A stretch of DNA of 64,000 bases from Devosia sp. A16 (GTDB lineage Bacteria; Pseudomonadota; Alphaproteobacteria; Rhizobiales; Devosiaceae): the NCBI RefSeq assembly GCF_001402915.1, contig NZ_CP012945.1, positions 434,001 through 498,000 of the forward strand. Direction: 5' to 3'. Below are positions 1 to 64,000 of the stretch, piece after piece; positions within the stretch are counted from its first letter, which is position 1; the number at the start of each line of letters is the position of its first letter. The notes below the pieces were generated by a model. It was not told the DNA's origin. It saw nothing but the letters and a program-made list of their open reading frames with translations, and searched no databases. The position numbers and the translations under genes were made by a program.

Positions 1-109
1 CCCGCTGGAGGTCCTTGGGCGTCAAATCGGAACGGGTCCCGCCGTCGCTGGCGACGGCGAGACCCGCAATAAGGGTTATGACCAGGAAAACGGTCAAGCG
101 CTTGTGCAT
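1..109 (-). CDS. Partial secreted protein, probably di-heme oxidoreductase (N-terminus only)
   Basis: Only the first 36 codons lie in the window. They begin with an ATG at 109 and encode MHKR followed by a hydrophobic stretch ending in AVA, a typical signal peptide, then a polar SDLTPKDLQR segment. The gene follows the imelysin gene on the same strand with a 99-bp gap. In alphaproteobacteria imelysin is often followed by a di-heme cytochrome-type oxidoreductase (DUF1111) whose mature N-terminus has a similar DL-x-x-x-D-R segment. That assignment rests on context and a short match; the heme motifs lie outside the window. Confidence 0.5.
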   Translation of the reverse strand, partial: MHKRLTVFLVITLIAGLAVASDGGTRSDLTPKDLQR

Positions 110-208
110 GTCTCGCACTCTAGGCTTCCCGGCCATGGGTCGGGATGAAACGCAGCAGCGCGGATTCTGGCAACCCGCGATGCTGATAAAGCTCTGGAAA
201 ACGTGCCC

Positions 209-1459
209 TTACTGGAACACGGCATCCGGGTTGGTCAGGCTGTCCGACTGCTCGATGGTCACCGTGTCGCCCAGGTTGAGCAGCGCCACGGCGCGCTCGA
301 TACCACGGGTCTGGGCGATCAGGCCATCGATCGCCGCCTGCACGACGGCGTTCCCTTCGGTGTTCCCCTCGCCGATCATCTGGTCGTATTTCTCGACCGT
401 ATCGCCCCGGGTCTTCATGATTTCCATCTTGGCGACGGTGTCCGCCAGGAGTCCCTTGATCTCGGTGTCGAGCGCGGCGTCCTTGGCGGCGATCAGTTCG
501 GAAATCGAGGCGCCGGACACGACACTGCCGTCGATCCGGGTATACTTGCCCAGATAGACGTTCTGCACGCCGATCGCGTCATAAAGGTGCGAGATGTAGG
601 TGTTGTCGGAAAAGCAGTCATGCTCCTCTTCCGGATCGTGCAGCAGCAGCCCCAGCTTCATGCGCTGGCCGGCCACTTCGCCGAACGACAGCGACCCCAT
701 GCCGGTAAGAATGGTGCCGAGCCCGCTATCGGCCAGGGCGAGGCGTGCCGCACCGCCCTCCTGCCAATTGCCCACCATCTCCTCAAGGTCGGTGACCAAG
801 AGGTCCGTCGCCGCGTCCAGATACTGGGCGCGCCGCTTGGCGTTGGCCTCGGTCGAGTAATCGGTGAACGGCCGCTCGCCGGCGCCGGGTCCGGTGCCGT
901 GCAGGTCCTGCCCCCAGAGCAGGAACTCGATGGCGTGATAGCCGGTCGCGACATTGGCTTCGATCCCACCGGCTTCCTGCAACGTATCCTGTAGAAAGGC
1001 CGGCGTGATCTCCGACGCGTCGACGTCCTTGCCGGCGATATTCAGCCTGGTGTTGGCGATCACATTGGCGGTGTAGAGCCCGTTCTCGTCGCTCTCGGTG
1101 CCGTAGGAGGCATCGACATAGTCGATCAGGCCCTCGTCCAGCGGCCAGGCATTCACCCTGCCCTCCCACTCGTCGACGATGGCATTGCCGAAGCGGTAGG
1201 CCTCGGTCTGTTGATACGACGGACGCGAAGCCCGCCAGGCGTCGCGCGCCGCGTTCAGCGTTGCCTCGCTCGGGTTGGCGATCAGCGCGTCGGTAGCGGC
1301 GTCGAGCGCCTTGGCGGTGGTGAGCGCATCCTCGTAGCCGGCAAGCGCAATATCGGCATAGGTCTTGAGGATGGCGTCGGCCGTGGGTTCGGCGGCATTG
1401 GCAAGGCCGGCGCTCATCGCCGCCATGCCGATCGAGAGGGCCAGCGTGCTGATCTTCAT
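209..1459 (-). CDS. Imelysin-family periplasmic protein (peptidase M75 / iron-regulated)
   Basis: A 416-residue protein with a signal peptide (residues 1-22, cleavage after ANA). The family-defining G-x-H-x-x-E motif is present as GYHAIE at residues 173-178, followed by FLLWGQDLHGTGPG, a conserved imelysin stretch. Family members are periplasmic or surface proteins linked to iron uptake; most have no demonstrated peptidase activity. The ATG at 1459 has an AGGAG ribosome site 11-15 bases upstream. The gene heads a minus-strand unit continuing into the probable di-heme oxidoreductase, a pairing known from iron-regulated loci. Iron regulation here is inferred, since I saw no clear Fur or Irr box. 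Confidence 0.88.
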   Translation of the reverse strand: MKISTLALSIGMAAMSAGLANAAEPTADAILKTYADIALAGYEDALTTAKALDAATDALIANPSEATLNAARDAWRASRPSYQQTEAYRFGNAIVDEWEGRVNAWPLDEGLIDYVDASYGTESDENGLYTANVIANTRLNIAGKDVDASEITPAFLQDTLQEAGGIEANVATGYHAIEFLLWGQDLHGTGPGAGERPFTDYSTEANAKRRAQYLDAATDLLVTDLEEMVGNWQEGGAARLALADSGLGTILTGMGSLSFGEVAGQRMKLGLLLHDPEEEHDCFSDNTYISHLYDAIGVQNVYLGKYTRIDGSVVSGASISELIAAKDAALDTEIKGLLADTVAKMEIMKTRGDTVEKYDQMIGEGNTEGNAVVQAAIDGLIAQTRGIERAVALLNLGDTVTIEQSDSLTNPDAVFQ

Positions 1460-1824
1460 TGCGGGAAATCTCCTGGGGGCGGGCCCCTCAGGCCCGTTGC
1501 TGCGCGCGGCCTATCAAAGTGGATACTCAGGTTCAAGAAATATCGACCCAGCTTGGAACGGCTCTAAACTGCCGCTGCTGCCGCCCATCTCGACTCGTCC
1601 AAGCAAAACGGGCACTGTCACAATTGTCACAATTGGCTTCGGAGGGGGTCCGAACGCTGTATCGCCTGCGCCGCCTGACTTTGCCGGGGCCATGGAGCGT
1701 CCCGCATTCCACTGGTCGCCTCGCGGTGTCACGTGGCTGTCATACGGCCAAAATAGGTGAAGCGCGGCTTTAGGGGCTCCTCCCGAGTCAGGACAAGAAG
1801 CCAAAATTCCAGGGAGACTTGAGA
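1460..1824. other. Divergent promoter region between imelysin and ABC importer
   Basis: 365 bp without a gene. It must carry the promoters of both divergent units. The only standout structure is the tandem 9-mer at 1616-1633, listed separately. No REP palindrome or terminator was seen. Confidence 0.6.
1616..1633. promoter_or_regulatory. Tandem TGTCACAAT repeat, candidate operator
   Basis: TGTCACAAT occurs twice head to tail (1616-1624 and 1625-1633) and continues into TTG, so the segment also contains the palindromes ACAATTGT and CAATTG. It lies about 190 bp before the binding-protein ATG and about 160 bp before the imelysin ATG. AT-rich repeats are rare in this GC-rich sequence. The binding protein is unknown. 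Confidence 0.35.
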
Positions 1825-2934
1825 ATGATCTTCAAGAATGCGCTCGTCGCTTCGGTTTCGGTCGCGGCCCTCGCCGCTTCGACCTTCACCGTCTCGGCGC
1901 AGACCGACCTCGCCGCGCTCTACGAAGCCGCCAAGGCCGAGGGCCAGCTCACCACCATCGCCCTGCCGCACGACTGGTGCGGCTATGGCGCCGTGATCGA
2001 AGGCTTCAAGGCCAAGTATCCGGGCATCACCATCAACGAGCTCAACCCCGATGCCGGCTCGGCCGATGAAATCGAAGCCATCAAGGCCAACAAGGGCAAT
2101 ACCGGCCCGCAGGCCCCCGACGTGATCGACGTCGGCCTGAGCTTCGGCCCGTCGGCCAAGGCCGAAGGCCTGATCCAGCCCTACAAGGTCTCGACCTGGG
2201 ACAGCATTCCCGACACGGCCAAGGACGCCGAGGGCTACTGGTACGGCGACTATTACGGCGTGCTGTCGTTCCTCGTGAACACCGACCTCGTCAGTAAGGT
2301 GCCGACCTCGTGGGCCGACCTCAAGGCCGCCGACTACGCCAATGCCGTGGCGCTGGCCGGTGATCCGCGCGCCGCCAACCAGGCCATCCAGGGCGTCTAC
2401 GGCGCCGGCCTGTCGACCGGCGCCACCGACGCCAAGGCCGCGGCCGAAGCCGGCCTCGCCTACTTCGCCGAGCTCAACAAATCCGGCAACTTCGTGCCGG
2501 TGATCGGCAAGGCCGCCTCCACCGCCCAGGGCACCACGCCGATCGTCGTCGCCTGGGACTACAATGCGCTGGCCTGGCGCGATGGCTTCGCCGGCAACCC
2601 CAAGGCCGAAGTGGTGGTGCCGTCCGACAGCGTCGTCGCCGGCGTCTACATCCAGGCGATCTCGGCGTTCGCGCCGCACCCGAATGCCGCCAAGCTGTGG
2701 ATGGAATATCTCTACTCGGACGAAGGCCAGCTCGGCTGGCTCGCCGGCTATTGCCACCCGATCCGCTTCAACGACCTCGCCGCCAACGGCAAGGTGCCGC
2801 AGGAGCTGCTCGACAAGCTGCCGCCGGCTGAAGCCTACGCCAAGGCGGTGTTCCCGACCCTCGACGAGCAGGCTGCCGCCAAGGAAGTGATCACCGGCCA
2901 GTGGGACGCCGTCGTCGGCGCCAACGTCCAGTAA
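1825..2934 (+). CDS. ABC transporter substrate-binding protein (polyamine/iron-type, family 1)
   Basis: A 369-residue periplasmic binding protein with a signal peptide ending in VSAQ near residue 26. The body has family-1 solute-binding features: a VIDVG strand, the hinge segment DYYGVLSFLVNTDLV, and the C-terminal PHPNAAKLWMEYLYSDEGQ helix typical of PotD/AfuA-like proteins. The ATG at 1825 is preferred over an in-frame TTG at 1819 because AGGGAG lies 8-13 bases before it. It is the first gene of a four-gene importer (two permeases and an ATPase follow without gaps). The substrate cannot be read from the sequence; polyamine, ferric iron or phosphonate-type ligands are all possible. Confidence 0.85.
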   Translation: MIFKNALVASVSVAALAASTFTVSAQTDLAALYEAAKAEGQLTTIALPHDWCGYGAVIEGFKAKYPGITINELNPDAGSADEIEAIKANKGNTGPQAPDVIDVGLSFGPSAKAEGLIQPYKVSTWDSIPDTAKDAEGYWYGDYYGVLSFLVNTDLVSKVPTSWADLKAADYANAVALAGDPRAANQAIQGVYGAGLSTGATDAKAAAEAGLAYFAELNKSGNFVPVIGKAASTAQGTTPIVVAWDYNALAWRDGFAGNPKAEVVVPSDSVVAGVYIQAISAFAPHPNAAKLWMEYLYSDEGQLGWLAGYCHPIRFNDLAANGKVPQELLDKLPPAEAYAKAVFPTLDEQAAAKEVITGQWDAVVGANVQ

Positions 2935-2935
2935 C

Positions 2936-3874
2936 ATGGCTCATGTCAGCTCTGTAGCTGACCCCGCGGCCGGCCCGGTTTCCACCGGGCCGGCCGTGCG
3001 CGTCGGCGGCAACCCGTTCCGGTTCGTCCGCCGGCTCCGGCTGGGCGATATCCTCGCCATCGCGCCCTTCATCCTGTTCGCCCTGCTGTTCCTGCTGATC
3101 CCGACGCTCGGCCTCGTCGTCGGTGCCTTCCAGGATGGCGATGGCAACTTCACGCTCCAGAACATCATGGATCTGGGCACACCGCAGATCGTCGCCTCCT
3201 TCTGGATCTCGATCCGGGTTTCCGCCGCCTCCGCCATCCTCGGCGCCGGCATCGGGCTCATCATCGCGCTGGCCATCATCCGCGGCCGCCTGCCCGATGC
3301 GATCCGTTCGACGGTGATGACGTTTTCCGGCGTCGCCTCGAACTTTGCCGGCATCCCGCTGGCCTTCGCCTTCCTCGCCACGCTTGGCCGGCTTGGGCTT
3401 GTCACGGTGCTGCTGAAGTTCGTCGGCTTCGATCTCTACAAATCAGGCTTCAACCTCCTCAGTTTCTGGGGCCTCACCATCACCTACCTCTACTTCCAGA
3501 TCCCGCTGATGATCCTGATCATCGCGCCGGCGATCGACGGGTTGAAGAAGGAGTGGGGCGAGGCCGCGGCGACCCTGGGCGCCACCAATGGCCAGTTCTG
3601 GCGCTATATCGGGCTGCCGGTACTGTGGCCGAACCTGCTCGGCACGCTGTCGCTGCTGTTCGCCAACGCGTTTGGAGCGATCGCCACCGCTTATGCGCTC
3701 ACCGGCTCATCGCTCAACATCGTGCCGATCCTGCTCTATGCGCAGATCCGCGGCGACGTGCTGCACAACCCGGGCCTCGGCGCCGCGCTGGCGCTCGGCA
3801 TGATCGTCATCACCGCCTTCGCCAACGTCATCTACCTGGTGATCCGCACCCGCGCCGAGAGGTGGCTCAAATGA
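2936..3874 (+). CDS. ABC transporter inner-membrane permease 1
   Basis: A 312-residue integral membrane protein with about six hydrophobic segments, beginning with IAPFILFALLFLLIPTLGL near residue 42. The cytoplasmic EAA loop, contacting the ATPase, is visible as EWGEAAATLGATNGQFWRYIGLP. Its ATG begins one base after the stop of the binding-protein gene, and its stop overlaps the next permease start, so the genes are translationally coupled. It forms the heterodimeric channel with permease 2. Confidence 0.88.
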   Translation: MAHVSSVADPAAGPVSTGPAVRVGGNPFRFVRRLRLGDILAIAPFILFALLFLLIPTLGLVVGAFQDGDGNFTLQNIMDLGTPQIVASFWISIRVSAASAILGAGIGLIIALAIIRGRLPDAIRSTVMTFSGVASNFAGIPLAFAFLATLGRLGLVTVLLKFVGFDLYKSGFNLLSFWGLTITYLYFQIPLMILIIAPAIDGLKKEWGEAAATLGATNGQFWRYIGLPVLWPNLLGTLSLLFANAFGAIATAYALTGSSLNIVPILLYAQIRGDVLHNPGLGAALALGMIVITAFANVIYLVIRTRAERWLK

Positions 3875-4659
3875 AATCGGGCAAGCTGTGGAGCTGGATC
3901 ATCTTCGGGCTCGGCGCCGCCTACTTCCTCGTGCCGCTGCTCGCCACCTTCGAGTTCTCGCTGCGCATTCGCCGCGAGGGCTACACCCTGGACGCCTACA
4001 CCTCGGTGTTCTCCGACGGGCGCTTCCAGGCCTCGTTCAGCTATTCGCTGATCGTGGGCGTCTGCGCCATCGTCGTAGGGCTGCTCATCGTCGTGCCGGC
4101 CGCCTATTACGTGCGGCTGCGCGCCCCGCATTTGAGGCCGATCATCGAGTTCGTGACCCTGCTGCCGCTGATCATCCCGGCGATCATTTTGGTGTTCGGC
4201 TATATCGGGATGTACAACACCTCGTCGCCGCTGCCGCTGCTCGGCACCAACCTTGGCACCGATATCCTGCTGACCCTCGCCTACGTGGCGCTGGCCCTGC
4301 CCTACATGTACCGGGCGGTGGATACGGGGCTGCGCACCATCGACGTGCAGACCCTCACCGAGGCCGCCAATATTCTCGGCGCCAACCAGGCGACGATCAT
4401 CGCCAAGGTGATCTTTCCCAACATCATCGTCGCGGTGCTGTCGGGCGCCTTCCTGACGCTCGCCATCGTCATCGGCGAGTTCACCATCGCGAGCCTGCTC
4501 AACCGTCAGGTGTTCGGCGTCTACATGCAGAATGTCGGCGCCAACCGGGCGTTCGAGCCCGCCGCCCTGGCCGTCATTTCGTTCGTCATCACCTGGGGCG
4601 CCATGGGCATGATCCAGCTGCTGGCGCGCTTCGCCCCCAAAACCGCTCGTAGGGACTAG
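3871..4659 (+). CDS. ABC transporter inner-membrane permease 2
   Basis: A 262-residue permease starting at the ATG at 3871, which overlaps the previous stop as ATGA. About six transmembrane segments are apparent, and the EAA-loop sequence LTEAANILGANQATIIAKVIFP lies in the second half. With permease 1 it forms the membrane channel of the importer at 1.8-5.7 kb. The frame is open further upstream, but only the coupled ATG makes sense as a start. Confidence 0.88.
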   Translation: MKSGKLWSWIIFGLGAAYFLVPLLATFEFSLRIRREGYTLDAYTSVFSDGRFQASFSYSLIVGVCAIVVGLLIVVPAAYYVRLRAPHLRPIIEFVTLLPLIIPAIILVFGYIGMYNTSSPLPLLGTNLGTDILLTLAYVALALPYMYRAVDTGLRTIDVQTLTEAANILGANQATIIAKVIFPNIIVAVLSGAFLTLAIVIGEFTIASLLNRQVFGVYMQNVGANRAFEPAALAVISFVITWGAMGMIQLLARFAPKTARRD

Positions 4660-4662
4660 ACC

Positions 4663-5730
4663 ATGGCAACCGAATTCCTGCGCATCGAAGAGCTGGTCAA
4701 GACTTTTAGCGGCAACCAGGTGGTGAAGGGCGTCGATCTGGCGTTCGACAAGGGCGAGTTCGTCAGCCTGCTCGGCCCCTCGGGCTGCGGCAAGACCACT
4801 ATCCTCCGAATGATCGCCGGTTTCGAGCGCCCGGACTCCGGGCGCATTCTGGTCGAGGGCAAGGACATTTCCGGCCTCGCGCCGAACCAGCGCAAGATCG
4901 GCATGGTGTTCCAGGCCTATGCGCTGTTCCCCAACATGAACGTCGCCGACAATATCGGCTTCGGCCTGAAGATCGCGGGCATGCCCAAGCCGCAGCGCGA
5001 AGCCCGGGTCGAGGAGATGCTGAAGCTGATCGGGCTTTCCGGCTACGGCAAGCGCTACCCGTTCGAACTGTCGGGTGGCCAGCAGCAGCGTGTGGCGCTC
5101 GCCCGCGCGCTGGCGCCCAGCCCGCGCATGCTGCTGCTCGACGAGCCGCTTTCGGCGCTCGATGCCAAGATCCGCGTCTCGCTGCGCGAGCAGATCCGCC
5201 AGATCCAGCGCGAACTGGGGATCACCACGGTGTTCGTCACCCACGATCAGGAAGAGGCGCTCTCCATCTCCGACCGCATCGTGGTGCTCAACACCGGCAA
5301 TGTCGAGCAGTTCGGCCGGCCGTTCGAGATTTACAACCGGCCGCAGACCCGGTTCGTCGCGACCTTCGTGGGGACGCTCAACACCCTCAACGCCACCGTT
5401 GCCGATGCGTCCGCAAAGACGGTGACTCTGGGCGGCACCACCGTCACCATCCCGGCGCTCCCCGCCACGGCGCGCAGCGGCGAGGCGGTGGCGCTCACCA
5501 TGCGCCCCGAAGCCGTGTCGCTCGCCAACGATGCGGCGCGCGACATCGTCCTCGACGGCAAGGTGGCCGAAGTCAGCTTCCTCGGCTCGGTGATCCGGCT
5601 GAAGGTCGACCTCGGCGACAATGCCGTGAACCTCGACACCTTCAACGACCAGCGCACCCCGCCCCCCGCGCACGGCGCACCGGTACGCATCGGCATCGCC
5701 TCCAGCGACGTGCTGGTGCTGGAGCGGTAA
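4663..5730 (+). CDS. ABC transporter ATP-binding protein (PotA/FbpC-like)
   Basis: A 355-residue ATPase with Walker A GPSGCGKTT near residue 40, signature LSGGQQQRVALARAL, Walker B LLLDEPLSALD and the switch His in VTHDQEEAL. The last roughly 120 residues form a TOBE-type regulatory domain containing TMRPEAVSL. This length and domain order are usual for polyamine/iron-class importer ATPases. The ATG lies 3 bp after permease 2, completing the binding protein-permease-permease-ATPase operon. Confidence 0.92.
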   Translation: MATEFLRIEELVKTFSGNQVVKGVDLAFDKGEFVSLLGPSGCGKTTILRMIAGFERPDSGRILVEGKDISGLAPNQRKIGMVFQAYALFPNMNVADNIGFGLKIAGMPKPQREARVEEMLKLIGLSGYGKRYPFELSGGQQQRVALARALAPSPRMLLLDEPLSALDAKIRVSLREQIRQIQRELGITTVFVTHDQEEALSISDRIVVLNTGNVEQFGRPFEIYNRPQTRFVATFVGTLNTLNATVADASAKTVTLGGTTVTIPALPATARSGEAVALTMRPEAVSLANDAARDIVLDGKVAEVSFLGSVIRLKVDLGDNAVNLDTFNDQRTPPPAHGAPVRIGIASSDVLVLER

Positions 5731-6066
5731 TCGCCTGGGGAGCTAGCACTACCGCTGGCAGTCGGCGTCCCTCTCCCGCTTGCGGGGGAGGGGGGACCAG
5801 CCGACAGGCTGGTGGGAGGGGGGTGCCACAAACTCTGGCCGTGCCCCTCCGCCTACCGTCAGTGCGTGGGGCTCCCCCCTCCCACCACGCTTTCGCGTGG
5901 TTTCCCCTCCCCCGCAAGCGGGAGAGGGAGTCCCCGACTGCACTCTCCTGTACTTGGCAGCAAAATCCTTTCCCCCTGCCCCTCCAACCCGCAACACTTT
6001 GACCCGCAAGTCGATTCACCTCCGCGCCATCCTGCACTAGTGTGCCCGGCAAATCGCGGAGCACCC
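5731..6066. other. Intergenic region with a large palindromic repeat
   Basis: 336 bp without a gene between the ABC ATPase and the sulfurtransferase. Most of it is the inverted-repeat element at 5768-5933. The last 130 bp before the sulfurtransferase ATG should hold its promoter; no motif stands out. Confidence 0.6.
5768..5933. repeat. REP-like composite palindrome
   Basis: The left arm (CCCTCTCCCGCTTGCGGGGG...) is repeated as its reverse complement at the right end (...CCCGCAAGCGGGAGAGGG). Inner arms GGGAGGGGGG and CCCCCCTCCC also pair. Each arm is itself a hairpin. The composite can fold into a large cruciform or mRNA stem. Confidence 0.75.
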
Positions 6067-6903
6067 ATGACCAACCCTCTCGTCACCACCGACTGGCTCG
6101 CCGAGCATATCGACGATCCCGATGTCGTCCTCGTCGATGCCAGCTGGTACATGCCTGCGGTCAACCGCAGCGGGCGCGCCGAGTATCTGAAGAGCCACCT
6201 GCCGGGCGCGGTGTTCTTCGGCATCGACGATATCGCCGACAAGACCACCACCCTGCCCCACATGCTGCCGACGCCCGCGGCGTTTGCCGACGCGGTGGGC
6301 AAGCTCGGCATCGCCGATACCGACACCATCGTGGTCTATGACGAGGCCGGCGTGTTCGCCGCCCCGCGCGTCTGGTGGACGTTTCGCGCCATGGGCGCGA
6401 GGGACGTGCGCGTGCTCGACGGCGGCGGCCCGAAATGGCGGGCGGAGGGCCGGCCGACGTCGTCGGGCGAGGAGCAGCCGGCACCGCGCACCTTCGTGCC
6501 GCATTACCAGCCCGCCCTGGTGCAGGATTTCGATGCCGTGCTCGGGCTCACCCGCTCGAAAGCCAGGATCATCGTCGACGCCCGCCCCGGCGACCGCTTC
6601 CGCGGCGAAGTGCCGGAACCGCGCCCAGGGCTGGCCTCGGGGCACATCCCGGGCAGCCTGAGTGTGCCGGCCAGCGAGGTCACGGCGAATGGGCAGCTGA
6701 AATCGGCGGCGGAGCTGCAGGCGCTGTTCGCGAAGGCCGGCGTGGATGTGAGCAAGCCCATTGTCACCAGCTGCGGCTCGGGCGTGACGGCATCCACCGT
6801 GGCGCTGGCGCTGGCCATTGCCGGGGCGAAGGATGTGGCGGTCTATGATGGGTCATGGACCGAATGGGGCGGCCGGGCCGATGCGCCGGTGGAGAAGGGC
6901 TGA
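6067..6903 (+). CDS. sseA: 3-mercaptopyruvate sulfurtransferase (rhodanese family)
   Basis: A 278-residue protein of two rhodanese domains. The N-terminal, non-catalytic domain has the conserved segment YDEAGVFAAPRVWWTFRAMG at residues 91-110. The C-terminal domain carries the active-site loop with Cys236 as CGSGVTA, the form typical of mercaptopyruvate sulfurtransferases rather than thiosulfate-specific rhodaneses. The enzyme moves sulfur from 3-mercaptopyruvate to a thiol acceptor or cyanide. The ATG at 6067 fits the normal family start; the frame is open upstream only into repeat DNA. It stands alone between repeats. Confidence 0.93.
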   Translation: MTNPLVTTDWLAEHIDDPDVVLVDASWYMPAVNRSGRAEYLKSHLPGAVFFGIDDIADKTTTLPHMLPTPAAFADAVGKLGIADTDTIVVYDEAGVFAAPRVWWTFRAMGARDVRVLDGGGPKWRAEGRPTSSGEEQPAPRTFVPHYQPALVQDFDAVLGLTRSKARIIVDARPGDRFRGEVPEPRPGLASGHIPGSLSVPASEVTANGQLKSAAELQALFAKAGVDVSKPIVTSCGSGVTASTVALALAIAGAKDVAVYDGSWTEWGGRADAPVEKG

Positions 6904-6921
6904 GGGGGGCTGACAGCAGGC

Positions 6922-7046
6922 AGACGGCCCCCTCCCATCCTCCCCCATAAAGGGGGAGGTGCCGCATCGAGTGCTTGGCACGATCGAAGCCAAAACCTCG
7001 ACTCTTCACCTCCCCCTTTATGGGGGAGGCCGGGAGGGGGCCGTCT
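6922..7046. repeat. Palindromic element family A, copy 1
   Basis: Outer arms AGACGGCCCCCTCCC and GGGAGGGGGCCGTCT are perfect reverse complements. Inside are two hairpins of the form CCTCCCCC-loop-GGGGGAGG, separated by an asymmetric spacer that includes CTCGACTCTTC. It lies between convergent genes and has no T-run. Confidence 0.85.
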
Positions 7047-7061
7047 CTATCAGTCGGCGCC

Positions 7062-10000
7062 CTACCCCCGCGAAATCCGCCAGCTCCTCACCTCGAACGG
7101 GCGCAACTCGGCGCCCTCGCCGCGCTCCATCGGTTCCTCGAGAATGCTGAGGCTCTCCCCGAGCCTCCACCCATCCGGCACCGCGACGGCAAAGTCGCCC
7201 CGCCGGCCCGACGGCTCGTACACCCTGAGCACCAGCCCGTTGCCGTCCTCGGCCGGCTTCAGCCCCGACAGCGCTGCCGGAATGCCCTCGACCCCGATCG
7301 GGGTATAGTTCGCCGCCGCGACGCCGCTGGCGACGGCGGCCAGCATCGGCTGGTTCAGGTCTTCGGCTTCCTCGCGCACCCGACCCTCGTGCCACTCGCC
7401 GGCATGCGGATAGAGCGCGTAGGTGAAGCGCTGCCCACCCTCGTCGGCCAGCGGGTCGGGGTAGAGCGGCGAGCGCACCAGACTGAGACCGAGCACATTG
7501 CCCTTGGCGCTGTGCCCGTATTTGGCATCGTTCAGCAGCGCCACGCCGAAGCCCGGCTCGCTCATATCGAGGAAGCGGTGCCCCGGCACCTCGAACTGCG
7601 CCTGGTCCCAGCTGGTATTGTTGTGCGTCGTGCGCTGCACCACCCCGTTGGCATGTTCGAAGGTTGCATGCGTGGCGCGCACCGCCACCGGCGTCTGCGT
7701 CCGCAAGAGGCAGTGCCGATCGTGCCAGTCGATCTCGGTCGCGATATCGAGCCGCACGCCGTTGGCGTCGAGGCTGTAGGTCTGCGTCACCGTCGAGGCG
7801 CGGAAGCGCCTGACGATGCGGATCGCGGCGCGCACCGGGCTGTCCTCGACCACTCGGATGCTCTCTGGACGGCTGAGCTCGATGCCCTTCTTCGCGTAGT
7901 CTTCCTCGATGTCCCAGGCGTCCCAGTCGCGCGGCTTGTCGGCCGGATAAACCCAGAGCTGGTTGCCGCGGCCGGCCAGCGCTTCGCGGCCCGTGGCCTT
8001 GTGGATCAGGCTGGTGACGGTGCCGTCGGCCCCGATGGTAGCGCGCAGATGCGCGTTCTCGAGATGGCTCTCGCTCACCGACAGCCCGGGCACCGGCTCC
8101 AGCGTGGCGCGGGTGAACACCTTGATGCCGAGCGGCGCCATCACGTCCGGGCTCGAAAAATGCGTGCCGTCCGACAGCGTCACCCGCACCGGGCGCCGGC
8201 TGAGCGAGGGGTTCACCACGATCACCGCGTCATGCACGTCGCCATTGGGGATGCGGTTGACGATCGCCGACATCGCCATCTGCTGGCGCGCCAGCGCCCG
8301 ACCCACCGCATCGTTCAGCTCCCGCTCGGCATCCTCGTAAACCTCGGCGATCGAGGAGCCGGGCAGGATGTCGTGGAACTCGTTCTTCAGCACCACGCGC
8401 CAGATGTGCTCGAGGCTTTCCGGCTGCTCGCCGCCGAGCAGCGCCGCCAGACCCGCCAGCGTCTCGGCGGTGATCAGCGCGCGCTCGGCCTGCCGGTGCG
8501 CCTTCTTGGTGGCGCTCTGCGTGGTGAGCGTCGCCCGGTGCAGCTCGAGATAGATATCGCCCTGCCACACCGGCAACTCGGTCCGCTTGCCGGTTTCGTG
8601 CGCCGCGGCGAAGAAATCCTCGACCCGGCTCCAGCGCGCCTTGGGCAGCACCGGGAAATCCCTCAGCTGCATTTCGCGTGTCACATATTCCGGCGTCACC
8701 CCGCCGCCGCCGTCGCCATAGCCCACCGCCAGCAGCGACGTGGGGTGCTGCGGCTTCTGCATGAAGTTGCGCCAGGTCTTGAGGATGCTGAGCGGGTTCA
8801 CCGCCCCGTTATAGCCATGCCAGGGGTTGTTGAAGGTGTGGGTCAACACCCGCGAGCCATCGATCCCCTCCCACCAGAACAGGTCGGCCGGGATGGTATT
8901 GGTGTCGTTCCAGTTCACCTTGATGGTGAAGAACGAGTCGATACCGCCTTGTTTGAGCAGCTGCGGCAGCCCGCCCGAGAAGCCGAAGCAGTCGGGCAGC
9001 CAGCATACCCGGTGCCGGACTCCGAATTTCTGCTGGAAGTAGCGCTGGCCGTAGAGGATCTGTCGCGTCAGGCTTTCGCCGGTGGGCATATTGGTGTCGG
9101 GCTCGACCCACATGCCGCCGACCGTCTCCCAGCCGCCGGCCGCCACCTTGGCCTTGATCTTCTGGAACAGGGCAGGGTCGTCTTCCTCGATCTGCGCATA
9201 ATAGTGCGCCGTCGACTGGTTGAAGCGGAAGCCCGACTGCGCCAGGTACTCGTTGCTCCCCTCCATCAGCGTCACCGCCGTCGAGAAGGTGCGGCGCATC
9301 TTCCGCCGCGTCTCGGCATAGGGCCAGAGCCAGGCGAGATCGATATGGGCATGCCCGGTGAGTGCAATCTCGCCCTGTTGCGGGAAGCGCTGCTGCAATT
9401 CGCGCAACCGCTCGATCAGCTTGCGGTCGGCGGCGATGACGCTCCGGCGCTGCTCCTCGGTGAGCGCGGCCGGATTGTTCTTGAGCGGCGGCAACTGCCA
9501 GATCTTCTGCTGGCCGCGCTGCGGCGCGAAGCGCGCGACATAGTCCTCGGTGGCCGACGGCCAGTCGAGCGCGTAGAACGCTTCCTCGGCCGCTGCGACC
9601 AGGTGCGGCACCACCTCGTGCTCTCCCAACTCCGAAGCTGCTTCATGCACCTGCTGCAACCGCAGGCGGAACGCGTCCACCGCGCCATCGAGCCAGTAGA
9701 GCCTGGCTTCGTTCAGGTGGGGCTTGCGCACCGGCTCGCCGAACGGCAGCCGCGCCACCGCTTCCGCCTCGATGCGGAAGTCGTGCGCCCGAACCGGGAA
9801 TTCCTTGTGATAGGGGTCGTTGCCGAAGCCGACATTGTCGTCGGCATAGATCAGCGTCGCCAGCGCCTCACCGCCGAGGTCGAGGAACAACCGGGTTTCG
9901 GCAATCGGCCAGCTCGACGGCACCGAAACACCGACGGCAAAGTTCTGCACGCCGTCGCGGTTCGGCCATGGCGCGCCGACTTCGATCGGCTTGCCGTTGA

Positions 10001-10103
10001 GCGTCCAGCTTCCGACCGGAACCGTCTCGCGCTCGCGCCACCAGGTGAGCTCATCCAGCCGCACCCTGATCCGGTCCAGCCGCTGCCCGATGGAGAGAGC
10101 CAT
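7062..10103 (-). CDS. Alpha-mannosidase, glycoside hydrolase family 38
   Basis: About 1013 residues from the ATG at 10103. The GH38 metal-site motif appears as GHAHIDLAWLWP, and the catalytic nucleophile Asp region as WLPDCFGFSGGLPQLL. The middle domain and C-terminal beta domains follow, making a full-length bacterial class II-type enzyme. No signal peptide is seen, so it is probably cytoplasmic and cleaves imported manno-oligosaccharides. An upstream in-frame start would extend into repeat DNA; the chosen ATG has AAGGATA before it and a LacI-type operator just upstream. It is a single-gene unit. Confidence 0.93.
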   Translation of the reverse strand: MALSIGQRLDRIRVRLDELTWWRERETVPVGSWTLNGKPIEVGAPWPNRDGVQNFAVGVSVPSSWPIAETRLFLDLGGEALATLIYADDNVGFGNDPYHKEFPVRAHDFRIEAEAVARLPFGEPVRKPHLNEARLYWLDGAVDAFRLRLQQVHEAASELGEHEVVPHLVAAAEEAFYALDWPSATEDYVARFAPQRGQQKIWQLPPLKNNPAALTEEQRRSVIAADRKLIERLRELQQRFPQQGEIALTGHAHIDLAWLWPYAETRRKMRRTFSTAVTLMEGSNEYLAQSGFRFNQSTAHYYAQIEEDDPALFQKIKAKVAAGGWETVGGMWVEPDTNMPTGESLTRQILYGQRYFQQKFGVRHRVCWLPDCFGFSGGLPQLLKQGGIDSFFTIKVNWNDTNTIPADLFWWEGIDGSRVLTHTFNNPWHGYNGAVNPLSILKTWRNFMQKPQHPTSLLAVGYGDGGGGVTPEYVTREMQLRDFPVLPKARWSRVEDFFAAAHETGKRTELPVWQGDIYLELHRATLTTQSATKKAHRQAERALITAETLAGLAALLGGEQPESLEHIWRVVLKNEFHDILPGSSIAEVYEDAERELNDAVGRALARQQMAMSAIVNRIPNGDVHDAVIVVNPSLSRRPVRVTLSDGTHFSSPDVMAPLGIKVFTRATLEPVPGLSVSESHLENAHLRATIGADGTVTSLIHKATGREALAGRGNQLWVYPADKPRDWDAWDIEEDYAKKGIELSRPESIRVVEDSPVRAAIRIVRRFRASTVTQTYSLDANGVRLDIATEIDWHDRHCLLRTQTPVAVRATHATFEHANGVVQRTTHNNTSWDQAQFEVPGHRFLDMSEPGFGVALLNDAKYGHSAKGNVLGLSLVRSPLYPDPLADEGGQRFTYALYPHAGEWHEGRVREEAEDLNQPMLAAVASGVAAANYTPIGVEGIPAALSGLKPAEDGNGLVLRVYEPSGRRGDFAVAVPDGWRLGESLSILEEPMERGEGAELRPFEVRSWRISRG

Positions 10104-10118
10104 ACGAAGTATCCTTGT

Positions 10119-10132
10119 TTGCAACGTTACAA
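10119..10132. promoter_or_regulatory. LacI-family-type operator upstream of alpha-mannosidase
   Basis: TTGCAACGTTACAA is a 14-bp near-perfect palindrome centred on CG, the pattern of LacI/GalR-family operators. It ends 16 bp before the alpha-mannosidase ATG, where a bound repressor would block transcription. No LacI-family gene is present in the window, so the regulator is encoded elsewhere. Confidence 0.6.
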
Positions 10133-10267
10133 TGCGCGGCGGACCAAACCATAACTGGCCGCGGCTCGCTAGGGCGGGACGCGGGAAATGTTGGCGTGTC
10201 CGAGGGTGATTGGGGCCTGGCGCATCGCCAGCGCGGTCAGGGAGAACACTAGATGCTCCCACCCGCC

Positions 10268-10350
10268 GATGTCATCCTAGCGAAAGCTGGGAGCCAACTC
10301 ACAGCCAGCGCCAGCGGAACTCGGTCCCAGCTCCCGCTGGGATGACACCG
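10268..10350. repeat. Palindromic element family C, copy 1
   Basis: Arms GATGTCATCC...GCTGGGAGCC and ...TCCCAGC...GGGATGACACC are near reverse complements. This TCATCCC-type element is a common intergenic repeat in alphaproteobacteria and is repeated at 10941-11022. Confidence 0.75.
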
Positions 10351-10439
10351 AGTGTGTTGATGCGCCAGTGGTTGACCGCGAGCTGCCCTCACGGGCCGAA
10401 CCACGCTACCTTCGACCGCTCTTTGTGGAGACCGTGCCT

Positions 10440-10877
10440 ATGGCAATCAAGCGAATGGACAATGTCGGCATCGTCGTCGAAGACCTCGACCGGGCGATCG
10501 AGTTTTTCGTCGAACTCGGCCTCGAGCTCGAAGGCCGCGCGACCATCGAAGGCGAGTGGGCCGGCCGGGTCACCGGTCTCGGCGACCAGCACGTCGAGAT
10601 CGCCATGATGAAAACGCCCGACGGGCACAGCCGGCTGGAACTGTCCCGCTTCCTGCGTCCGGCCGTTATTGCCGATCACCGCCGGGCGCCCGTCAACGCG
10701 CTGGGCTACCTGCGCGTCATGTTCGCCGTGGACGATCTCGACCAGACGCTGGCCCGGCTCGACAAACATGGCGCCGAACTGGTGGGCGAGGTCGTCGACT
10801 ATCAGGGGGTCTATCGGCTCTGCTACATCCGCGGCCCTGAAGGGCTGCTCATCGGGCTGGCCGAGGAGCTGGGGTGA
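10440..10877 (+). CDS. VOC-superfamily (glyoxalase/dioxygenase fold) protein
   Basis: A 145-residue protein with two beta-alpha-beta-beta-beta modules. Module one begins MDNVGIVVEDLDRAIEFFVELGLELEG; module two contains LRVMFAVDDLDQTLARLDKHGAELV and ends with YIRGPEGLLIGLAEEL. VOC proteins include glyoxalase I, fosfomycin-resistance enzymes and extradiol dioxygenases. The Glu-rich terminal strand EGLLIGLAEE fits a metal ligand, but the substrate cannot be assigned. It is a lone gene flanked on both sides by copies of repeat family C. Confidence 0.85.
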   Translation: MAIKRMDNVGIVVEDLDRAIEFFVELGLELEGRATIEGEWAGRVTGLGDQHVEIAMMKTPDGHSRLELSRFLRPAVIADHRRAPVNALGYLRVMFAVDDLDQTLARLDKHGAELVGEVVDYQGVYRLCYIRGPEGLLIGLAEELG

Positions 10878-10940
10878 GCCCTCCCCTCCCGAAGGGCGCC
10901 CCGCCGCGCCCCGTGTGAGGCACCAAACACCCCCAAACAC

Positions 10941-11022
10941 CGATGTCATCCCTGCGAAAGCACGGATCCATCCACCTGCGCGGGTTGTGAGTTGGGTCCC
11001 TGCTTTCGCAGGGATGACACCG
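10941..11022. repeat. Palindromic element family C, copy 2
   Basis: GATGTCATCCCTGCGAAAGC at the left pairs with GCTTTCGCAGGGATGACACC at the right (about 20 bp arms). The adjoining GAGT-TTGTTGA sequence is also shared with copy 1. Confidence 0.8.
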
Positions 11023-11087
11023 AGTTTGTTGAACTGTCCCAGCACTCTCGCACACCACCTGAGGTAAGCGTGCCTTATTGAGACCGC

Positions 11088-12350
11088 CTACGCCTTGTTC
11101 TTGTTGTAGAGATCGAAGAACACCGCGGCGAGCAGCACCACGCCCTTGATCATCTGCTGCAGGTCGATGTTGATGCCCATGATCGACATGCCGTTATTGA
11201 GCACCCCCATGATGAAGGCGCCGATCACCGCGCCGGCGACCTGGCCGACGCCGCCCAGCGCCGAAGCGCCGCCGATGAACACCGCGGCGATAACGTCGAG
11301 TTCGAGCCCCTGCCCCGCCTTGGGCGTCGCCGAGTTGAGGCGCGCGGCGTAGATCATGCCGGCGAGGGCGGCGAGCGCGCCCATGATGGCGAAGACATAG
11401 AAGGTCAGCCGCTCGGTCTTGATGCCCGAGAGCGCCGCCGCCTTGGGGTTGCCGCCGATCGCATAGATGCGGCGGCCAAAGGTCAGGCGCTTGGTGAGGA
11501 ATACGAAACCGGCGATCAGGATGCCCATCACCACCAGCACGTTAGGCAGGCCTTTGTAGGAGGCGAGCATATAGGTGAAGAACAGCACCAGCGCGGCGAT
11601 CACGATGTTCTTTGCCGCGAACAGGGCGAACGGCTCGGTCTCGTAGCCGCGCGCCGTGCGCCGCGCCCGGCTGCGGACCGACAGCAGGATCATGCCCACC
11701 ACCGCGACGACGCCGATGGCGAGCGTCGCCCCGTGCAGCACCAGCGGCTGCACGCCCTGGCTGGCCGGCACCAGGGTGATCGCCCCGATGAAGTCGGGAA
11801 TGAAGCCGGCCGACAGCAACTGGAACTCGGCAGGGAACGGCCCGACCGACTGGCCGGCCAGCAGGGAAAGCGACAGGCCCTTGAAGATCAGCATGCCGGC
11901 CAGCGTCACGATGAAGCTGGGAATCCGGTAATAGGCGATGAGATAGCCCTGGGCCGCGCCGATTGCCGCCCCGACCACGAGGCAGATGAGCCCGGCGACG
12001 ATCGGGTTGGCGAGGAAGGCGAGCTCCGGCGGGAATTTCCAGCCGATCATCAGCATGGCGGCGAGGGCGCCGATGAATCCCGACACCGAGCCGACACTGA
12101 GATCGATATGGCCGGCGACGATCACCAGCAGCATGCCCAGCGCCATCACGATGATGTAGCTGTTCTGCAGCACGATATTGGTGAGGTTCAGCGGCTTGAA
12201 CAGCACCCCGCCGGTCGTCCACTGGAAGAGCAGCATGATCAGGATCAGCACGAGCAGCAGGCCGTACTCGCGCAGGTTCGCCTGCAATGCGCCCCAGATG
12301 GAGGGTGGCGCGGCGGCTTCTGCCGGGCTCGCAGCGGTTTCGGTCGTCAT
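11088..12350 (-). CDS. gguB: Sugar ABC transporter permease GguB/MmsB-like
   Basis: A 420-residue permease of the BPD_transp_2 (XylH/MmsB) family with about ten hydrophobic segments. Conserved landmarks are [15 protein letters not shown] near residue 80, [15 protein letters not shown] and the C-terminal [22 protein letters not shown]. It is the third gene of the minus-strand chvE-gguA-gguB unit; its ATG overlaps the gguA stop by four bases. In Agrobacterium the same three-gene set imports several monosaccharides including galactose, arabinose, xylose and glucose. Confidence 0.92.
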
Positions 12351-13903
12351 GATGCGATCTTCCCTTCGGCGCGCACGATGGCGCGCATGATCTTTTCCTG
12401 GCTCGCCTCGGCGGTCGGCATCTCGCCGACCAGCCGGCCCTCGTTCATCACATAGAGGCGGTCGGTGATGCCCAGCAGTTCCGGCATCTCCGAGGAGATG
12501 ACCAGGATGGCTTTGCCCTGGGCGGCGAGCTGGGCGATGATGCTGTAGATTTCATACTTGGCGCCAACGTCGATGCCGCGGGTCGGCTCGTCGAGGATCA
12601 GCACTTCGGGGTTGGCGAACAGCCACTTGGACAGCACCACCTTCTGCTGATTGCCGCCCGAGAGGTTCCCCGTCGTCTGATAGACGCTGGAAGACCGGAT
12701 ATTGGTCTTCTTGCGATAGTCGTTGGCGGCGTCGAGTTCCTTGAGGTCATCGATGACGCCCCAGCGCGACACGCCCAGGAGGTTCGCCAGCGTCGTGTTG
12801 TGCTTGATGTGGTCGATCAGGTTGAGCCCATAGGTCTTTCTGTCCTCGGTGGCGTAGGCAATGCCGTGCGACACCGCCTTCTCCACCGTCGAGGTATCGA
12901 CCTTGCTGCCATGCAGCCGCACCTCGCCGGTGACTTTCACCCCGTAGGATTTGCCGAACAGGCTCATGGCGAATTCGGTGCGACCCGAGCCCATCAGCCC
13001 GGCGATCCCCACCACTTCACCCTTCCTCACGTTCAGGTCGATCCCCTTGATCACCTGCCGATCGCGGTGCTGCGGGTGGTAGACCGACCAGTTCTTCACC
13101 TCGAACACCACGTCGCCGATCCTGGGCGTACGCGGCGGATAGCGATCCTCGAGCGGGCGGCCGACCATCGAGGTGATGATCCGATCCTCCGAGATATCGG
13201 CCTTGTCGAGCGTTTCGATGGTGTGACCGTCGCGGATCACCGTGATCCGGTCCGAAACCTTGGAGACTTCGTTGAGCTTATGGGAGATCAGGATGCAGGA
13301 AATGCCCTGCGCCTTGAAGCCGAGCAGCAGGTTGAGCAGCGCCTCGCTGTCCTTTTCGGAGAGGCTCGCAGTGGGCTCGTCGAGGATCAGGAGCTTCACT
13401 TCCTTGGACAGCGCCTTGGCGATCTCGACCAGTTGCTGCTTGCCGGTGCCGATATTGGTGACCAGCGTATCGGGATCCTCGTTGAGCCCGACCTTCTTCA
13501 GCACGGCGCGAGCGCTCTCGCGCGTCTCGTCCCAGTCGACGATGCCGGCCCTGGCGCGCTCGTTGCCGAGGTAAATGTTCTCGGCGATCGACAAGAGCGG
13601 CACCAGCGCCAGCTCCTGGTGAATGATGACGATGCCCTTGTGCTCGCTGTCGCGGATCGAGCGGAAGTGGCATTCCTCGCCGTTGTAGATGATCTGCCCC
13701 TCGTAGGAGCCGTGCGGGTAGACCCCGGACAGCACCTTCATCAGCGTCGACTTGCCGGCACCGTTCTCCCCCACGATGGCGTGGATTTCGCCGGCGCGCA
13801 CGTCCAGGTTGACGTTCTGCAGCGCCTTCACGCCGGGGAAGGTCTTGGTGATGTCGCGCATCTGCAGGATCGTGTCACGCATCTCCACGATGGTGTCGGT
13901 CAT
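12347..13903 (-). CDS. gguA: Sugar ABC transporter ATPase GguA/MmsA-like (duplicated ATPase domain)
   Basis: A 518-residue protein with two fused ATPase domains. The first has Walker [10 protein letters not shown], signature [16 protein letters not shown] and Walker [12 protein letters not shown]. The second has a degenerate Walker [10 protein letters not shown], signature [15 protein letters not shown] and Walker [12 protein letters not shown]. This asymmetry is normal for the RbsA/XylG/MglA class. An N-terminal extension contains a small internal repeat (EMRDTI / QMRDIT). It energises GguB and is coupled to it by an ATGA overlap. Confidence 0.94.
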
Positions 13904-13979
13904 GAGCGGCCTTCTGCTTGGTTCCGGTCGCCCAGCGGCGCCACGGAGCCGGATTTTACTTGAGCGATTGGCATGCCGA

Positions 13980-14007
13980 AAGGGCCCCGCAAACGAGCGG
14001 GGCCCTT
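13980..14007 (-). terminator. Perfect 11-bp hairpin between chvE and gguA
   Basis: AAGGGCCCCGC and GCGGGGCCCTT pair perfectly around a 6-base loop (AAACGA). The hairpin starts 16 bp after the chvE stop and lies 76 bp before the gguA ATG. It lacks a strong T-run, so it more likely stabilises the chvE message or attenuates read-through than ends transcription completely. Confidence 0.65.
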
Positions 14008-14022
14008 CCGAAGTCTTCGACC

Positions 14023-15093
14023 TTACTGCAGGTCGGATTCCTTGATGTAGCCGGAGTCGACGACCAGCGCCTTGTAGTTGGTCGTATCGACTTCGTACGG
14101 GGTCAGCAGGATCGAGGGCACGACCTTGACGCCGTTATTGTAGGTCTTGGTGTCGAGCCCTTCGGGCGTGCCGCCCGAGAGCACGGTGTCGACCAGATCG
14201 GCCGTGGTCTTGGCCAGTTCGCGGGTATCCTTGTAGACGGTCGAGAACTGCTCGCCGGCGATGATCGCCTTCACCGACGGGACTTCCGCATCCTGGCCGG
14301 TGATGATCGGCCAGGGCTGGTCGGCCGAGCCGTAGCCGACGCCGCGCAGCGACGAGATGATGCCGCGGCTCAGCCCGTCATAGGGGGCCAGCACGCCATC
14401 GACGCGGCTGCCGTCCGAGTAGTTGGCGCTGAGGATGTTGTCCATGCGGGCCTGCGCCACGGCGCCGTCCCAGCGGAGCGTGCCGACCTTGTCCATGCCG
14501 GTCTGGCCGGACTTGATGACGACCGAGCCGTCGTCGATCAGCGGCTGGATGACGCTCATCGCGCCGTCGTAGAAGAAGAAGGCGTTGTTGTCGTCGGGCG
14601 AGCCGCCGAACAGTTCGACGTTCCACGGCTTGGTGTTGGGGAAGCGTTCCTTCAGCCCCTTCACCAGCGAGTTGGCCTGCAGCACGCCGACCTGGAAGTT
14701 GTCGAAGGTGGTGTAGTAGTCGACATTGCCGCTGTCGCGGATCAGGCGGTCATAGGCGATGACCTTGATGCCCGAGTCGGCAGCCTGCTGCAGCACCGCC
14801 GAGAGCGTCGTGCCGTCGATCGAGGCGATCACCAGGGCCTTCACGCCCTTGGTCACCATGTTCTCGATCTGGGCGAGCTGGTTCGGGATGTCGTCCTCGG
14901 CGTATTGCAGGTCGACGCTGTAGCCCTTGCCCTCGAGGGCGGCCTTCAGCGAGTCGCCGTCCGAAATCCAGCGGAGCGACGACTTGGTCGGCATGGCGAT
15001 GCCGATAGCGCCCTTGTCCTGGGCAAACGCCTGGCCGGCGAGCGCAATGGCGCCGACGGCGACGGCGGTCATAAGAAGCTTAAAGGCTTTCAC
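14023..15093 (-). CDS. chvE: ChvE-type multiple-sugar-binding periplasmic protein
   Basis: A 356-residue protein beginning at a GTG at 15093 preceded by GGGAGGAAA. The signal peptide runs to QAFAQ at about residue 25. The mature protein begins [14 protein letters not shown] and contains [29 protein letters not shown] and [15 protein letters not shown], segments I recognise as strongly conserved with Agrobacterium ChvE. In Agrobacterium ChvE feeds GguAB and also presents sugars to the VirA sensor; no VirA is present here, so only the transport role is supported. It is first in the operon. Confidence 0.93.
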
Positions 15094-15471
15094 TGGTTTC
15101 CTCCCGGGTAAACCTTTGTGCTGAAACCGCGAGCCGGACGTGCGGTTCGCGGGGAGGAGAGGTGGCGGGAGCGACCATCGCAGCTGTCTGACTGCGCCGG
15201 CCCTGTCGCCTGCCGGATGCCGACGGCGATGCCTCCCAAAACGCCCCGCAGCCGGGGCATTTCGCGCGTCCTCCAACGCGCCGGCGGAACCTAGAGTAAT
15301 CAGATATCGCTGTAAAGATGTCCCCAGATCAGCTCACCGCGAGCCGTCGGCGGAGCTTTCATCCTTGCTCAAATTGCTATGTTCGCATTACAATTTCGGC
15401 CGAGGAGAGCACCGGACAGACGAGTAAACTCGCACCGGCGCCGCATAACATATCAGATAGGTTTGAGGGGA
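15094..15471. other. Divergent promoter region of chvE operon and FadR-type regulator
   Basis: 378 bp without a gene. It contains the 8-mer ATCAGATA at 15299-15306 and again at 15452-15459, the second just before the ribosome site of the regulator gene. These could be half-sites for the regulator, but the 153-bp spacing is long and the evidence is weak. No repeat palindrome is present. Confidence 0.4.
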
Positions 15472-16239
15472 ATGGCCCGTAGCGACGCGACCGCAGGCCC
15501 GGAGGAGTATCCACCGACGGCGGCCGAGCGGGTAGCCAACGAATTGACCGAGATCATCCTCGGCGAACTGGCCCCCGGCTCCAGCATTCCAAGCGAAGCC
15601 GACATCGCTGCCCGTTTCGAGGTCAGCCGCCTGACCGTGCGCGAAGCGGTCAAGATGCTCGTTGGGCGCGGCCTGCTCCATATCGGCCGCGGGCGGCGCG
15701 CCATCGTGCGCGAACCGGACAGTTCGGTGTTCGCGGCGCTGCTGGTGTCCATCGTCCGCAACGACCCCAAGGGGCTGTTCGACCTGATCGAACTGCGCAT
15801 GGCCATGGAATCGCTTTCCTCGGGCCTCGCCGCGCAGCGCGTCAGCCGCGCCGGCGTCCAGGCCATCGACGCCGCCATGCGCGACATGCGCGACTCGGCG
15901 GCGCTGGCTGCCGACGGCGCCAATCCCGAGGCCGAGGCGCGCTTCCACGAAAGCGACCTGCAGTTCCACGAAGCCATCGCCATGGCGAGCGGCAACCGGG
16001 TCATCGCCTTCATCTTCGAAGCCATGGCCAAGCCGCTGCGCGAGAGCTTCGTGATGAGCCGGCGCGGCCAGACCCTGCGTGGCGCCGGCCGGGCCGAAAC
16101 CCTGGAAGCCCACCAGGCCATCCTCGACGCCATCCGCGCCGGCGACCAGCGCGCCGCCGTCGCCGCCATGCGCGCGCATCTGAAGAGCACTGAGCTGGAC
16201 ATCCGCTCGCACCTCGCCAGCGGCGTGGCGGCGGCTTAG
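15472..16239 (+). CDS. FadR-subfamily GntR transcriptional regulator
   Basis: A 255-residue regulator. The N-terminal winged helix includes SIPSEADIAARFEVSRLTVREAVKML (recognition helix near residues 45-60) and the wing GRGLLHIGRGRRAIV. The C-terminal FCD domain has the metal- or ligand-binding histidines in RFHESDLQFHEAI and the closing AHQAILDAI helix. The ATG at 15472 follows GAGGGG. Its divergence from chvE-gguAB suggests that it controls this sugar importer, probably in response to a sugar acid. Confidence 0.88.
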   Translation: MARSDATAGPEEYPPTAAERVANELTEIILGELAPGSSIPSEADIAARFEVSRLTVREAVKMLVGRGLLHIGRGRRAIVREPDSSVFAALLVSIVRNDPKGLFDLIELRMAMESLSSGLAAQRVSRAGVQAIDAAMRDMRDSAALAADGANPEAEARFHESDLQFHEAIAMASGNRVIAFIFEAMAKPLRESFVMSRRGQTLRGAGRAETLEAHQAILDAIRAGDQRAAVAAMRAHLKSTELDIRSHLASGVAAA

Positions 16240-16259
16240 TCCGGACGGTGCACCCGCGT

Positions 16260-16424
16260 CCCCTCGCCCCTGAGGGGAGAGGGCAAGCGCAGCTTGCGAG
16301 CGTCAGCGAGTTAGCGGAGCTAGGGTGAGGGGTTCAGCCTCTCCCCATGTTGCCTCGCCCAGCATGCGGCACCGCTTCACCCCTCATCCGGCGCTTCGCG
16401 CCACCTTCTCCCCTGAGGGAGAAG
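16260..16424. repeat. Palindromic element family B, copy 1
   Basis: CCCTCGCCCCTGAGGGGAGAGGG at the left and ACCTTCTCCCCTGAGGGAGAAG at the right, with AGGGTGAGGGGTTCAGC and TTCACCCCTCATCCGGCG between, form nested hairpins. It fills most of the gap between the convergent regulator and dehydrogenase genes. Confidence 0.8.
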
Positions 16425-16454
16425 TGAACCGGTGGCACGGCCGCTGCAACTCCC

Positions 16455-17882
16455 CTACCCGTGATTGATCATCACGTGCCGGACCGCCGTATAGTCCTCC
16501 AGCGCATAGACCGACATGTCCTTGCCATAGCCCGACTGCTTCAGCCCGCCATGCGGCATCTCGTTGACCAGCATGAAATGGGTGTTGATCCAGGTGCAGC
16601 CATATTGTAGTCGCGCCGCCGTCTGCATCGCCTTGGACACATCCCTGGTCCATACAGATGAGGCGAGGCCGTAGTCGCTGTCATTGGCCCAGGCGATCGC
16701 ATCCTCGGGGTCGGAGAAGCGGGTGACCGACACCACCGGACCGAACACTTCGCGCCTGACGATCTCGTCCTGTTGCAGCGCCCCGGCGATCACCGTCGGC
16801 TCGTAGAAGAAGCCCTTGTCGCCCGACATGTGGCCGCCCGCGGTGATCCGGATATGCGGCAGCTCCGAGGCCCGCTCGACGAAGCTCGCCACCCGGTCGC
16901 GCTGGCGCCTCGAGATCAGCGGTCCGATCTCGTTGAGCGTGTCGTCGGCCTGGTTGTACCTGATCGAGTTCACCGCCGAGCTCAGGTCGGCCACCAGCTT
17001 GTCGTGGATCCTGGGGCCGGCATAGATGCGGCAGGCCGCCGTGCAGTCCTGCCCGGCATTATAGTAGCCGAACGCCTTGAGCCCGCTCACCACCGCCTCG
17101 AGGTCGGCGTCGTCATAGACGATCACCGGCGCCTTGCCGCCGAGCTCGAGATGGGTGCGCTTCACCGATTTGGCCGCCGCCTGCAGCACCTTCTTGCCGG
17201 TCGCCACATCGCCGGTGATCGAGATCATGTTGATCCTGGGATGGTTGATCAGCGCGTTGCCGACGCTGTCGCCGCGCCCGAGGATGACGTTGACCACCCC
17301 TTCCGGCAGCACCTCGGCAAACACCCTCGCGAGCTTCAACGCCGTCAGCGGCGTCTGTTCCGATGGCTTGAACACCACGGTGTTGCCGCCGGCGATGGCC
17401 GGCGCCAGCTTCCAGGCCATCATCATCAGCGGGTAGTTCCACGGCGCGATAGAGCCGACGATGCCTACGGGATCGCGCCGCACCATCGAGGTGTGGCCGG
17501 GCAGATATTCTCCGGCGATGGCGCCCTGCATGTTGCGTACCGCGCCGGCAAAGAAGCGCCAGCAATCGACGATCGCCGGGATCTCGTCGTTCTTGACCGC
17601 ATTGATCGGCTTGCCGCAGTTGAGTGCCTCGAGCGCCGCAAAGCCGTCGGCATCGTCCTCGATCGCCTGGGCGATCCGCAGCAGGTAGTTCGAGCGCTGC
17701 GCCGGCGTCGTCCGCGACCAACCGGCGAACGCCTTCTCGGCGGCCAGCACCGCCGCATCGATCTGGCCGAGCGACGCCTCGGGGATGGCCCGGATCAGCT
17801 CACCGGTCCGGGGATTGAGCACCTGCTCGTCGGTCTCCGTCCCTGCCTCGAAGCGCGAGCCGATCAGCATCTGAGTGTCCAT
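16455..17882 (-). CDS. patD: Gamma-aminobutyraldehyde dehydrogenase (PatD/YdcW-like)
   Basis: A 475-residue NAD-dependent aldehyde dehydrogenase. The catalytic Glu246 lies in LELGGKAP and the nucleophile Cys280 in [11 protein letters not shown]; the latter context matches 4-aminobutyraldehyde dehydrogenases. Cofactor segments PWNYPLMMM and GDVATGK are present. The ATG at 17882 follows GGAGAGA; an upstream extension would read into repeat DNA. It is the last gene of a minus-strand set in the same order as E. coli ydcSTUVW, so it probably oxidises the aldehyde made from imported putrescine to GABA. Confidence 0.88.
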
Positions 17883-17904
17883 TAGTCTCTCTCCCATTCG
17901 ATGG

Positions 17905-18034
17905 AACTGAGCGGGCTGACCCCCACCCTTGATCCCTCCCCGCAAGGGGGAGGGAGACGCAAACTGAGATGTCGGTGCGAGGGCCTCCCTCTCCCTTGCG
18001 GGGAGGGGACAGGGGTGGGGGTCAGCCCGCACCG
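17905..18034. repeat. Composite palindrome in the permease-patD gap
   Basis: GCGGGCTGACCCCCACCC at the left is matched by GGGTGGGGGTCAGCCCGC at the right. Inside, the GGGGAGGG-type hairpins each carry a CGCAAGG or CCTTGCG loop. The element lies inside the transcription unit between the second permease and patD. Confidence 0.8.
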
Positions 18035-18051
18035 GCGGTTCAAGGTCACGC

Positions 18052-18882
18052 TCACTTCCCCATCCCCGCCACCGTCTGATCGCCGCCGCGGCTGAAGTAG
18101 AACGCCAGCAAGATCGGCAGCAGCGTCACGATCACCACCACCATGGCGACCACATTGGTCACCGGGCGCTGCCGCGGCCGCACCAGTTCCTCGAGCATCC
18201 AGATCGGCAGCGTCTGCTGCTGGCCGGCGGTGAAGGTGGTGACGATCACCTCGTCGAAGCTCAATGCAAAGGCCAGCATGCCGCCCGCCAGCAGCGCCGT
18301 GCCGATATTGGGCAGGATCACGTGACGGAAGGTCTGGAATTTGTCGGCGCCCAGGTCCATCGCCGCCTCGATCATCGAACCGGAGGTCCGCCGGAAGCGC
18401 GCCACCGCGTTGTTGTAGACGACGACGATGCAGAAGGTCGCGTGCCCCAGGACGATCGTCCAGAACGAGAACGGGATCTCCATCAGGCTGAAGGCCGAAC
18501 GCAGCGATATGCCGGTGATGATGCCGGGCAGCGCAATGGGGAGGATCACCAGCAGGGAGATCGTCTCGCGCCCGAAGAACCGGGTGCCCGACACCGCCGC
18601 GGCGCACAATGTCCCCAGCACCAGCGCGATGGCGGTCGAGATCGCCGCCACCTGCACCGACAGCGTCAGCGCCTGCCACACGTCGGGCCGGTTCCAGGTC
18701 ACCTCGAACCACTTGAGCGTCAGCCCCGGAGGCGGCCATTGATAGGTCCGCTCCTCCGACGAGAAGGCGTAGAGGAAAATCAGCGCGATGGGGGCGAGCA
18801 TGAAGAACAGCCCGGCGCCGGCGGCAAGCTTCAGGCCCCAGGGGGCGCGGGGGCTATCCGCCCGCTGGCGGTCAGAGCGCAT
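18052..18882 (-). CDS. Polyamine-type ABC permease (PotC/YdcV-like)
   Basis: A 276-residue permease with six hydrophobic segments. The EAA-loop region reads [23 protein letters not shown], the usual PotC signature. The ATG at 18882 has AGGAAGG in good position; a GTG six codons upstream is less likely. It pairs with the larger permease encoded 158 bp upstream, with a REP palindrome between. Together they form the channel of the putrescine-type importer. Confidence 0.88.
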
Positions 18883-18897
18883 GGGGGCCTTCCTCTT

Positions 18898-19014
18898 CAC
18901 CTCTCCCTTGGGGGAGAGGTCGGCGCGGAGCGCCGGGTGAGGGGGCCTTGCCCCAAGCCTTGTTCCTGGGGCAAGCCCCCCTCACCCCCACCCTCTCCCC
19001 CCAGGGAGAGGGGG
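18898..19014. repeat. Palindromic element family B, variant copy 2
   Basis: CACCTCTCCCTTGGGGGAGAGG and CCCTCTCCCCCCAGGGAGAGGG flank inner arms CTTGCCCCAAGC and GGGGCAAGC. It occupies the gap between the two permease genes of the same operon. Confidence 0.75.
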
Positions 19015-19040
19015 CGAAGGAGCCGCCACGCAGGAGCACA

Positions 19041-20000
19041 CTAAAGCGCATCGAACGCCCCCATGCGCTTGGCCATCCACAGATAGAGCCCCATGATGAC
19101 GATCGGCACCACGGTGAAGGCCGCCGCCAGCGGGATGTTGCCCGCCGTGCCCTGGTGCGCATAGACCGCCTGGCCGATGAAGAAGGCCGAGGTGCCGATG
19201 ATCTGCGGGATGATGTAATCGCCCAGCGTCAGCGAGAAGGTGAAGATCGAGCCCGCGACGATCCCCGGCAGCGCCAGGGGGAAGATCACCTTCCAGAACG
19301 TCTGCAGCGGCGTCGCCCCGAGATCGGAAGACGCATCGAGCAGATTGGTCGGCACCCGCTCGATCGCTGCCTGGATCGGCAGGATCATGTAGGGCATCCA
19401 CACATAGACAAAAACGATGAAGGTGCCGGTATAGCTGATGGAGAGCGAGTTGCCGCCGATCACCGGCAGGCCAAGCCAGGCGTCGAGCAGCCAAGTGAGG
19501 TGCAGTTGCGCGAACACCCAGTTGAGGATGCCCTCCTTGGCGAGGATCAGCTTCCAGGCATAGACCTTGACCAGGTAGCTGGCCCATAGCGGCAGCATGA
19601 TGCCCAGATAGAACAGCGCCTTCCATTTCCCCCGCGCGTAGCGCGCCGCCATGTAGGCGATGGGAAAGGCGATCAGCGCCGAGGCCAGCGTGACCGCCGC
19701 CGCCATGGTCACCGTGCGGAGGATCACGTCGAGGTTCTGCGGCTTCAGCAGCTCCGCATAGGTCTTGAGCGTGAACTCGTGGTTGATCAGCCCGGAGAAC
19801 TCGTCGATCGAGAAAAAGCTCTGCAGCAGCAGCGCGAACAGCGAGCCTATATAGACGATGCCAAGCCACAGCAGCGCCGGCAGCAGCAACAGGAACACGA
19901 ACAGCTTCGGCTGCCGCCAGAAGCGGTCGCTGAGCGCGCCGAGCCAGCCGCGCCGGTTGGGCAGGATCGCGCCGGAACTGGTCGCGGCGATCGCGCTCAC
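19041..20000 (-). CDS. Polyamine-type ABC permease (PotB/YdcU-like)
   Basis: A 319-residue permease that begins with a GTG at 20000 overlapping the ATPase stop as GTGA. An N-terminal cytoplasmic tail of about 30 residues precedes six hydrophobic segments. The EAA loop reads LLDASSDLGATPLQTFWKVIFP. The coupled GTG start fits its operon position between ATPase and second permease. Confidence 0.9.
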   Translation of the reverse strand: MSAIAATSSGAILPNRRGWLGALSDRFWRQPKLFVFLLLLPALLWLGIVYIGSLFALLLQSFFSIDEFSGLINHEFTLKTYAELLKPQNLDVILRTVTMAAAVTLASALIAFPIAYMAARYARGKWKALFYLGIMLPLWASYLVKVYAWKLILAKEGILNWVFAQLHLTWLLDAWLGLPVIGGNSLSISYTGTFIVFVYVWMPYMILPIQAAIERVPTNLLDASSDLGATPLQTFWKVIFPLALPGIVAGSIFTFSLTLGDYIIPQIIGTSAFFIGQAVYAHQGTAGNIPLAAAFTVVPIVIMGLYLWMAKRMGAFDAL

Positions 20001-20998
20001 TCGGCCGCCTCCATCAGGTGCAGCGCCTCGCGCGCAAAGCCGATGGTGACGCGTTCTCCCTCGCCCGGCACGTCCGCGCCCGACGGCACCACCGCGTGGA
20101 GCAGCGTCTCGCCAAGCGAAATGCCGAGCCGGGTGCTGGCGCCGAGATAGGCGCGCGACACCACCGTGCCGGTGAGCGCCGAATGGCCGCCCTCGCCGCG
20201 CACCAGGTGGACCGCCTCGGGCCGCAGCGACGCCCAGCGCCGCTGGCCGGCGACCGTCTCGACGAACTCGGGCGCCAGCACATTGGATGAGCCGACGAAA
20301 TCGGCGACGAAGCGCGAGTTGGGCTGGCGGTAGATCGCCTCGGGCGTTCCCACCTGCACCAGCTTGCCGAAATTGAACACCGCTACCCGGTCGGCCATCG
20401 ACAGGGCCTCGCCCTGGTCGTGGGTGACGAAGATGAAGGTGATGCCGAGCGTCTTCTGCAGCGCCTTCAGCTCTTCCTGCATCTGCTCGCGCAGTTTGAG
20501 ATCGAGCGCTCCGAGCGGCTCGTCTAGCAGCAACACCCTCGGCCGGTTGACGATGGCGCGGGCCAGCGCCACCCGTTGTCGCTGCCCGCCCGAGAGCTGG
20601 CCGGGCCGGCGCTCGCCATAGCCGCCGAGCTTCACCAGCTCCAGCGCCGCTTCCGCCTCGCGAGCCCGCGTCGGCTTGTCGACCTTCTTCAGCATCAGCG
20701 AGAATTCGACGTTTTCGCGCACGTTCATGTGCGGGAACAGCGCGTAATCCTGGAACACCGTGTTGACGTTGCGCCGATAGGGCGGCACGCCCTCCACCGC
20801 CTCGCCGAAGATCCGGATCTGCCCCAGCGTCGGCTGCTCGAAGCCGGCGATCAGCCGCAGGCAGGTGGTCTTGCCCGAGCCCGAGGGGCCGAGCATGGCG
20901 AAGAACTCCCCCTCGCCGACCTCGAGGTCGACCTGGTCGAGAGCTTTCACCGCACCGAAATGGCGGGAAACGGTCTGGAGGGATACGGCCGAGGTCAT
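19997..20998 (-). CDS. Polyamine-type ABC transporter ATPase (PotA/YdcT-like)
   Basis: A 333-residue ATPase with Walker A GPSGSGKTT, signature LSGGQRQRVALARAI, Walker B LLLDEPLGALD and switch His in VTHDQGEAL. The C-terminal TOBE domain has SLRPEAVHLV. The frame is open for another 118 codons upstream, but that extension is low-complexity and reads through hairpin repeats, so the ATG at 20998 is preferred. It powers the importer whose binding protein is encoded 281 bp upstream. Confidence 0.9.
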   Translation of the reverse strand: MTSAVSLQTVSRHFGAVKALDQVDLEVGEGEFFAMLGPSGSGKTTCLRLIAGFEQPTLGQIRIFGEAVEGVPPYRRNVNTVFQDYALFPHMNVRENVEFSLMLKKVDKPTRAREAEAALELVKLGGYGERRPGQLSGGQRQRVALARAIVNRPRVLLLDEPLGALDLKLREQMQEELKALQKTLGITFIFVTHDQGEALSMADRVAVFNFGKLVQVGTPEAIYRQPNSRFVADFVGSSNVLAPEFVETVAGQRRWASLRPEAVHLVRGEGGHSALTGTVVSRAYLGASTRLGISLGETLLHAVVPSGADVPGEGERVTIGFAREALHLMEAAE

Positions 20999-21061
20999 GC
21001 GTCGATGGGCCTTTGCGTCAACCGGGGAATTGCTGTTCGCAGTCCGCGGGATCGTACCGGA

Positions 21062-21226
21062 GGATTTGCTGGCGCAAATCCCCGGGTTGTGGCCGGTCGA
21101 TTGCCGTTGGCAATCGCCGGGTCCGGACGATTTGCCGTTGGCAAATCGCCTGGGTGATGTCACCCCCGCGGCGGCGAAGTCCACTCGCTGTGGACGCGAG
21201 GTTGCGCTGGACCGCGCCGCCGCGGG
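21062..21226. repeat. Three consecutive short hairpins plus a GC palindrome
   Basis: Three look-alike hairpins follow each other: GGATTTGC/GCAAATCC (21062-21081), CGATTGCC/GGCAATCG (21098-21116) and CGATTTGCC/GGCAAATCG (21128-21148). A 12-bp inverted repeat CCCGCGGCGGCG / CGCCGCCGCGGG follows (21165-21176, 21215-21226). All lie between the binding-protein and ATPase genes, where they could lower downstream expression relative to the binding protein. Confidence 0.75.
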
Positions 21227-21279
21227 AGTGGCCGTCGTGGGTGAGGACGCGGCGCGAACGCCCCGTCCTCGGGCCGCTC

Positions 21280-22437
21280 TCAACGGCCGCCGATGACCCC
21301 GACGTAGTCGCTGACCCAGCGGTAATAGGGCACGCATTCGCCCTGCTCGCACTTGGCGGTGGGAGTCCGCCAGAAGCGGATCTTGTCGAACTCCTCGTAG
21401 CCGTTGGTGGCGCAGCCTTCGTCGGTCAGCAGTTCATTGCCCTTGCACGCTGCCGGCACCGACGGCACCGTGCCGAACCAGGCCGATACATCGCCCTGCA
21501 CCTTGGGCGAGAGCGAATGCTCCATCCACATATAGGCGCAGTTCGGGTGCGGGCTGTCCGCATGCAGCATCGTGGTGTCGGCCCAGCCGGTGATGCCTTC
21601 CTCGGGGAAGGTCGAGGCGACCTTGGCGCCCTCGGCCTTCAGCACGTTGACCATGAACGGCCAGGACGAGGAGGCGACGACGCCTTCGTTCTTGAAGTCG
21701 TCCATCTGGATGAACGCATCGTGCCAGTAGCGGCCGACCAGGGTGCGCTGCACGCGCAGCAGATCGAGCGCCGCCTTGTACTGGTCCTCGTTCAGCGCAT
21801 AGGGATCGGTGATGCCCAGTTCCGGCTTGTGCTTCATCAGATAGAGCGCCGCGTCGGCCACGTAGATCGGGCCGTCATAGGCCTGCACGCGCCCCTTGTT
21901 GGACTTGCCGTCGGGCAGCGTCTGCTCCTCGAACACCACGTTCCAGCTGGTCGGCGGCTTATCGCCGAACACCTCGGTATTGTACATCAGCACATTGGCG
22001 CCCCAGACATAGGGCGTGCCGTAGTGGGTGCCGTCGACCGTGTGCCAGGCGGCGTTCTGCAGCCGCTCGTCGATCGTCGACCACGACGGGATCAGCGCCG
22101 TATTGATCGGCTGCACCCGCTTGCCGGCGATCAGCCGCAGCGAGGCGTCGCCCGAGGCGGTGACGAGGTCGAAGCCGCCCTCGTTCATCAGCGCCACCAT
22201 TTCGTCGGAGGTATTGGCGGTCTTCACCGTCACCTTGCAGCCGGTATCGGCTTCGAACTTGGTGACCCAGTCATAGTTCGGGTCGGTCTCACCGCGCTCG
22301 ATGTAACCGGCCCAGGCGACGATCGAGACTTCGCCCTCGCCCGCGCCGAGCGACTGCAGCATCTGCTGCGCAGCCACCTGACCGGTGAAGGTCGCAACCA
22401 TAGTCAAGGCCGTACACGTCTTGAGGATGGATTTCAT
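21280..22437 (-). CDS. Putrescine/spermidine-type periplasmic binding protein (YdcS/PotF-like)
   Basis: A 385-residue binding protein with a signal peptide to about residue 23 (VAAQQ). The body has VSIVAWAGYIERGETDPNYDWVTKFEADTGCKV, the strand-helix start shared with YdcS-type proteins, and a YGTPYVWGANVLMYN hinge. The ATG at 22437 follows AGGGAGAAA. It is first in a minus-strand set of binding protein, ATPase, permease, permease and aminobutyraldehyde dehydrogenase. That order supports putrescine uptake and breakdown, although ligand specificity is inferred. Confidence 0.88.
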   Translation of the reverse strand: MKSILKTCTALTMVATFTGQVAAQQMLQSLGAGEGEVSIVAWAGYIERGETDPNYDWVTKFEADTGCKVTVKTANTSDEMVALMNEGGFDLVTASGDASLRLIAGKRVQPINTALIPSWSTIDERLQNAAWHTVDGTHYGTPYVWGANVLMYNTEVFGDKPPTSWNVVFEEQTLPDGKSNKGRVQAYDGPIYVADAALYLMKHKPELGITDPYALNEDQYKAALDLLRVQRTLVGRYWHDAFIQMDDFKNEGVVASSSWPFMVNVLKAEGAKVASTFPEEGITGWADTTMLHADSPHPNCAYMWMEHSLSPKVQGDVSAWFGTVPSVPAACKGNELLTDEGCATNGYEEFDKIRFWRTPTAKCEQGECVPYYRWVSDYVGVIGGR

Positions 22438-22801
22438 CGATTTCTCCCTGCTCGGGCGGCGCTCCCAAATGCGCCTCACGCCCTTGCCTCGGAGCTTATC
22501 GAGCGGTTTGCTATGCGCAAATGCATTCGTCCGAGGGAAGCTTTCGGATTTTCCGATAGCTGGAGTTGTCCTAGGGGGTCCGCCACTGTTCCCCTCGCCC
22601 TCGGGAGCGCTCTCGCGCCCCTAGGAGGGTAGTGCAGCTAGGACCGTAGGTCCGTAGCGGAACTGGTGAGGGGTTCAGCTTCTCAACGAGCGCTCGCTGC
22701 ACCGCCTCACCCCTCAACCGGCGCTACGCGCCACCTTCTCCCCTGAGGGGAGAAGGGATAGGGCTGCCAGCGCCGAGGCAAAGCTGCGCAGGCTACCACT
22801 C
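22438..22801. other. Intergenic region between the polyamine importer and LysR gene
   Basis: 364 bp. The first 150 bp should hold the promoter of the ydcS-like gene; no clear box is visible. The rest is a family B palindrome (22590-22759). Confidence 0.6.
22590..22759. repeat. Palindromic element family B, copy 3
   Basis: CCCCTCGCCCTCGGGAG... on the left; CACCTTCTCCCCTGAGGGGAGAAGG on the right, with the shared internal GTGAGGGGTTCAGCTTCTCA and CGCCTCACCCCTC arms. It closely resembles the copy at 47168-47310. Confidence 0.8.
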
Positions 22802-23725
22802 TCACCGCTCCTGCGCCGCCCTGCCCCTTGGTGCGTGTTGCTGTTGCGCCAGGCCGATGAAGTCCCGTGCTGCCTGGGTCAGCCGGCTGCCGCGGCGCCA
22901 GACCATCCCGACCTGCACTACCGGCAGCGCGCCGGAAATGTCGCGGCTCTCGATCCGGTCGCCTTCCAGCGACCACGGCCGGTAGACCAGGTCGGGCAGC
23001 AGCGCGATGCCCGCCCCGGTGGCGACGAGGCTGCGCACTGCTTCGACCGAGCGGGTGCGGAACGCCACATTGGGCCGGGCGCTGAACGCGGCGAGGAGCT
23101 TGCCGGTGTTCTCCTCGGTCTCGTCCACCGTCAGCATGATCAGCGGTTCCGGCACGATATCGGAGACCGAGATGATGTCGGCGCCGGCCAGCCGGTGCCC
23201 GAGCGGCAGCCACAGCCGATAGGGCGAGGTCTCGAAGATCTCGGCCTGCAGCGCCACGCGGTCCCTCAAATTGGAGATCACCATCACCGCCACGTCGAGC
23301 TCGCCACCGATCAACAGGTGCTCGAGGTAATCGCCATTGTCCTCGATCGCCGTGACATTGACGCCCGGATAGGCCCGCCGGTAGCGCGCCAACAGGTCCG
23401 ACAGCACATAGCCGGCGACCAGCGAGGTCACGCCCAGTTGCAGGTTACCTCCGACAGGCGCTTCCGCCTCGCCGAAACTGCGGCGCGCATCCGACACGCT
23501 GGCAAGGATGCGGGCGGCGTGGCGATAGAACTGATGGCCCTTGTGGGTGATGGTGAGCCCACGCCGATGCCGCTCGAACAGCGTCACCCCGAGGTCGGAT
23601 TCCAGCTCCTTGATCGCATCGGTCACCGCCGACTGGCTGATCGACAGCGACTGCGCCGCCCCCGAAACGGTTCCCTCCTCGGCAACCGAGATGAAATATT
23701 GCAGCTGCCTGAGGGTAAAAGCCAT
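22802..23725 (-). CDS. LysR-family transcriptional regulator
   Basis: A 307-residue LysR regulator. The N-terminal helix-turn-helix (LRQLQYFISVAEEGTVSGAAQSLSISQSAVTDAIKELE) spans residues 5-43 and the linker helix follows. The two-lobed effector domain runs from LQLGVTSLVAGYVL to the end, and DLDVAVMVI-type and TGAGIALLPD motifs are visible. It lies downstream of the polyamine importer on the same strand, separated by a repeat. Whether it regulates that importer is not shown by the sequence. Confidence 0.9.
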   Translation of the reverse strand: MAFTLRQLQYFISVAEEGTVSGAAQSLSISQSAVTDAIKELESDLGVTLFERHRRGLTITHKGHQFYRHAARILASVSDARRSFGEAEAPVGGNLQLGVTSLVAGYVLSDLLARYRRAYPGVNVTAIEDNGDYLEHLLIGGELDVAVMVISNLRDRVALQAEIFETSPYRLWLPLGHRLAGADIISVSDIVPEPLIMLTVDETEENTGKLLAAFSARPNVAFRTRSVEAVRSLVATGAGIALLPDLVYRPWSLEGDRIESRDISGALPVVQVGMVWRRGSRLTQAARDFIGLAQQQHAPRGRAAQER

Positions 23726-23798
23726 GAGGCACTAAAGCATTGGCAGCGAGGCCGCTCAATCGCTATGGGTGGGCAAACTCGAGCTTCGGAGGCAAATC

Positions 23799-24068
23799 AT
23801 GGGCAGCCGCGCCAACACCCTCGCCGCCATCGAGCGCCGCGTCCGCCGCATCGGCCGGCCGTTCGGCGTCAGCCTGCTGATCGCCGAAAAGCGCAACCCC
23901 AAGATCGAGGCGCATGGCGGCTACATGCTGCGCGACGACGAGACTTTCGAGATCGTCTTCGGCAATGCCGGCTACGATTTCTCCGCCAGCCTCGAGGAGG
24001 TCGAGGCGTTCCTGATGGAATCGCGCACCGCCATGCGCGAGGAGATCAAGGGCAAGAAGAAGCGCTGA
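23799..24068 (+). CDS. Small conserved-looking protein of unknown function
   Basis: An 89-residue protein starting at the ATG at 23799, which has CGGAGG six bases upstream; a GTG ten codons earlier lacks such a site. It is basic at both ends (ERRVRRIGR; KGKKKR) with an acidic middle (RDDETFEIVFGNAG) and an amphipathic C-terminal helix (SLEEVEAFLMESR). No transmembrane segment is present. It is divergent from the LysR gene. I do not recognise a family. Confidence 0.7.
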   Translation: MGSRANTLAAIERRVRRIGRPFGVSLLIAEKRNPKIEAHGGYMLRDDETFEIVFGNAGYDFSASLEEVEAFLMESRTAMREEIKGKKKR

Positions 24069-24081
24069 CTGTCGACCCTCA

Positions 24082-24212
24082 CAGTCGCTCGTCGCTTTGC
24101 TCCAAGCGCGCTACGCTTCGCTGCGCGTACCCCTCATCCGCCCTTCGGGCACCCTCAAGGGGAGAAGGCGATTGAACCGAGAGCTCTCAGTCGGGTGCCT
24201 TCTCCCCTTGAG
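24082..24212. repeat. Family B palindrome copy 4, left half (interrupted by IS110 element)
   Basis: The left arm CAGTCGCTCGTCGC...GCTCCAAGCGCGC...CCCCTCATCCG reappears inverted at 25383-25442, on the other side of the insertion sequence. The hairpin CTTCTCCCCTTGAG at 24199-24212 is cut by the insertion; its partner GGAGAAGG is at 25362-25369. Confidence 0.8.
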
Positions 24213-24227
24213 CAACCGTGTTTGAAG

Positions 24228-25166
24228 TCAAGCTGGGCTTGGGATCCAAGGTGCGTCGTTTGCGAGGATGGCGTTTGCGGTCGTGAGCAGCTTTCGCATG
24301 GCGGCGACGATGGCCAGCTTTGCCGGTTTGCCTTGGCTGCGGAGCCTTTGATAGAAGGTTTTGATGGGTGGGTTGGCGCGGATGGCTGAGATTGTGGCCA
24401 TGTAGAGGGCGCAGCGCACCGACAATCGACCGCCCGCGATATGAGCTTGGCCTCGCATCTGGCCGCTGTCGTGCACGAAGGGCGCCACCCCCGCCAGAGC
24501 TGCTGCCTGCTTGTTACCGATGCTGCCCAACTCGGGCATCTCGGCGATGAGTACGGCTGCCGTGACCCGGCCGATGCCGGGAATGGAGGCCAGCAGTTCG
24601 GCCCGGCGGTGCAGGCCGGCATGCTGTGCGATGTGCTCGGTGATCTGCTTATCGATGGCGGCGATCTGAGTACTCAGGAAGTCGATATGGGCCTTGATGC
24701 TGGCCTTGATCGTCTGGCCCTCGGGGTGCTCGCTGCGCTGCTTCTCCATGGCCAGCATGTCCACCATCTGCCGACGCCGACGTACCAGGTCGGTCAGCTC
24801 CAGGGCATAGGGATCGTGCGGATCGGGCTGTGGCTGCATGAGGCGAGCGAAGCGCAGGATGGCCTGCGCGTCAATCGCATCGGTCTTGGCCATCTGCCCG
24901 TCGGCACGGGCCAGATCCCTCACCCGGCGGGGGTTGACCTTGCTCAGGGCAATGCCGTGTTCAGCCAGTTCGCGAGCCATCAGTCGGGTATAGCTGCCAG
25001 TGGCTTCACACACCACGTGCGGCCGCCTCAGCGTCCCGAGCCGCACGATCAGGCGGCGCACCCCTGCCTGAGTATTGGAAACACGAAGCACCGCGGTCTC
25101 GGTTATGGCCAGGTCCAGGTGCTGCTTGGATACGTCGACGCTGACGTAGTCGGGGGAAGCGATCAT
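24228..25166 (-). CDS. IS110-family transposase (RNA-guided DEDD recombinase)
   Basis: A 312-residue recombinase from the ATG at 25166. The N-terminal RuvC-like DEDD domain shows Asp11 (VSVDVSK), Glu54 (CEATGSYT), Asp96 and Asp99 (KTDAIDA). The C-terminal Tnp domain includes the helix-hairpin-helix SIPGIGRVTAAVL and Ser234 in HDSGQMRG, the candidate catalytic serine. The spacing from Glu to the two Asp and on to Ser closely follows IS621 (E60, D102, D105, S241). A TTG nine codons upstream would overlap the donor guide and is less likely. The coding sequence is uninterrupted. Confidence 0.93.
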   Translation of the reverse strand: MIASPDYVSVDVSKQHLDLAITETAVLRVSNTQAGVRRLIVRLGTLRRPHVVCEATGSYTRLMARELAEHGIALSKVNPRRVRDLARADGQMAKTDAIDAQAILRFARLMQPQPDPHDPYALELTDLVRRRRQMVDMLAMEKQRSEHPEGQTIKASIKAHIDFLSTQIAAIDKQITEHIAQHAGLHRRAELLASIPGIGRVTAAVLIAEMPELGSIGNKQAAALAGVAPFVHDSGQMRGQAHIAGGRLSVRCALYMATISAIRANPPIKTFYQRLRSQGKPAKLAIVAAMRKLLTTANAILANDAPWIPSPA

Positions 25167-25176
25167 GATGCTCTGC

Positions 25177-25343
25177 CTTGTATGCGGGCCCAAAGCCCAA
25201 CCAACCGTTCGAGATCGTCACGAAGGGCCGGAGGCGTACGCTCAAGGACGAGCTCGAACGCTCAGGGGAGACACACGCCCCCCGACCACAGGCCCCGGAA
25301 AAACACCAGAACCTGCAGGGTCAGATCTGATCACTATCGACCC
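25177..25343 (-). ncRNA. Predicted IS110 bridge RNA
   Basis: The transcript would run from the left end toward the transposase start. It opens with a hairpin GGGTC/GACCC (25339-25343 with 25318-25322). A stem GGGGGCGT/ACGCCTCC (25275-25282 with 25230-25237) encloses an internal loop with TCTCCCCT (25264-25271) and CCTTGAG (25241-25247), matching the REP target. A second loop has ACGGTTG (25202-25208), identical to the element's right-end terminus, and CATACAAG (25177-25184), the reverse complement of core plus left-end terminus. The order target guides then donor guides matches IS621. RNA ends are approximate. Confidence 0.8.
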
Positions 25344-25361
25344 ACAAACGGAACATACAAG

Positions 25362-25442
25362 GGAGAAGGTGGCGCGCAGCGCCGGATGAGGGGTATCGCA
25401 TCGTCTTCGATGCGCGCTTGGAGCGTTTGCGACGAGCGACTG
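25362..25442. repeat. Family B palindrome copy 4, right half
   Basis: GGAGAAGGTGGCGCGCAGCG continues the hairpin cut by the IS110 element, and CGGATGAGGGG...GCGCTTGGAGCG...GCGACGAGCGACTG is the inverted partner of the left arm at 24082-24140. Confidence 0.8.
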
Positions 25443-25443
25443 C

Positions 25444-25956
25444 CTACCGCAGCACCCCCCGCACCCACTCGCGCACGCCACGCACCCAGCCCACCGCCGT
25501 CTGCCACGCCGCCGTCGACTTCGCCCACGCGATCGCCCGATCGCGCAGGCCGAACATCCAACCGAGCAACCGCGCCAGCCACCCGATCTGCATGAGCGGC
25601 ACATACACGGCGTGAAAAATCCGCTCGACCACCAGCAGCGACAGCGCATGGGCGAGCAACAGTCCGATGGTGCCGGTGATGACGTGGCCAGTGCCGGCCC
25701 ACCAGATGGCGACCACCTTCATCGGTTCGATCACCACGAATGGCACGCCCAGCGCCACCAGCGCCGCATAAGGCGGCAGCCGGCCGAGCCACTCACCCAG
25801 GCGCTGGAACAGCCGGAGCGCGCTGAGCCAGGCGATCAGCGGCCGGAACAGCGGGAACAGCAACTCATCGAGCAGCGTGTAGATTACCACCGCGACAGTC
25901 ACTACCGCCCGCCCGACGGCGCGGATCGCCCGCGTAATCGCCCCCTGGTCCGCCAT
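25444..25956 (-). CDS. Small integral membrane protein of unknown function
   Basis: A 170-residue protein with three or four hydrophobic segments: VTVAVVIYTLLDELLFPLF, ALVALGVPFVVIEPMKVVAIWW and GTIGLLLAHALSLLVVERIF. The C-terminus is basic and Trp-rich (WVRGVREWVRGVLR). It lies beside the IS110-interrupted palindrome but outside it, and is divergent from the transglutaminase cluster. No family recognised. Confidence 0.72.
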   Translation of the reverse strand: MADQGAITRAIRAVGRAVVTVAVVIYTLLDELLFPLFRPLIAWLSALRLFQRLGEWLGRLPPYAALVALGVPFVVIEPMKVVAIWWAGTGHVITGTIGLLLAHALSLLVVERIFHAVYVPLMQIGWLARLLGWMFGLRDRAIAWAKSTAAWQTAVGWVRGVREWVRGVLR

Positions 25957-26053
25957 GTTTTCCTCTGCCGCTTACGAAGGCTAGCCGCGCCGAGCTTCTA
26001 TGCTATCGTCTGATCGGGAAGTTTCTGTGCCTCAGTAGCGAGCATCCGACCGC

Positions 26054-29395
<3,342 letters not shown>

Positions 29396-29429
29396 GGACT
29401 GACTGGAGGGTATCGAGCGTCCCACAGCG

Positions 29430-29570
29430 CCCCCTCGCCCCTCTGGGGAGAGGGACGGGGTGAGGGGCGCCAAGCGCGCAAGTCGGGGCAACTTACGATT
29501 GAGAGAACGGCCACCGCTGGTGTGCTTGGCGCCCCTCACCCTAACCCTCTCCCCAGAGGGGCGAGGGGAC
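29430..29570. repeat. Palindromic element family B, copy 5
   Basis: CCCCTCGCCCCTCTGGGGAG...GTGAGGGGCGCCAAGCG is mirrored by CTTGGCGCCCCTCACC...CTCCCCAGAGGGGCGAGGGG; the arms are nearly perfect over about 45 bp each. It fills the gap inside the ATP-grasp cluster. Confidence 0.85.
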
Positions 29571-29668
29571 GCATGTTGCACCGCCCGTGCTCTCCCTCCC
29601 CCAATCTTTGACCATCCAGTTCAATTCCCCCTTGCCATTCCCCCGGCATCCGCTAGCGCTATTTCCCC

Positions 29669-32071
29669 ATGGATAAGCGGAATCAACGGCAGGCGAGAAA
29701 GCGCGGGGCACCCGGCCTTGTCGCCGACTACAAGCTGTTGCCGGGCATTCCCGACGAGATGATCGATGCGGCGGGGCACATCCGCCCGAGCTGGCTGCCG
29801 CTGATCTCGGCGCTTGACGAGCTGGGCAGCGAGGAACTGACCGCCCGCTTCCAGCGCGCCGATCAATATCTGCGCGATGCCGGCGTCTATTACCGCAAAT
29901 ACGATGGCGCCGAGGGCAAGGAGCGGGCCTGGCCGCTGGCGCATGTGCCGATGATTCTCGACGAGAGCGAATGGCTGACCATCACCAGCGGCCTGACACA
30001 GCGCGCCGAGCTGCTCGAAACCATCGTCGCCGATATCTACGGCAAGAACGAGCTGGTGCAGCGCGGCCTGCTGCCGCCGGAGCTGATCGCTCGGAACGAC
30101 GAGTTTCTGCGGCCCATGGTCGGCATCCGCCCGGCCAGCGGTCACTTCCTGCATTTCTGCGCCTTCGAGCTCGGCCGCGGCCCGGATGGCGGCTGGTGGG
30201 TGCTGGGCGACCGTACTCAGGCCCCCTCGGGCGCCGGCTTCGCCGTCGAGAACCGGGTGGCGACCACCCGGGCGCTCTCCGATATCTACGGCGAAATGCA
30301 TGTGCATCGGCTCGCCGGCTTCTTCCGGGGCTTTCGCGATGCGCTCAGCGGCATCGCCACCGACGGCCGGGTCGGTATCCTGACGCCCGGCCAGCACAAC
30401 GAGACCTATTTCGAGCACGCCTATATTGCCCGCTATCTCGGTTTCAGCCTGCTCGAAGGCGAGGACCTGGTGATCGACCACGGGCAGGTCATGGTGCGCA
30501 CCGTCTCCGGCCTGCAGCCGATCAGTGTATTGTGGCGGCGCATGGATGCGAGCTTCGTCGATCCGCTCGAATTGCGCTACGACAGCCATATCGGCACCCC
30601 GGGCCTGACCGAAGCGCTGCGCCGGGGCACCATCTCGATGGTCAACGCGCTGGGCACCGGCATTCTGGAAACCCGCGCCTTCTCCGCCTTCATGCCGAAC
30701 CTCTGCCAGGCGCTGACCGGCCGGGCGCTGGAGCTGCCTTCGATCGCCACCTGGTGGTGCGGTGGCGCCGCCGAGCGGCAGCACGTCATCGACAATGTCG
30801 ATACCATGATGGTGGGCTCCGCCTTCGCTACCGGCCTCGCCATCGAGGATCAGCGCGGCACCGTCGTGGGCAGCGCCCTGTCGGCAACCGACCGGCAGGC
30901 CTTGCTCGATCGGCTGGACGCCGAGGGCGGCCGGTTTGTCGGCCAGGAACAGGTGCAGCTTTCGACCGCGCCGGTCTATGTCGAGGGCAAGCTCGAACCG
31001 CGCCCGATGACGCTGCGCGTCTATGCCGCCCGCACCCGCGACGGCTGGACCGTCATGCCCGGCGGTTTCGCCCGCGTCGGCGCGATCCAGGACGCCACCG
31101 CCATCGCCATGCAGCGGGGCGGCCAGGCGGCCGACGTCTGGGTGGTGAGCCGGCAACCGGTCGAGCGCGTCACCCTGCTGCCGAGCGAAGGCGAAAAGCT
31201 GGTGCGCATGTCCTCGGGCAGCCTGCCGAGCCGCGCCGCCGACAACCTGATCTGGCTGGGCCGCTATGCCGAGCGCTGCGAGGCCACGGTGCGCATCCTG
31301 CGCGCCTACAATGCCCGCTTGGCCGAGGTCTCCAACCCCGATCAGCCGATCCTCAAGGATACCCGCGCCTATCTCGACGGGCTCGGGGTCGATGCCGCCG
31401 AGCCGCTGCCGCCGGGTCTGCTGGCGGCCATCGACAGCGCCGTGCACAGCGCCAGCCAGATTCGCGACCGCTTCTCGCCCGATGGTTGGCTGGCTCTCAC
31501 CGACCTTCGAAAGACCGCCCGGAACTTCGCCCAACGGGTCGAGCCCGGCGACGACGCCACCCGCGCGATGACGGTGCTGTTGCGCAAGCTCGCCGGCTTC
31601 TCGGGCCTCGTGCACGAGAACATGTACCGCTTCGTCGGCTGGCGCTTCCTCGAGATCGGCCGCCGGCTGGAACGCGGCATCCAGATCGCCGGCAGCGTCG
31701 CCTGGTGCACGCGCAAGGGCGCGCCGGAAGGGGCGCTCGACCTCCTGCTCGAAGTCGGCGACAGCGTCATGACGCATCGCCGCCGCTATTCGGTGAGCGC
31801 CGGGGTCAACTCCTATGTCGACCTGCTGGTGCTCGATCCGCTCAACCCGCGCTCCGTCCGCTTCCAGATCGCCGAACTGCACCAGCAGCTCGAGCAGCTG
31901 CCCGGCGGCGTCGAGGATGGGCACCTGTCGCTGGCGGCCAAGGCGGCGCTGGCGCTCGATACCGAGCTGCGCGTCACCGAGCCCGAGGATATGACCACCG
32001 CCAGGATCAACCGGCTGCGCAATGAGATCGGCAACCTCGCCGGGCTCATTGCCGATGCCTATTTCGTCTGA
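29669..32071 (+). CDS. Fused circularly permuted ATP-grasp and alpha-E domain protein
   Basis: An 800-residue fusion. Residues 1-470 match the circularly permuted ATP-grasp type 2 family: YYRKYDG, DRTQAPSGAGFAVENRVATTRALSD, LTPGQHNETYFEHAYIARYLGFSLLEGEDL and the start of a WVVS strand. From about residue 490 the helical alpha-E domain begins (SLPSRAADNLIWLGRYAERCEATVRILRAY) and ends with a leucine-rich bundle. In many bacteria these are two adjacent genes; here they are one. The family is predicted to ligate an amine to a carboxylate using ATP. It is followed 11 bp later by a transglutaminase gene. Confidence 0.9.
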   Translation: MDKRNQRQARKRGAPGLVADYKLLPGIPDEMIDAAGHIRPSWLPLISALDELGSEELTARFQRADQYLRDAGVYYRKYDGAEGKERAWPLAHVPMILDESEWLTITSGLTQRAELLETIVADIYGKNELVQRGLLPPELIARNDEFLRPMVGIRPASGHFLHFCAFELGRGPDGGWWVLGDRTQAPSGAGFAVENRVATTRALSDIYGEMHVHRLAGFFRGFRDALSGIATDGRVGILTPGQHNETYFEHAYIARYLGFSLLEGEDLVIDHGQVMVRTVSGLQPISVLWRRMDASFVDPLELRYDSHIGTPGLTEALRRGTISMVNALGTGILETRAFSAFMPNLCQALTGRALELPSIATWWCGGAAERQHVIDNVDTMMVGSAFATGLAIEDQRGTVVGSALSATDRQALLDRLDAEGGRFVGQEQVQLSTAPVYVEGKLEPRPMTLRVYAARTRDGWTVMPGGFARVGAIQDATAIAMQRGGQAADVWVVSRQPVERVTLLPSEGEKLVRMSSGSLPSRAADNLIWLGRYAERCEATVRILRAYNARLAEVSNPDQPILKDTRAYLDGLGVDAAEPLPPGLLAAIDSAVHSASQIRDRFSPDGWLALTDLRKTARNFAQRVEPGDDATRAMTVLLRKLAGFSGLVHENMYRFVGWRFLEIGRRLERGIQIAGSVAWCTRKGAPEGALDLLLEVGDSVMTHRRRYSVSAGVNSYVDLLVLDPLNPRSVRFQIAELHQQLEQLPGGVEDGHLSLAAKAALALDTELRVTEPEDMTTARINRLRNEIGNLAGLIADAYFV

Positions 32072-32082
32072 GGAGGCGAGCC

Positions 32083-32958
32083 GTGCTCTACGACGTCCGG
32101 CTCGAACTGCACTACGACTATAAGGCCTCGGTGCATGGCGACCGCCACTTGGTGCGGGTGGCGCCGATCTCGATCCCCAACGTGCAACGGGTCATCGCCT
32201 CGTCATTGTCGTTCGAGCCGCGGCCGGAGCAGGAAACCACTTTCACCGACTATTTCGGCAACCTGGTCACCACCATCGCCTATGGCGGCCGGCACGATCA
32301 CCTCGACGTGCGGCTGACGGCACGGGTGCAGGTCGAGGAGCTGGCCAACCCTGTCGATCTCTCGCCCACCCTCGACGGGCTGCGCGCCGAGCTGTCGGCA
32401 CTATGGTCGGTAGCACCGGAGTCGCCGCAGCATTTCCTCTCCGCCTCGCCCCGCATCCCGCTCGATAGCGACATCACCGCCTATGCGCGCGCTCTCGCCG
32501 GCGACCGGTCGGTCTACGCCGCCGCCATGGCGCTCTGCCTCGGCATCCACCGCGATTTCCGCTACGACAAGGATGCGACCCAGGTCGATACCGGCCCGAT
32601 CGAGGCCTTCGCGCTGAAGCGCGGCGTCTGCCAGGACTTCGCCCATGTGATGATCGCCGGGCTGCGTGGCCTCGGCATTCCGGCAGGCTATGTCTCGGGG
32701 TTCCTGCGCACCATCCCGCCCAAGGGCAAGCCGCGCCTCGAAGGCGCCGACGCTATGCACGCCTGGGTCCGCGTCTGGTGCGGCAAGCATGCCGGTTGGG
32801 TCGAGTTCGACCCCACCAACGCCATGCTGGCCGGGCCCGATCACATTACCATCGGCCACGGCCGCGACTACTCCGACATTTCCCCGATCGTGGGCGTCTT
32901 GCGCACCAGCGGCAGCCATACCGCCAAGCAGTCGGTGGACGTGGCGCGGGTGGAGTAG
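32083..32958 (+). CDS. Transglutaminase-like cysteine peptidase
   Basis: A 291-residue protein starting with GTG at 32083 behind AGGAGG. An N-terminal beta domain (residues 1-110) precedes the transglutaminase core with Cys183 (RGVCQDFAHVM), His226 (DAMHAWVRV) and Asp243 (EFDPTNAM). It belongs with the two upstream genes to a widespread predicted peptide-forming and peptide-trimming module. Its tight spacing after the ATP-grasp gene implies cotranscription. The substrate is unknown. Confidence 0.9.
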   Translation: MLYDVRLELHYDYKASVHGDRHLVRVAPISIPNVQRVIASSLSFEPRPEQETTFTDYFGNLVTTIAYGGRHDHLDVRLTARVQVEELANPVDLSPTLDGLRAELSALWSVAPESPQHFLSASPRIPLDSDITAYARALAGDRSVYAAAMALCLGIHRDFRYDKDATQVDTGPIEAFALKRGVCQDFAHVMIAGLRGLGIPAGYVSGFLRTIPPKGKPRLEGADAMHAWVRVWCGKHAGWVEFDPTNAMLAGPDHITIGHGRDYSDISPIVGVLRTSGSHTAKQSVDVARVE

Positions 32959-32983
32959 AGGGCGCTTGCACCGGGCCTCTCCT

Positions 32984-33040
32984 TGATCCTCCCCCGCGCG
33001 ACCGGGGATGGGGACCAGCGAAGCTGGTGGAGGGGGCGGC
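32984..33040. repeat. Palindromic repeat related to family D
   Basis: TGATCCTCCCCCGCGCGACCGGGGATGGGGACCAGCGAAGCTGGTGGAGGGGG contains a CCAGC/GCTGG hairpin and outer CCTCCCCC/GGGGG arms. It follows the transglutaminase stop and may help end that transcript. Confidence 0.5.
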
Positions 33041-33114
33041 CAGAACCGCAGTCGACTCTTGCTCCCCCACGCCGCGGAGGATCACACCTCCTTTCACACT
33101 TTTCTCGCCGCCTC

Positions 33115-33139
33115 GGAACCAATTGTGGCGGGCCCCGTT
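33115..33139 (+). promoter_or_regulatory. EcfG-type general-stress promoter
   Basis: GGAAC (33115-33119), 16-bp spacer, CGTT (33136-33139): an exact match to the alphaproteobacterial EcfG consensus. It lies 77 bp before the small membrane protein gene at 33216. Confidence 0.85.
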
Positions 33140-33215
33140 ATTTGGCTGACGCGCCACGAGGCGACGTGCTTACCGGCCCTCCCTCCGGTAGCACCCATGA
33201 AAAGGAACGAGAGCG

Positions 33216-33383
33216 ATGACCAGACTCGAGATCGCCAACCTGGAACATGCAGCCCGCTCGGCCGTCGCGTGGATTCCCGAAGGTTACGACGGGCGCACGC
33301 ATTACGGCGCAGTTCTCGCGGCGCTTCTCCCTGCCGCCGGGATTCTTGCCGTAGCGGCAACCCTCCTCCTGTCGATCATCTGA
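33216..33383 (+). CDS. 55-residue single-pass membrane protein
   Basis: A short gene with AAAGGAACGAGAG upstream of the ATG at 33216. The product has an amphipathic N-terminus (MTRLEIANLEHAARSAVAWI), a soluble turn (PEGYDGRTHYG) and a C-terminal transmembrane segment (AGILAVAATLLLSII). It lies behind an exact EcfG promoter and 12 bp before a DUF3309 gene with its own ribosome site, so the two are probably cotranscribed under general stress. I recognise no family. Confidence 0.7.
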   Translation: MTRLEIANLEHAARSAVAWIPEGYDGRTHYGAVLAALLPAAGILAVAATLLLSII

Positions 33384-33395
33384 GGGAGATCCACC

Positions 33396-33554
33396 ATGAC
33401 TTTAAGCACGATCATCATCATTCTGCTGATCCTGCTGTTGATCGGCGCCATACCGGCTTGGCCCTACTCCCGCTCCTGGGGAGCTTACCCCTCCGGTATT
33501 CTCGGCGTCGTGCTCGTCATCGTCATCATCCTGGTGTTGATGCGCGTATTCTGA
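33396..33554 (+). CDS. DUF3309-family small membrane protein
   Basis: A 52-residue protein with two hydrophobic helices around the conserved PAWPYSRSWGAYPSG turn, the hallmark of DUF3309. GAGGGAGAT lies upstream of the ATG at 33396. It follows the 55-residue protein in the same EcfG-promoted unit, which ends at the hairpin terminator at 33599. Family members are common in stress-responsive alphaproteobacterial loci; their biochemical role is unknown. Confidence 0.85.
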   Translation: MTLSTIIIILLILLLIGAIPAWPYSRSWGAYPSGILGVVLVIVIILVLMRVF

Positions 33555-33598
33555 CGGGCCTCCGCGAGCCAAGGTCGCCCCCCTTGCGGCTCGCCATC

Positions 33599-33636
33599 GC
33601 ACCCCAGTTCGCCCCCGGACTGGGGTGCACTCTTTT
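33599..33636 (+). terminator. Rho-independent terminator after DUF3309 gene
   Basis: Perfect 10-bp stem GCACCCCAGT / ACTGGGGTGC (33599-33608, 33619-33628) followed by ACTCTTTTTG. Confidence 0.88.
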
Positions 33637-33672
33637 TGCCGGCTGTCTTCCGCGCCGGTGCGCGAGGCTCCC

Positions 33673-33697
33673 GGAACTCTTGGGCCTGCCGTGCGTT
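33673..33697 (+). promoter_or_regulatory. EcfG-type general-stress promoter
   Basis: GGAAC (33673-33677), 16-bp spacer, CGTT (33694-33697). It is 29 bp before the ATG of the DUF883-type gene, just after the upstream terminator. Confidence 0.88.
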
Positions 33698-33725
33698 TCA
33701 CCCGATCACATGAGGAGCGACCACC

Positions 33726-34121
33726 ATGGCATCCACCCCTGATATGGCCCCCAACCGCAGCGCCGCCGCCAGCAAGCCGCCGGCTCGCCGCGCCGCCAAC
33801 GGCCCCCGTCGCGCCGCGGCGCGCCAGGCGCAGAGCCGCGAGGACGACCTGTCGGCCCAGGTTCAGCAGTTGCAATCGGACCTGAAGTCGATTGCCGCAA
33901 CCTTGGCGAGCCTCGCGGAGGACAAGGTCAACGACGCCCAGAAGCTCGCCAAGCGCGAGGTAAAGAACCTCGCCAGCAGCGGCCAGAGCGCCCTCGAGGA
34001 CGTGCAGGACGAGTTCGGCCAGCTGGAAAAGCAGATCAAGGACACTATCCGCGAGAAGCCGCTGACCGCCGTCGCCGGGGCGATCGCGCTCGGCTTCGTG
34101 CTGGCGGTCGTTTCGAGGTAG
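33726..34121 (+). CDS. DUF883/ElaB-YqjD-type membrane-anchored protein
   Basis: A 131-residue protein. Residues 1-40 are basic and disordered, rich in Ala, Arg and Pro; residues 40-108 form a long amphipathic coiled coil (DLSAQVQQLQSDLKSIAATLASLAED...); the C-terminus is one transmembrane helix (LTAVAGAIALGFVLAVVSR). This is the layout of ElaB/YqjD proteins, which bind ribosomes at the inner membrane in stationary-phase E. coli. The gene has a close EcfG promoter and GAGGAG before the ATG. Ribosome binding here is inferred from the family. Confidence 0.82.
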   Translation: MASTPDMAPNRSAAASKPPARRAANGPRRAAARQAQSREDDLSAQVQQLQSDLKSIAATLASLAEDKVNDAQKLAKREVKNLASSGQSALEDVQDEFGQLEKQIKDTIREKPLTAVAGAIALGFVLAVVSR

Positions 34122-34125
34122 TCCC

Positions 34126-34587
34126 ATGCACCTTCTCGCACTGGCGGCCTCGGTCCTCGGGATCGAGGTCGACGAGCTGCTGGCGCATTTCAAGCGGAAC
34201 GCCATGGCCTGGTCGGCCGTGGCGCTCTTCGCATTGATCGCCCTGGTTTTCGCGCTGGTCGCACTCAACGCCTGGTTTACCCTGCTGTGGGGTCCGATCG
34301 TTGCGCCGCTGGCTATTGCCGCTGGCGCCCTGCTCGTGGCGCTCGGCGTCTACGCGGCCATCGCGATCTCCGACGGTATCGCCCGGCGACAGGCCGCCCA
34401 ACGCCGCAACGCTGCGGAGAAAACCGCGCTCGTGACCACTGCCGCGTTGACCGCCCTGCCGCTGGTGTTGAAGTCCGACCTGATGAAGAAAGTCGGCATC
34501 CCGATCGGCGGCGCACTCGCGGCGGCTTACCTGCTCGCCAAGCCGGGCAACGCGCACGGTCATAGTAACGGCCACGATCCGGACTGA
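34126..34587 (+). CDS. Phage-holin-type (superfamily III) small membrane protein
   Basis: A 153-residue membrane protein with hydrophobic segments at about 28-50, 54-84 and 102-118 plus a weaker one at 128-140, and a His/Asn-rich tail (GNAHGHSNGHDPD). It starts 4 bp after the DUF883 gene, so both share the EcfG promoter. Holin-like proteins of this size often follow DUF883 genes in proteobacteria and have no phage role there. The histidine tail might bind metal, which is speculative. Confidence 0.7.
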   Translation: MHLLALAASVLGIEVDELLAHFKRNAMAWSAVALFALIALVFALVALNAWFTLLWGPIVAPLAIAAGALLVALGVYAAIAISDGIARRQAAQRRNAAEKTALVTTAALTALPLVLKSDLMKKVGIPIGGALAAAYLLAKPGNAHGHSNGHDPD

Positions 34588-34607
34588 TCACATCGCCAGA
34601 TTTTCCC

Positions 34608-34632
34608 GGAACCCGTGTCCCAGCTCTGCGTT
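34608..34632 (+). promoter_or_regulatory. EcfG-type general-stress promoter
   Basis: GGAAC (34608-34612), 16-bp spacer, CGTT (34629-34632), 73 bp before the ATG at 34705. Confidence 0.85.
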
Positions 34633-34704
34633 ATCTGCTTCACCTGCAAATCTCTGACAGTAATCGCAGGTTAGGCCAACGAAGGATTTCCAGGAGTGTG
34701 AGCT

Positions 34705-34938
34705 ATGACCCACATCAAACGGAAGATCGTGACCATCCTGACTGACGACCACATGGCGGAAGCCGACAAGATCACCATCCTGCGCCAGCTGGAGGCGGAT
34801 TCGCTCTCCAAGGAGCGCAGCGCCACCGAAGGCATGACCCCGGTAGACGGCGATGATGGCGAAGACCTGAAGACCATCGAAAACGCCCTGCGCCGGCTTG
34901 GTCAGCAGCCAGTGGAAGCCGGAGCCGCCAGCCTCTGA
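34705..34938 (+). CDS. 77-residue unknown protein under a general-stress promoter
   Basis: A soluble, acidic 77-residue protein. Two helices (KITILRQLEADSLSKER and DLKTIENALRRLGQQP) flank a Gly/Asp-rich linker (GMTPVDGDDGED). The ATG at 34705 follows an AGGAGTG ribosome site. Its own EcfG promoter and own terminator define it as a single-gene stress unit. No family recognised; a regulator-binding adaptor is one possibility, unsupported by any motif. Confidence 0.75.
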   Translation: MTHIKRKIVTILTDDHMAEADKITILRQLEADSLSKERSATEGMTPVDGDDGEDLKTIENALRRLGQQPVEAGAASL

Positions 34939-34959
34939 GGCAGTCGTTCCAACGAGTTT

Positions 34960-35000
34960 CACCCCGCCCCGGCAGCCCCGTGGCGGGGTGTTTTCGTTTT
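34960..35000 (+). terminator. Rho-independent terminator after the 77-residue protein gene
   Basis: Stem CACCCCGCC / GGCGGGGTG (34960-34968, 34982-34990) followed by TTTTCGTTTT. Confidence 0.88.
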
Positions 35001-35007
35001 CTGCTCC

Positions 35008-35118
35008 CCTCCCCGCGGCGCTACCGCGTCCGCTAGGAGGGGAGGGGTTGGGAGTGGGGGTCCATCGGTGATCACCGCACCACCCCCTCCCTCCTTCCCT
35101 CCCCTCAAGGGGGAGGGA
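35008..35118. repeat. Degenerate REP-like palindrome
   Basis: CTCCCCTCCCCGCGGCGC...GTCCGCTAGGAGGGGAGGGG forms a hairpin, and a second half CCCTCCCCTCAAGGGGGAGGG lies near the kinase stop. It fills the gap between convergent genes. Confidence 0.55.
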
Positions 35119-35160
35119 TGCGACGACTGCGGGATTTGCGCGTCCGCCGACCCTCGCGCG

Positions 35161-36102
35161 CTAAACCGCCTCGATCTGCGGGTCCTCGCGCCTCGGTGTG
35201 CTCTCCATGGCCGGCAGCACCACCTTCAGCCCGCCGGCATGCACCCGCAGGTCTACCCGTCGCTCCAGCGGGATCAGCTCGCCGTCGATCACCGCCAGCG
35301 CCGAGGCCTTGCGGCGAGGGAAGCTGAGGCTTACCTGCCTGACCTCCAGCTCCGAGACCAGCGGATGGGATTTCCAGTTGCCCAGCGCGAGCGACAGCGC
35401 CAGCCGCGCCAGCTCCGCCGGCGGCATCGGCCGCACCACATAGATGCCGAGCACGCCACGATCGACCGCCTCGGCATAGGGAACATGCCCCTCGCCCAGC
35501 ACATTGTTGGACACGGCGATTGCCGTCGCCTTGCGCCGCTCGGTGCCCTGGCTGGTGCTGATCTCGGCGTCGAAGACCGGCGGCCGCGACAGCGCCAGTC
35601 GCACTGCCCTGAGGCTCGCCAGCATCTTGCCCCAGCGGCTGTGATAGCTGAGCCCGTTGCGAATCCGTACCAGCCGCGAATGCAGTCCCACCGAGAACTG
35701 GTGCACGAATGGCCGGCCATTGGCCGTGGCGATGTCGACCGCACCGATCGCCCCACCCGCCAGCGCGCCGAGCGCGGCTTCCAGTTGCAGCGGCACGCCC
35801 AGTGAGCGGGCGAACAGGTTCATCGTACCTGCGGGAAGCACTGCCAGCGCCATCCCGTGGACAAAACAGATGCCGGCCGCCGCCGAGATGGTGCCGTCGC
35901 CGCCTCCGGCGAGCAGCACATCGGCGGCCGGATCGGTCGCGGCGCGCTCGAGTTCGGCGATCAGTTGGTCGGCGCCGACCACCCGGCATTCGATCGACTG
36001 GCCGTGCTCGGCAAAGATCCGCTCGGCCGTGGCGACGAAGGCCGCCATGTCCATGGTGCGGAAGGTGCCGCCATCCTGGTTGAACACCCCGACAAACCGC
36101 AT
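35161..36102 (-). CDS. Diacylglycerol/lipid kinase family protein
   Basis: A 313-residue protein of the DAGK catalytic family. The nucleotide-binding motif GGGDGTIS lies at residues 66-73 and the second conserved segment LPAGTMNLFARSLGVP follows. The C-terminal beta-rich half ends with VIDGELIPLERRVDLRV, as in YegS/DgkB-type kinases. It would phosphorylate a lipid or a sphingoid-like substrate at the membrane. It is a single gene on the minus strand within the stress island; no EcfG promoter was found upstream. Confidence 0.85.
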   Translation of the reverse strand: MRFVGVFNQDGGTFRTMDMAAFVATAERIFAEHGQSIECRVVGADQLIAELERAATDPAADVLLAGGGDGTISAAAGICFVHGMALAVLPAGTMNLFARSLGVPLQLEAALGALAGGAIGAVDIATANGRPFVHQFSVGLHSRLVRIRNGLSYHSRWGKMLASLRAVRLALSRPPVFDAEISTSQGTERRKATAIAVSNNVLGEGHVPYAEAVDRGVLGIYVVRPMPPAELARLALSLALGNWKSHPLVSELEVRQVSLSFPRRKASALAVIDGELIPLERRVDLRVHAGGLKVVLPAMESTPRREDPQIEAV

Positions 36103-36190
36103 GCTGCCCCCAATTGACGGCTTCAGGCGGAATGACGCCCACCGCCGCCGCTTTCACTGCTGCACGCAGCGCCTCTGCCGGCCAGAGGCC

Positions 36191-37585
36191 CTACCTCGGC
36201 GGCACGTCCAGCAGCGGCAGCCGCACGGTGATCGCCGTACCGCCGCCCTGGCGCTCTCGATATTCCGGCTCGCTGCCGCCGAACTGCCGCGCCAGCTGCT
36301 TGACGATCAGCGCCCCCAGCCCCTCCTGGCCCTCCTTGGAAGCCATGCCGCGCCCGTCATCCTCGACGGTCAGCGACGTCGCCTCACCGTCGGGCCGCTC
36401 GAAGCGGATGGCGACGGTGCCGCCCTCGCCCTCGACGAAGGCATGCTTGAGCGCGTTGGTCACCAGTTCGCTCACCACGATCCCCAGCGTCGTCGCGTCG
36501 CGCGCCGGGATTACCATCGCCTCGAGGTATTTTTCGAACCGCACCGACTTGCTCGGCGGCACCGTCGCAGCGAGGTCATCGATCACATCGGCGAGGAACT
36601 CGGCCGCGTCCGTGGTCTCGAGGTCGGCGCCCAGCCGCAGCCGCCGATGCGCCGAGGCGATGGCCTGCACCCGCAGTTGCGCCGCCTCGAGCGCGCTGCG
36701 CACTTCGTCCGAACCGGTCCGCGCCAGTTGCAGGCCGAGCAGCGACGACACGGTTGCCAGCGAGTTGCCGATCCTGTGGTTGGTATCCTGCAGCAGCGTC
36801 TCGAGCCGCGCCCGCTCGCGTTCGGCATGGCCGCGGGCTTCCTCGGCCTCCGCTGTGCGGGCGCGCACATGCGCCTCCAGTTCCTCGTTCTGGCTGCGCA
36901 GGCGGCTCTCCTGCTCCGACAGCGCCGCCACCTTCCTCTGGCTGCGCGACAGCAAGGCATAGGCGAGGATCGCCGCCGCCGCCAACGCCGCCAGAATGGT
37001 GCCGATGGTCAGCTGCCGATAGAACTGCATCCGGTTGTTGCGGTCGATCAGCTTGGCGTCTTCTTCGCCGATGAACTGCCTGAGCCCGCTGCGGATCCGC
37101 TCCATCAGCAACTGGCCGGTATCGGAGCGCAGCAAGGCCAACGCGTCGGCGGTCTGCCCCGAACTCATCAGCTCGATGGTGCGCGCCATTTCGGCACGCT
37201 TGGCGTCGAGATCCGGCACCAGCGCCTCGATGCGGGCCCGTTGCTCCGGGTTGTCGCCGAGCCCAGCCAGCAGGTTCTGGTAGGCCTGGCTCAGCGAGCC
37301 CACCGCCCGGTTGTACGGCTCGAGATAGGCGTTGTCGCGGGTGATCAGATAGCCGCGCTGGCCGGTCTCGGCATCGACCACGGCCAGCATCAGCTCACGT
37401 GCCTGCCGTCGAATCTCGTAGGTCCTCGTGACGTCGGCGAGCTGGCTGTCGACGGTACGCACCAGATAGAGCGAGGCCGCCACCGCCACCAGCACCAGCG
37501 TAAGCGACACCAGGATGGCGACGCGCCGCACCGCCCCACGCCGTGGCCGGGCGCGTTGGGCAGACTGGGCGCTGACATCAAGCAT
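36191..37585 (-). CDS. CHASE3-domain HisKA_2 sensor histidine kinase
   Basis: A 464-residue kinase from the ATG at 37585. Transmembrane helices at about 21-43 and 191-213 flank a periplasmic CHASE3 sensor domain (VDAETGQRGYLITRDNAYLEPY). A short coiled coil leads to the HisKA_2 segment with phospho-acceptor His270 (LLQDTNHRIGNSLATVSSLL). The ATPase domain has the N box SELVTNALKHAF and G boxes DDGRGM and GLGALIVKQLARQ. HisKA_2/HWE kinases commonly phosphorylate PhyR, and phyR is 2.4 kb away, so this is a good candidate stress sensor. Pairing is inferred. Confidence 0.88.
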   Translation of the reverse strand: MLDVSAQSAQRARPRRGAVRRVAILVSLTLVLVAVAASLYLVRTVDSQLADVTRTYEIRRQARELMLAVVDAETGQRGYLITRDNAYLEPYNRAVGSLSQAYQNLLAGLGDNPEQRARIEALVPDLDAKRAEMARTIELMSSGQTADALALLRSDTGQLLMERIRSGLRQFIGEEDAKLIDRNNRMQFYRQLTIGTILAALAAAAILAYALLSRSQRKVAALSEQESRLRSQNEELEAHVRARTAEAEEARGHAERERARLETLLQDTNHRIGNSLATVSSLLGLQLARTGSDEVRSALEAAQLRVQAIASAHRRLRLGADLETTDAAEFLADVIDDLAATVPPSKSVRFEKYLEAMVIPARDATTLGIVVSELVTNALKHAFVEGEGGTVAIRFERPDGEATSLTVEDDGRGMASKEGQEGLGALIVKQLARQFGGSEPEYRERQGGGTAITVRLPLLDVPPR

Positions 37586-37699
37586 CTGGATGCCATCCTC
37601 GTCGGGAGATGGTGCGACACGGCCCGGCGTTGCCCCCCGGACCAGCAAGCGAGAGCGACACCATAGCTAGGCCGGGCGGGTGGCAACAATGCGGCTCGT

Positions 37700-38461
37700 T
37701 CATATCAGCGGGCGCCTGCCCTCCCCCAGCCCGCTCCACCCGGCAACCTCGGCGAGCGCATCGGCATCCAGCACCTCGCAGGCCCGGTCGTGCCAGCGGA
37801 TCAGCTGCTTTGACGCGAGCTTGCGCAGCGTCTTGTTGGTGTGGACGATCGACAGGCCGAGCGTATCGGCGACATGCTGCTGCGTGATCGGGATCAGTTG
37901 CCGCGGGCCTTTGACCTGCCCCACCTGCTGCGCCCGCTGGTAGAGGAAAGCGATCAGGTAGGCGGCGCGCTCCATGGCGCTGCGGCGGCCCACGCTCAGA
38001 AGGTTCTCGTCGAGCATGCGCTCCTCGCGCGAGGCGAGCCAGGTCACATCGAAGGCAAGGCCGGGATGGTTCTCGAACAGCCTTGGCAGGTTGTCGCGCT
38101 GGAACACGCACAGCACCACCGGCGAAAGCGATTCCACCGAGTGCTCCATCTCGCCGATCACCGAGCCCTGCAGCCCCACCAGGTCGCCGGGCAACAGGTA
38201 GTTGAGAATCTGGCGCCGCCCGTCTTCCAGCGTCTTGAAGCGGAACGCCCAGCCTGACAGCAGGGTGAACAGCTGCGCGCTGTGGGCCCCCTCGGCAAGG
38301 ATCATCGAGGCGGGCTCGCTCACCAGCTCACCCCGCTTGAAACCGGAGACGAATTTCAGCTCCTCCGCGGTGAAATCGCGGAAATGCGTGTTGGCACGCA
38401 GTGGGCACGCCTCGCAGGGAACGCGACGGGCAGTCGAAGTAGGGGCCAAGGTTTCACTCAC
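37700..38461 (-). CDS. Crp/Fnr-family transcriptional regulator
   Basis: About 253 residues from a GTG at 38461; the start is uncertain because the frame stays open 25 codons further. An N-terminal segment CEACPLR precedes the cyclic-nucleotide-type beta barrel (GWAFRFKTLEDGRRQILNYLLPGDLVGLQ). The C-terminal helix-turn-helix reads ITQQHVADTLGLSIVHTNKTLRKL. One C-x-x-C pair and one later Cys (VVLCVF) are present, fewer than in oxygen-sensing Fnr. Related rhizobial proteins without a full Fe-S site are common. It lies divergent from the receiver-domain gene. Confidence 0.82.
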   Translation of the reverse strand: MSETLAPTSTARRVPCEACPLRANTHFRDFTAEELKFVSGFKRGELVSEPASMILAEGAHSAQLFTLLSGWAFRFKTLEDGRRQILNYLLPGDLVGLQGSVIGEMEHSVESLSPVVLCVFQRDNLPRLFENHPGLAFDVTWLASREERMLDENLLSVGRRSAMERAAYLIAFLYQRAQQVGQVKGPRQLIPITQQHVADTLGLSIVHTNKTLRKLASKQLIRWHDRACEVLDADALAEVAGWSGLGEGRRPLI

Positions 38462-38536
38462 CGGCAGGGTCCCGCGCACAATGTCGCATGATCGGCCGAA
38501 TGCAACTGGTAACTGGCGGCCCGTCGCACCGCGCAC

Positions 38537-38983
38537 ATGTCTTTGTTAAATGATCTTCCGATCCCGACGCCGGACGATGTCCGCCACTGCCACAGCGTCA
38601 TGGACATCGTATCAATGCACGGCCTGCATATCCTCCTGGTTGAGGAGGAGTACCTCATTGCCGCCGACATGGAGCAGACGCTTCGTGCCGCCGGTGCGTC
38701 CGAGGTCACCATCGTGGCCAACAGCGCCAGCACTGCCTCCCTCGATTTCTCGGATTTCCAGCTGGCGATCATCGAAGCCAAGTTCGGCAGCGCCGCTGCG
38801 GTTGCCCTGAACGACCGGCTGCGTGCGGCGGGGGTAGCCGTGGTGGTAACCTCGGCCGACCACGCGGTGCAGGCGCTGTTCACCGATGCAACCCCCCTCT
38901 ACAAGCCTTTCGACGCCCCCGCCCTGCTTGCCGCATGCGAGGCGGCCCGGCGCCGCGACCCCAGCTTGACTGAGCGCGCCTAG
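38537..38983 (+). CDS. Stand-alone receiver-like protein with Glu at the phospho-acceptor site
   Basis: A 148-residue protein with one receiver-like domain (residues 30-140). The acidic pair is EE at 36-37 (LLVEEEYLIA), the Thr is at 105 (VVVTSADHA) and the Lys at 123 (LYKPFDAP). The strand-3 position that normally holds the phosphorylated Asp is Glu80 (LAIIEAKFG). Such a domain cannot be phosphorylated normally and might mimic the active state. The start is unclear; a second ATG at 38600 would give a tighter receiver. It sits in the general-stress island near PhyR and the HisKA_2 kinase. Confidence 0.75.
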   Translation: MSLLNDLPIPTPDDVRHCHSVMDIVSMHGLHILLVEEEYLIAADMEQTLRAAGASEVTIVANSASTASLDFSDFQLAIIEAKFGSAAAVALNDRLRAAGVAVVVTSADHAVQALFTDATPLYKPFDAPALLAACEAARRRDPSLTERA

Positions 38984-39000
38984 CGCGCAGCCGGACCACT

Positions 39001-39031
39001 GGAAAGGCGCGAACGGGTGTCGCGCCTTTCC
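39001..39031. terminator. Hairpin between convergent receiver and ecfG genes
   Basis: Perfect 12-bp stem GGAAAGGCGCGA / TCGCGCCTTTCC with a 7-base loop, between two convergent stop codons. It has a short pyrimidine tail on the plus strand and may serve both directions. Confidence 0.75.
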
Positions 39032-39071
39032 TCTCGAAGTTCTGGCATACTTCCTCAGGAAGTCGCCGCTA

Positions 39072-39632
39072 TCAGGTGAAACGCGGGACGGTCGTGACTT
39101 GCGCCGACACCGCATCGGGCCCGTAATCGCCCTCTCCCGTCACCGCCAGCAATTCCTGCAGCTTGCTGCGGGCGCGGCTGACGCGGCTCTTCATGGTGCC
39201 GACGGCGCATTTGCAGATTTCGGCCGCCTCCTCGTAGGAAAAACCAGAAGCGCCGATCAGGATGATGGCTTCGCGCTGGTCGTCGGGCAGCTTGTCGAGC
39301 GCCGCCTTGAAGTCGCCCAGGTCCATGATCCCGTATTGCGAAGGATGCACCGCCATGCGCTCGGTGAAGGCGCCGTCGGTGTCCTGCACCTCGCGACCGC
39401 GCTTGCGCATCTGGCTGTAGAATTCGTTGCGGAGGATCGTGAACAGCCAGGCCTTCATGTTGGTGCCCATCTCGAAGCTTTCCTGCTTCGCCCAGGCCTT
39501 CATGACGGTATCCTGCACCAGATCGTCCGCCTTATCGTGGCGGCCCGACAGCGACACGGCAAAGGCCCTGAGGCTGGGCAGAGTGGACAGCAGTTCGCGC
39601 TTGAAGCTCGGCTTCTCGGCTTGCATGGGCAT
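39072..39632 (-). CDS. ecfG: General-stress ECF sigma factor EcfG
   Basis: A 186-residue ECF15-type sigma factor. Region 2 contains RHDKADDLVQDTVMKAWAKQESF and region 4 has LPDDQREAIILIGASGFSYEEAAEICKCAVGTMKSRVSRARSKL. EcfG directs RNA polymerase to GGAAC-N16/17-CGTT promoters, several of which occur in this window. Its ATG overlaps the nepR stop (TAATG), so sigma factor and anti-sigma factor are made in a coupled ratio. The C-terminal tail (VSAQVTTVPRFT) is slightly longer than in minimal ECFs. Confidence 0.94.
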   Translation of the reverse strand: MPMQAEKPSFKRELLSTLPSLRAFAVSLSGRHDKADDLVQDTVMKAWAKQESFEMGTNMKAWLFTILRNEFYSQMRKRGREVQDTDGAFTERMAVHPSQYGIMDLGDFKAALDKLPDDQREAIILIGASGFSYEEAAEICKCAVGTMKSRVSRARSKLQELLAVTGEGDYGPDAVSAQVTTVPRFT

Positions 39633-39844
39633 TACTCGCCCTTCGCGGTTTTGGACTGCTTGCTCTGTGTTTCCACCGCATCGAGCTGCTCGAGCAGATC
39701 GATGAGACGGGATGGAATTTCTTCGCTTTGTACGGCTCCATAAAGCGCCCGCAGCTTGTTGCCGATGTCGGAGTTCGGCCCCAGTCCATCGTCGCGACGC
39801 CGCCGCACCATGCCCAGATCATTCATTGTTGTTTTGTCTCGCAT
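39632..39844 (-). CDS. nepR: Anti-sigma factor NepR
   Basis: A 70-residue protein. The conserved NepR core IGNKLRALYGAVQSEEIPSRLIDLLEQLD fills the C-terminal half, preceded by a disordered basic segment (MVRRRRDDGLGPN). NepR holds EcfG inactive until phosphorylated PhyR captures it. The ATG at 39844 with GAAGGG just upstream is chosen over an in-frame ATG at 39880 because the shorter form fits the family length. It is first in the nepR-ecfG operon and divergent from phyR. Confidence 0.92.
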   Translation of the reverse strand: MRDKTTMNDLGMVRRRRDDGLGPNSDIGNKLRALYGAVQSEEIPSRLIDLLEQLDAVETQSKQSKTAKGE

Positions 39845-39900
39845 AAACCCTTCGCCCCACAGCAGGATCTGACGCCCCATACTCCAGCCGCGGCAAGCTA

Positions 39901-39925
39901 AATGCGCCGCGACAAAAAAAGTTCC
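39901..39925 (-). promoter_or_regulatory. Near-consensus EcfG promoter of nepR-ecfG
   Basis: On the minus strand GGAAC (39925-39921), 16-bp spacer, then CATT (39904-39901), one base off the CGTT consensus. It lies 57 bp before the nepR ATG. Autoregulation of nepR-ecfG is known in related bacteria. Confidence 0.6.
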
Positions 39926-39934
39926 AGCCCCTGC

Positions 39935-39959
39935 GGAACCAAGTTTTCTGCATGCCGTT
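39935..39959 (+). promoter_or_regulatory. EcfG-type promoter of phyR
   Basis: GGAAC (39935-39939), 16-bp spacer, CGTT (39956-39959), 46 bp before the phyR ATG. It is an exact consensus match and implies that the anti-anti-sigma factor is induced by its own output. Confidence 0.9.
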
Positions 39960-40004
39960 CTCTTCCATGGTAAGCTCTAAAAGCGTCACGGGAGTAGAAA
40001 TTCA

Positions 40005-40799
40005 ATGTCGCTATCCACGCGGATCGCACCGCATCTTCCCTATCTGCGTCGGTTCTCGCGCGCGGTCACCGGCTCGCAAACGTCGGGTGATGCCTATGTG
40101 GCCGCCACGCTTGAGGCCCTGATCGCCGATCTCAGCATCTTCCCCGAAGCGAGCAGCGACCGCATCGCGCTCTATCGGCTCTATTCGGCGCTGTTCTCCA
40201 GTTCGGCGATCCGCGTGCCCGAACCGACCTCGACCTTCCCTTGGGAGTCCCGGGCGGCGGCCAACCTCGCCAACCTCGCACCGCGCCCCCGCCAGGCCTT
40301 CCTGCTGGTCGCAGTGGAAGGCTTCAGCCATGACGAGGCCGCCGAAATCCTCGACGTGTCGGCAGGGGAATTTGCCGACCTGCTGGCTCAGGCCTCGGCA
40401 GAAATCTCTCGCCAGGTGGCGACCGACATCCTCATCATCGAGGATGAACCGCTGATCGCCATGGATATCGAGCAGATGGTCGAAGGCCTGGGACACCGTG
40501 TGGTCGGCATCGCCCGCACCCACAAGGAGGCGGTGGCTCTCTACCACAAGACCCAGCCCCGGATGATCCTTGCCGATATCCAGCTGGCTGACGGTTCTTC
40601 GGGCATCGATGCAGTCAACGATATCCTGCACGCGCACCCGATCCCGGTGATCTTCATCACCGCGTTCCCCGAGCGCCTGCTGACCGGCGAACGGCCGGAG
40701 CCGACCTTCCTCGTCACCAAGCCGTTCAACCCCGACATGGTGCGGGCGCTGATCAGCCAGGCACTGTTCTTCGACGAAGGCTCGCGCGCCGCTGCCTGA
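40005..40799 (+). CDS. phyR: General-stress response regulator PhyR
   Basis: A 264-residue protein with an N-terminal EcfG-like domain (residues 1-138; [33 protein letters not shown] resembles sigma region 4) and a C-terminal receiver (140-260). Phospho-acceptor Asp191 lies in [11 protein letters not shown], with acidic residues EDE at 146-148 and Lys in LVTKPFNPD. On phosphorylation the sigma-like domain binds NepR and frees EcfG. It is divergent from nepR-ecfG, the classical alphaproteobacterial arrangement, and has its own EcfG promoter. Confidence 0.95.
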
Positions 40800-40822
40800 A
40801 TTCCGGACGCCCTCCGGATCTT

Positions 40823-40851
40823 GAGCCGGGCTCCTGCCCGGCTCTTTTTTT
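40823..40851 (+). terminator. Rho-independent terminator of phyR
   Basis: Stem GAGCCGGGC / GCCCGGCTC (40823-40831, 40836-40844) with a 4-base loop and a seven-T run. Confidence 0.92.
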
Positions 40852-40855
40852 GACC

Positions 40856-40880
40856 GGAACCGGAGGCGCGGCAGCCCGTT
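40856..40880 (+). promoter_or_regulatory. EcfG-type general-stress promoter
   Basis: GGAAC (40856-40860), 16-bp spacer, CGTT (40877-40880), 27 bp before the DUF1328 ATG and directly after the phyR terminator. Confidence 0.9.
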
Positions 40881-40906
40881 ACTCCCCCAGCAAAGGAGTA
40901 ACGAGA

Positions 40907-41074
40907 ATGCTGCAATATGCTCTGCTCTTCCTCGTCATCGCGCTGGTTGCCGGCGTGCTCGGCTTTGGCGGTGTCGCCGGGGCTGCCTCGGGCATCGCGC
41001 AGATCCTGTTCTTCCTGTTCCTGGCGTTCCTGGTGATCTCGCTGATCATCAGCCTGTTCCGGCGCGCTTCCTGA
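40907..41074 (+). CDS. DUF1328 (YtjA-type) small membrane protein
   Basis: A 55-residue protein made of two transmembrane helices: [21 protein letters not shown] and [22 protein letters not shown], joined by the conserved GVAGAASG turn and ending RRAS. AAAGGAG precedes the ATG at 40907. Family members are stress-induced in several alphaproteobacteria, consistent with the EcfG promoter immediately upstream. Molecular role unknown. Confidence 0.9.
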
Positions 41075-41134
41075 CGCTTCGGCGGCAGGCGAGAAACTCG
41101 GATCGTCCCAGCCGGGTCCGCGATCCGAGGTGGC

Positions 41135-41173
41135 AGCGGCTCCGCCCGAGTGGGCGGGGCCGCTAGCTTTTTT
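41135..41173 (+). terminator. Rho-independent terminator of the DUF1328 gene
   Basis: Stem AGCGGCTCCGCCC / GGGCGGGGCCGCT (41135-41164, one G-T pair) followed by AGCTTTTTTG. Confidence 0.9.
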
Positions 41174-41260
41174 GCGCTACGGACGTGAAATTGGCGGCAC
41201 CGCTGTCGAATCCGGCCCCCCTGGTTCGATTAGGATGGACTGTAGTCTGAGGAGACAGCC

Positions 41261-41617
41261 ATGACCCAGTACCTCGTCGCCATCCACCTCCCCGATGATT
41301 TCGAACCCAACTCCGACAGTGTTGAGGCGCGTCGCGACATCGCTGACCTCAACCTCGCCATGCAGGCCCAGAATATCGTGGTGTTCGTCGGCGGGCTGGG
41401 TCGTGTCAGCGAGGCCAGGTCGGTCCGCCGCAAGCCCGATGGCGGCCTTTTGGTCACCGACGGCCCCTATATCGAGAGCAAGGAGCATCTCGGCGGCTTC
41501 TGGGTGCTGGAGCTGCCGGATATGGATGCGGCGCTCGACTGGGGCAAACGCGCCGCCATCGCCTGCCGTGCCCCGGTGGAAGTGCGGGCTTTCGGCACGC
41601 TCGAGGACAAAAACTGA
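41261..41617 (+). CDS. YCII-related (DGPF) domain protein
   Basis: A 118-residue ferredoxin-like-fold protein. The DGPF-type motif reads LLVTDGPYIESKEHLGGFWVLELPD, and the dimerisation strand ends with VEVRAFG. Family members often accompany ECF sigma factors and may be small enzymes or ligand binders; the function is unknown. GAGGAGACAGCC precedes the ATG. It is a single gene in the stress island, without an EcfG promoter that I could find. Confidence 0.85.
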   Translation: MTQYLVAIHLPDDFEPNSDSVEARRDIADLNLAMQAQNIVVFVGGLGRVSEARSVRRKPDGGLLVTDGPYIESKEHLGGFWVLELPDMDAALDWGKRAAIACRAPVEVRAFGTLEDKN

Positions 41618-41645
41618 GGCGCTGAGGTCGTACCGGCCGCGCCAC

Positions 41646-41675
41646 CTCGCCCCCCTCTCCCCAGTGGGGAGAGGG
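41646..41675. repeat. Half copy of palindromic family B
   Basis: CTCGCCCCCCTCTCCCCAGTGGGGAGAGGGG is a single hairpin arm between convergent genes. Confidence 0.6.
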
Positions 41676-41709
41676 GACGCACTTGGCGTCCGCACAGCCC
41701 CAAATAGAA

Positions 41710-41729
41710 AGCCCCGCCGTAGCGGGGCT
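41710..41729 (-). terminator. Terminator of the csbD gene
   Basis: Stem AGCCCCGC / GCGGGGCT with loop CGTA; on the minus strand it is followed by TTCTATTTG. It lies 25 bp after the csbD stop. Confidence 0.82.
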
Positions 41730-41754
41730 CAGTCTCTTGGCTATTGGGGTGCGC

Positions 41755-41955
41755 CTAGTTCAGGCGGCCGAACCAATCGTCGACTTCCTTCTCGGCGACT
41801 TCCTGGGCCTTGCCGTAGCGCTCCTGGATCTTGCCGCTGAGCTGCTTGCGGTTGCCCTTGATGATGTCGAGGTCGTTGTCGGTCAGCTTGCCCCACTGGG
41901 TCTGGACCTTGCCCTTGAACTGCTCCCAGTTGCCTTCAACCTGGTTCCAATTCAT
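41755..41955 (-). CDS. CsbD-family stress protein
   Basis: A 66-residue hydrophilic protein with the family signature MNWNQVEGNWEQFKGKVQTQWGKLTDNDL and a helical C-terminus (QERYGKAQEVAEKEVDDWFGRLN). CsbD-like proteins are abundant general-stress proteins of unknown function. The ATG at 41955 follows AAGGAGA; an earlier in-frame start is not needed. An EcfG promoter with a 17-bp spacer lies upstream. Confidence 0.92.
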   Translation of the reverse strand: MNWNQVEGNWEQFKGKVQTQWGKLTDNDLDIIKGNRKQLSGKIQERYGKAQEVAEKEVDDWFGRLN

Positions 41956-42009
41956 CTGCAATCTCCTTCTCTGCTGATTTGCCGCCGCTATGGCGGCTGG
42001 TACAGGACT

Positions 42010-42035
42010 AACGCCTCGCCTCCGGCGCGGGTTCC
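42010..42035 (-). promoter_or_regulatory. EcfG-type promoter of csbD
   Basis: On the minus strand GGAAC (42035-42031), 17-bp spacer, CGTT (42013-42010), 55 bp before the csbD ATG. Confidence 0.82.
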
Positions 42036-42080
42036 GCAAAGCTCTTGCCAGCCGCCGCGGCATTGGCTTTGGTGCAGCCG

Positions 42081-42863
42081 ATGCAGAACCCCCTTGCCCA
42101 GCCGGTCGTCGAAATCGCCGACCTCCATAAATCCTACGGCCCGCTCGAAGTGCTGAAGGGCGTGTCGCTCACTGCCCGCCAGGGCGAGGTAGTGGCGCTG
42201 ATCGGCTCTTCCGGCTCCGGCAAATCCACCCTGCTGCGCTGCATCAACATGCTTGAAGTGCCCGAGGCCGGCACCGTCAGGGTCAGCGGCGAAGAGATCG
42301 CGCTCACCGGCAAGCCGCCGCATCGCAAGCCTGCCGACGAACAGCAGATTCGCCGCATCCGGTCCGAACTCGGCATGGTGTTCCAGTCGTTCAACCTGTG
42401 GAGCCACATGACCATCCTCGGCAACGTCATGGAGGCGCCGCTCAGGGTGCAGAAGCGCGCCCATGCCGAAGTCGAGGCCGAGGCGCTCGAAATGCTGGCC
42501 AAGGTCGGTATCCGCGACAAGGCGGCGAACTATCCCAGCCAGCTCTCCGGCGGCCAGCAGCAGCGCGCCGCCATCGCCCGGGCGCTCTGCATCAACCCCA
42601 AGGTCATGCTGTTCGACGAGCCGACTTCGGCACTCGATCCGGAGCTGGAGGTCGAGGTGCTCCGGGTAATCAAGCTCCTGGCCGACGAGGGCCGCACCAT
42701 GATCCTTGTCACCCACGACATGCAGTTCGCCAAGACCATCGCCGACCGCGTCATCTTCCTCCACCAGGGCCGCATCGAGGAAGAAGGCACCGCCGCCGAA
42801 GTGTTCGGCGCCACCCGCTCGCCCCGCCTCAAGCAGTTCCTCAGCGCTGCCGGGCATGGGTGA
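42081..42863 (+). CDS. Polar amino-acid-type ABC transporter ATPase (HisP/OccP-like)
   Basis: A 260-residue ATPase with Walker A GSSGSGKST, signature LSGGQQQRAAIARAL, Walker B VMLFDEPTSALD and switch His in VTHDMQFAK. The insertion GKPPHRKPADEQQIRRIRSELGMVFQSFNLWSHM is typical of HisP-type ATPases for basic amino acids and opines. It is the first gene of an importer; the binding protein gene follows after a palindrome, then two permeases and a hydrolase. Confidence 0.92.
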   Translation: MQNPLAQPVVEIADLHKSYGPLEVLKGVSLTARQGEVVALIGSSGSGKSTLLRCINMLEVPEAGTVRVSGEEIALTGKPPHRKPADEQQIRRIRSELGMVFQSFNLWSHMTILGNVMEAPLRVQKRAHAEVEAEALEMLAKVGIRDKAANYPSQLSGGQQQRAAIARALCINPKVMLFDEPTSALDPELEVEVLRVIKLLADEGRTMILVTHDMQFAKTIADRVIFLHQGRIEEEGTAAEVFGATRSPRLKQFLSAAGHG

Positions 42864-42884
42864 GGGCAACACCGGCCTCTCCGT

Positions 42885-42913
42885 GATCCTCCCCCGCGTG
42901 GCGGGGGAGGATC
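42885..42913. repeat. Perfect palindrome family D, copy 1
   Basis: GATCCTCCCCCGC / GCGGGGGAGGATC with loop GTG, 22 bp after the ATPase stop. The element and its flanks recur almost unchanged at 49455. Confidence 0.88.
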
Positions 42914-43069
42914 CCGCACCTCGCAACAATTCGCAAACGATTGACCGAACGGTAAAAACCGCTAGCGTTGCCGTTCAGGCGCCGCCTCGCTGGGCGGCCC
43001 AAACCAGTGTGCCGGTGGTGGGACCGGCCTTCAACGCCGGCCAAGACCGGCGGCACGTTAGGAGAGATC

Positions 43070-43831
43070 ATGCACAAGCTCATTCTCGCGGCAGCCGCTG
43101 CCGCCATCGCGATGCTCGCGACCGGCGCCAACGCCCAGGCCATCCGCATCGCCACCGAGGGCGCCTATGCGCCGTGGAACTTCCTCGATGAGGCTGGCAA
43201 GCCCGCCGGGCTCGACGTCGATGTCGGCACCGAAGCCTGCAAGCGCGCCGCGCTCGATTGCACCTTCCAGGTCAACGCCTGGGATTCGATCATCCCCAAC
43301 CTCGTGGCCGGCAACTATGACGTGATCATCGCCGGCATGTCGGTTACCGACGAGCGCAAGGCCTCGATCGACTTCACCGACGAGTATTTCCCGCCCGACC
43401 CGGCCCGCTACATGGTTCGCGCCGGCACCGTGCTCGATTTCGACAACCTTAGCGGCAAGAATATCGGCGTGCAGGGCGGCACCATCCATGCGGCCTATGC
43501 CACCGAGCATTTCGGCGCCAACAACACGGTGAAGTCGTTCGACAATGCCGACCAGGCGCTGGCCGATCTCAATGCCGGCAATGTCGACGTGATCCTCGCT
43601 GACGGCAACTACATCACCGAGGTGGTGGCCGGCTCGGGCGGTGCGCTCGAGAAGGTCGGGCCGGAACTGGCGATCGGCGGCGGCGTCGCCATGGGTCTAA
43701 GGAAGGCCGATGACGAGCTGGAAGGCAAGCTCAACGCCGCGCTGGCCGAGATGAAGAAGGACGGCACGCTCGACGCACTGATCATCAAGTGGTTCCCGGA
43801 CAAGAAGGGCCCGATCTACGCCGGCGGCTGA
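43070..43831 (+). CDS. Polar amino-acid-type periplasmic binding protein (SBP family 3)
   Basis: A 253-residue protein with a signal peptide (residues 1-22, cleavage after ANA). The mature part begins QAIRIATEGAYAPWNFLDEAGKPAGLDVDV, the standard family-3 opening, and contains SIIPNLVAGNYDVIIAGMSVTDERKASIDFT, a ligand-site segment of lysine/arginine/opine-binding proteins. The ATG at 43070 follows GGAGAG. The specific ligand is not readable. It supplies the permeases encoded immediately downstream. Confidence 0.92.
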   Translation: MHKLILAAAAAAIAMLATGANAQAIRIATEGAYAPWNFLDEAGKPAGLDVDVGTEACKRAALDCTFQVNAWDSIIPNLVAGNYDVIIAGMSVTDERKASIDFTDEYFPPDPARYMVRAGTVLDFDNLSGKNIGVQGGTIHAAYATEHFGANNTVKSFDNADQALADLNAGNVDVILADGNYITEVVAGSGGALEKVGPELAIGGGVAMGLRKADDELEGKLNAALAEMKKDGTLDALIIKWFPDKKGPIYAGG

Positions 43832-43881
43832 GTTCAGACGGGGTGGGCCTCGGCCCGCCCCGCTAACTTCGAGCCCGGGGC

Positions 43882-44736
43882 ATGCTCGATTTCCTGCCGC
43901 AATGGATGAAGGACGGGATCGGCGACGATCTGCTGTTCTGGCTGGGCTATTTCACCAACGGCAAGCACCTGAGCTGGTATGCCAGCGTGCAGTACACGCT
44001 GGCTGCGGCCGTGTTCGGCGCGCTGGTGGCGCTGCTGATGGGGCTCGGCGGCGCAGCCGCGCGCAACTCGCGCTTCCCACCGCTGCGCGCGCTCGGCGCG
44101 CTCTACATCAACATCGTGCGCGGCGTGCCCGACGTGCTGTTCTTCCTGTTCTTTCCGCTGGCCTTCGAGCAGCTGGTCGAATGGATCCGCGCGCAATCGG
44201 TCTGCACGCCTGAATCGCTCGCAGCCAATGCCGGCCGCTGGCCGCCCTGCGAGGCCGCCAACTGGTTTCTCGGCACCCCCGAATACCTGGCGCTGGCCTG
44301 TGTCTCGCTGGGCATCGTCTACGGCGCCTTCGCCGCCAATGTCATCCACGGGGCGATGAACGCGGTACCGCGCGGCCAGCTCGAGGCAGCGCGCGCCTAT
44401 GGCTTCAGTTCCATGCAGGTGCTGTGGCGGTTCCAGATCCGGCAGATGTGGGTCTATGCCCTGCCCGGCCTCTCCAATGTCTGGCTGCTGCTGGTCAAGG
44501 CCACCTCGCTGCTGTCGCTCTTGCAGATCGCCGACATCGTGCTGTGGGCCGATCGGCTCGGCGCGCCCAACTTCACCCGCTCCGCCGGGCTCGTGCATCC
44601 GGATTGGCGCTGGGGCTACTACCTGGTGCTGCTGGTGTTCTACATCCTCGTGACGTTCGTCTCCGAGAAGGCCTTCGCCGCCCTCACCCGCTGGGCCAGC
44701 CGCGGCATGGCGACGGCAGGCGGGGCGGCAGCATGA
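43882..44736 (+). CDS. Polar amino-acid ABC permease (HisQ-like)
   Basis: A 284-residue permease with five or six hydrophobic segments. Family features are YINIVRGVPDVLFFLFFPLAFEQL and the EAA loop GAMNAVPRGQLEAARAYGFSSMQVLWRFQIRQMW. A periplasmic insertion around residues 105-132 (SVCTPESLAANAGRWPPCEAA) has two cysteines that could form a disulfide. Its stop overlaps the next permease ATG. Confidence 0.92.
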   Translation: MLDFLPQWMKDGIGDDLLFWLGYFTNGKHLSWYASVQYTLAAAVFGALVALLMGLGGAAARNSRFPPLRALGALYINIVRGVPDVLFFLFFPLAFEQLVEWIRAQSVCTPESLAANAGRWPPCEAANWFLGTPEYLALACVSLGIVYGAFAANVIHGAMNAVPRGQLEAARAYGFSSMQVLWRFQIRQMWVYALPGLSNVWLLLVKATSLLSLLQIADIVLWADRLGAPNFTRSAGLVHPDWRWGYYLVLLVFYILVTFVSEKAFAALTRWASRGMATAGGAAA

Positions 44737-45476
44737 ACGAGTTTCTCGCTCCCATCCTCAACGATATCGGGCTGATGGCGCGGCCGGCGCTGTTCAACCT
44801 CTATTTCGCCGTGGCCTCGATCCCGCTCGGCTTCCTGTTCGCGATCTTCTTCGCCCTCGGCAAGGCCTCGCCCAACAAGCTGATCTCGGGCTTCTGCCGT
44901 GGCTATATCTACGCCTTTCGCGGCTCGCCCTTCTTCATTCAGCTGTTCATGTTCTACTCGCTGGCGCTGGCCTTCAACCTCAGCCTGTGGAAGCCGCTGG
45001 GCATCGACTGGTTGGTGCTCAACCCTCTGGTGCTGGGCCCGCTGATCCTGACGCTCAACACCGTCGCCTATACCGCCGAAATCTTCTATGGCGCGCTGAT
45101 GACGGTGCCGCGCGGCGAGATCGAGGCGGCCCGCGCCTATGGCATGAGCGGCCTGCAGACCTTCCGCTCGGTGATCTGGCCGCACCTCATCCGCCTCGCC
45201 TGGCCGGCCTATACCAACGAGGTGGTGTTCCTGTTCCACGCCACGGCGCTGATCTACTTCACCCTGCCGGTGATCGGGGACCAGAAGGACCTGATGAACA
45301 TGGCCGGCGAGCTGTTCGAGCGCGACTACAACGCCGTGCTGCATTTCTCGGTGGCGGCGCTGTATTTCCTCGCGATCTCGCTCGCGATCTTCCTGGTGTT
45401 CGGCATAGTCTACCGCCGCCTGACTCGCCACATGCCCGGCGCCAGCAGGGTGCGCTGGAGCTTCAGCCGACTGTGA
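44733..45476 (+). CDS. Polar amino-acid ABC permease (HisM-like)
   Basis: A 247-residue permease starting at the ATG at 44733, coupled to the upstream permease by ATGA. YIYAFRGSPFFIQLFMFYSLAL and the EAA loop GALMTVPRGEIEAARAYGMSGLQTFRSVIWP identify the family. It forms the channel with the HisQ-like permease. Confidence 0.92.
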   Translation: MNEFLAPILNDIGLMARPALFNLYFAVASIPLGFLFAIFFALGKASPNKLISGFCRGYIYAFRGSPFFIQLFMFYSLALAFNLSLWKPLGIDWLVLNPLVLGPLILTLNTVAYTAEIFYGALMTVPRGEIEAARAYGMSGLQTFRSVIWPHLIRLAWPAYTNEVVFLFHATALIYFTLPVIGDQKDLMNMAGELFERDYNAVLHFSVAALYFLAISLAIFLVFGIVYRRLTRHMPGASRVRWSFSRL

Positions 45477-45488
45477 CGAGGTAACCTG

Positions 45489-46631
45489 TTGAGCTTTGAA
45501 CGCAAGACCGTGCCGCTGCGTGGCGATACCCCCGGAGCGAGCACCGATTTCACCTATTATGTGATCGGCCCCGCCGACGCGCCGGAAAAGGTGCATCTGC
45601 AGGCGGCGCTGCATGCCGACGAGCACCCCGGCACCATGGTGCTGCATCACCTCCTGCCGATGCTGCGCCAGGCCGACGACCAGGGGCTGCTGCGCGCCCG
45701 CTTCACCGTGATGCCGCTGGTCAACCCGCTGGGCATGGCCACCTTTTCGCTTCGTCGTCACATCGGCCGCTACGACGCCAATACCGGCATCAACTTCAAC
45801 CGCCGCTGGCCCGACCTGTTCGCCGCGGTGCGCACTCAGCTCAACGGACGCCTGTCCGATGACGAGCGCTTCAACGTCAACCTGATCCGCAAGACCGTCG
45901 CCAACTGGATCGATGCGCAGCAGCCGCGCACCGCCAACGAGCAGTTGCGCCTGCTGGTGCTGAAGGAAGCCCATGACGCCGAGTTCGTCTTCGACCTCCA
46001 CTGCGATGACGATGCGCTGACCCACATCTTCACCTCGCCCGAACTGATGCCCGAACTGCAGGACCTCAGCGACTGGATGGGGGCCGCGGCGACCCTGACC
46101 GCTGCCGACAGCGGCGGCGGTTCGTTCGACGAGGTGCTGCCGCAGCTCTATCGCAAGGTGGCCCTGGCCAATCCCGGCAAGCCCGTGCCCATGGCGAGCG
46201 CCACCGCGACGCTCGAATATCGCGGCCAGGCCGACGTGTTCGACCATTTCGGCGCCGACGACGCCCGCCGGCTCTGGGGGTTCCTGTGCGAGCGCAACCT
46301 GATCGACGCCGATCCCGGCGAGCGCCCTGCCCCGCTGTCGGAAGCGACCCCGTTCGAAGCCACCGAGATCGTCCGCGCCGACCGCCCCGGGCTCGTCGCC
46401 TACCGGGTGGAGTTGGGCCAGCGGGTCAGCAAGGGCCAGCCGGTTGCCGACCTGATCGCGCTGGACGGGCCCGAGGCCTTCATGGCCCGCACCCCGATCC
46501 TCGCCGGCACCGATGGGCTGGTGCTGTCGCGTGCCATGGCCAAATATGCGCCGCGCGGCGCCGGCATCATGAAGATCGTCGGCAAGACGGCGCTCAGCGG
46601 CCGCAAGGGCGCCTACCTGCTCGAGGACTAG
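45489..46631 (+). CDS. Succinylglutamate desuccinylase/aspartoacylase-family hydrolase
   Basis: A 380-residue zinc hydrolase. Zinc ligands fit His43 and Glu46 (LHADEHPG) and the His of VFDLHCDDDA; the C-terminal third is the usual beta barrel (ADRPGLVAYRVELGQRVSKGQPVADLI). Family members remove succinyl, acetyl or similar groups from N-acyl amino acids. The start is a TTG at 45489 with GAGGTAA upstream, 12 bp after the permease stop. Its place in the importer operon suggests that the imported solute is an N-acylated amino acid, cleaved on entry. The exact acyl group is unknown. Confidence 0.86.
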   Translation: MSFERKTVPLRGDTPGASTDFTYYVIGPADAPEKVHLQAALHADEHPGTMVLHHLLPMLRQADDQGLLRARFTVMPLVNPLGMATFSLRRHIGRYDANTGINFNRRWPDLFAAVRTQLNGRLSDDERFNVNLIRKTVANWIDAQQPRTANEQLRLLVLKEAHDAEFVFDLHCDDDALTHIFTSPELMPELQDLSDWMGAAATLTAADSGGGSFDEVLPQLYRKVALANPGKPVPMASATATLEYRGQADVFDHFGADDARRLWGFLCERNLIDADPGERPAPLSEATPFEATEIVRADRPGLVAYRVELGQRVSKGQPVADLIALDGPEAFMARTPILAGTDGLVLSRAMAKYAPRGAGIMKIVGKTALSGRKGAYLLED

Positions 46632-46632
46632 G

Positions 46633-47193
46633 ATGATCGACCTGAGGCGCAACAATGGGGCGCTGACGCTCTACGCCACTCACCAGCAACCGCCGCGGGC
46701 CATGTGGCTCGCCGGCTCGGTGGCGGTCTCGGCGGCGCTCTACATCATGCTCGAGCAGCAGATCGCCGATCCGACGCTCCGCCTCGTCTCCGCCCTGATC
46801 TGCATCGCCATACCGTTCGTCACTGCGGCGGTGCTGTATTTCAGGCCGCATAGCACCAGCAGCGTCACCACGTTCGACCCGAAGGCCCGCCGCATCCGCT
46901 CCGAGCAGAAGCACGATCGCGGCAGGGACGTGGTGCTCGAGCTGGGCTTCGACGAGGTGGCGGCGCTGCGGGTGGCCGAGGACAATGCCGAGCGGCCGCG
47001 CAACGACGTGCTGTCGGTGACGCTGACCGATGGGCGCAGGATCGCGCTGGCAATGAAGTCGCGCCAGTATTCCGAAGGTGGTGGCCAGGACCTGCACAAG
47101 GTCGCGGCGTTCATCCGGAGCGAAATGGGGCTCCCGGAGGGTAGCAAACACAGAACTCTGCAGTCGGCCCTCTCCCCTGAGGGGAGAGGGTAG
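46633..47193 (+). CDS. Unknown membrane protein with repeat-encoded C-terminus
   Basis: A 186-residue protein with two hydrophobic segments (WLAGSVAVSAALYIMLEQQI and LVSALICIAIPFVTAAVLYF) and a soluble C-terminal domain (TTFDPKARRIRSEQ... ADNAERPRNDVLSVTLTDGRRIALAM). Its ATG follows the hydrolase stop by one base, so it belongs to the importer operon. The last 10 or so codons and the stop come from a family B palindrome, suggesting that the original stop was lost or moved by repeat insertion. Function unknown. Confidence 0.7.
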   Translation: MIDLRRNNGALTLYATHQQPPRAMWLAGSVAVSAALYIMLEQQIADPTLRLVSALICIAIPFVTAAVLYFRPHSTSSVTTFDPKARRIRSEQKHDRGRDVVLELGFDEVAALRVAEDNAERPRNDVLSVTLTDGRRIALAMKSRQYSEGGGQDLHKVAAFIRSEMGLPEGSKHRTLQSALSPEGRG

Positions 47194-47310
47194 TGCAGCT
47201 AGGACCATAGAACTAGGGTGAGGGGTTCAGCTTCTCAGCGAGCGCGTGTTGAACCGCTTCACCCCTCATCCGTCGCTTCGCGACACCTTCTCCCCTGAGG
47301 GGAGAAGGGA
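47168..47310. repeat. Palindromic element family B, copy 6
   Basis: CCCTCTCCCCTGAGGGGAGAGGG at the left and CCTTCTCCCCTGAGGGGAGAAGG at the right, with GGGTGAGGGGTTCAGCTTCTCAGCG between. The left hairpin overlaps the 3' end of the preceding gene. Confidence 0.85.
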
Positions 47311-47346
47311 TTGCGTCCGCGGCTGAGCCGAACCGGATCGCCACCA

Positions 47347-48564
47347 TCACGCCCTGAGCCCGAACTCCCGATGCTCGAGCGCCGTCATCACGCCGCGCAG
47401 TTCGGCAAGGCCCTTGAGCCGGCCGATCGTCGGGTAGCCCGGCTGGGCCCGGCGGCCGAGATCGTCGAGAATGTCCTGGCCGTGGTCGGGCCGCATCGGA
47501 ATCTGCGCGTCCTCACGCCCCTCGCGCTTCCGCCGCGCTTCCTCAGTGAGGATGGCGGCGATCAGCGGCACCATGTCGGTGCTGCCGGCCAGGTGCTCGT
47601 CCTCGTAGAACGAGCCGGAGATGGCGTCGCTTTCGCGCCGCACGTTCCGCAAATGCAGGAAATGCACCTTGGGTCCGAACTGCGTCATCATCGCCGGCAG
47701 ATCGTTGTCCGGGCGCGCCCCGAGCGAGCCGGAGCAGAAGGTCATGCCGTTGGCCGGGCTGTCGACGGCATCGAGAATATGCCGGTAGTCGGCTGCCGTC
47801 GACATGATGCGCGGCAGGCCGAGCAGCGGGAACGGCGGATCGTCCGGATGGCAGCAGAGCCGCACCCCGACTTCCTCGGCCACCGGCACCACCTCGGAGA
47901 GGAAATCGACGAAATGCTGCCGCAGTTGGTCGGGCGAGATGCCGGAATATTCGGCGAGGTGGGCCCGCACGTCGTCGAGCGTCATGCTCTCGGTCGAACC
48001 GGGCAGCCCCATGGTCACATTGCGCGACAGCTGCTGCTGCGCCTTGTCGTCCATGCCGGCAAAACGCCGCGCAGCTTCCGCCACCACCTCGGGGGCAAAG
48101 CTCTCGGCCGCGCCCTGCCGCTTGAGGATGTGGATTTCGAACACCGCGAAGTCGTTGATGTCGAAGCGCATGCAGGTGCCGCCATGCGCCACTTGGTAGC
48201 GCAGGTCCGTGCGGGTCCAGTCGAGCACCGGCATGAAGTTGTAGCAGACGGTCCTGAGGCCGGCCGCCGCAACATGGCGCAGGCTCTGCTTGTAGTTCGC
48301 GATATGCTCGCGCCACGCGCCCTTCTGCTTCTTGATGTCTTCCGAGACCGGCAGGCTCTCGATCACCTCCCAGGCGATCCCGGAGGGCGAGCCATCCTTG
48401 CGCTGCCGGATCTGCTGCTGGCGCTTGCCGATTTCCTCGGCGCTCCACACCACCCCGTTGGGCACATGGTGCAGCGCGGTCACCACTCCTTCGGCGCCGG
48501 CCTGAATGATGTCGTCGATGCTTGCCAGGTCCGCCGGACCGAACCAGCGCCACGTCTGCCTCAT
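47347..48564 (-). CDS. uxuA: Mannonate dehydratase
   Basis: A 405-residue UxuA-family enzyme. It begins MRQTWRWFGPADLASIDDI and contains the metal-site segments VRLCCHPDDPPFPLLGLPRI and FCSGSLGARPDNDL, plus VHFLHLRNV and the ending MRPDHGQDILDD. It dehydrates D-mannonate to 2-keto-3-deoxygluconate in glucuronate breakdown. It is divergent from a GntR-type regulator, with a palindromic candidate operator between them, the usual layout of hexuronate control. No uxuB or uxaC lies next to it. Confidence 0.94.
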   Translation of the reverse strand: MRQTWRWFGPADLASIDDIIQAGAEGVVTALHHVPNGVVWSAEEIGKRQQQIRQRKDGSPSGIAWEVIESLPVSEDIKKQKGAWREHIANYKQSLRHVAAAGLRTVCYNFMPVLDWTRTDLRYQVAHGGTCMRFDINDFAVFEIHILKRQGAAESFAPEVVAEAARRFAGMDDKAQQQLSRNVTMGLPGSTESMTLDDVRAHLAEYSGISPDQLRQHFVDFLSEVVPVAEEVGVRLCCHPDDPPFPLLGLPRIMSTAADYRHILDAVDSPANGMTFCSGSLGARPDNDLPAMMTQFGPKVHFLHLRNVRRESDAISGSFYEDEHLAGSTDMVPLIAAILTEEARRKREGREDAQIPMRPDHGQDILDDLGRRAQPGYPTIGRLKGLAELRGVMTALEHREFGLRA

Positions 48565-48647
48565 TTGGCTTCTCCCTCAGCGCTTTCAGCAAGAGTCCCT
48601 GAGACGCCTCGAAAGCGTGACAACTAACCGGCTTCGAACTTTTCGCC

Positions 48648-48660
48648 GTTTCATTGAAAC
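48648..48660. promoter_or_regulatory. Palindrome GTTTCA-T-TGAAAC, candidate GntR operator
   Basis: A perfect 13-bp palindrome in the 162-bp divergent gap between uxuA and the regulator gene, about 67 bp before the regulator ATG. Its size and position fit a site for the GntR/FCD protein encoded beside it. Confidence 0.5.
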
Positions 48661-48726
48661 GTCGAATGCTCTAGCGCTTCCAACCGCGCCAACCGGTGCT
48701 AGTATGGCAGCGTTGGGGGAGTCAAC

Positions 48727-49434
48727 ATGACCATTGAACTGGAGCTGGTAAACCAGCCCGTGATCGCCGGAACGCGGCAGGTTTCGATGAGCCAGCGGGT
48801 CTATGACACGGTCCGCAACGCCATCGTGCAGCTGCAGCTGCGGCCCGGCCACCTGCTCTCGGAGGCCGAGCTCGCCCGGCATATGGGCGTATCGCGCCAG
48901 CCGGTGCGCGAAGCCTTCATCAAGCTGGCGGAAGCCGGCCTGGTCGAAGTGCGGCCGCAGCGCGGCACCTTCGTCAAGCTGATCTCCATCCGCGAGGTGC
49001 AGAACTCCCGCTTCATCCGCGAGGCGATCGAGCTGGCGGTGGTCCGCAAGGCCGCCGAAAAGATCAAGCCATCGGGCATTGCCGAACTGCGCGAACTGGT
49101 GGCCGAGCAGCGCGTGGCGCTGAGCGGCAAGCTGATCGACTTCATGCGCCTCGACGACGATTTTCACTGCGCCATCGCCGCGCATGGCGGGGTCGAGCAC
49201 GCCTGGCGCCACATCGTCAGCCTCAAGGCGCAGCTCGACCGCGTGCGCTTTCTCGGCTTCCCCGAGGCAACGCCCCGCCCGCAGGTGATCGCCCAGCACA
49301 CCGCCGTGGTCGATGCGCTGGAGCGCAACGACGAAAACGCAGCGGTCGGGATGATGCGACTGCATCTCAACGAACTGGCGCCATCGTTGCCGAAGCTCGC
49401 CGAAGAGCACGCGGATCTGTTTGCCGAGGAGTAG
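48727..49434 (+). CDS. GntR-family regulator with FCD domain (UxuR-like role)
   Basis: A 235-residue regulator. The winged helix contains LLSEAELARHMGVSRQPVREAFIKLAEAGLVEVRPQRGTFV. The FCD domain follows with FIREAIELAVVRKA, the histidine-bearing DDDFHCAIAAHGG and QHTAVVDALERND. GntR/FCD proteins sense hexuronates or related acids. Divergence from uxuA suggests that it represses mannonate breakdown. Confidence 0.88.
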   Translation: MTIELELVNQPVIAGTRQVSMSQRVYDTVRNAIVQLQLRPGHLLSEAELARHMGVSRQPVREAFIKLAEAGLVEVRPQRGTFVKLISIREVQNSRFIREAIELAVVRKAAEKIKPSGIAELRELVAEQRVALSGKLIDFMRLDDDFHCAIAAHGGVEHAWRHIVSLKAQLDRVRFLGFPEATPRPQVIAQHTAVVDALERNDENAAVGMMRLHLNELAPSLPKLAEEHADLFAEE

Positions 49435-49454
49435 CCGAGCACCGGCGTCTCCGT

Positions 49455-49483
49455 GATCCTCCCCCGCGTGGCGGGGGAGGATC
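49455..49483. repeat. Perfect palindrome family D, copy 2
   Basis: Identical 29-bp palindrome to 42885-42913 and nearly identical flanks (ACCGGC-x-TCTCCGT and CCC). It lies between convergent genes and may terminate both. Confidence 0.88.
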
Positions 49484-49506
49484 CCGGAGAGATCGGTGAC
49501 GCCCCC

Positions 49507-50634
49507 TCAATCCATCGCCGCTTCCAGCAGCTGCCGATAATCCTCCGCGCTCGCGAGCCGCGGGTTGGTGGCATGGCTGTGGTCGGCCAGCGCCCGTTCG
49601 ATCACCCAGTCGAAATGGTCCTCGCGCACGCCCAGCCCGCGCAGCCCCTCCGGTATCCCGAGCCGGCGGTTGAGCGCGTCGAGCTCGAGCGCCAGGTCCG
49701 CAGCCGGTGGGAACCCCATCGCCGCCTTCAGCCGGCTCAGCTTCTCGCCGATTTCAGGCCCGTTGAAGCGCAGCACCGGGGGCATCAGGATGGCGTTGAG
49801 CGTGCCGTGGTGCAGCGACACGTCCTTGAGCCCGCCCAGCGCATGGCTCAGCGCATGCACCGCACCGAGCCCCTTCTGGAAGGCCAGCCCGCCCATCAGC
49901 GCGCCCATCATCATCTCCGCGCGGGCCACAGCGTTGCGCCCATCGCGGCAGGCGGTCTCGAGCTGGCGCCAGATCCGCCCTGCCCCATCGAGCGCGATGG
50001 CCTCGGCCGGCGGGTTGACCCGCGGCGAGCAGAGCGTCTCGATGCAGTGGCTGAGCGCATCCAGACCGGTCGCGGCGGTCAGGCCCGCCGGCAGGCCATA
50101 GGTCAGCACCGGGTCGCAGATCGCTCGTTTCGGGATGAGGTGCGGCGAGATGAAGCCGAGCTTGCGTCCGTCCTCGAGCGTCAGCAGCGCCGCCCGCCCG
50201 ACTTCCGCGCCGGTGCCTGCCGTGGTCGGCACCGCGATCAGCGGCGCCACCGTGCTGCCGATCCGCTCCAGCCCGCCATAGATCATGGCATATTGCTCGA
50301 GCGGGCCGGGATGGGTGGCGAGCAGCGCCACGCCCTTGGCGAGGTCGATCGGCGAGCCGCCGCCGATCGCGACGATGCCGTCGCAGCCCTCGCCGCGATA
50401 TTGTTCGAGCGCCGCGATGACCGCCCCTTCGGTGGGGTTGGGCGGGGTATCGAGGAACACCGGGGTCTCGGCCGGCAGGTGCGCCAGGGCTTCCGCCACC
50501 AGCCCCGCCGCGAGGACGCCGCGATCGCCCACCAGCAGCGGCCGGTTGAGCCGGAACTCCTCCACGGTCTCGGCGAGTGTCGCCAGCGCCCCGGCGCCGA
50601 ATTCGATGCTCGTCAGGTAGTTTATCCGCGCCAT
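49507..50634 (-). CDS. Iron-containing alcohol dehydrogenase
   Basis: A 375-residue group III alcohol dehydrogenase. The NAD-binding glycine motif is [11 protein letters not shown]; the metal ligands fit Asp in [10 protein letters not shown] with its His, and two His in [12 protein letters not shown] and [10 protein letters not shown]. It oxidises or reduces a small alcohol or hydroxy acid; hydroxybutyrate, lactaldehyde or maleylacetate-type substrates all occur in this family. It is the last gene of a minus-strand trio with a UPF0126 channel and a DUF4326 protein. Confidence 0.92.
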
Positions 50635-50638
50635 CAGC

Positions 50639-50998
50639 CTATCCGTTCGCCAGTTCGATCAATGTGTCCGCATGGCAGGGCGTTCCCGCCTTGCACCAGC
50701 AGGCAAGGTTATGCCCCTTGAGTTGAACCCGGATGACGGCTCGGGTCGGCGGCGCGCCCGGCGACAATGTCGGGTCGAGCGTGCCGGTAAGCCATTGCCG
50801 GCAGAGTTCCACTGCCTTCGCCTGCGCCTCGGCGCGGTCGAGCCCGTAGCGCTGCGCCATGTCGTCGATGGTGAATGGGTTGCCCCACGGCCCTGGCCGG
50901 GTGATGCGCCGAGCCGGCAGCCCGTTCAGCGCCTGCGAGGCCGCCTGCAGGTTGAAGCCGGCTTGGCGCGACAGTTGCATGCGCTGCGGCCGCACCAT
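50639..50998 (-). CDS. DUF4326-domain protein
   Basis: A 119-residue protein. The DUF4326 core is visible as [13 protein letters not shown], then [12 protein letters not shown] and the Cys-rich ending [28 protein letters not shown]. This domain is known mainly from phages and scattered bacterial genes; the paired Cys and His could bind metal. The ATG overlaps the upstream UPF0126 stop as TGATG. Chromosomal placement between a channel and a dehydrogenase is unusual. Function unknown. Confidence 0.82.
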
Positions 50999-51615
50999 CA
51001 GCGCAGCTCCTTGTCATAGACGAATTTCGGCATCTCGAGCTTCCATACGATCGCCGCGACGCGCAGCGCGAAACCGATGGCAATGGTGCCCAGCACCAGG
51101 AGATCATGCGGCACGGCGAGCCACCGCCCCAGATAGTAGAGCGTACCCGAGATGATGGCGACGGTGGCATAGAGCTCGGACGAGAACACCAGCGGCACCT
51201 CGTTGCACAGCACATCGCGCAGGATACCGCCGGCGATGCCGGTGATCATCCCCGCCACCACCACGATGATCGGCTGCTGCCCCATCTCCAGCGCCACGTT
51301 GCAGCCGATGATGGTGAAGGCGGCGAGCCCCAGCGCGTCGAGCAGCAGGAACGGCCAGCGCAGCGCCGCCATATAGCGGGCGAGGCCGATGGTGACGACG
51401 GCCGCGGCGCAGCAGATGAGCAGCAGATACGGGTTGGCGACCCAGATCAGCGGATAATGCCCCAGCACGAGGTCGCGCGCCGTGCCGCCGCCCAGCGCCG
51501 TGACGCAGGCGAGCACGCACACCCCGAACCAATCCATGTTGCGACGACCCGCCGCCAGCGCCGCGGTCATCGCCTCGGCGGTGATCGCCACATAGAAGAT
51601 GATCTGCAGCAGCAT
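50998..51615 (-). CDS. UPF0126/TRIC-family membrane channel protein
   Basis: A 205-residue protein with about seven hydrophobic segments in two similar halves. Each half has the family motif: ALGGGTARDLVLG near residue 42 and GIAGGILRDVLCNEVPLVF near 128. This internal duplication and G-G-x-x-R-D signature define the UPF0126/YicG group, related to TRIC cation channels. It heads the minus-strand trio with DUF4326 and Fe-alcohol dehydrogenase genes. Confidence 0.92.
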   Translation of the reverse strand: MLLQIIFYVAITAEAMTAALAAGRRNMDWFGVCVLACVTALGGGTARDLVLGHYPLIWVANPYLLLICCAAAVVTIGLARYMAALRWPFLLLDALGLAAFTIIGCNVALEMGQQPIIVVVAGMITGIAGGILRDVLCNEVPLVFSSELYATVAIISGTLYYLGRWLAVPHDLLVLGTIAIGFALRVAAIVWKLEMPKFVYDKELR

Positions 51616-51670
51616 GGCGCCCCTCGGGTCTTGCCCGACAGCGACTAAAGCAGACGAATCGCCCTGAGGG

Positions 51671-52138
51671 CTAGTTCGCCTTCGTGCCGATGTCGGCAGT
51701 CGACTGGATGGCGATCACCCTGACGTCGAAACTGGCGCAGGCCTCGTCCTTGCAGATGCCGTTCAGCCAGACCTGGCCGTTGCCGTACATGATCCCGTCG
51801 GCATTGACGAACAGCTCCTCCCACTTTTGTTTGAGGATCGCATCCTTGATGTCGCCGGTGATGATGGTGTCGTACTCGGTCGCGAACTGCTCGGCATCGT
51901 TGATGGTCAGCTCCTTGCCGCCGACCGTGACGGTGATCGGGAACGACACCCACGCGGCGAGAGCCGCGGCATCGTCGTTGGCCACCGCCGCATGGATGGC
52001 GTCGAACGCGATGTGATAGGGCGCCGCGTCCCCGAGATCCGCCGTTACGGCGGCATCGACCTCGGCCCCGGTCTGGGCGATGGCCGGCGGTGTCCCCAGC
52101 ACGGCGACGAGCAGGGCGACGGCAGCTAGCTTCAGCAT
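51671..52138 (-). CDS. Secreted protein of unknown function
   Basis: A 155-residue protein with a signal peptide (MLKLAAVALLVAVLGTPPAIAQ, cleavage after AIA). The mature domain has AIHAAVANDDAAALAAWVSFPITVTVGG, DGIMYGNGQVWLNGICKDEACASFDVRVIAI, a pattern seen in small periplasmic NTF2-like proteins. Two Cys (GICKDEAC) may form a disulfide. The ATG at 52138 has GAGGAG upstream. Single gene; no functional link to its neighbours can be seen. Confidence 0.75.
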   Translation of the reverse strand: MLKLAAVALLVAVLGTPPAIAQTGAEVDAAVTADLGDAAPYHIAFDAIHAAVANDDAAALAAWVSFPITVTVGGKELTINDAEQFATEYDTIITGDIKDAILKQKWEELFVNADGIMYGNGQVWLNGICKDEACASFDVRVIAIQSTADIGTKAN

Positions 52139-52350
52139 TCTCGTAAACTCCTCGTGGAAAACGGATGGCGCCCCAAGCCATTGATAGCGCAGGACCGGCG
52201 CCCGCGAACAGTCCGGCGAATCGCTAAAATGCCGGTGGCCGGGCCTGCACGAACCGACATCGCGCCACCGCCTGCCACCCAAGCCTTTCGGCCCAGGTGA
52301 CAACCCTCACCGCTGCCGCTACCCCTATGCCCCGAGGAGGAACGACCCCA

Positions 52351-53262
52351 ATGACCACGCATCGCTTCGTTGCCACCGAATGGCACAATGTGCTCGGCAC
52401 GCGCCCGCCGGCCCTCAGCATCGCCTCGGGCGACATCGTCATCACCGAGACGCTCGATGCCTGGGGCTTCGACAAGGATGGGGTGCAGCGCCAGCAGGGG
52501 CCCAACCCGATGAACGGGCCGATCTTCATCGAGGGCGCCGCGCCCGGCGACGCGCTCAAGGTCGAGATCCTGCGCATGACGCCCAACCGCGCCACCGGCT
52601 GGACCCGCTCGTCGCTCGCCGGCAACGTCGTCGATCCGGAATCGGTGCGCGACCTGCCCTCGCGCGAGGCCGCCAACTGGTCCATCGACCGGCAGGCCGG
52701 CACCGCGCAATTGCAGCCGCCGGTCAAGGGGCTCGAACATTTCGTGCTGCCGCTCGAGCCGATGATCGGCTGCTTCGGCGTCGCACCGGCCCTCGGCCAG
52801 GCCTTCTCCACCGCCACCAGCGCCGAGAACGGCGGCAACATGGATTACCGCGGCTTCGGACCAGGGGCGACGGTGTGGTTCCCGGTGGCAGTCGAGGGGG
52901 CGCTGTTCTTCCTCGGCGATTGCCACGCCGTGCAGGGCGATGGCGAGATCGTCGGCACCGGTATCGAGACCAGCTACGAGGTCGAAGTACGGCTCAGCGT
53001 CGAGAAGGGCAGGAAGCTGGTGTGGCCACGCGGCGAAAGCGCCACCGAAATCTTTTCGGTGGGCAATGCCCGGCCGCTCGACCAGGCCCTGCAACATGCC
53101 ACCAACGACATGTTCAACTGGCTGTGCACCGACTACGGGCTGAGCAAAACCGCTGCCAGCCACCTGATGGGCCAGGTGGTGCGCTACGAGGTCGGCAACG
53201 TCTACGACCCCGCCTACACCATGGTCTGCAAGATCCCCAAGCAATGGCTGCCAAGGACCTGA
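52351..53262 (+). CDS. Acetamidase/formamidase family protein
   Basis: A 303-residue amidase of the FmdA/AmdA family. Diagnostic segments are DAWGFDKDGVQ, GPIFIEGAAPGDALKVEIL, PLEPMIGCFGVAP, FLGDCHAVQGDGEIVGTGIET and DMFNWLCTDYGLSKTAA. The enzyme hydrolyses short amides to ammonia and the acid. The ATG at 52351 lies behind GAGGAGGAAC. It stands alone, so it may use amides taken up by another transporter. Confidence 0.92.
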   Translation: MTTHRFVATEWHNVLGTRPPALSIASGDIVITETLDAWGFDKDGVQRQQGPNPMNGPIFIEGAAPGDALKVEILRMTPNRATGWTRSSLAGNVVDPESVRDLPSREAANWSIDRQAGTAQLQPPVKGLEHFVLPLEPMIGCFGVAPALGQAFSTATSAENGGNMDYRGFGPGATVWFPVAVEGALFFLGDCHAVQGDGEIVGTGIETSYEVEVRLSVEKGRKLVWPRGESATEIFSVGNARPLDQALQHATNDMFNWLCTDYGLSKTAASHLMGQVVRYEVGNVYDPAYTMVCKIPKQWLPRT

Positions 53263-53313
53263 GCCAACGTGACGCCGGTGTCTGCGTAAGGCGTGCCGTC
53301 GGAGGTTTGCCGC

Positions 53314-53434
53314 CCCACCCCCTCCCGGCCTCCCCCATCAAGGGGGAGGTGTCGGGCCGGTGGATTTGGCTGGATCATGCCGCAAACACTGAACGGCACC
53401 TCCCCCCTTGTGGGGGAGGATGGGAGGGGGGAGC
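53314..53434. repeat. Palindromic element family A, copy 2
   Basis: CCACCCCCTCCCGGCCTCCCCCATCAAGGGGGAGG...CACCTCCCCCCTTGTGGGGGAGGATGGGAGGGGGG. It lies between the convergent amidase and DenD-like genes. Confidence 0.85.
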
Positions 53435-53470
53435 CCTAGGCACCGGCCCCCGCGAAGTGAGCTGCCGCCC

Positions 53471-54457
53471 CTACCCGCCGATCTTGCCGCCCAGTTCATC
53501 CTCGATGTGGATGCGGATGATCTCGTCAAAGCTCTGCTCGGCCTTGAACCCCAGCGAGATGGCGCGCTTGGCGTCGAAATTGCGCGGCCAGCCGGCCACC
53601 ATCGAGATGATTTTCGGATCCGGCACGTCCTTGATCAGGCTCACCGCCTTGTCGCCGGCAACCCGGCGCAGCGCCTCGATCTCCTCGCCTACCGTGGTCG
53701 AAAGCCCCGGCACCGACAGGGTGCGGCGCCAGCCGAGCTTGCTGGTATCGAGTTCGGCCGCATGGGTCAGAAAGCCGATTGCGGCGCGCGGGGATGCGAA
53801 CCAGTGGCGCACATCCTTCGACACCGGCAGCACCGCCTCCTGCCCGACCAGCGGCTCGCGCAGGATATTGGAGAAGAAGCCCGAGGCCGCCGCATTGGGC
53901 TTGCCCGGCCGGATGGTAATGGTCGGCAGCCGGATGCCGACGCCATCGACGAAACCCTTGCGCGAATAGTCGTTGAGCAGGAGCTCGCAGATCGCCTTCT
54001 GCGTGCCGTAGCTGGTGAGCGGCGTGTTGAAGAACTCGTCGCCGATGGCTTCGGGGAACGGCGCGCCGAACACGGCGATCGACGAGGTGAAGACCAGCCG
54101 CGGCAGATACGGCGCCCTGAGCCCTTCCTGGCGGATGGCTTCGAGCAGGAATCGCATCCCATCCATGTTGATACGGTAGCCCTTGTCGAAATCGGCCTCG
54201 GCCTCGCCCGAAACGATCGCCGCGAGGTGGAAGATCAGGTCGGGGCGCGAGGCGATCAGCTTGCTCGCTTCGCCCGGCAGCGACACGTCCGAAACCACGG
54301 TCGTCACGTCGCCGTTGAAATCGACCTTGGCCGGCTCGACCACGTCGGTCAGCGTGAACTTGCTGATGGCCTTACCACCCACCTGCCCCGACTTGAGCAG
54401 CGCAGACGTGAGCTTGCGGCCGATCATGCCGGCCGCCCCGATGATCAGGATGTGCAT
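53471..54457 (-). CDS. denD: NAD-dependent epimerase/dehydratase, D-erythronate dehydrogenase-like
   Basis: A 328-residue extended short-chain dehydrogenase. It begins MHILIIGAAGMIGRKLTSALL (G-x-x-G-x-x-G), has FHLAAIVSGEAEADFDKGYRINMDG, the Ser of VFTSSIAVFG and the Y-x-x-x-K pair SYGTQK. The IRLPTITIRPGKPNAAASGFFSNI segment is characteristic of DenD, which oxidises D-erythronate at C2. No DenE-type isomerase or DenK-type kinase lies next to it, so the true substrate may be another sugar acid. The ATG at 54457 has GAGGAG upstream. Confidence 0.85.
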   Translation of the reverse strand: MHILIIGAAGMIGRKLTSALLKSGQVGGKAISKFTLTDVVEPAKVDFNGDVTTVVSDVSLPGEASKLIASRPDLIFHLAAIVSGEAEADFDKGYRINMDGMRFLLEAIRQEGLRAPYLPRLVFTSSIAVFGAPFPEAIGDEFFNTPLTSYGTQKAICELLLNDYSRKGFVDGVGIRLPTITIRPGKPNAAASGFFSNILREPLVGQEAVLPVSKDVRHWFASPRAAIGFLTHAAELDTSKLGWRRTLSVPGLSTTVGEEIEALRRVAGDKAVSLIKDVPDPKIISMVAGWPRNFDAKRAISLGFKAEQSFDEIIRIHIEDELGGKIGG

Positions 54458-54541
54458 GGAGTCTCCTCGGATTTTTGCCGGGAGATTAGCGAGTGAGCCG
54501 CGCCGTGCAAGCGCTGCTTTTGGGGAAGTGCATACTGCAGC

Positions 54542-54666
54542 AGACGGCCCCCTCCCGACCTCCCCCATAAAGGGGGAGGTGAAGAGTCGAGGCTGTCGCT
54601 CGATCCTGCCAAAAGCACCGGCGGGGCACCTCCCCCTTCATGGGGGAGGATGGGAGGGGGCCGTCT
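54542..54666. repeat. Palindromic element family A, copy 3
   Basis: Outer arms AGACGGCCCCCTCCC and GGGAGGGGGCCGTCT; spacer GAAGAGTCGAGGCT...GCACCGGCGGGGC. It lies between the isomerase and denD-like genes. Confidence 0.88.
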
Positions 54667-54687
54667 GATTCAGTCTCCTCCAAGCCC

Positions 54688-55509
54688 TCAACACACCGTG
54701 CCAAGCCGCTCCACGCAGACCCGCACCACCTCGTCGCCCGGCCGCTTCCACCAGTTGTCGCGGGAAAAGATCTCGACTTCCTGCGGACCATGGTAGCCGG
54801 CTGCCTCGATCATCTCCCGGATGGCCGGCAGGTCGATCACCCCATCGCCCATCATGCCCCGGTCGAGCAGCATGTCGGTGGTTGGCACCAGCCAGTCGCA
54901 GATGTGGTGGGCGAAGATGCGCTGCTCCCGCCCGGCCCGGGCGATGGCGGCGGCAAGGTTGGGATCCCACCAGACGTGGTAGACGTCGATGGCGACGCCG
55001 ACCCCCTCGCCCAGTTGCGCCGCGATATCGAGCGCCTGGTCGATGGTGTTCACGCACGCCCGATCGGCCGCATACATCGGGTGCAGCGGCTCGATGGCGA
55101 GCGGCACGCCCGAGGCACGGGCATGCGGCAGCATCGCGCCGATGCCATCCGCCACCATCTGCCGGGCCCCCGGCAGGTCGCGCGACGAGCCGGGCAACCC
55201 ACCCACCACCAGCACCAGGCAGTCGGCGCCGAGCGCCGCCGCCTCGTCGATGGCGCGGAGGTTATCGTCGATATTGGCCTGCCGACCCGCTGGCGTTTCG
55301 GCCGGAAACATGCCGCCGCGGCAAAGCCCGGTGACGCGCAGGCCGTTGGCTTTGACGATGCTCGCGGCCTCGGTGAGGCCGACGGCGGCCACCTGGTCAC
55401 GCCACGGCGAGATGGCGGTCACGCCATGTCGGAGGCAGTCATCGACCATCTGCGCGAAGCTCGAGCCGTTGCGCAGGGTGGCGAGGTTCATGGAGAGTTG
55501 CTGGGTCAT
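54688..55509 (-). CDS. Sugar phosphate isomerase/epimerase-like TIM-barrel protein
   Basis: A 273-residue AP-endonuclease-2-type TIM barrel. Metal ligands fit Glu (LAIEPLHP), Asp and His (AIDVYHVWWDP), His (FAHHICDW) and the terminal Glu (QEVEIFSRDNW). This is the layout of ketose 3-epimerases and inosose isomerases. It is the last gene of a minus-strand trio after a Gfo/Idh oxidoreductase and a DUF993 protein. It probably isomerises an intermediate of the same sugar pathway. Confidence 0.87.
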   Translation of the reverse strand: MTQQLSMNLATLRNGSSFAQMVDDCLRHGVTAISPWRDQVAAVGLTEAASIVKANGLRVTGLCRGGMFPAETPAGRQANIDDNLRAIDEAAALGADCLVLVVGGLPGSSRDLPGARQMVADGIGAMLPHARASGVPLAIEPLHPMYAADRACVNTIDQALDIAAQLGEGVGVAIDVYHVWWDPNLAAAIARAGREQRIFAHHICDWLVPTTDMLLDRGMMGDGVIDLPAIREMIEAAGYHGPQEVEIFSRDNWWKRPGDEVVRVCVERLGTVC

Positions 55510-55529
55510 CAGAATGGCAAGGCCGATAG

Positions 55530-55653
55530 AGACGGCCCCCTTCCATCCTCCCCCACAAGGGGGGAGGTGCCGCCCTGTGGGCCTGGCACCATCGAGCTAC
55601 AAACTCGACTCTGCACCTCCCCCTTCATGGGGGAGGCCGGGAGGGGGCCGTCT
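55530..55653. repeat. Palindromic element family A, copy 4
   Basis: AGACGGCCCCCTTCC...GGGAGGGGGCCGTCT with two inner CCTCCCCC-type hairpins. It lies in the operon between the DUF993 and isomerase genes. Confidence 0.87.
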
Positions 55654-55671
55654 CTCTCTGTCAGCACCACC

Positions 55672-56838
55672 TCAAACCACCCCATGCACAGCGAGCAACC
55701 GCTTCATCCGCTCGACCGCCAGATCGGGGTCGGCCAGAACGCGGGCCTTGTCGGCCAGCCGGAACAGCTCGCTGAGGTGCTGCAGCGAGCGGGTCGATTG
55801 CTGGCCGCCGATCATCGCGAAATGTTCCTGCAAGCCGTTGAGATAGGCGAGGAACACCACGCCGGTCTTGTAGAAGCGGGTGGGCGCCGCGAAGATGTGG
55901 CGGCTGAGCGGCACGGTGGGTTCGAGCAGCTCGAAGAACGCGTTGTCGCTGCCGCGGCCCAGCTCCGCCAGCGCCGCAGATGCCGCTGGGGCGATAGCGT
56001 CGAAAATGCCGAGCAGCGCGTCGGAATGGCCCTGCTCGTCGCCGGCAATCAGCTCCGCATAGTTGAAATCGTCGCCGGTATACATCCGCACGCCGCCGGG
56101 CAGACGGCGGCGCATGGCGATCTCTTTTTCCTTGCTCAGCAGCGAAATCTTGATGCCGTCGACCTTGTCGGCATGCCCGGCGATGACATCGAGGCAGACA
56201 TCCATCGCCGCGTCGTGGTCGGCCCGGCCCCAGTAGCCCTCGAGCGCCGGGTCGAACATTTCGCCCAGCCAGTGGAGGATCACCGGCTGCTTCACCTGAC
56301 CGAGAATGCGGCCATAGACCCGCGCATAATCGTCCGGCGATTTCGCCGCCACTTTGAGGGCGCGCGACGCCATCAGGATGATGCGTCCGCCCTCGCCTTC
56401 GACGAAGCCGACCTGCTCCTCATAGGCGCCGATGACGTCGTCGATGCCGACGTCAGGCCCGGGTGCGAGGTGGTCGGTGCCGGCGCCATAGGCGATCAGC
56501 GCATCCGCGCGTCCGCGGGCTTCCGCCTGGGCGCGGCGGATCAGTTGCTGCGCATCCGTCCAGGTCAGCCCCATGCCGCGCTGCGCCGTATCCATCGCCT
56601 CGGCGACGCCGAGCCCCAGGTCCCAGAGGCGATGGCGGAATTTGAACGTGGTGTCCCAGTCGATCACCGGGGTGAGCCACGGGTCGTTCGACGCCAGCGG
56701 ATCGGCAACGACATGCGCCGCGGCATAGGCGATGCGCGGGAAATCGCCGGCGGCGTGCTTTTCGAACGGGATCGGCGTGCCGGTGAGGCGGTAGGTGGTC
56801 AGGCTGCGATCGGGGTTGGGAAGGAGGAGTTCAGGCAT
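55672..56838 (-). CDS. DUF993 protein (dihydrodipicolinate-synthase-like)
   Basis: A 388-residue protein of the DUF993 family. Landmarks are PVIDWDTTFKFRHRLWDLGLGVAEAMDTAQRG, GAYEEQVGFVEGEGGRIILMASRAL, QPVILHWLGEMFDP and a KIS strand (DGIKISLLSKEKE) that may place a Schiff-base-type lysine in an aldolase-like barrel. No reaction is established for the family as far as I know. It is the second gene of the sugar operon between an oxidoreductase and an isomerase, so an aldolase or dehydratase step is plausible. The ATG at 56838 follows GGAGG. Confidence 0.85.
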   Translation of the reverse strand: MPELLLPNPDRSLTTYRLTGTPIPFEKHAAGDFPRIAYAAAHVVADPLASNDPWLTPVIDWDTTFKFRHRLWDLGLGVAEAMDTAQRGMGLTWTDAQQLIRRAQAEARGRADALIAYGAGTDHLAPGPDVGIDDVIGAYEEQVGFVEGEGGRIILMASRALKVAAKSPDDYARVYGRILGQVKQPVILHWLGEMFDPALEGYWGRADHDAAMDVCLDVIAGHADKVDGIKISLLSKEKEIAMRRRLPGGVRMYTGDDFNYAELIAGDEQGHSDALLGIFDAIAPAASAALAELGRGSDNAFFELLEPTVPLSRHIFAAPTRFYKTGVVFLAYLNGLQEHFAMIGGQQSTRSLQHLSELFRLADKARVLADPDLAVERMKRLLAVHGVV

Positions 56839-56859
56839 GGCATACCTCCGAGCGTGGGG

Positions 56860-56981
56860 CCACCCCCCTCCCGGCCTCCCCCACAAGGGGGGAGGTGAAG
56901 AGTCGAGGCTCGAGCACGATTGTGCCTAATGCACCGGCAGGCACCTCCCCCCTTGTGGGGGAGGATGGGAGGGGGGAGTCT
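56860..56981. repeat. Palindromic element family A, copy 5
   Basis: CCACCCCCCTCCCGGCCTCCCCCACAAGGGGGGAGG with spacer GAAGAGTCGAGGCTCGAGCACGATTGTGCC, then CACCTCCCCCCTTGTGGGGGAGG. It lies in the operon between the Gfo/Idh and DUF993 genes. Confidence 0.87.
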
Positions 56982-56997
56982 CTCTCAGTCAGCATCG

Positions 56998-58152
56998 TCA
57001 AATCCCCAGCGCCGGCACATCCAGCCAGCGCCGTTCCTTCCAGCTCTGCAACCCGAGCATGGCGAGTTGCACGCCCTTGGCGCCCGCCTCGAGCCCGTAC
57101 GGCCAGGGCGCGTCCTCGGCGACGTGCCTGAGGAACATCTCCCACTGCGCCTTGAACCCGTTCTGCGCCGGCCAGTTGTCGGGCACTTCTTCCCAGTTCT
57201 GGAAGAAGTCGATGGTCTGCGGCTGGTCGGGGTTCCACACCGGCTTGGGCGTGTTGACCCGGTGCTGGCTGAAGCATTTGTGCAGGCCCGCCACCGCCGA
57301 GCCATGCGTGCCGTCGACCTGGAAGGTAACGAGGTCGTCGCGCCGCACCCGCACGTCCCAGCTCGAGTTGATATGGGCGACGACCCCACCCTTGAGCTGG
57401 AACGTCGCATAGGCCGCGTCGTCCGCATCGGCGGTGTAGCTGTTGCCCTGCTCGTCGACGCGGGTCGGGATGTGCGTCGCACCGAGGCAGCTCACCGCCT
57501 CGACTTCGCCGAACAGGTTGTCGAGCACATAGCGCCAGTGGCACAGCATATCGAGGATGATGCCGCCGCCGTCGGCCTTGCGATAGTTCCAGCTCGGTCG
57601 CTGCGCCGGCTGGCCCCAGTCGCCCTCGAATACCCAATAGCCGAACTCGCCGCGCACCGAGAGAATGCGGCCGAAAAACCCGGCATCGCGCAGCATCTTG
57701 AGCTTCAGGAGGCCCGGCAGGAACAGCTTGTCCTGCACCACGCCGTGCTTGATGCCGGCGGCCTTGGCCTTCTTCGCCAGCGCGATGGCAGAGGCGAGGT
57801 CGTCGGAGACCGGCTTTTCGCAATAGACGTGCTTGCCCGCATCGATCGCCCGGCCCAACAGCTCCGCCCGCATCTGCGTGGTGCCGGCATCGAAGAACAC
57901 CTCGTCTTCCGGGTTGGCGAGCGCCGCGTCGAGATCGGTCGACCAGCGCTTGATCCCGTGCTTTTCCGCCAGCCGCTGGATCTTGTCGCGGTCGCGCCCG
58001 ACGATGATCGGGTCGAGCAGCAGCCGGTCGCCGTTCGACAGCACCACCCCGCCCTGCTCGCGGATGGCGAGGATCGAGCGCACCAGATGCTGGTTGTAGC
58101 CCATCCGGCCCGTCACGCCGTGCATGATCAGTCCCAGCCGCCGCTCGGCCAT
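56998..58152 (-). CDS. Gfo/Idh/MocA-family NAD(P)-dependent oxidoreductase
   Basis: A 384-residue oxidoreductase. The N-terminal Rossmann fold begins LIMHGVTGRMGYNQHL (G-x-T-G-R-M-G), and the catalytic Lys lies in the family motif HVYCEKPVSDD. The C-terminal domain holds GGGIILDMLCHWRYVLDNLFGEVEAV. It is first in a three-gene catabolic operon read away from a divergent TetR gene. A candidate TetR operator overlaps its promoter region. It probably oxidises a cyclic sugar or polyol taken up by the transporter encoded beyond the TetR gene. Confidence 0.9.
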   Translation of the reverse strand: MAERRLGLIMHGVTGRMGYNQHLVRSILAIREQGGVVLSNGDRLLLDPIIVGRDRDKIQRLAEKHGIKRWSTDLDAALANPEDEVFFDAGTTQMRAELLGRAIDAGKHVYCEKPVSDDLASAIALAKKAKAAGIKHGVVQDKLFLPGLLKLKMLRDAGFFGRILSVRGEFGYWVFEGDWGQPAQRPSWNYRKADGGGIILDMLCHWRYVLDNLFGEVEAVSCLGATHIPTRVDEQGNSYTADADDAAYATFQLKGGVVAHINSSWDVRVRRDDLVTFQVDGTHGSAVAGLHKCFSQHRVNTPKPVWNPDQPQTIDFFQNWEEVPDNWPAQNGFKAQWEMFLRHVAEDAPWPYGLEAGAKGVQLAMLGLQSWKERRWLDVPALGI

Positions 58153-58169
58153 CCCCCCACTCCCTTTTT

Positions 58170-58185
58170 GTAACTACTTGGTTAC
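58170..58185. promoter_or_regulatory. Candidate TetR operator 1
   Basis: GTAAC-TACTTG-GTTAC: 5-bp arms around 6 bp, 18 bp before the Gfo/Idh ATG. The reverse complement of its core differs from operator 2 (59148-59163) only at the two central bases. Confidence 0.7.
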
Positions 58186-58330
58186 TTGGATACACGTCGC
58201 TAGGATGGAGCGTCAAGAGTGGCCGTCGAAGCCTGAACGAAAGAACGATTTTCGTCCCGGCCCGGCGCAGCTGATTAACCGTCCCGTTACACCGGGCAGC
58301 AGAGCCGCGACGACGCGGGGAGCAAGAACG

Positions 58331-59011
58331 ATGGCGAGCGAGGCGGCAGCGGTGAAGGTTCGGCGGCGTGCCGCCACGCCCGCCCCGGTGCGCCCGCGCG
58401 ATGCCGAAAAGACCAAGGCCTCGATCCTCAAGGCGGCGCGCGACGAGTTCTGCGAAGAGGGCTTCAACGGCGCCCGGGTCGATGCCATTGCCGACCGGGC
58501 CAAGGCCAACAAGCGCCTGCTCTACCACTATTTCGGCAATAAGGAGGCTCTGTATCAGGCCGTCCTGCTCGACGCCTACCAGGAAATCCGCCGCGGCGAG
58601 CGCGAGTTGCGCATCAGCCAGTATGATCCGGTGGAAGCCGTCGACCGGATCATCCGGTTTACATTCCGGCACTTCCTCGCCAACCCGTGGTTCCCGCGGC
58701 TGCTCTCTGTGGAAAACCTGCAGAACGCCAAGTTCGTCAAGCAGATCAAGGATCTCGACGCGATCCGCTCGCCCATCGTCGGCGAGCTGCAGGAGATCGT
58801 GAAGCGCGGCCATGCGGAGGGTACCTTCCGCACCGATGTCGATCCGATGCAGCTCTACATCTCGATCATCTCGCTCTGCTACTTCTACGTCTCCAACATG
58901 CAGACCCTGTCGGTGGTTTTCGGCAAGGACCTCAGCCAGTTCGCGCTGATCCAGGACCGCGAAGCACAGGCCGTGCAGATGGTGGTCGACTACCTCCGCA
59001 CCCGCCGCTAA
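58331..59011 (+). CDS. TetR/AcrR-family transcriptional regulator
   Basis: A 226-residue repressor. The N-terminal helix-turn-helix is KTKASILKAARDEFCEEGFNGARVDAIADRAKANKRLLYHYFGNKEALYQAVL, with the conserved YHYF. The C-terminal ligand domain is of the TetR_C type common in sugar and nucleobase regulators (RIIRFTFRHFLANPWFPRLLSVENLQ). The ATG at 58331 is chosen; upstream sequence is non-coding. It lies between the divergent catabolic operon and the transporter operon, both of which carry the same palindromic site. Confidence 0.9.
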   Translation: MASEAAAVKVRRRAATPAPVRPRDAEKTKASILKAARDEFCEEGFNGARVDAIADRAKANKRLLYHYFGNKEALYQAVLLDAYQEIRRGERELRISQYDPVEAVDRIIRFTFRHFLANPWFPRLLSVENLQNAKFVKQIKDLDAIRSPIVGELQEIVKRGHAEGTFRTDVDPMQLYISIISLCYFYVSNMQTLSVVFGKDLSQFALIQDREAQAVQMVVDYLRTRR

Positions 59012-59147
59012 GGCGCTGATTGCAGCCCATCGATGCCGCCTTCGCCACCGCACCGGCCCGGCGGTCGCGGCGTGGTGCTTGCGATTCTGCCGGCGTTCGC
59101 AGCCGGGCCGCACCTGCTTGACAGCTGGCACGTCCCGGCTCATGGTT

Positions 59148-59163
59148 GTAACCAGTTAGTTAT
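59148..59163. promoter_or_regulatory. Candidate TetR operator 2
   Basis: GTAAC-CAGTTA-GTTAT, 73 bp before the ATG of the sugar-binding protein. Same TAAC-N6-GTTA core and spacing as operator 1. Confidence 0.7.
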
Positions 59164-59235
59164 TTAGCGCCAGCAAGAGCGCCAGAAGGATCGGGTCGGC
59201 ACCGCCGCCCGCAATGACTAAACGGGAGGAAATCC

Positions 59236-60513
59236 ATGACCATGAAGCTAGACCGCCGTCAGTTTCTGCTCGGCACCACGGCGCTGGCCGCAGCGGCCGG
59301 CATTTCGCCTGCCTTTGCCCAGCAGGCGCTGCGCCTGATCTTCTGGGGCAGCCAGGCCCGTGCCGATCGCACTTATGGGGTGACCGATCTCTACACCAAG
59401 GCCGGCGGCCCGGCGATCGAAGGCGAGTTCCTCGCCTGGAACGATTACTGGCCCAAGCTCGCCACCCAGACCGCGGGCGGCAGCGCGCCCGACATCATCC
59501 AGATGGATTACCGCTACATCGTCGAATACGCCAAGCGGAGCGCCATCGCCCCGCTCGACGAGTTCGTCGGCGGCGCCCTGAACGTGGCCGATTTCGATCA
59601 GGACCAGCTCGACGGCGGCAAGGTAGACGGCAAGCTCTACGGCATCAGCCTCGGCGCCAACTCGGTGGCCCTGATGGTCAACACCGCCGACTTCGAGAAG
59701 GCCGGTGTCGAGCTGCCGGGTCCCAACACCACCTATGCCGACCTCACCAGCATCGGCGAAGCCTTCAAGTCCAAAGGCGTGGGCAAGGCGGTGATCGCCG
59801 ACGGCTCGGTTTCCGAACCGATGTACGAGAACTGGCTGCGCCAGCGCGGCAAGGCGCTCTACACCGCCGACGGCAAGGTGGCGTTCGACGAGGCCGACGC
59901 CACCGAATGGTACAAGCTGTGGGCGGATCTGCGCGCCGCCGGCGTCTGCGTCAGCCCCGACGACCAGGCGCTCGATACCGGCCCGCTCGAGACCACCATG
60001 ATTACCCTGGGCAAGGCCGCGGTGATCCCGTCGAACTCGAACCAGCTGGTGGCCTTCCAGGCGATCAACAAGGACAAGATCACCATCTCCAACTTCCCGC
60101 GCATCGCTACCGATGCGCCTGGCGGCCACTATCGCAAGCCCTCGATGTTCTTCTCCATCGCCGGCTTCAGCGCTGCCAAGGAAGAGGCGGCCAAGTTCCT
60201 CAGCTTCTTCGTCAACGACCAGGAGGCGAGCAAGGTGCTGGGTGTCGAACGCGGCATTCCCTGCTCCAAGGCGGTGCGCGACGCCCTCGCCCCCACCCTC
60301 GACGAGCAGAGCCAGATCGCGCTCAACTTCGTCGCCAATCTCGGGCCGCTGCTGGGGGCGCTGCCCCCCTCGCCGCCGGCCGCCGCCGGCGAAATCGATG
60401 CCTCGCTGTTCCGCACGCTGGGACAGGAAGTGGGCTTCGGCGCCAAGTCGCCGGAACAGGCCGGTCCCGAGCTCGTCAAGGGCGCGACCGACATCCTGAA
60501 CCGCGCGGCCTGA
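59236..60513 (+). CDS. Sugar ABC transporter substrate-binding protein (family 1, Tat-type signal)
   Basis: A 425-residue binding protein. The signal has a twin-arginine context (LDRRQFLLG) followed by a hydrophobic stretch ending AFAQ near residue 29, suggesting Tat export. The mature protein has RLIFWGSQARADRTYGVTDLY, AWNDYWPKLATQTAGGSAPDIIQMDYRYI and a C-terminal ANLGPLLG-Pro-rich segment. It is a CUT1-class sugar-binding protein. GGGAGGAAATCC precedes the ATG. It starts a transporter operon with two permeases, regulated probably by the upstream TetR protein. Confidence 0.9.
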   Translation: MTMKLDRRQFLLGTTALAAAAGISPAFAQQALRLIFWGSQARADRTYGVTDLYTKAGGPAIEGEFLAWNDYWPKLATQTAGGSAPDIIQMDYRYIVEYAKRSAIAPLDEFVGGALNVADFDQDQLDGGKVDGKLYGISLGANSVALMVNTADFEKAGVELPGPNTTYADLTSIGEAFKSKGVGKAVIADGSVSEPMYENWLRQRGKALYTADGKVAFDEADATEWYKLWADLRAAGVCVSPDDQALDTGPLETTMITLGKAAVIPSNSNQLVAFQAINKDKITISNFPRIATDAPGGHYRKPSMFFSIAGFSAAKEEAAKFLSFFVNDQEASKVLGVERGIPCSKAVRDALAPTLDEQSQIALNFVANLGPLLGALPPSPPAAAGEIDASLFRTLGQEVGFGAKSPEQAGPELVKGATDILNRAA

Positions 60514-60517
60514 CGTC

Positions 60518-61465
60518 ATGACCGCGCCCGCCGTGGAGGCCTCAGTCCCCCGTGCCGGGGGTGCGGTATATCAATCGTGGTGGTCGAGGGTGTGGCAGAA
60601 CCACGCCCCCGGCTACCTGTTCCTGCTGCCGTGGTTCATCGGCTTTCTCGGCCTGACGATCGGGCCGATCATCACCTCGCTCTACCTGAGCTTCACCAAT
60701 TTCGACCTGCTCACAGCGCCGCGCTGGGTGGGGGCCGACAACTATATCCGCATGTTCACCGCGGACCCCAAGTTCATCGCCTCGATGCAGGTGACGCTGA
60801 CCTTCGTCATCTTCTCGGTGCCGCTGAAGCTCGCCTTCGCGCTCGGCGTGGCGCTGCTGCTCAACCGCGGCATGCGCGGCCTGCCGCTCTATCGCGCGCT
60901 GTTCTACCTGCCCAGCCTGCTCGGCGCCTCGGTGGCGATCGCCATCCTGTGGCGCCAGCTGTTTGCCGGCGACGGGCTGGTCAACGATTTCCTCTCGGTG
61001 TTCGGCATTGAGGGCCCGAGCTGGATTTCCAACCCCCGCTATTCGCTGTGGACGCTGATCATCCTGTCGATCTGGCAGTTCGGCTCGCCGATGATCATCT
61101 TCCTCGCCGGTTTGCGGCAGATCCCGCAGGACATGTACGAGGCCGCCAGCCTCGACGGCGCCAGCCGCTGGCGCCAGTTCTGGAAAATCACCCTGCCGCT
61201 CTTGACCCCGGTGGTGTTCTTCAACGCCATCATCCAGACCATCGAGGCGTTCAAGAGCTTCACCCCGGCCTTCATCATCTCGGCCGGCACCGGCAACCCC
61301 ATCAACTCGACGCTGTTCTACACGCTCTATCTCTACCAGGAGGCGTTCGGCTTCTTCCGCATGGGCTACGCCTCGGCGCTGGCCTGGTTCCTGCTGCTGC
61401 TGGTCGCCTGCTTCACCGCCTTCTCGTTCCTCACCAGCAAATACTGGGTGCACTATGATGACTGA
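60518..61465 (+). CDS. CUT1-class sugar ABC permease (MalF/UgpA-like)
   Basis: A 315-residue permease with six hydrophobic segments. FLLPWFIGFLGLTIGPIITSLYLSFTNFDLL is the typical first segment, and the EAA loop is DMYEAASLDGASRWRQFWKITLP. It starts 4 bp after the binding-protein gene and forms the channel with the MalG-like permease. Confidence 0.93.
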   Translation: MTAPAVEASVPRAGGAVYQSWWSRVWQNHAPGYLFLLPWFIGFLGLTIGPIITSLYLSFTNFDLLTAPRWVGADNYIRMFTADPKFIASMQVTLTFVIFSVPLKLAFALGVALLLNRGMRGLPLYRALFYLPSLLGASVAIAILWRQLFAGDGLVNDFLSVFGIEGPSWISNPRYSLWTLIILSIWQFGSPMIIFLAGLRQIPQDMYEAASLDGASRWRQFWKITLPLLTPVVFFNAIIQTIEAFKSFTPAFIISAGTGNPINSTLFYTLYLYQEAFGFFRMGYASALAWFLLLLVACFTAFSFLTSKYWVHYDD

Positions 61466-61500
61466 GGCACCCGTGTCGCGCGTCGCTTCGCTCCTTATCG

Positions 61501-61569
61501 GCAGTCGGCAGTCGGCAATCGGCAATCGCAGCGGCAGACCAACTGCCGACTGCCGACTTACGACTGCCG
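61501..61569. repeat. Tandem heptamers with inverted copies
   Basis: Four tandem heptamers (GCAGTCG twice, GCAATCG twice; 61501-61528), then reverse-complement copies (CTGCCGA-type, 61543-61569). It can form a hairpin between the two permease genes. This GCAGTCG-type repeat occurs in many bacterial genomes. Confidence 0.8.
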
Positions 61570-61585
61570 TAAGGGGAGCCGCCCG

Positions 61586-62479
61586 ATGACCGTCACCGCC
61601 CCTGCCCCGCGCCTGACCGTCGTCACCGAGGCTTCGCCCGCGCGGCTGCTGCGCAAGCGCATCCTCAGCGTCGTCGCGCATGTGGCGCTGATCGGCGCTT
61701 CGATCCTGATGCTCTACCCGCTGCTCTGGATGCTCTCGGCCTCGTTCCGGCCGGAGAACGAGATCTTCTCGGGCACGCTGATCCCCTCGAGCTGGAGCCT
61801 CGACAGCTATTTCCGCGGCTGGAATGGCCTGCGCATCAGCTTCGGCACCTTCTTCTGGAACTCGCTGGTGATCTCGATCACCTGCGTCATCGGCAACCTC
61901 ATCGCCTGCTCGATGGCGGCCTTCGCCTTCGCGCGGCTGCGCTTCAAGGGGCGGAACTTCTGGTTCGCCATGATGCTGATGACGCTGATGCTGCCCGGCC
62001 AGGTGACGCTGATCCCGCAATATGTGCTGTTCCGCGAGTTAGGCTGGGTCAACACCATCCTGCCGCTGGTGGCGCCGAAATTCCTCGCCGTCGACGCCTT
62101 CTTCGTCTTCCTGATGGTGCAGTTCTTCCGGGGCATCCCGCGCGAGCTCGACGAAGCCGCCATGATGGACGGCTGCTCGGCCTGGCGCATCTACTGGAAA
62201 GTGATGCTGCCCCTCTCCACCCCGGTGCTGGCGACCGCCGCCATCTTCACCTTCATCTGGACCTGGGACGATTTCTTCGCCCCGCTGATCTACCTCAACG
62301 AGATGAAGCAATACACCGTGATGCTGGGGCTGAGGACCTTCACCGACTCGACCGGCGAAAGCGACTTCGGCGGATTATTCGCCATGAGCGTGTTGTCGCT
62401 GGTGCCGATCTTCCTGTTCTTCCTGTTCTTCCAGCGCCTGCTGATCGAAGGGATCGCGACGACGGGGATGAAGCGGTGA
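61586..62479 (+). CDS. CUT1-class sugar ABC permease (MalG/UgpE-like)
   Basis: A 297-residue permease with six hydrophobic segments. MLYPLLWMLSASFRPENEIF is the usual first segment, and the EAA loop is ELDEAAMMDGCSAWRIYWKVMLP. It follows the MalF-like gene after a 120-bp gap holding a heptamer repeat. No ATPase gene follows within the window; a multitasking ATPase elsewhere would be needed. Confidence 0.93.
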   Translation: MTVTAPAPRLTVVTEASPARLLRKRILSVVAHVALIGASILMLYPLLWMLSASFRPENEIFSGTLIPSSWSLDSYFRGWNGLRISFGTFFWNSLVISITCVIGNLIACSMAAFAFARLRFKGRNFWFAMMLMTLMLPGQVTLIPQYVLFRELGWVNTILPLVAPKFLAVDAFFVFLMVQFFRGIPRELDEAAMMDGCSAWRIYWKVMLPLSTPVLATAAIFTFIWTWDDFFAPLIYLNEMKQYTVMLGLRTFTDSTGESDFGGLFAMSVLSLVPIFLFFLFFQRLLIEGIATTGMKR

Positions 62480-62513
62480 CATCACGCTTCGCTTCGCTGG
62501 TGCCGACTGACAG

Positions 62514-62638
62514 AGACGGCCCCCTCCCGGCCTCCCCCATAAAGGGGGAGGTGAAGAGTAGGGGCTCTGTCTTCGATCGTGCAAATCACTCGATGCGGCA
62601 CCTCCCCCTTCATGGGGGAGGATGGGAGGGGGCCGTCT
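62514..62638. repeat. Palindromic element family A, copy 6
   Basis: AGACGGCCCCCTCCC...GGGAGGGGGCCGTCT, with inner CCTCCCCCATAAAGGGGGAGG and CCTCCCCCTTCATGGGGGAGG hairpins. It ends 19 bp before the DUF559 gene. Confidence 0.88.
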
Positions 62639-62657
62639 GCCGCGGTTCCATCACCCC

Positions 62658-63086
62658 ATGAGCACCCGCCGCGAAAGAGAGCTACGCGTCAATCCCACCG
62701 TACCCGAGCGCCGGATGTGGCGGCTGCTTCACACGTTCCGCAGCGCCGGCCACCATTTCCGCCGACAGGAGCAGATCGGCCCCTACTATGTCGACTTCGC
62801 CTGCCATGCAGCGCGACTGGTGATCGAGGTCGATGGCGAAACTCATGGCCACACCCAGGAAGCCGACGCGCTCCGCGATGAGTTCCTGCGCTACGAGGGC
62901 TATGCCGTGCTGCGCTTCTCCAATGATGACGTAGTGCAGAACGAGGATGGGGTGTTCACTGTCCTGAGTTCCGCGCTTGCCGGAAAGACGCCCACCCGCA
63001 ACCCAAGACGACCCCCTCCCGGCCTCCCCCATGAAGGGGGAGGTGAAGAGTCGGCTTCGCCGCAATCCGCTCAAACTCAGCAGTAG
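62658..63086 (+). CDS. DUF559 endonuclease-like protein
   Basis: A 142-residue protein of the DUF559 family (restriction-endonuclease-like, VSR-related fold). The N-terminal REREL-NPT-PER-MWRLL segment and the core RQEQIGPYYVDFACHAARLVIEVDGETH are characteristic; Asp (YVDF) and Glu (VIEVDG) fit a metal-binding nuclease centre. The last roughly 35 codons read through a half copy of repeat family A and are Pro/Gly-rich, so the native stop was probably replaced. It is bracketed by family A palindromes. Role unknown; it may be a DNA repair or mobility nuclease. Confidence 0.82.
   Translation: MSTRRERELRVNPTVPERRMWRLLHTFRSAGHHFRRQEQIGPYYVDFACHAARLVIEVDGETHGHTQEADALRDEFLRYEGYAVLRFSNDDVVQNEDGVFTVLSSALAGKTPTRNPRRPPPGLPHEGGGEESASPQSAQTQQ
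63006..63053. repeat. Palindromic element family A, half copy 7
   Basis: AGACGACCCCCTCCCGGCCTCCCCCATGAAGGGGGAGGTGAAGAGTCG: one hairpin plus the conserved start of the spacer. It lies inside the 3' end of the DUF559 reading frame. Confidence 0.8.
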
Positions 63087-63091
63087 TGATA

Positions 63092-64000
63092 ATGCCCATC
63101 AAATTCGCCGCCATCGGCCTCAACCATTCCCATATCTACGGCCAGGTGAACTGCCTGCTGCGCGAGGGCGCCGAGCTTGTCGCCTTTCATTCGCCCGAGG
63201 ATGATCTCGCCGCCGAGTTCAGCGCCAAGTACCCGCAGGCGAAGCGGGTCGCCGACCAGCGGGCCATCCTCGAAGACCCCACAATCGCACTGGTGATGAC
63301 CGCCGCCATCCTCTCCGAGCGCGCCGCCATCTCGATTGCGGCGATGCGGCATGGCAAGGACGTGATGAGCGACAAGCCGGGGATGACCAGCCTCGAGCAG
63401 CTGGCCGAGATCAAGCGGGTGCAGGCCGAGACCGGCCGCATCTATTCGGTCTGCTATTCCGAGCATTTCGAGACCCGCTCCACCGTCAGGGCCGGCGAGC
63501 TGGTCAAGGCCGGGGCCATCGGCCAGGTGATCAACACCGTCGGGCTCGGGCCGCATGCCATCCGCAACAACCAGCGGCCGGAGTGGTTCTTCGATCGCCA
63601 GCTCTATGGCGGCATCCTCTGCGATATCGGCAGCCACCAGTGCGAGCAGTTCCTGTTCTTTTCCGGCACCGACACTGATGCCGAAGTGGTGTCGGCCTCG
63701 GTGAACAACCGCGCCAATCCCAATAGACCCGGGCTGCAGGATGTCGGCGACATGCACCTCAGAACACCCACGACCACCGGCTACGTGCGGGTGGATTGGT
63801 TCACCCCAGCGGGGCTCCCCACCTGGGGCGACGGGCGGCTCACCATCCTCGGCACCGAGGGCTATATCGAGCTCCGCAAATATATCGACATCGCCGGGCG
63901 GCCGGGCACCGATCACCTGTTCCTCGTCGACAAGACCGGCACCCGGCACATCGATTGCTCGGACCAGGACCTGCCCTACGGACGGCAGCTGATCGCCGAC
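63092..64000 (+). CDS. Gfo/Idh/MocA-family oxidoreductase (C-terminus outside window)
   Basis: 303 codons open to the window end from the ATG at 63092. The N-terminal Rossmann fold starts IKFAAIGLNHSHIYGQ, an unusual variant in which the second and third glycines of the usual G-x-G-x-x-G are replaced (GLNHSH). The catalytic Lys region is KDVMSDKPGMTSLEQL. The second domain contains LYGGILCDIGSHQCEQFLFF. It is not preceded by a clear ribosome site. Position after the sugar transporter suggests a second oxidoreductase of the same catabolic system. Confidence 0.85.
   Translation, partial: MPIKFAAIGLNHSHIYGQVNCLLREGAELVAFHSPEDDLAAEFSAKYPQAKRVADQRAILEDPTIALVMTAAILSERAAISIAAMRHGKDVMSDKPGMTSLEQLAEIKRVQAETGRIYSVCYSEHFETRSTVRAGELVKAGAIGQVINTVGLGPHAIRNNQRPEWFFDRQLYGGILCDIGSHQCEQFLFFSGTDTDAEVVSASVNNRANPNRPGLQDVGDMHLRTPTTTGYVRVDWFTPAGLPTWGDGRLTILGTEGYIELRKYIDIAGRPGTDHLFLVDKTGTRHIDCSDQDLPYGRQLIAD

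Follow-up and report, generated by a model that had tools for sequence, protein, structure and literature searches.

An IS110-group insertion sequence in Devosia sp. A16 whose left end encodes a predicted bridge RNA with guides readable against its own ends and targets

Does the non-coding left end of an IS110 insertion sequence in Devosia sp. A16 hold the guides of a bridge RNA, and do these guides follow both the element's own ends and the sites into which it inserts? The locus lies in a window of 64,000 nucleotides (the whole stretch of DNA that was analysed), and an earlier note on it had described two donor guides and proposed a new natural RNA-guided recombinase. The element is almost certainly a complete IS110-group insertion sequence whose left end codes for a bridge RNA that has one loop for binding the target and another for the donor. 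Judged by sequence, an IS110-group RNA-guided recombinase like IS621, with readable guides, is what the locus appears to hold, but the implied novelty is not supported: bridge RNAs were published in 2024, and the text passages of PMC11208160 give them as predicted in 85.7% of IS110-group ISfinder elements. Because the system has been known since then, the result carries little surprise.

The ends of the element could be fixed independently of the guides, because its five copies in the genome (98-100% identical) diverge outside CTTGTATG...ACGGTTG-CT and because an empty site exists (Table 1). At the latter, in the sister genome G003 (L133) and between the same neighbours, CCACCTTCTCC-CT-CAAGGGGAGAAGGC reproduces both flanks of the window copy around a single CT; insertion was therefore precise, with CT as the core and, in this one copy tested, no target duplication beyond it. 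The orthologous intergenic region was read in seven relatives of the genus, of which only G003 has a clean empty site, another (L130) has a related but different repeat, and five have no alignable site. As is typical of the IS110 group, a long non-coding left end (195 bases before the ATG) stands against a short right end, with 8 or so bases and the core after the stop region (24227-24211). By analogy with IS621, the first 30-40 bases or so of the left end are probably promoter rather than RNA. Two of the five copies are altered: L004 has serine in place of the glycine after S234 (DSGQ to DSSQ), adjoining the catalytic serine, and L005 has a one-base insertion that changes its C-terminus.

The recombinase gene of the window copy is intact. 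Its product scores above cut-off for Pfam PF01548 and PF02371 (a DEDD RuvC-like N-terminal domain and a Tnp domain with the catalytic serine), NCBIfam calls it an IS110 RNA-guided transposase, and the solved structures that match best are ISCro4 and IS621 (E about 4e-35), with all five catalytic residues aligned. The five IS621 catalytic residues are present in every one of the five copies, and the earlier identification as an IS110 element is borne out.

Table 1. Features of the window element and insertion targets of its five copies (positions within the window)
Feature	Positions	Strand	Basis
Whole IS110 element, 1151 bp including CT at both ends	24211-25361	-	five copies with divergent flanks; empty site in L133
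Right core CT	24211-24212	-	copy comparison and empty site
Left donor sequence ACGGTTG at right end, directly before CT	24213-24219	-	sequence and copy comparison
IS110 recombinase, 312 aa, D11 E54 D96 D99 S234	24228-25166	-	Pfam, NCBIfam, structure alignment
Left end, 195 bases, encodes predicted bridge RNA	25167-25361	-	sequence reading, comparison of elements, folding
Donor-loop closing stem, 3' arm GAG	25171-25173	-	comparison across elements
Handshake base G (complement of C at target position 7)	25176-25176	-	comparison across elements
Right donor guide CATACAAG	25177-25184	-	sequence, shuffles, pairing models
Donor-loop apical hairpin GGGC/GCCC	25186-25198	-	folding and comparison
Left donor guide ACGGTTG	25202-25208	-	sequence and shuffles
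Donor-loop closing stem, 5' arm CTC	25211-25213	-	comparison across elements
Target-loop closing stem, 3' arm	25226-25240	-	folding
Handshake base C (complement of G at donor position 7)	25240-25240	-	20-element comparison
Right target guide CCTTGAG, reverse complement of CTCAAGG	25241-25247	-	copies, shuffles, 20-element test
Target-loop apical hairpin GAGC/GCTC	25250-25263	-	folding
Left target guide TCTCCCCT	25264-25271	-	copies, shuffles, 20-element test
Target-loop closing stem, 5' arm (pairs with 25240-25226)	25272-25287	-	loop fold with guides kept unpaired; outer stem persists without constraint
Core and right donor sequence CTTGTATG at left end	25354-25361	-	sequence and copy comparison
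Left core CT	25360-25361	-	copy comparison and empty site
Target of window copy (L001), CTTCTCC-CT-CAAGGGG			
Target of L002 and L004, TTCTCCC-CT-CAGGGGA			
Target of L003, CTCTCCC-CT-CAGGGGA			
Target of L005, CCCTCCC-CT-CAAGGGG			

Both donor matches described earlier are real, with coordinates and strand correct. ACGGTTG at 25208-25202 equals the last seven right-end bases before CT (24219-24213), and CATACAAG at 25184-25177 is the reverse complement of CTTGTATG, that is, CT plus the first six left-end bases at 25361-25354. In 20,000 dinucleotide shuffles of the L001 left end minus its first 30 bases, the exact 7-mer arose 282 times, the exact 8-mer five times and both in order never, so that a chance origin of the ordered pair is indeed unlikely. 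Across 12 elements the left donor guide was exact in 11, and the summed score was 160 against a permutation mean of 145.7 (sd 3.0; reached in 0/20,000). Four B-family elements ranked only 3rd or 4th because the test required a contiguous right guide, and the scorer set some B-family and I40 guides off register. The RNA segments ACGGTTG, ACAGATG, ACAGTCG, ACAGTTG and ACGGATA each match the same letters at the right end, the exception being I40 with one difference. Right ends were observed in several copies for A (the window element), E71, C, B, D and J111; those of single-copy elements were located by the ACNGNNG-core motif, which makes their donor match partly circular.

The target guides TCTCCCCT and CCTTGAG, which were absent from the earlier note, lie between the donor guides and the left tip. 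All five copies carry the same guides and are flanked by CT-centred palindromic repeats, which the target guides match. The left guide is fitted best by L002-L004, which require a single U-G wobble on the right side, whereas in L001 and L005 the fit to the right guide is exact and that to the left guide weaker. Taken alone, the target of the window copy is a weak match (139 of 3000 shuffles as good, against 9 of 3000 for L002). The uninterrupted palindrome CTCCCCTCARGGGGAG has five exact and 28 one-mismatch matches in G000:C1, the contig of the window's own genome (17 forward and 16 reverse, seven palindromic sites being counted twice), and its reversed control has none; many free targets are therefore left.

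How far do such matches hold in other elements? Protein searches were positive in 20 of 61 relatives with a threshold of E 1e-3 and, at E 1e-40, in 16 of 136 family genomes; a genome-contig scan gave one relative (L040), and a plasmid collection search gave 2,727 records, all below 60% identity. The nearest relative, E71, is 75% identical, belongs to another genus of the family and has at least 10 full copies, nine of which were used; the next, G5, is 66% identical and of the same genus. Two further IS110 types, each having guides of its own, also readable, and a separate target, occur in the window's own genome: B in three copies (L041-L043; G000:C1 2039478, 2590935 and 3804759) and C in four (L044-L047; G000:C1 1070929, 2897771, 3202057 and 4930306). 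The candidates numbered 75 copies or loci, made up of 69 stretches, L040 and the window genome's own five copies; 66 copies, which fall into 20 elements, entered the tests. Excluded were L065, L068, L069, L070, L072, L111, L126 and L128, for unresolved ends or a broken or cut gene, and L101, a further E71 copy with one extra T at its left junction. One copy was scored per element, the window element being represented by L002 in the target and donor permutation tests and for the handshake base after the right target guide, and by L001 in the tests of the donor stem, of the handshake base after the right donor guide and of the bulge.

When every RNA was scored against every target, with ties counted as first, the own target came first in all 12 elements of the first set and in 19 of the full 20; the exception, K94, placed its own target second, behind that of its near-copy K115. 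The 20-element sum was 288.0, compared with a permutation mean of 235.6 (sd 4.3, maximum 257.5), and was reached in 0/20,000; since the elements are related (four B-like, three D-like, two K, two N), these permutations overstate independence and are not a true probability. The match is not merely shared composition, because element C (TGACCCT left, GGGAGAG right) and G5 (CCTCATC left, ATCTCAG right) match quite different targets. The handshake base that follows the right donor guide is complementary to target position 7 throughout, in 20 of 20 elements (12 G-C, 5 C-G, 1 T-A, 2 A-T), with all four target bases represented, a permutation mean of 8.7 and 20/20 reached in 0/100,000; this position is described, and its covariation already reported, in the text passages of Hiraizumi et al. 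(PMC11208158). Its counterpart after the right target guide forms a Watson-Crick pair with donor position 7 in 17 of 20 (15 C-G, 2 T-A), the rest being one T-G and two mismatched as scored. Among these related elements, then, donor guides follow the element ends and target guides follow the targets. This covariation and the identity of the protein support what the earlier reading had claimed, namely IS621-type left and right donor guides upstream of the recombinase.

Could protein contacts instead recognise ends and target, the internal matches being relics of inverted or direct repeats such as transposase-binding sites? Such relics might well be as short as these matches (7-8 bases), and one guide does repeat the left end in inverted orientation, but the internal segments change with the ends and with unrelated targets across the 20 elements, the handshake base keeps step with target position 7 in every one of them, and only the RNA strand has stems on either side of the segments. 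Given the guide and target covariation, the 20-element target test and the handshake and donor-stem tests, I reject protein-only recognition and consider it very improbable.

Two observations from the wider set concern the sites themselves. In element M97 (L112-L116, genome G097) the recombinase's stop codon TGA lies outside the element, within the target immediately to the right of the core (CT-TGACCC), in 5/5 copies; the right target guide of M97 specifies the sequence adjoining CT, and the guide therefore selects a site that supplies the stop. A CC core in place of CT, with RNA guides matching CC, is found in L049-L060, L103-L106, L127, L067 and L071.

The predicted RNA would carry TCTCCCCT and CCTTGAG in its target-binding loop and ACGGTTG and CATACAAG in its donor-binding loop. 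The target loop folds with a closing stem that is long and an apical stem of four pairs, and the outer stem is kept without guide constraint in the nine elements folded. The donor-loop closing pairs are CTC/GAG, CCT/AGG or CCC/GGG, changing in step: 59 of 60 cells over 20 elements are paired, with C-G/U-A exchanges, against 15-36 for slid partners, and 59 was reached in 0/2000 partner shuffles. The earlier note would have counted as a refutation a fold that keeps its guide segments out of internal loops, and, taken literally, the unconstrained lowest-energy fold of the window RNA gives such an outcome for the left donor guide. Minimum-energy folds of the window RNA have no donor-loop closing stem and pair both left guides elsewhere, the left donor guide with upstream bases; the mean unpaired probability over four transcript ends is 0.16-0.22 for the left donor guide and 0.06-0.13 for the left target guide. 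The closing stem is also lost in unconstrained donor-loop folds of E71, G5 and C. The single-sequence fold of the window RNA is evidence against the donor loop; I give it little weight because the closing stem is paired in nearly all cells across the 20 elements. Rfam gave no match at either threshold. No convincing sigma-70 promoter was found across the joined ends of the window element (349 of 500 shuffles as good); for K94 and D67 the corresponding counts are 2/500 and 8/500. In the window, the right donor guide, the handshake base and the donor-loop 3' arm occupy the place of a ribosome-binding site (25184-25160), 10 bases before the ATG, and guide function and translation start may be mutually exclusive.

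A structured 5' leader that regulates translation is reported for ISPpu9 (PMC8450116), and the left end might likewise be mainly such a leader for the recombinase, its guide function lost in this lineage. The donor-loop 3' arm does sit just before the start codon, and, folded by itself, the RNA is stable, with a z of -3.38 when the whole left end is taken, though of only -1.95 for the likely transcript. However, the guides still match the donor exactly, and also the genomic targets of copies which must have moved recently, being 98-100% identical to one another; moreover, regulation and guiding do not exclude each other. I regard loss of the guide function as even less probable than recognition by protein alone. 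Least probable of all are chance matches in G+C-rich DNA, which single targets as weak as that of the window copy might suggest, but which I reject on the donor shuffles, the 20-element target permutations (neither matched in 20,000 trials) and the handshake and stem tests.

With the bridge RNA as the preferred reading, one detail differs from the published form. Contiguous pairing of the right donor guide is 7/7 in A, E71, G5 and C, whereas among the 20 elements one extruded base is best in 11 and two in five, in a comparison that gave the bulge models three positions to choose from and the contiguous model one. Measured from hairpin to core, the strand has 9, 10 or 11 bases, a length that tracks bulge size in 19 of 20 elements, the exception being N154 (length 11, best with one bulge). 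The window element thus lacks the discontiguous right donor guide of IS621, while other members examined show one- or two-base bulges. In a tree of 19 rows, from which D67 was dropped because its reading broke off at the outset and in which D71 is short, element C falls with the one-bulge pair N154/N152, and the bulge-free form may therefore have arisen or persisted more than once. I lean, if only slightly, towards the view that bridge RNAs of the IS110 group have three donor-guide forms, of 9, 10 and 11 bases, with a surplus of 0, 1 or 2 extruded from the RNA-DNA duplex, that the bulge-free form is that of the window element, of E71 and G5 as its nearest relatives, and of element C, and that the mechanism can do without the two bases flipped out in IS621. 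The text passages of PMC11208160 and PMC11208158 yielded no statement of the length rule; their figures and supplements, outside that scope, may already show it. A contiguous right donor guide without IS621's two-base bulge, together with a loop length that keeps step with bulge size, is a possible small novelty.

In other respects the likeness to IS621 of Escherichia coli, as described in the passages of Durrant et al. 2024 (PMC11208160) and Hiraizumi et al. 2024 (PMC11208158), is close. Both elements have a left-end RNA before the gene with the target loop preceding the donor loop, left guides that are top-like and right guides that are reverse complementary, a CT core, a REP-type palindromic target, a conserved G before the left donor guide, handshake bases, and the DEDD and serine residues. 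The guides and the target differ. In IS621, according to these passages, nine RNA bases lie on seven DNA bases with two flipped out and the donor-loop strand has 11 bases, whereas the window element has eight contiguous guide bases and a strand of 9; its right target guide has 7 bases against 4, and guides longer than that of IS621 are already reported in PMC11208160. By extension from IS621, transcription of the RNA, a circle, protein binding, serine chemistry and handshake strand exchange would be expected here too. ISCro4 (PDB 9t56, E 3.8e-35), the best sequence match among solved structures, resembles the element in its protein. With the IS1111 group and its seekRNA (passages of PMC11187229) the element shares a DEDD transposase family with a guide RNA, but in that group the RNA region is usually found on the downstream side of the gene with the strand order reversed, whereas here it lies upstream, as in the IS110 type. 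Nor does the element have the long subterminal inverted repeats of that group: when it was scanned for repeats together with its flanks, no inverted pair linking the two subterminal ends came up.

What this locus offers is a well-resolved natural case: three IS110 types share one genome, their guides and targets all different and all readable, and there is an empty site as well as a sister element from another genus. Independent data here confirm the rules already published for guides and handshake bases. Should the right donor guide truly be free of a bulge, donor sequences could be chosen by simpler rules.
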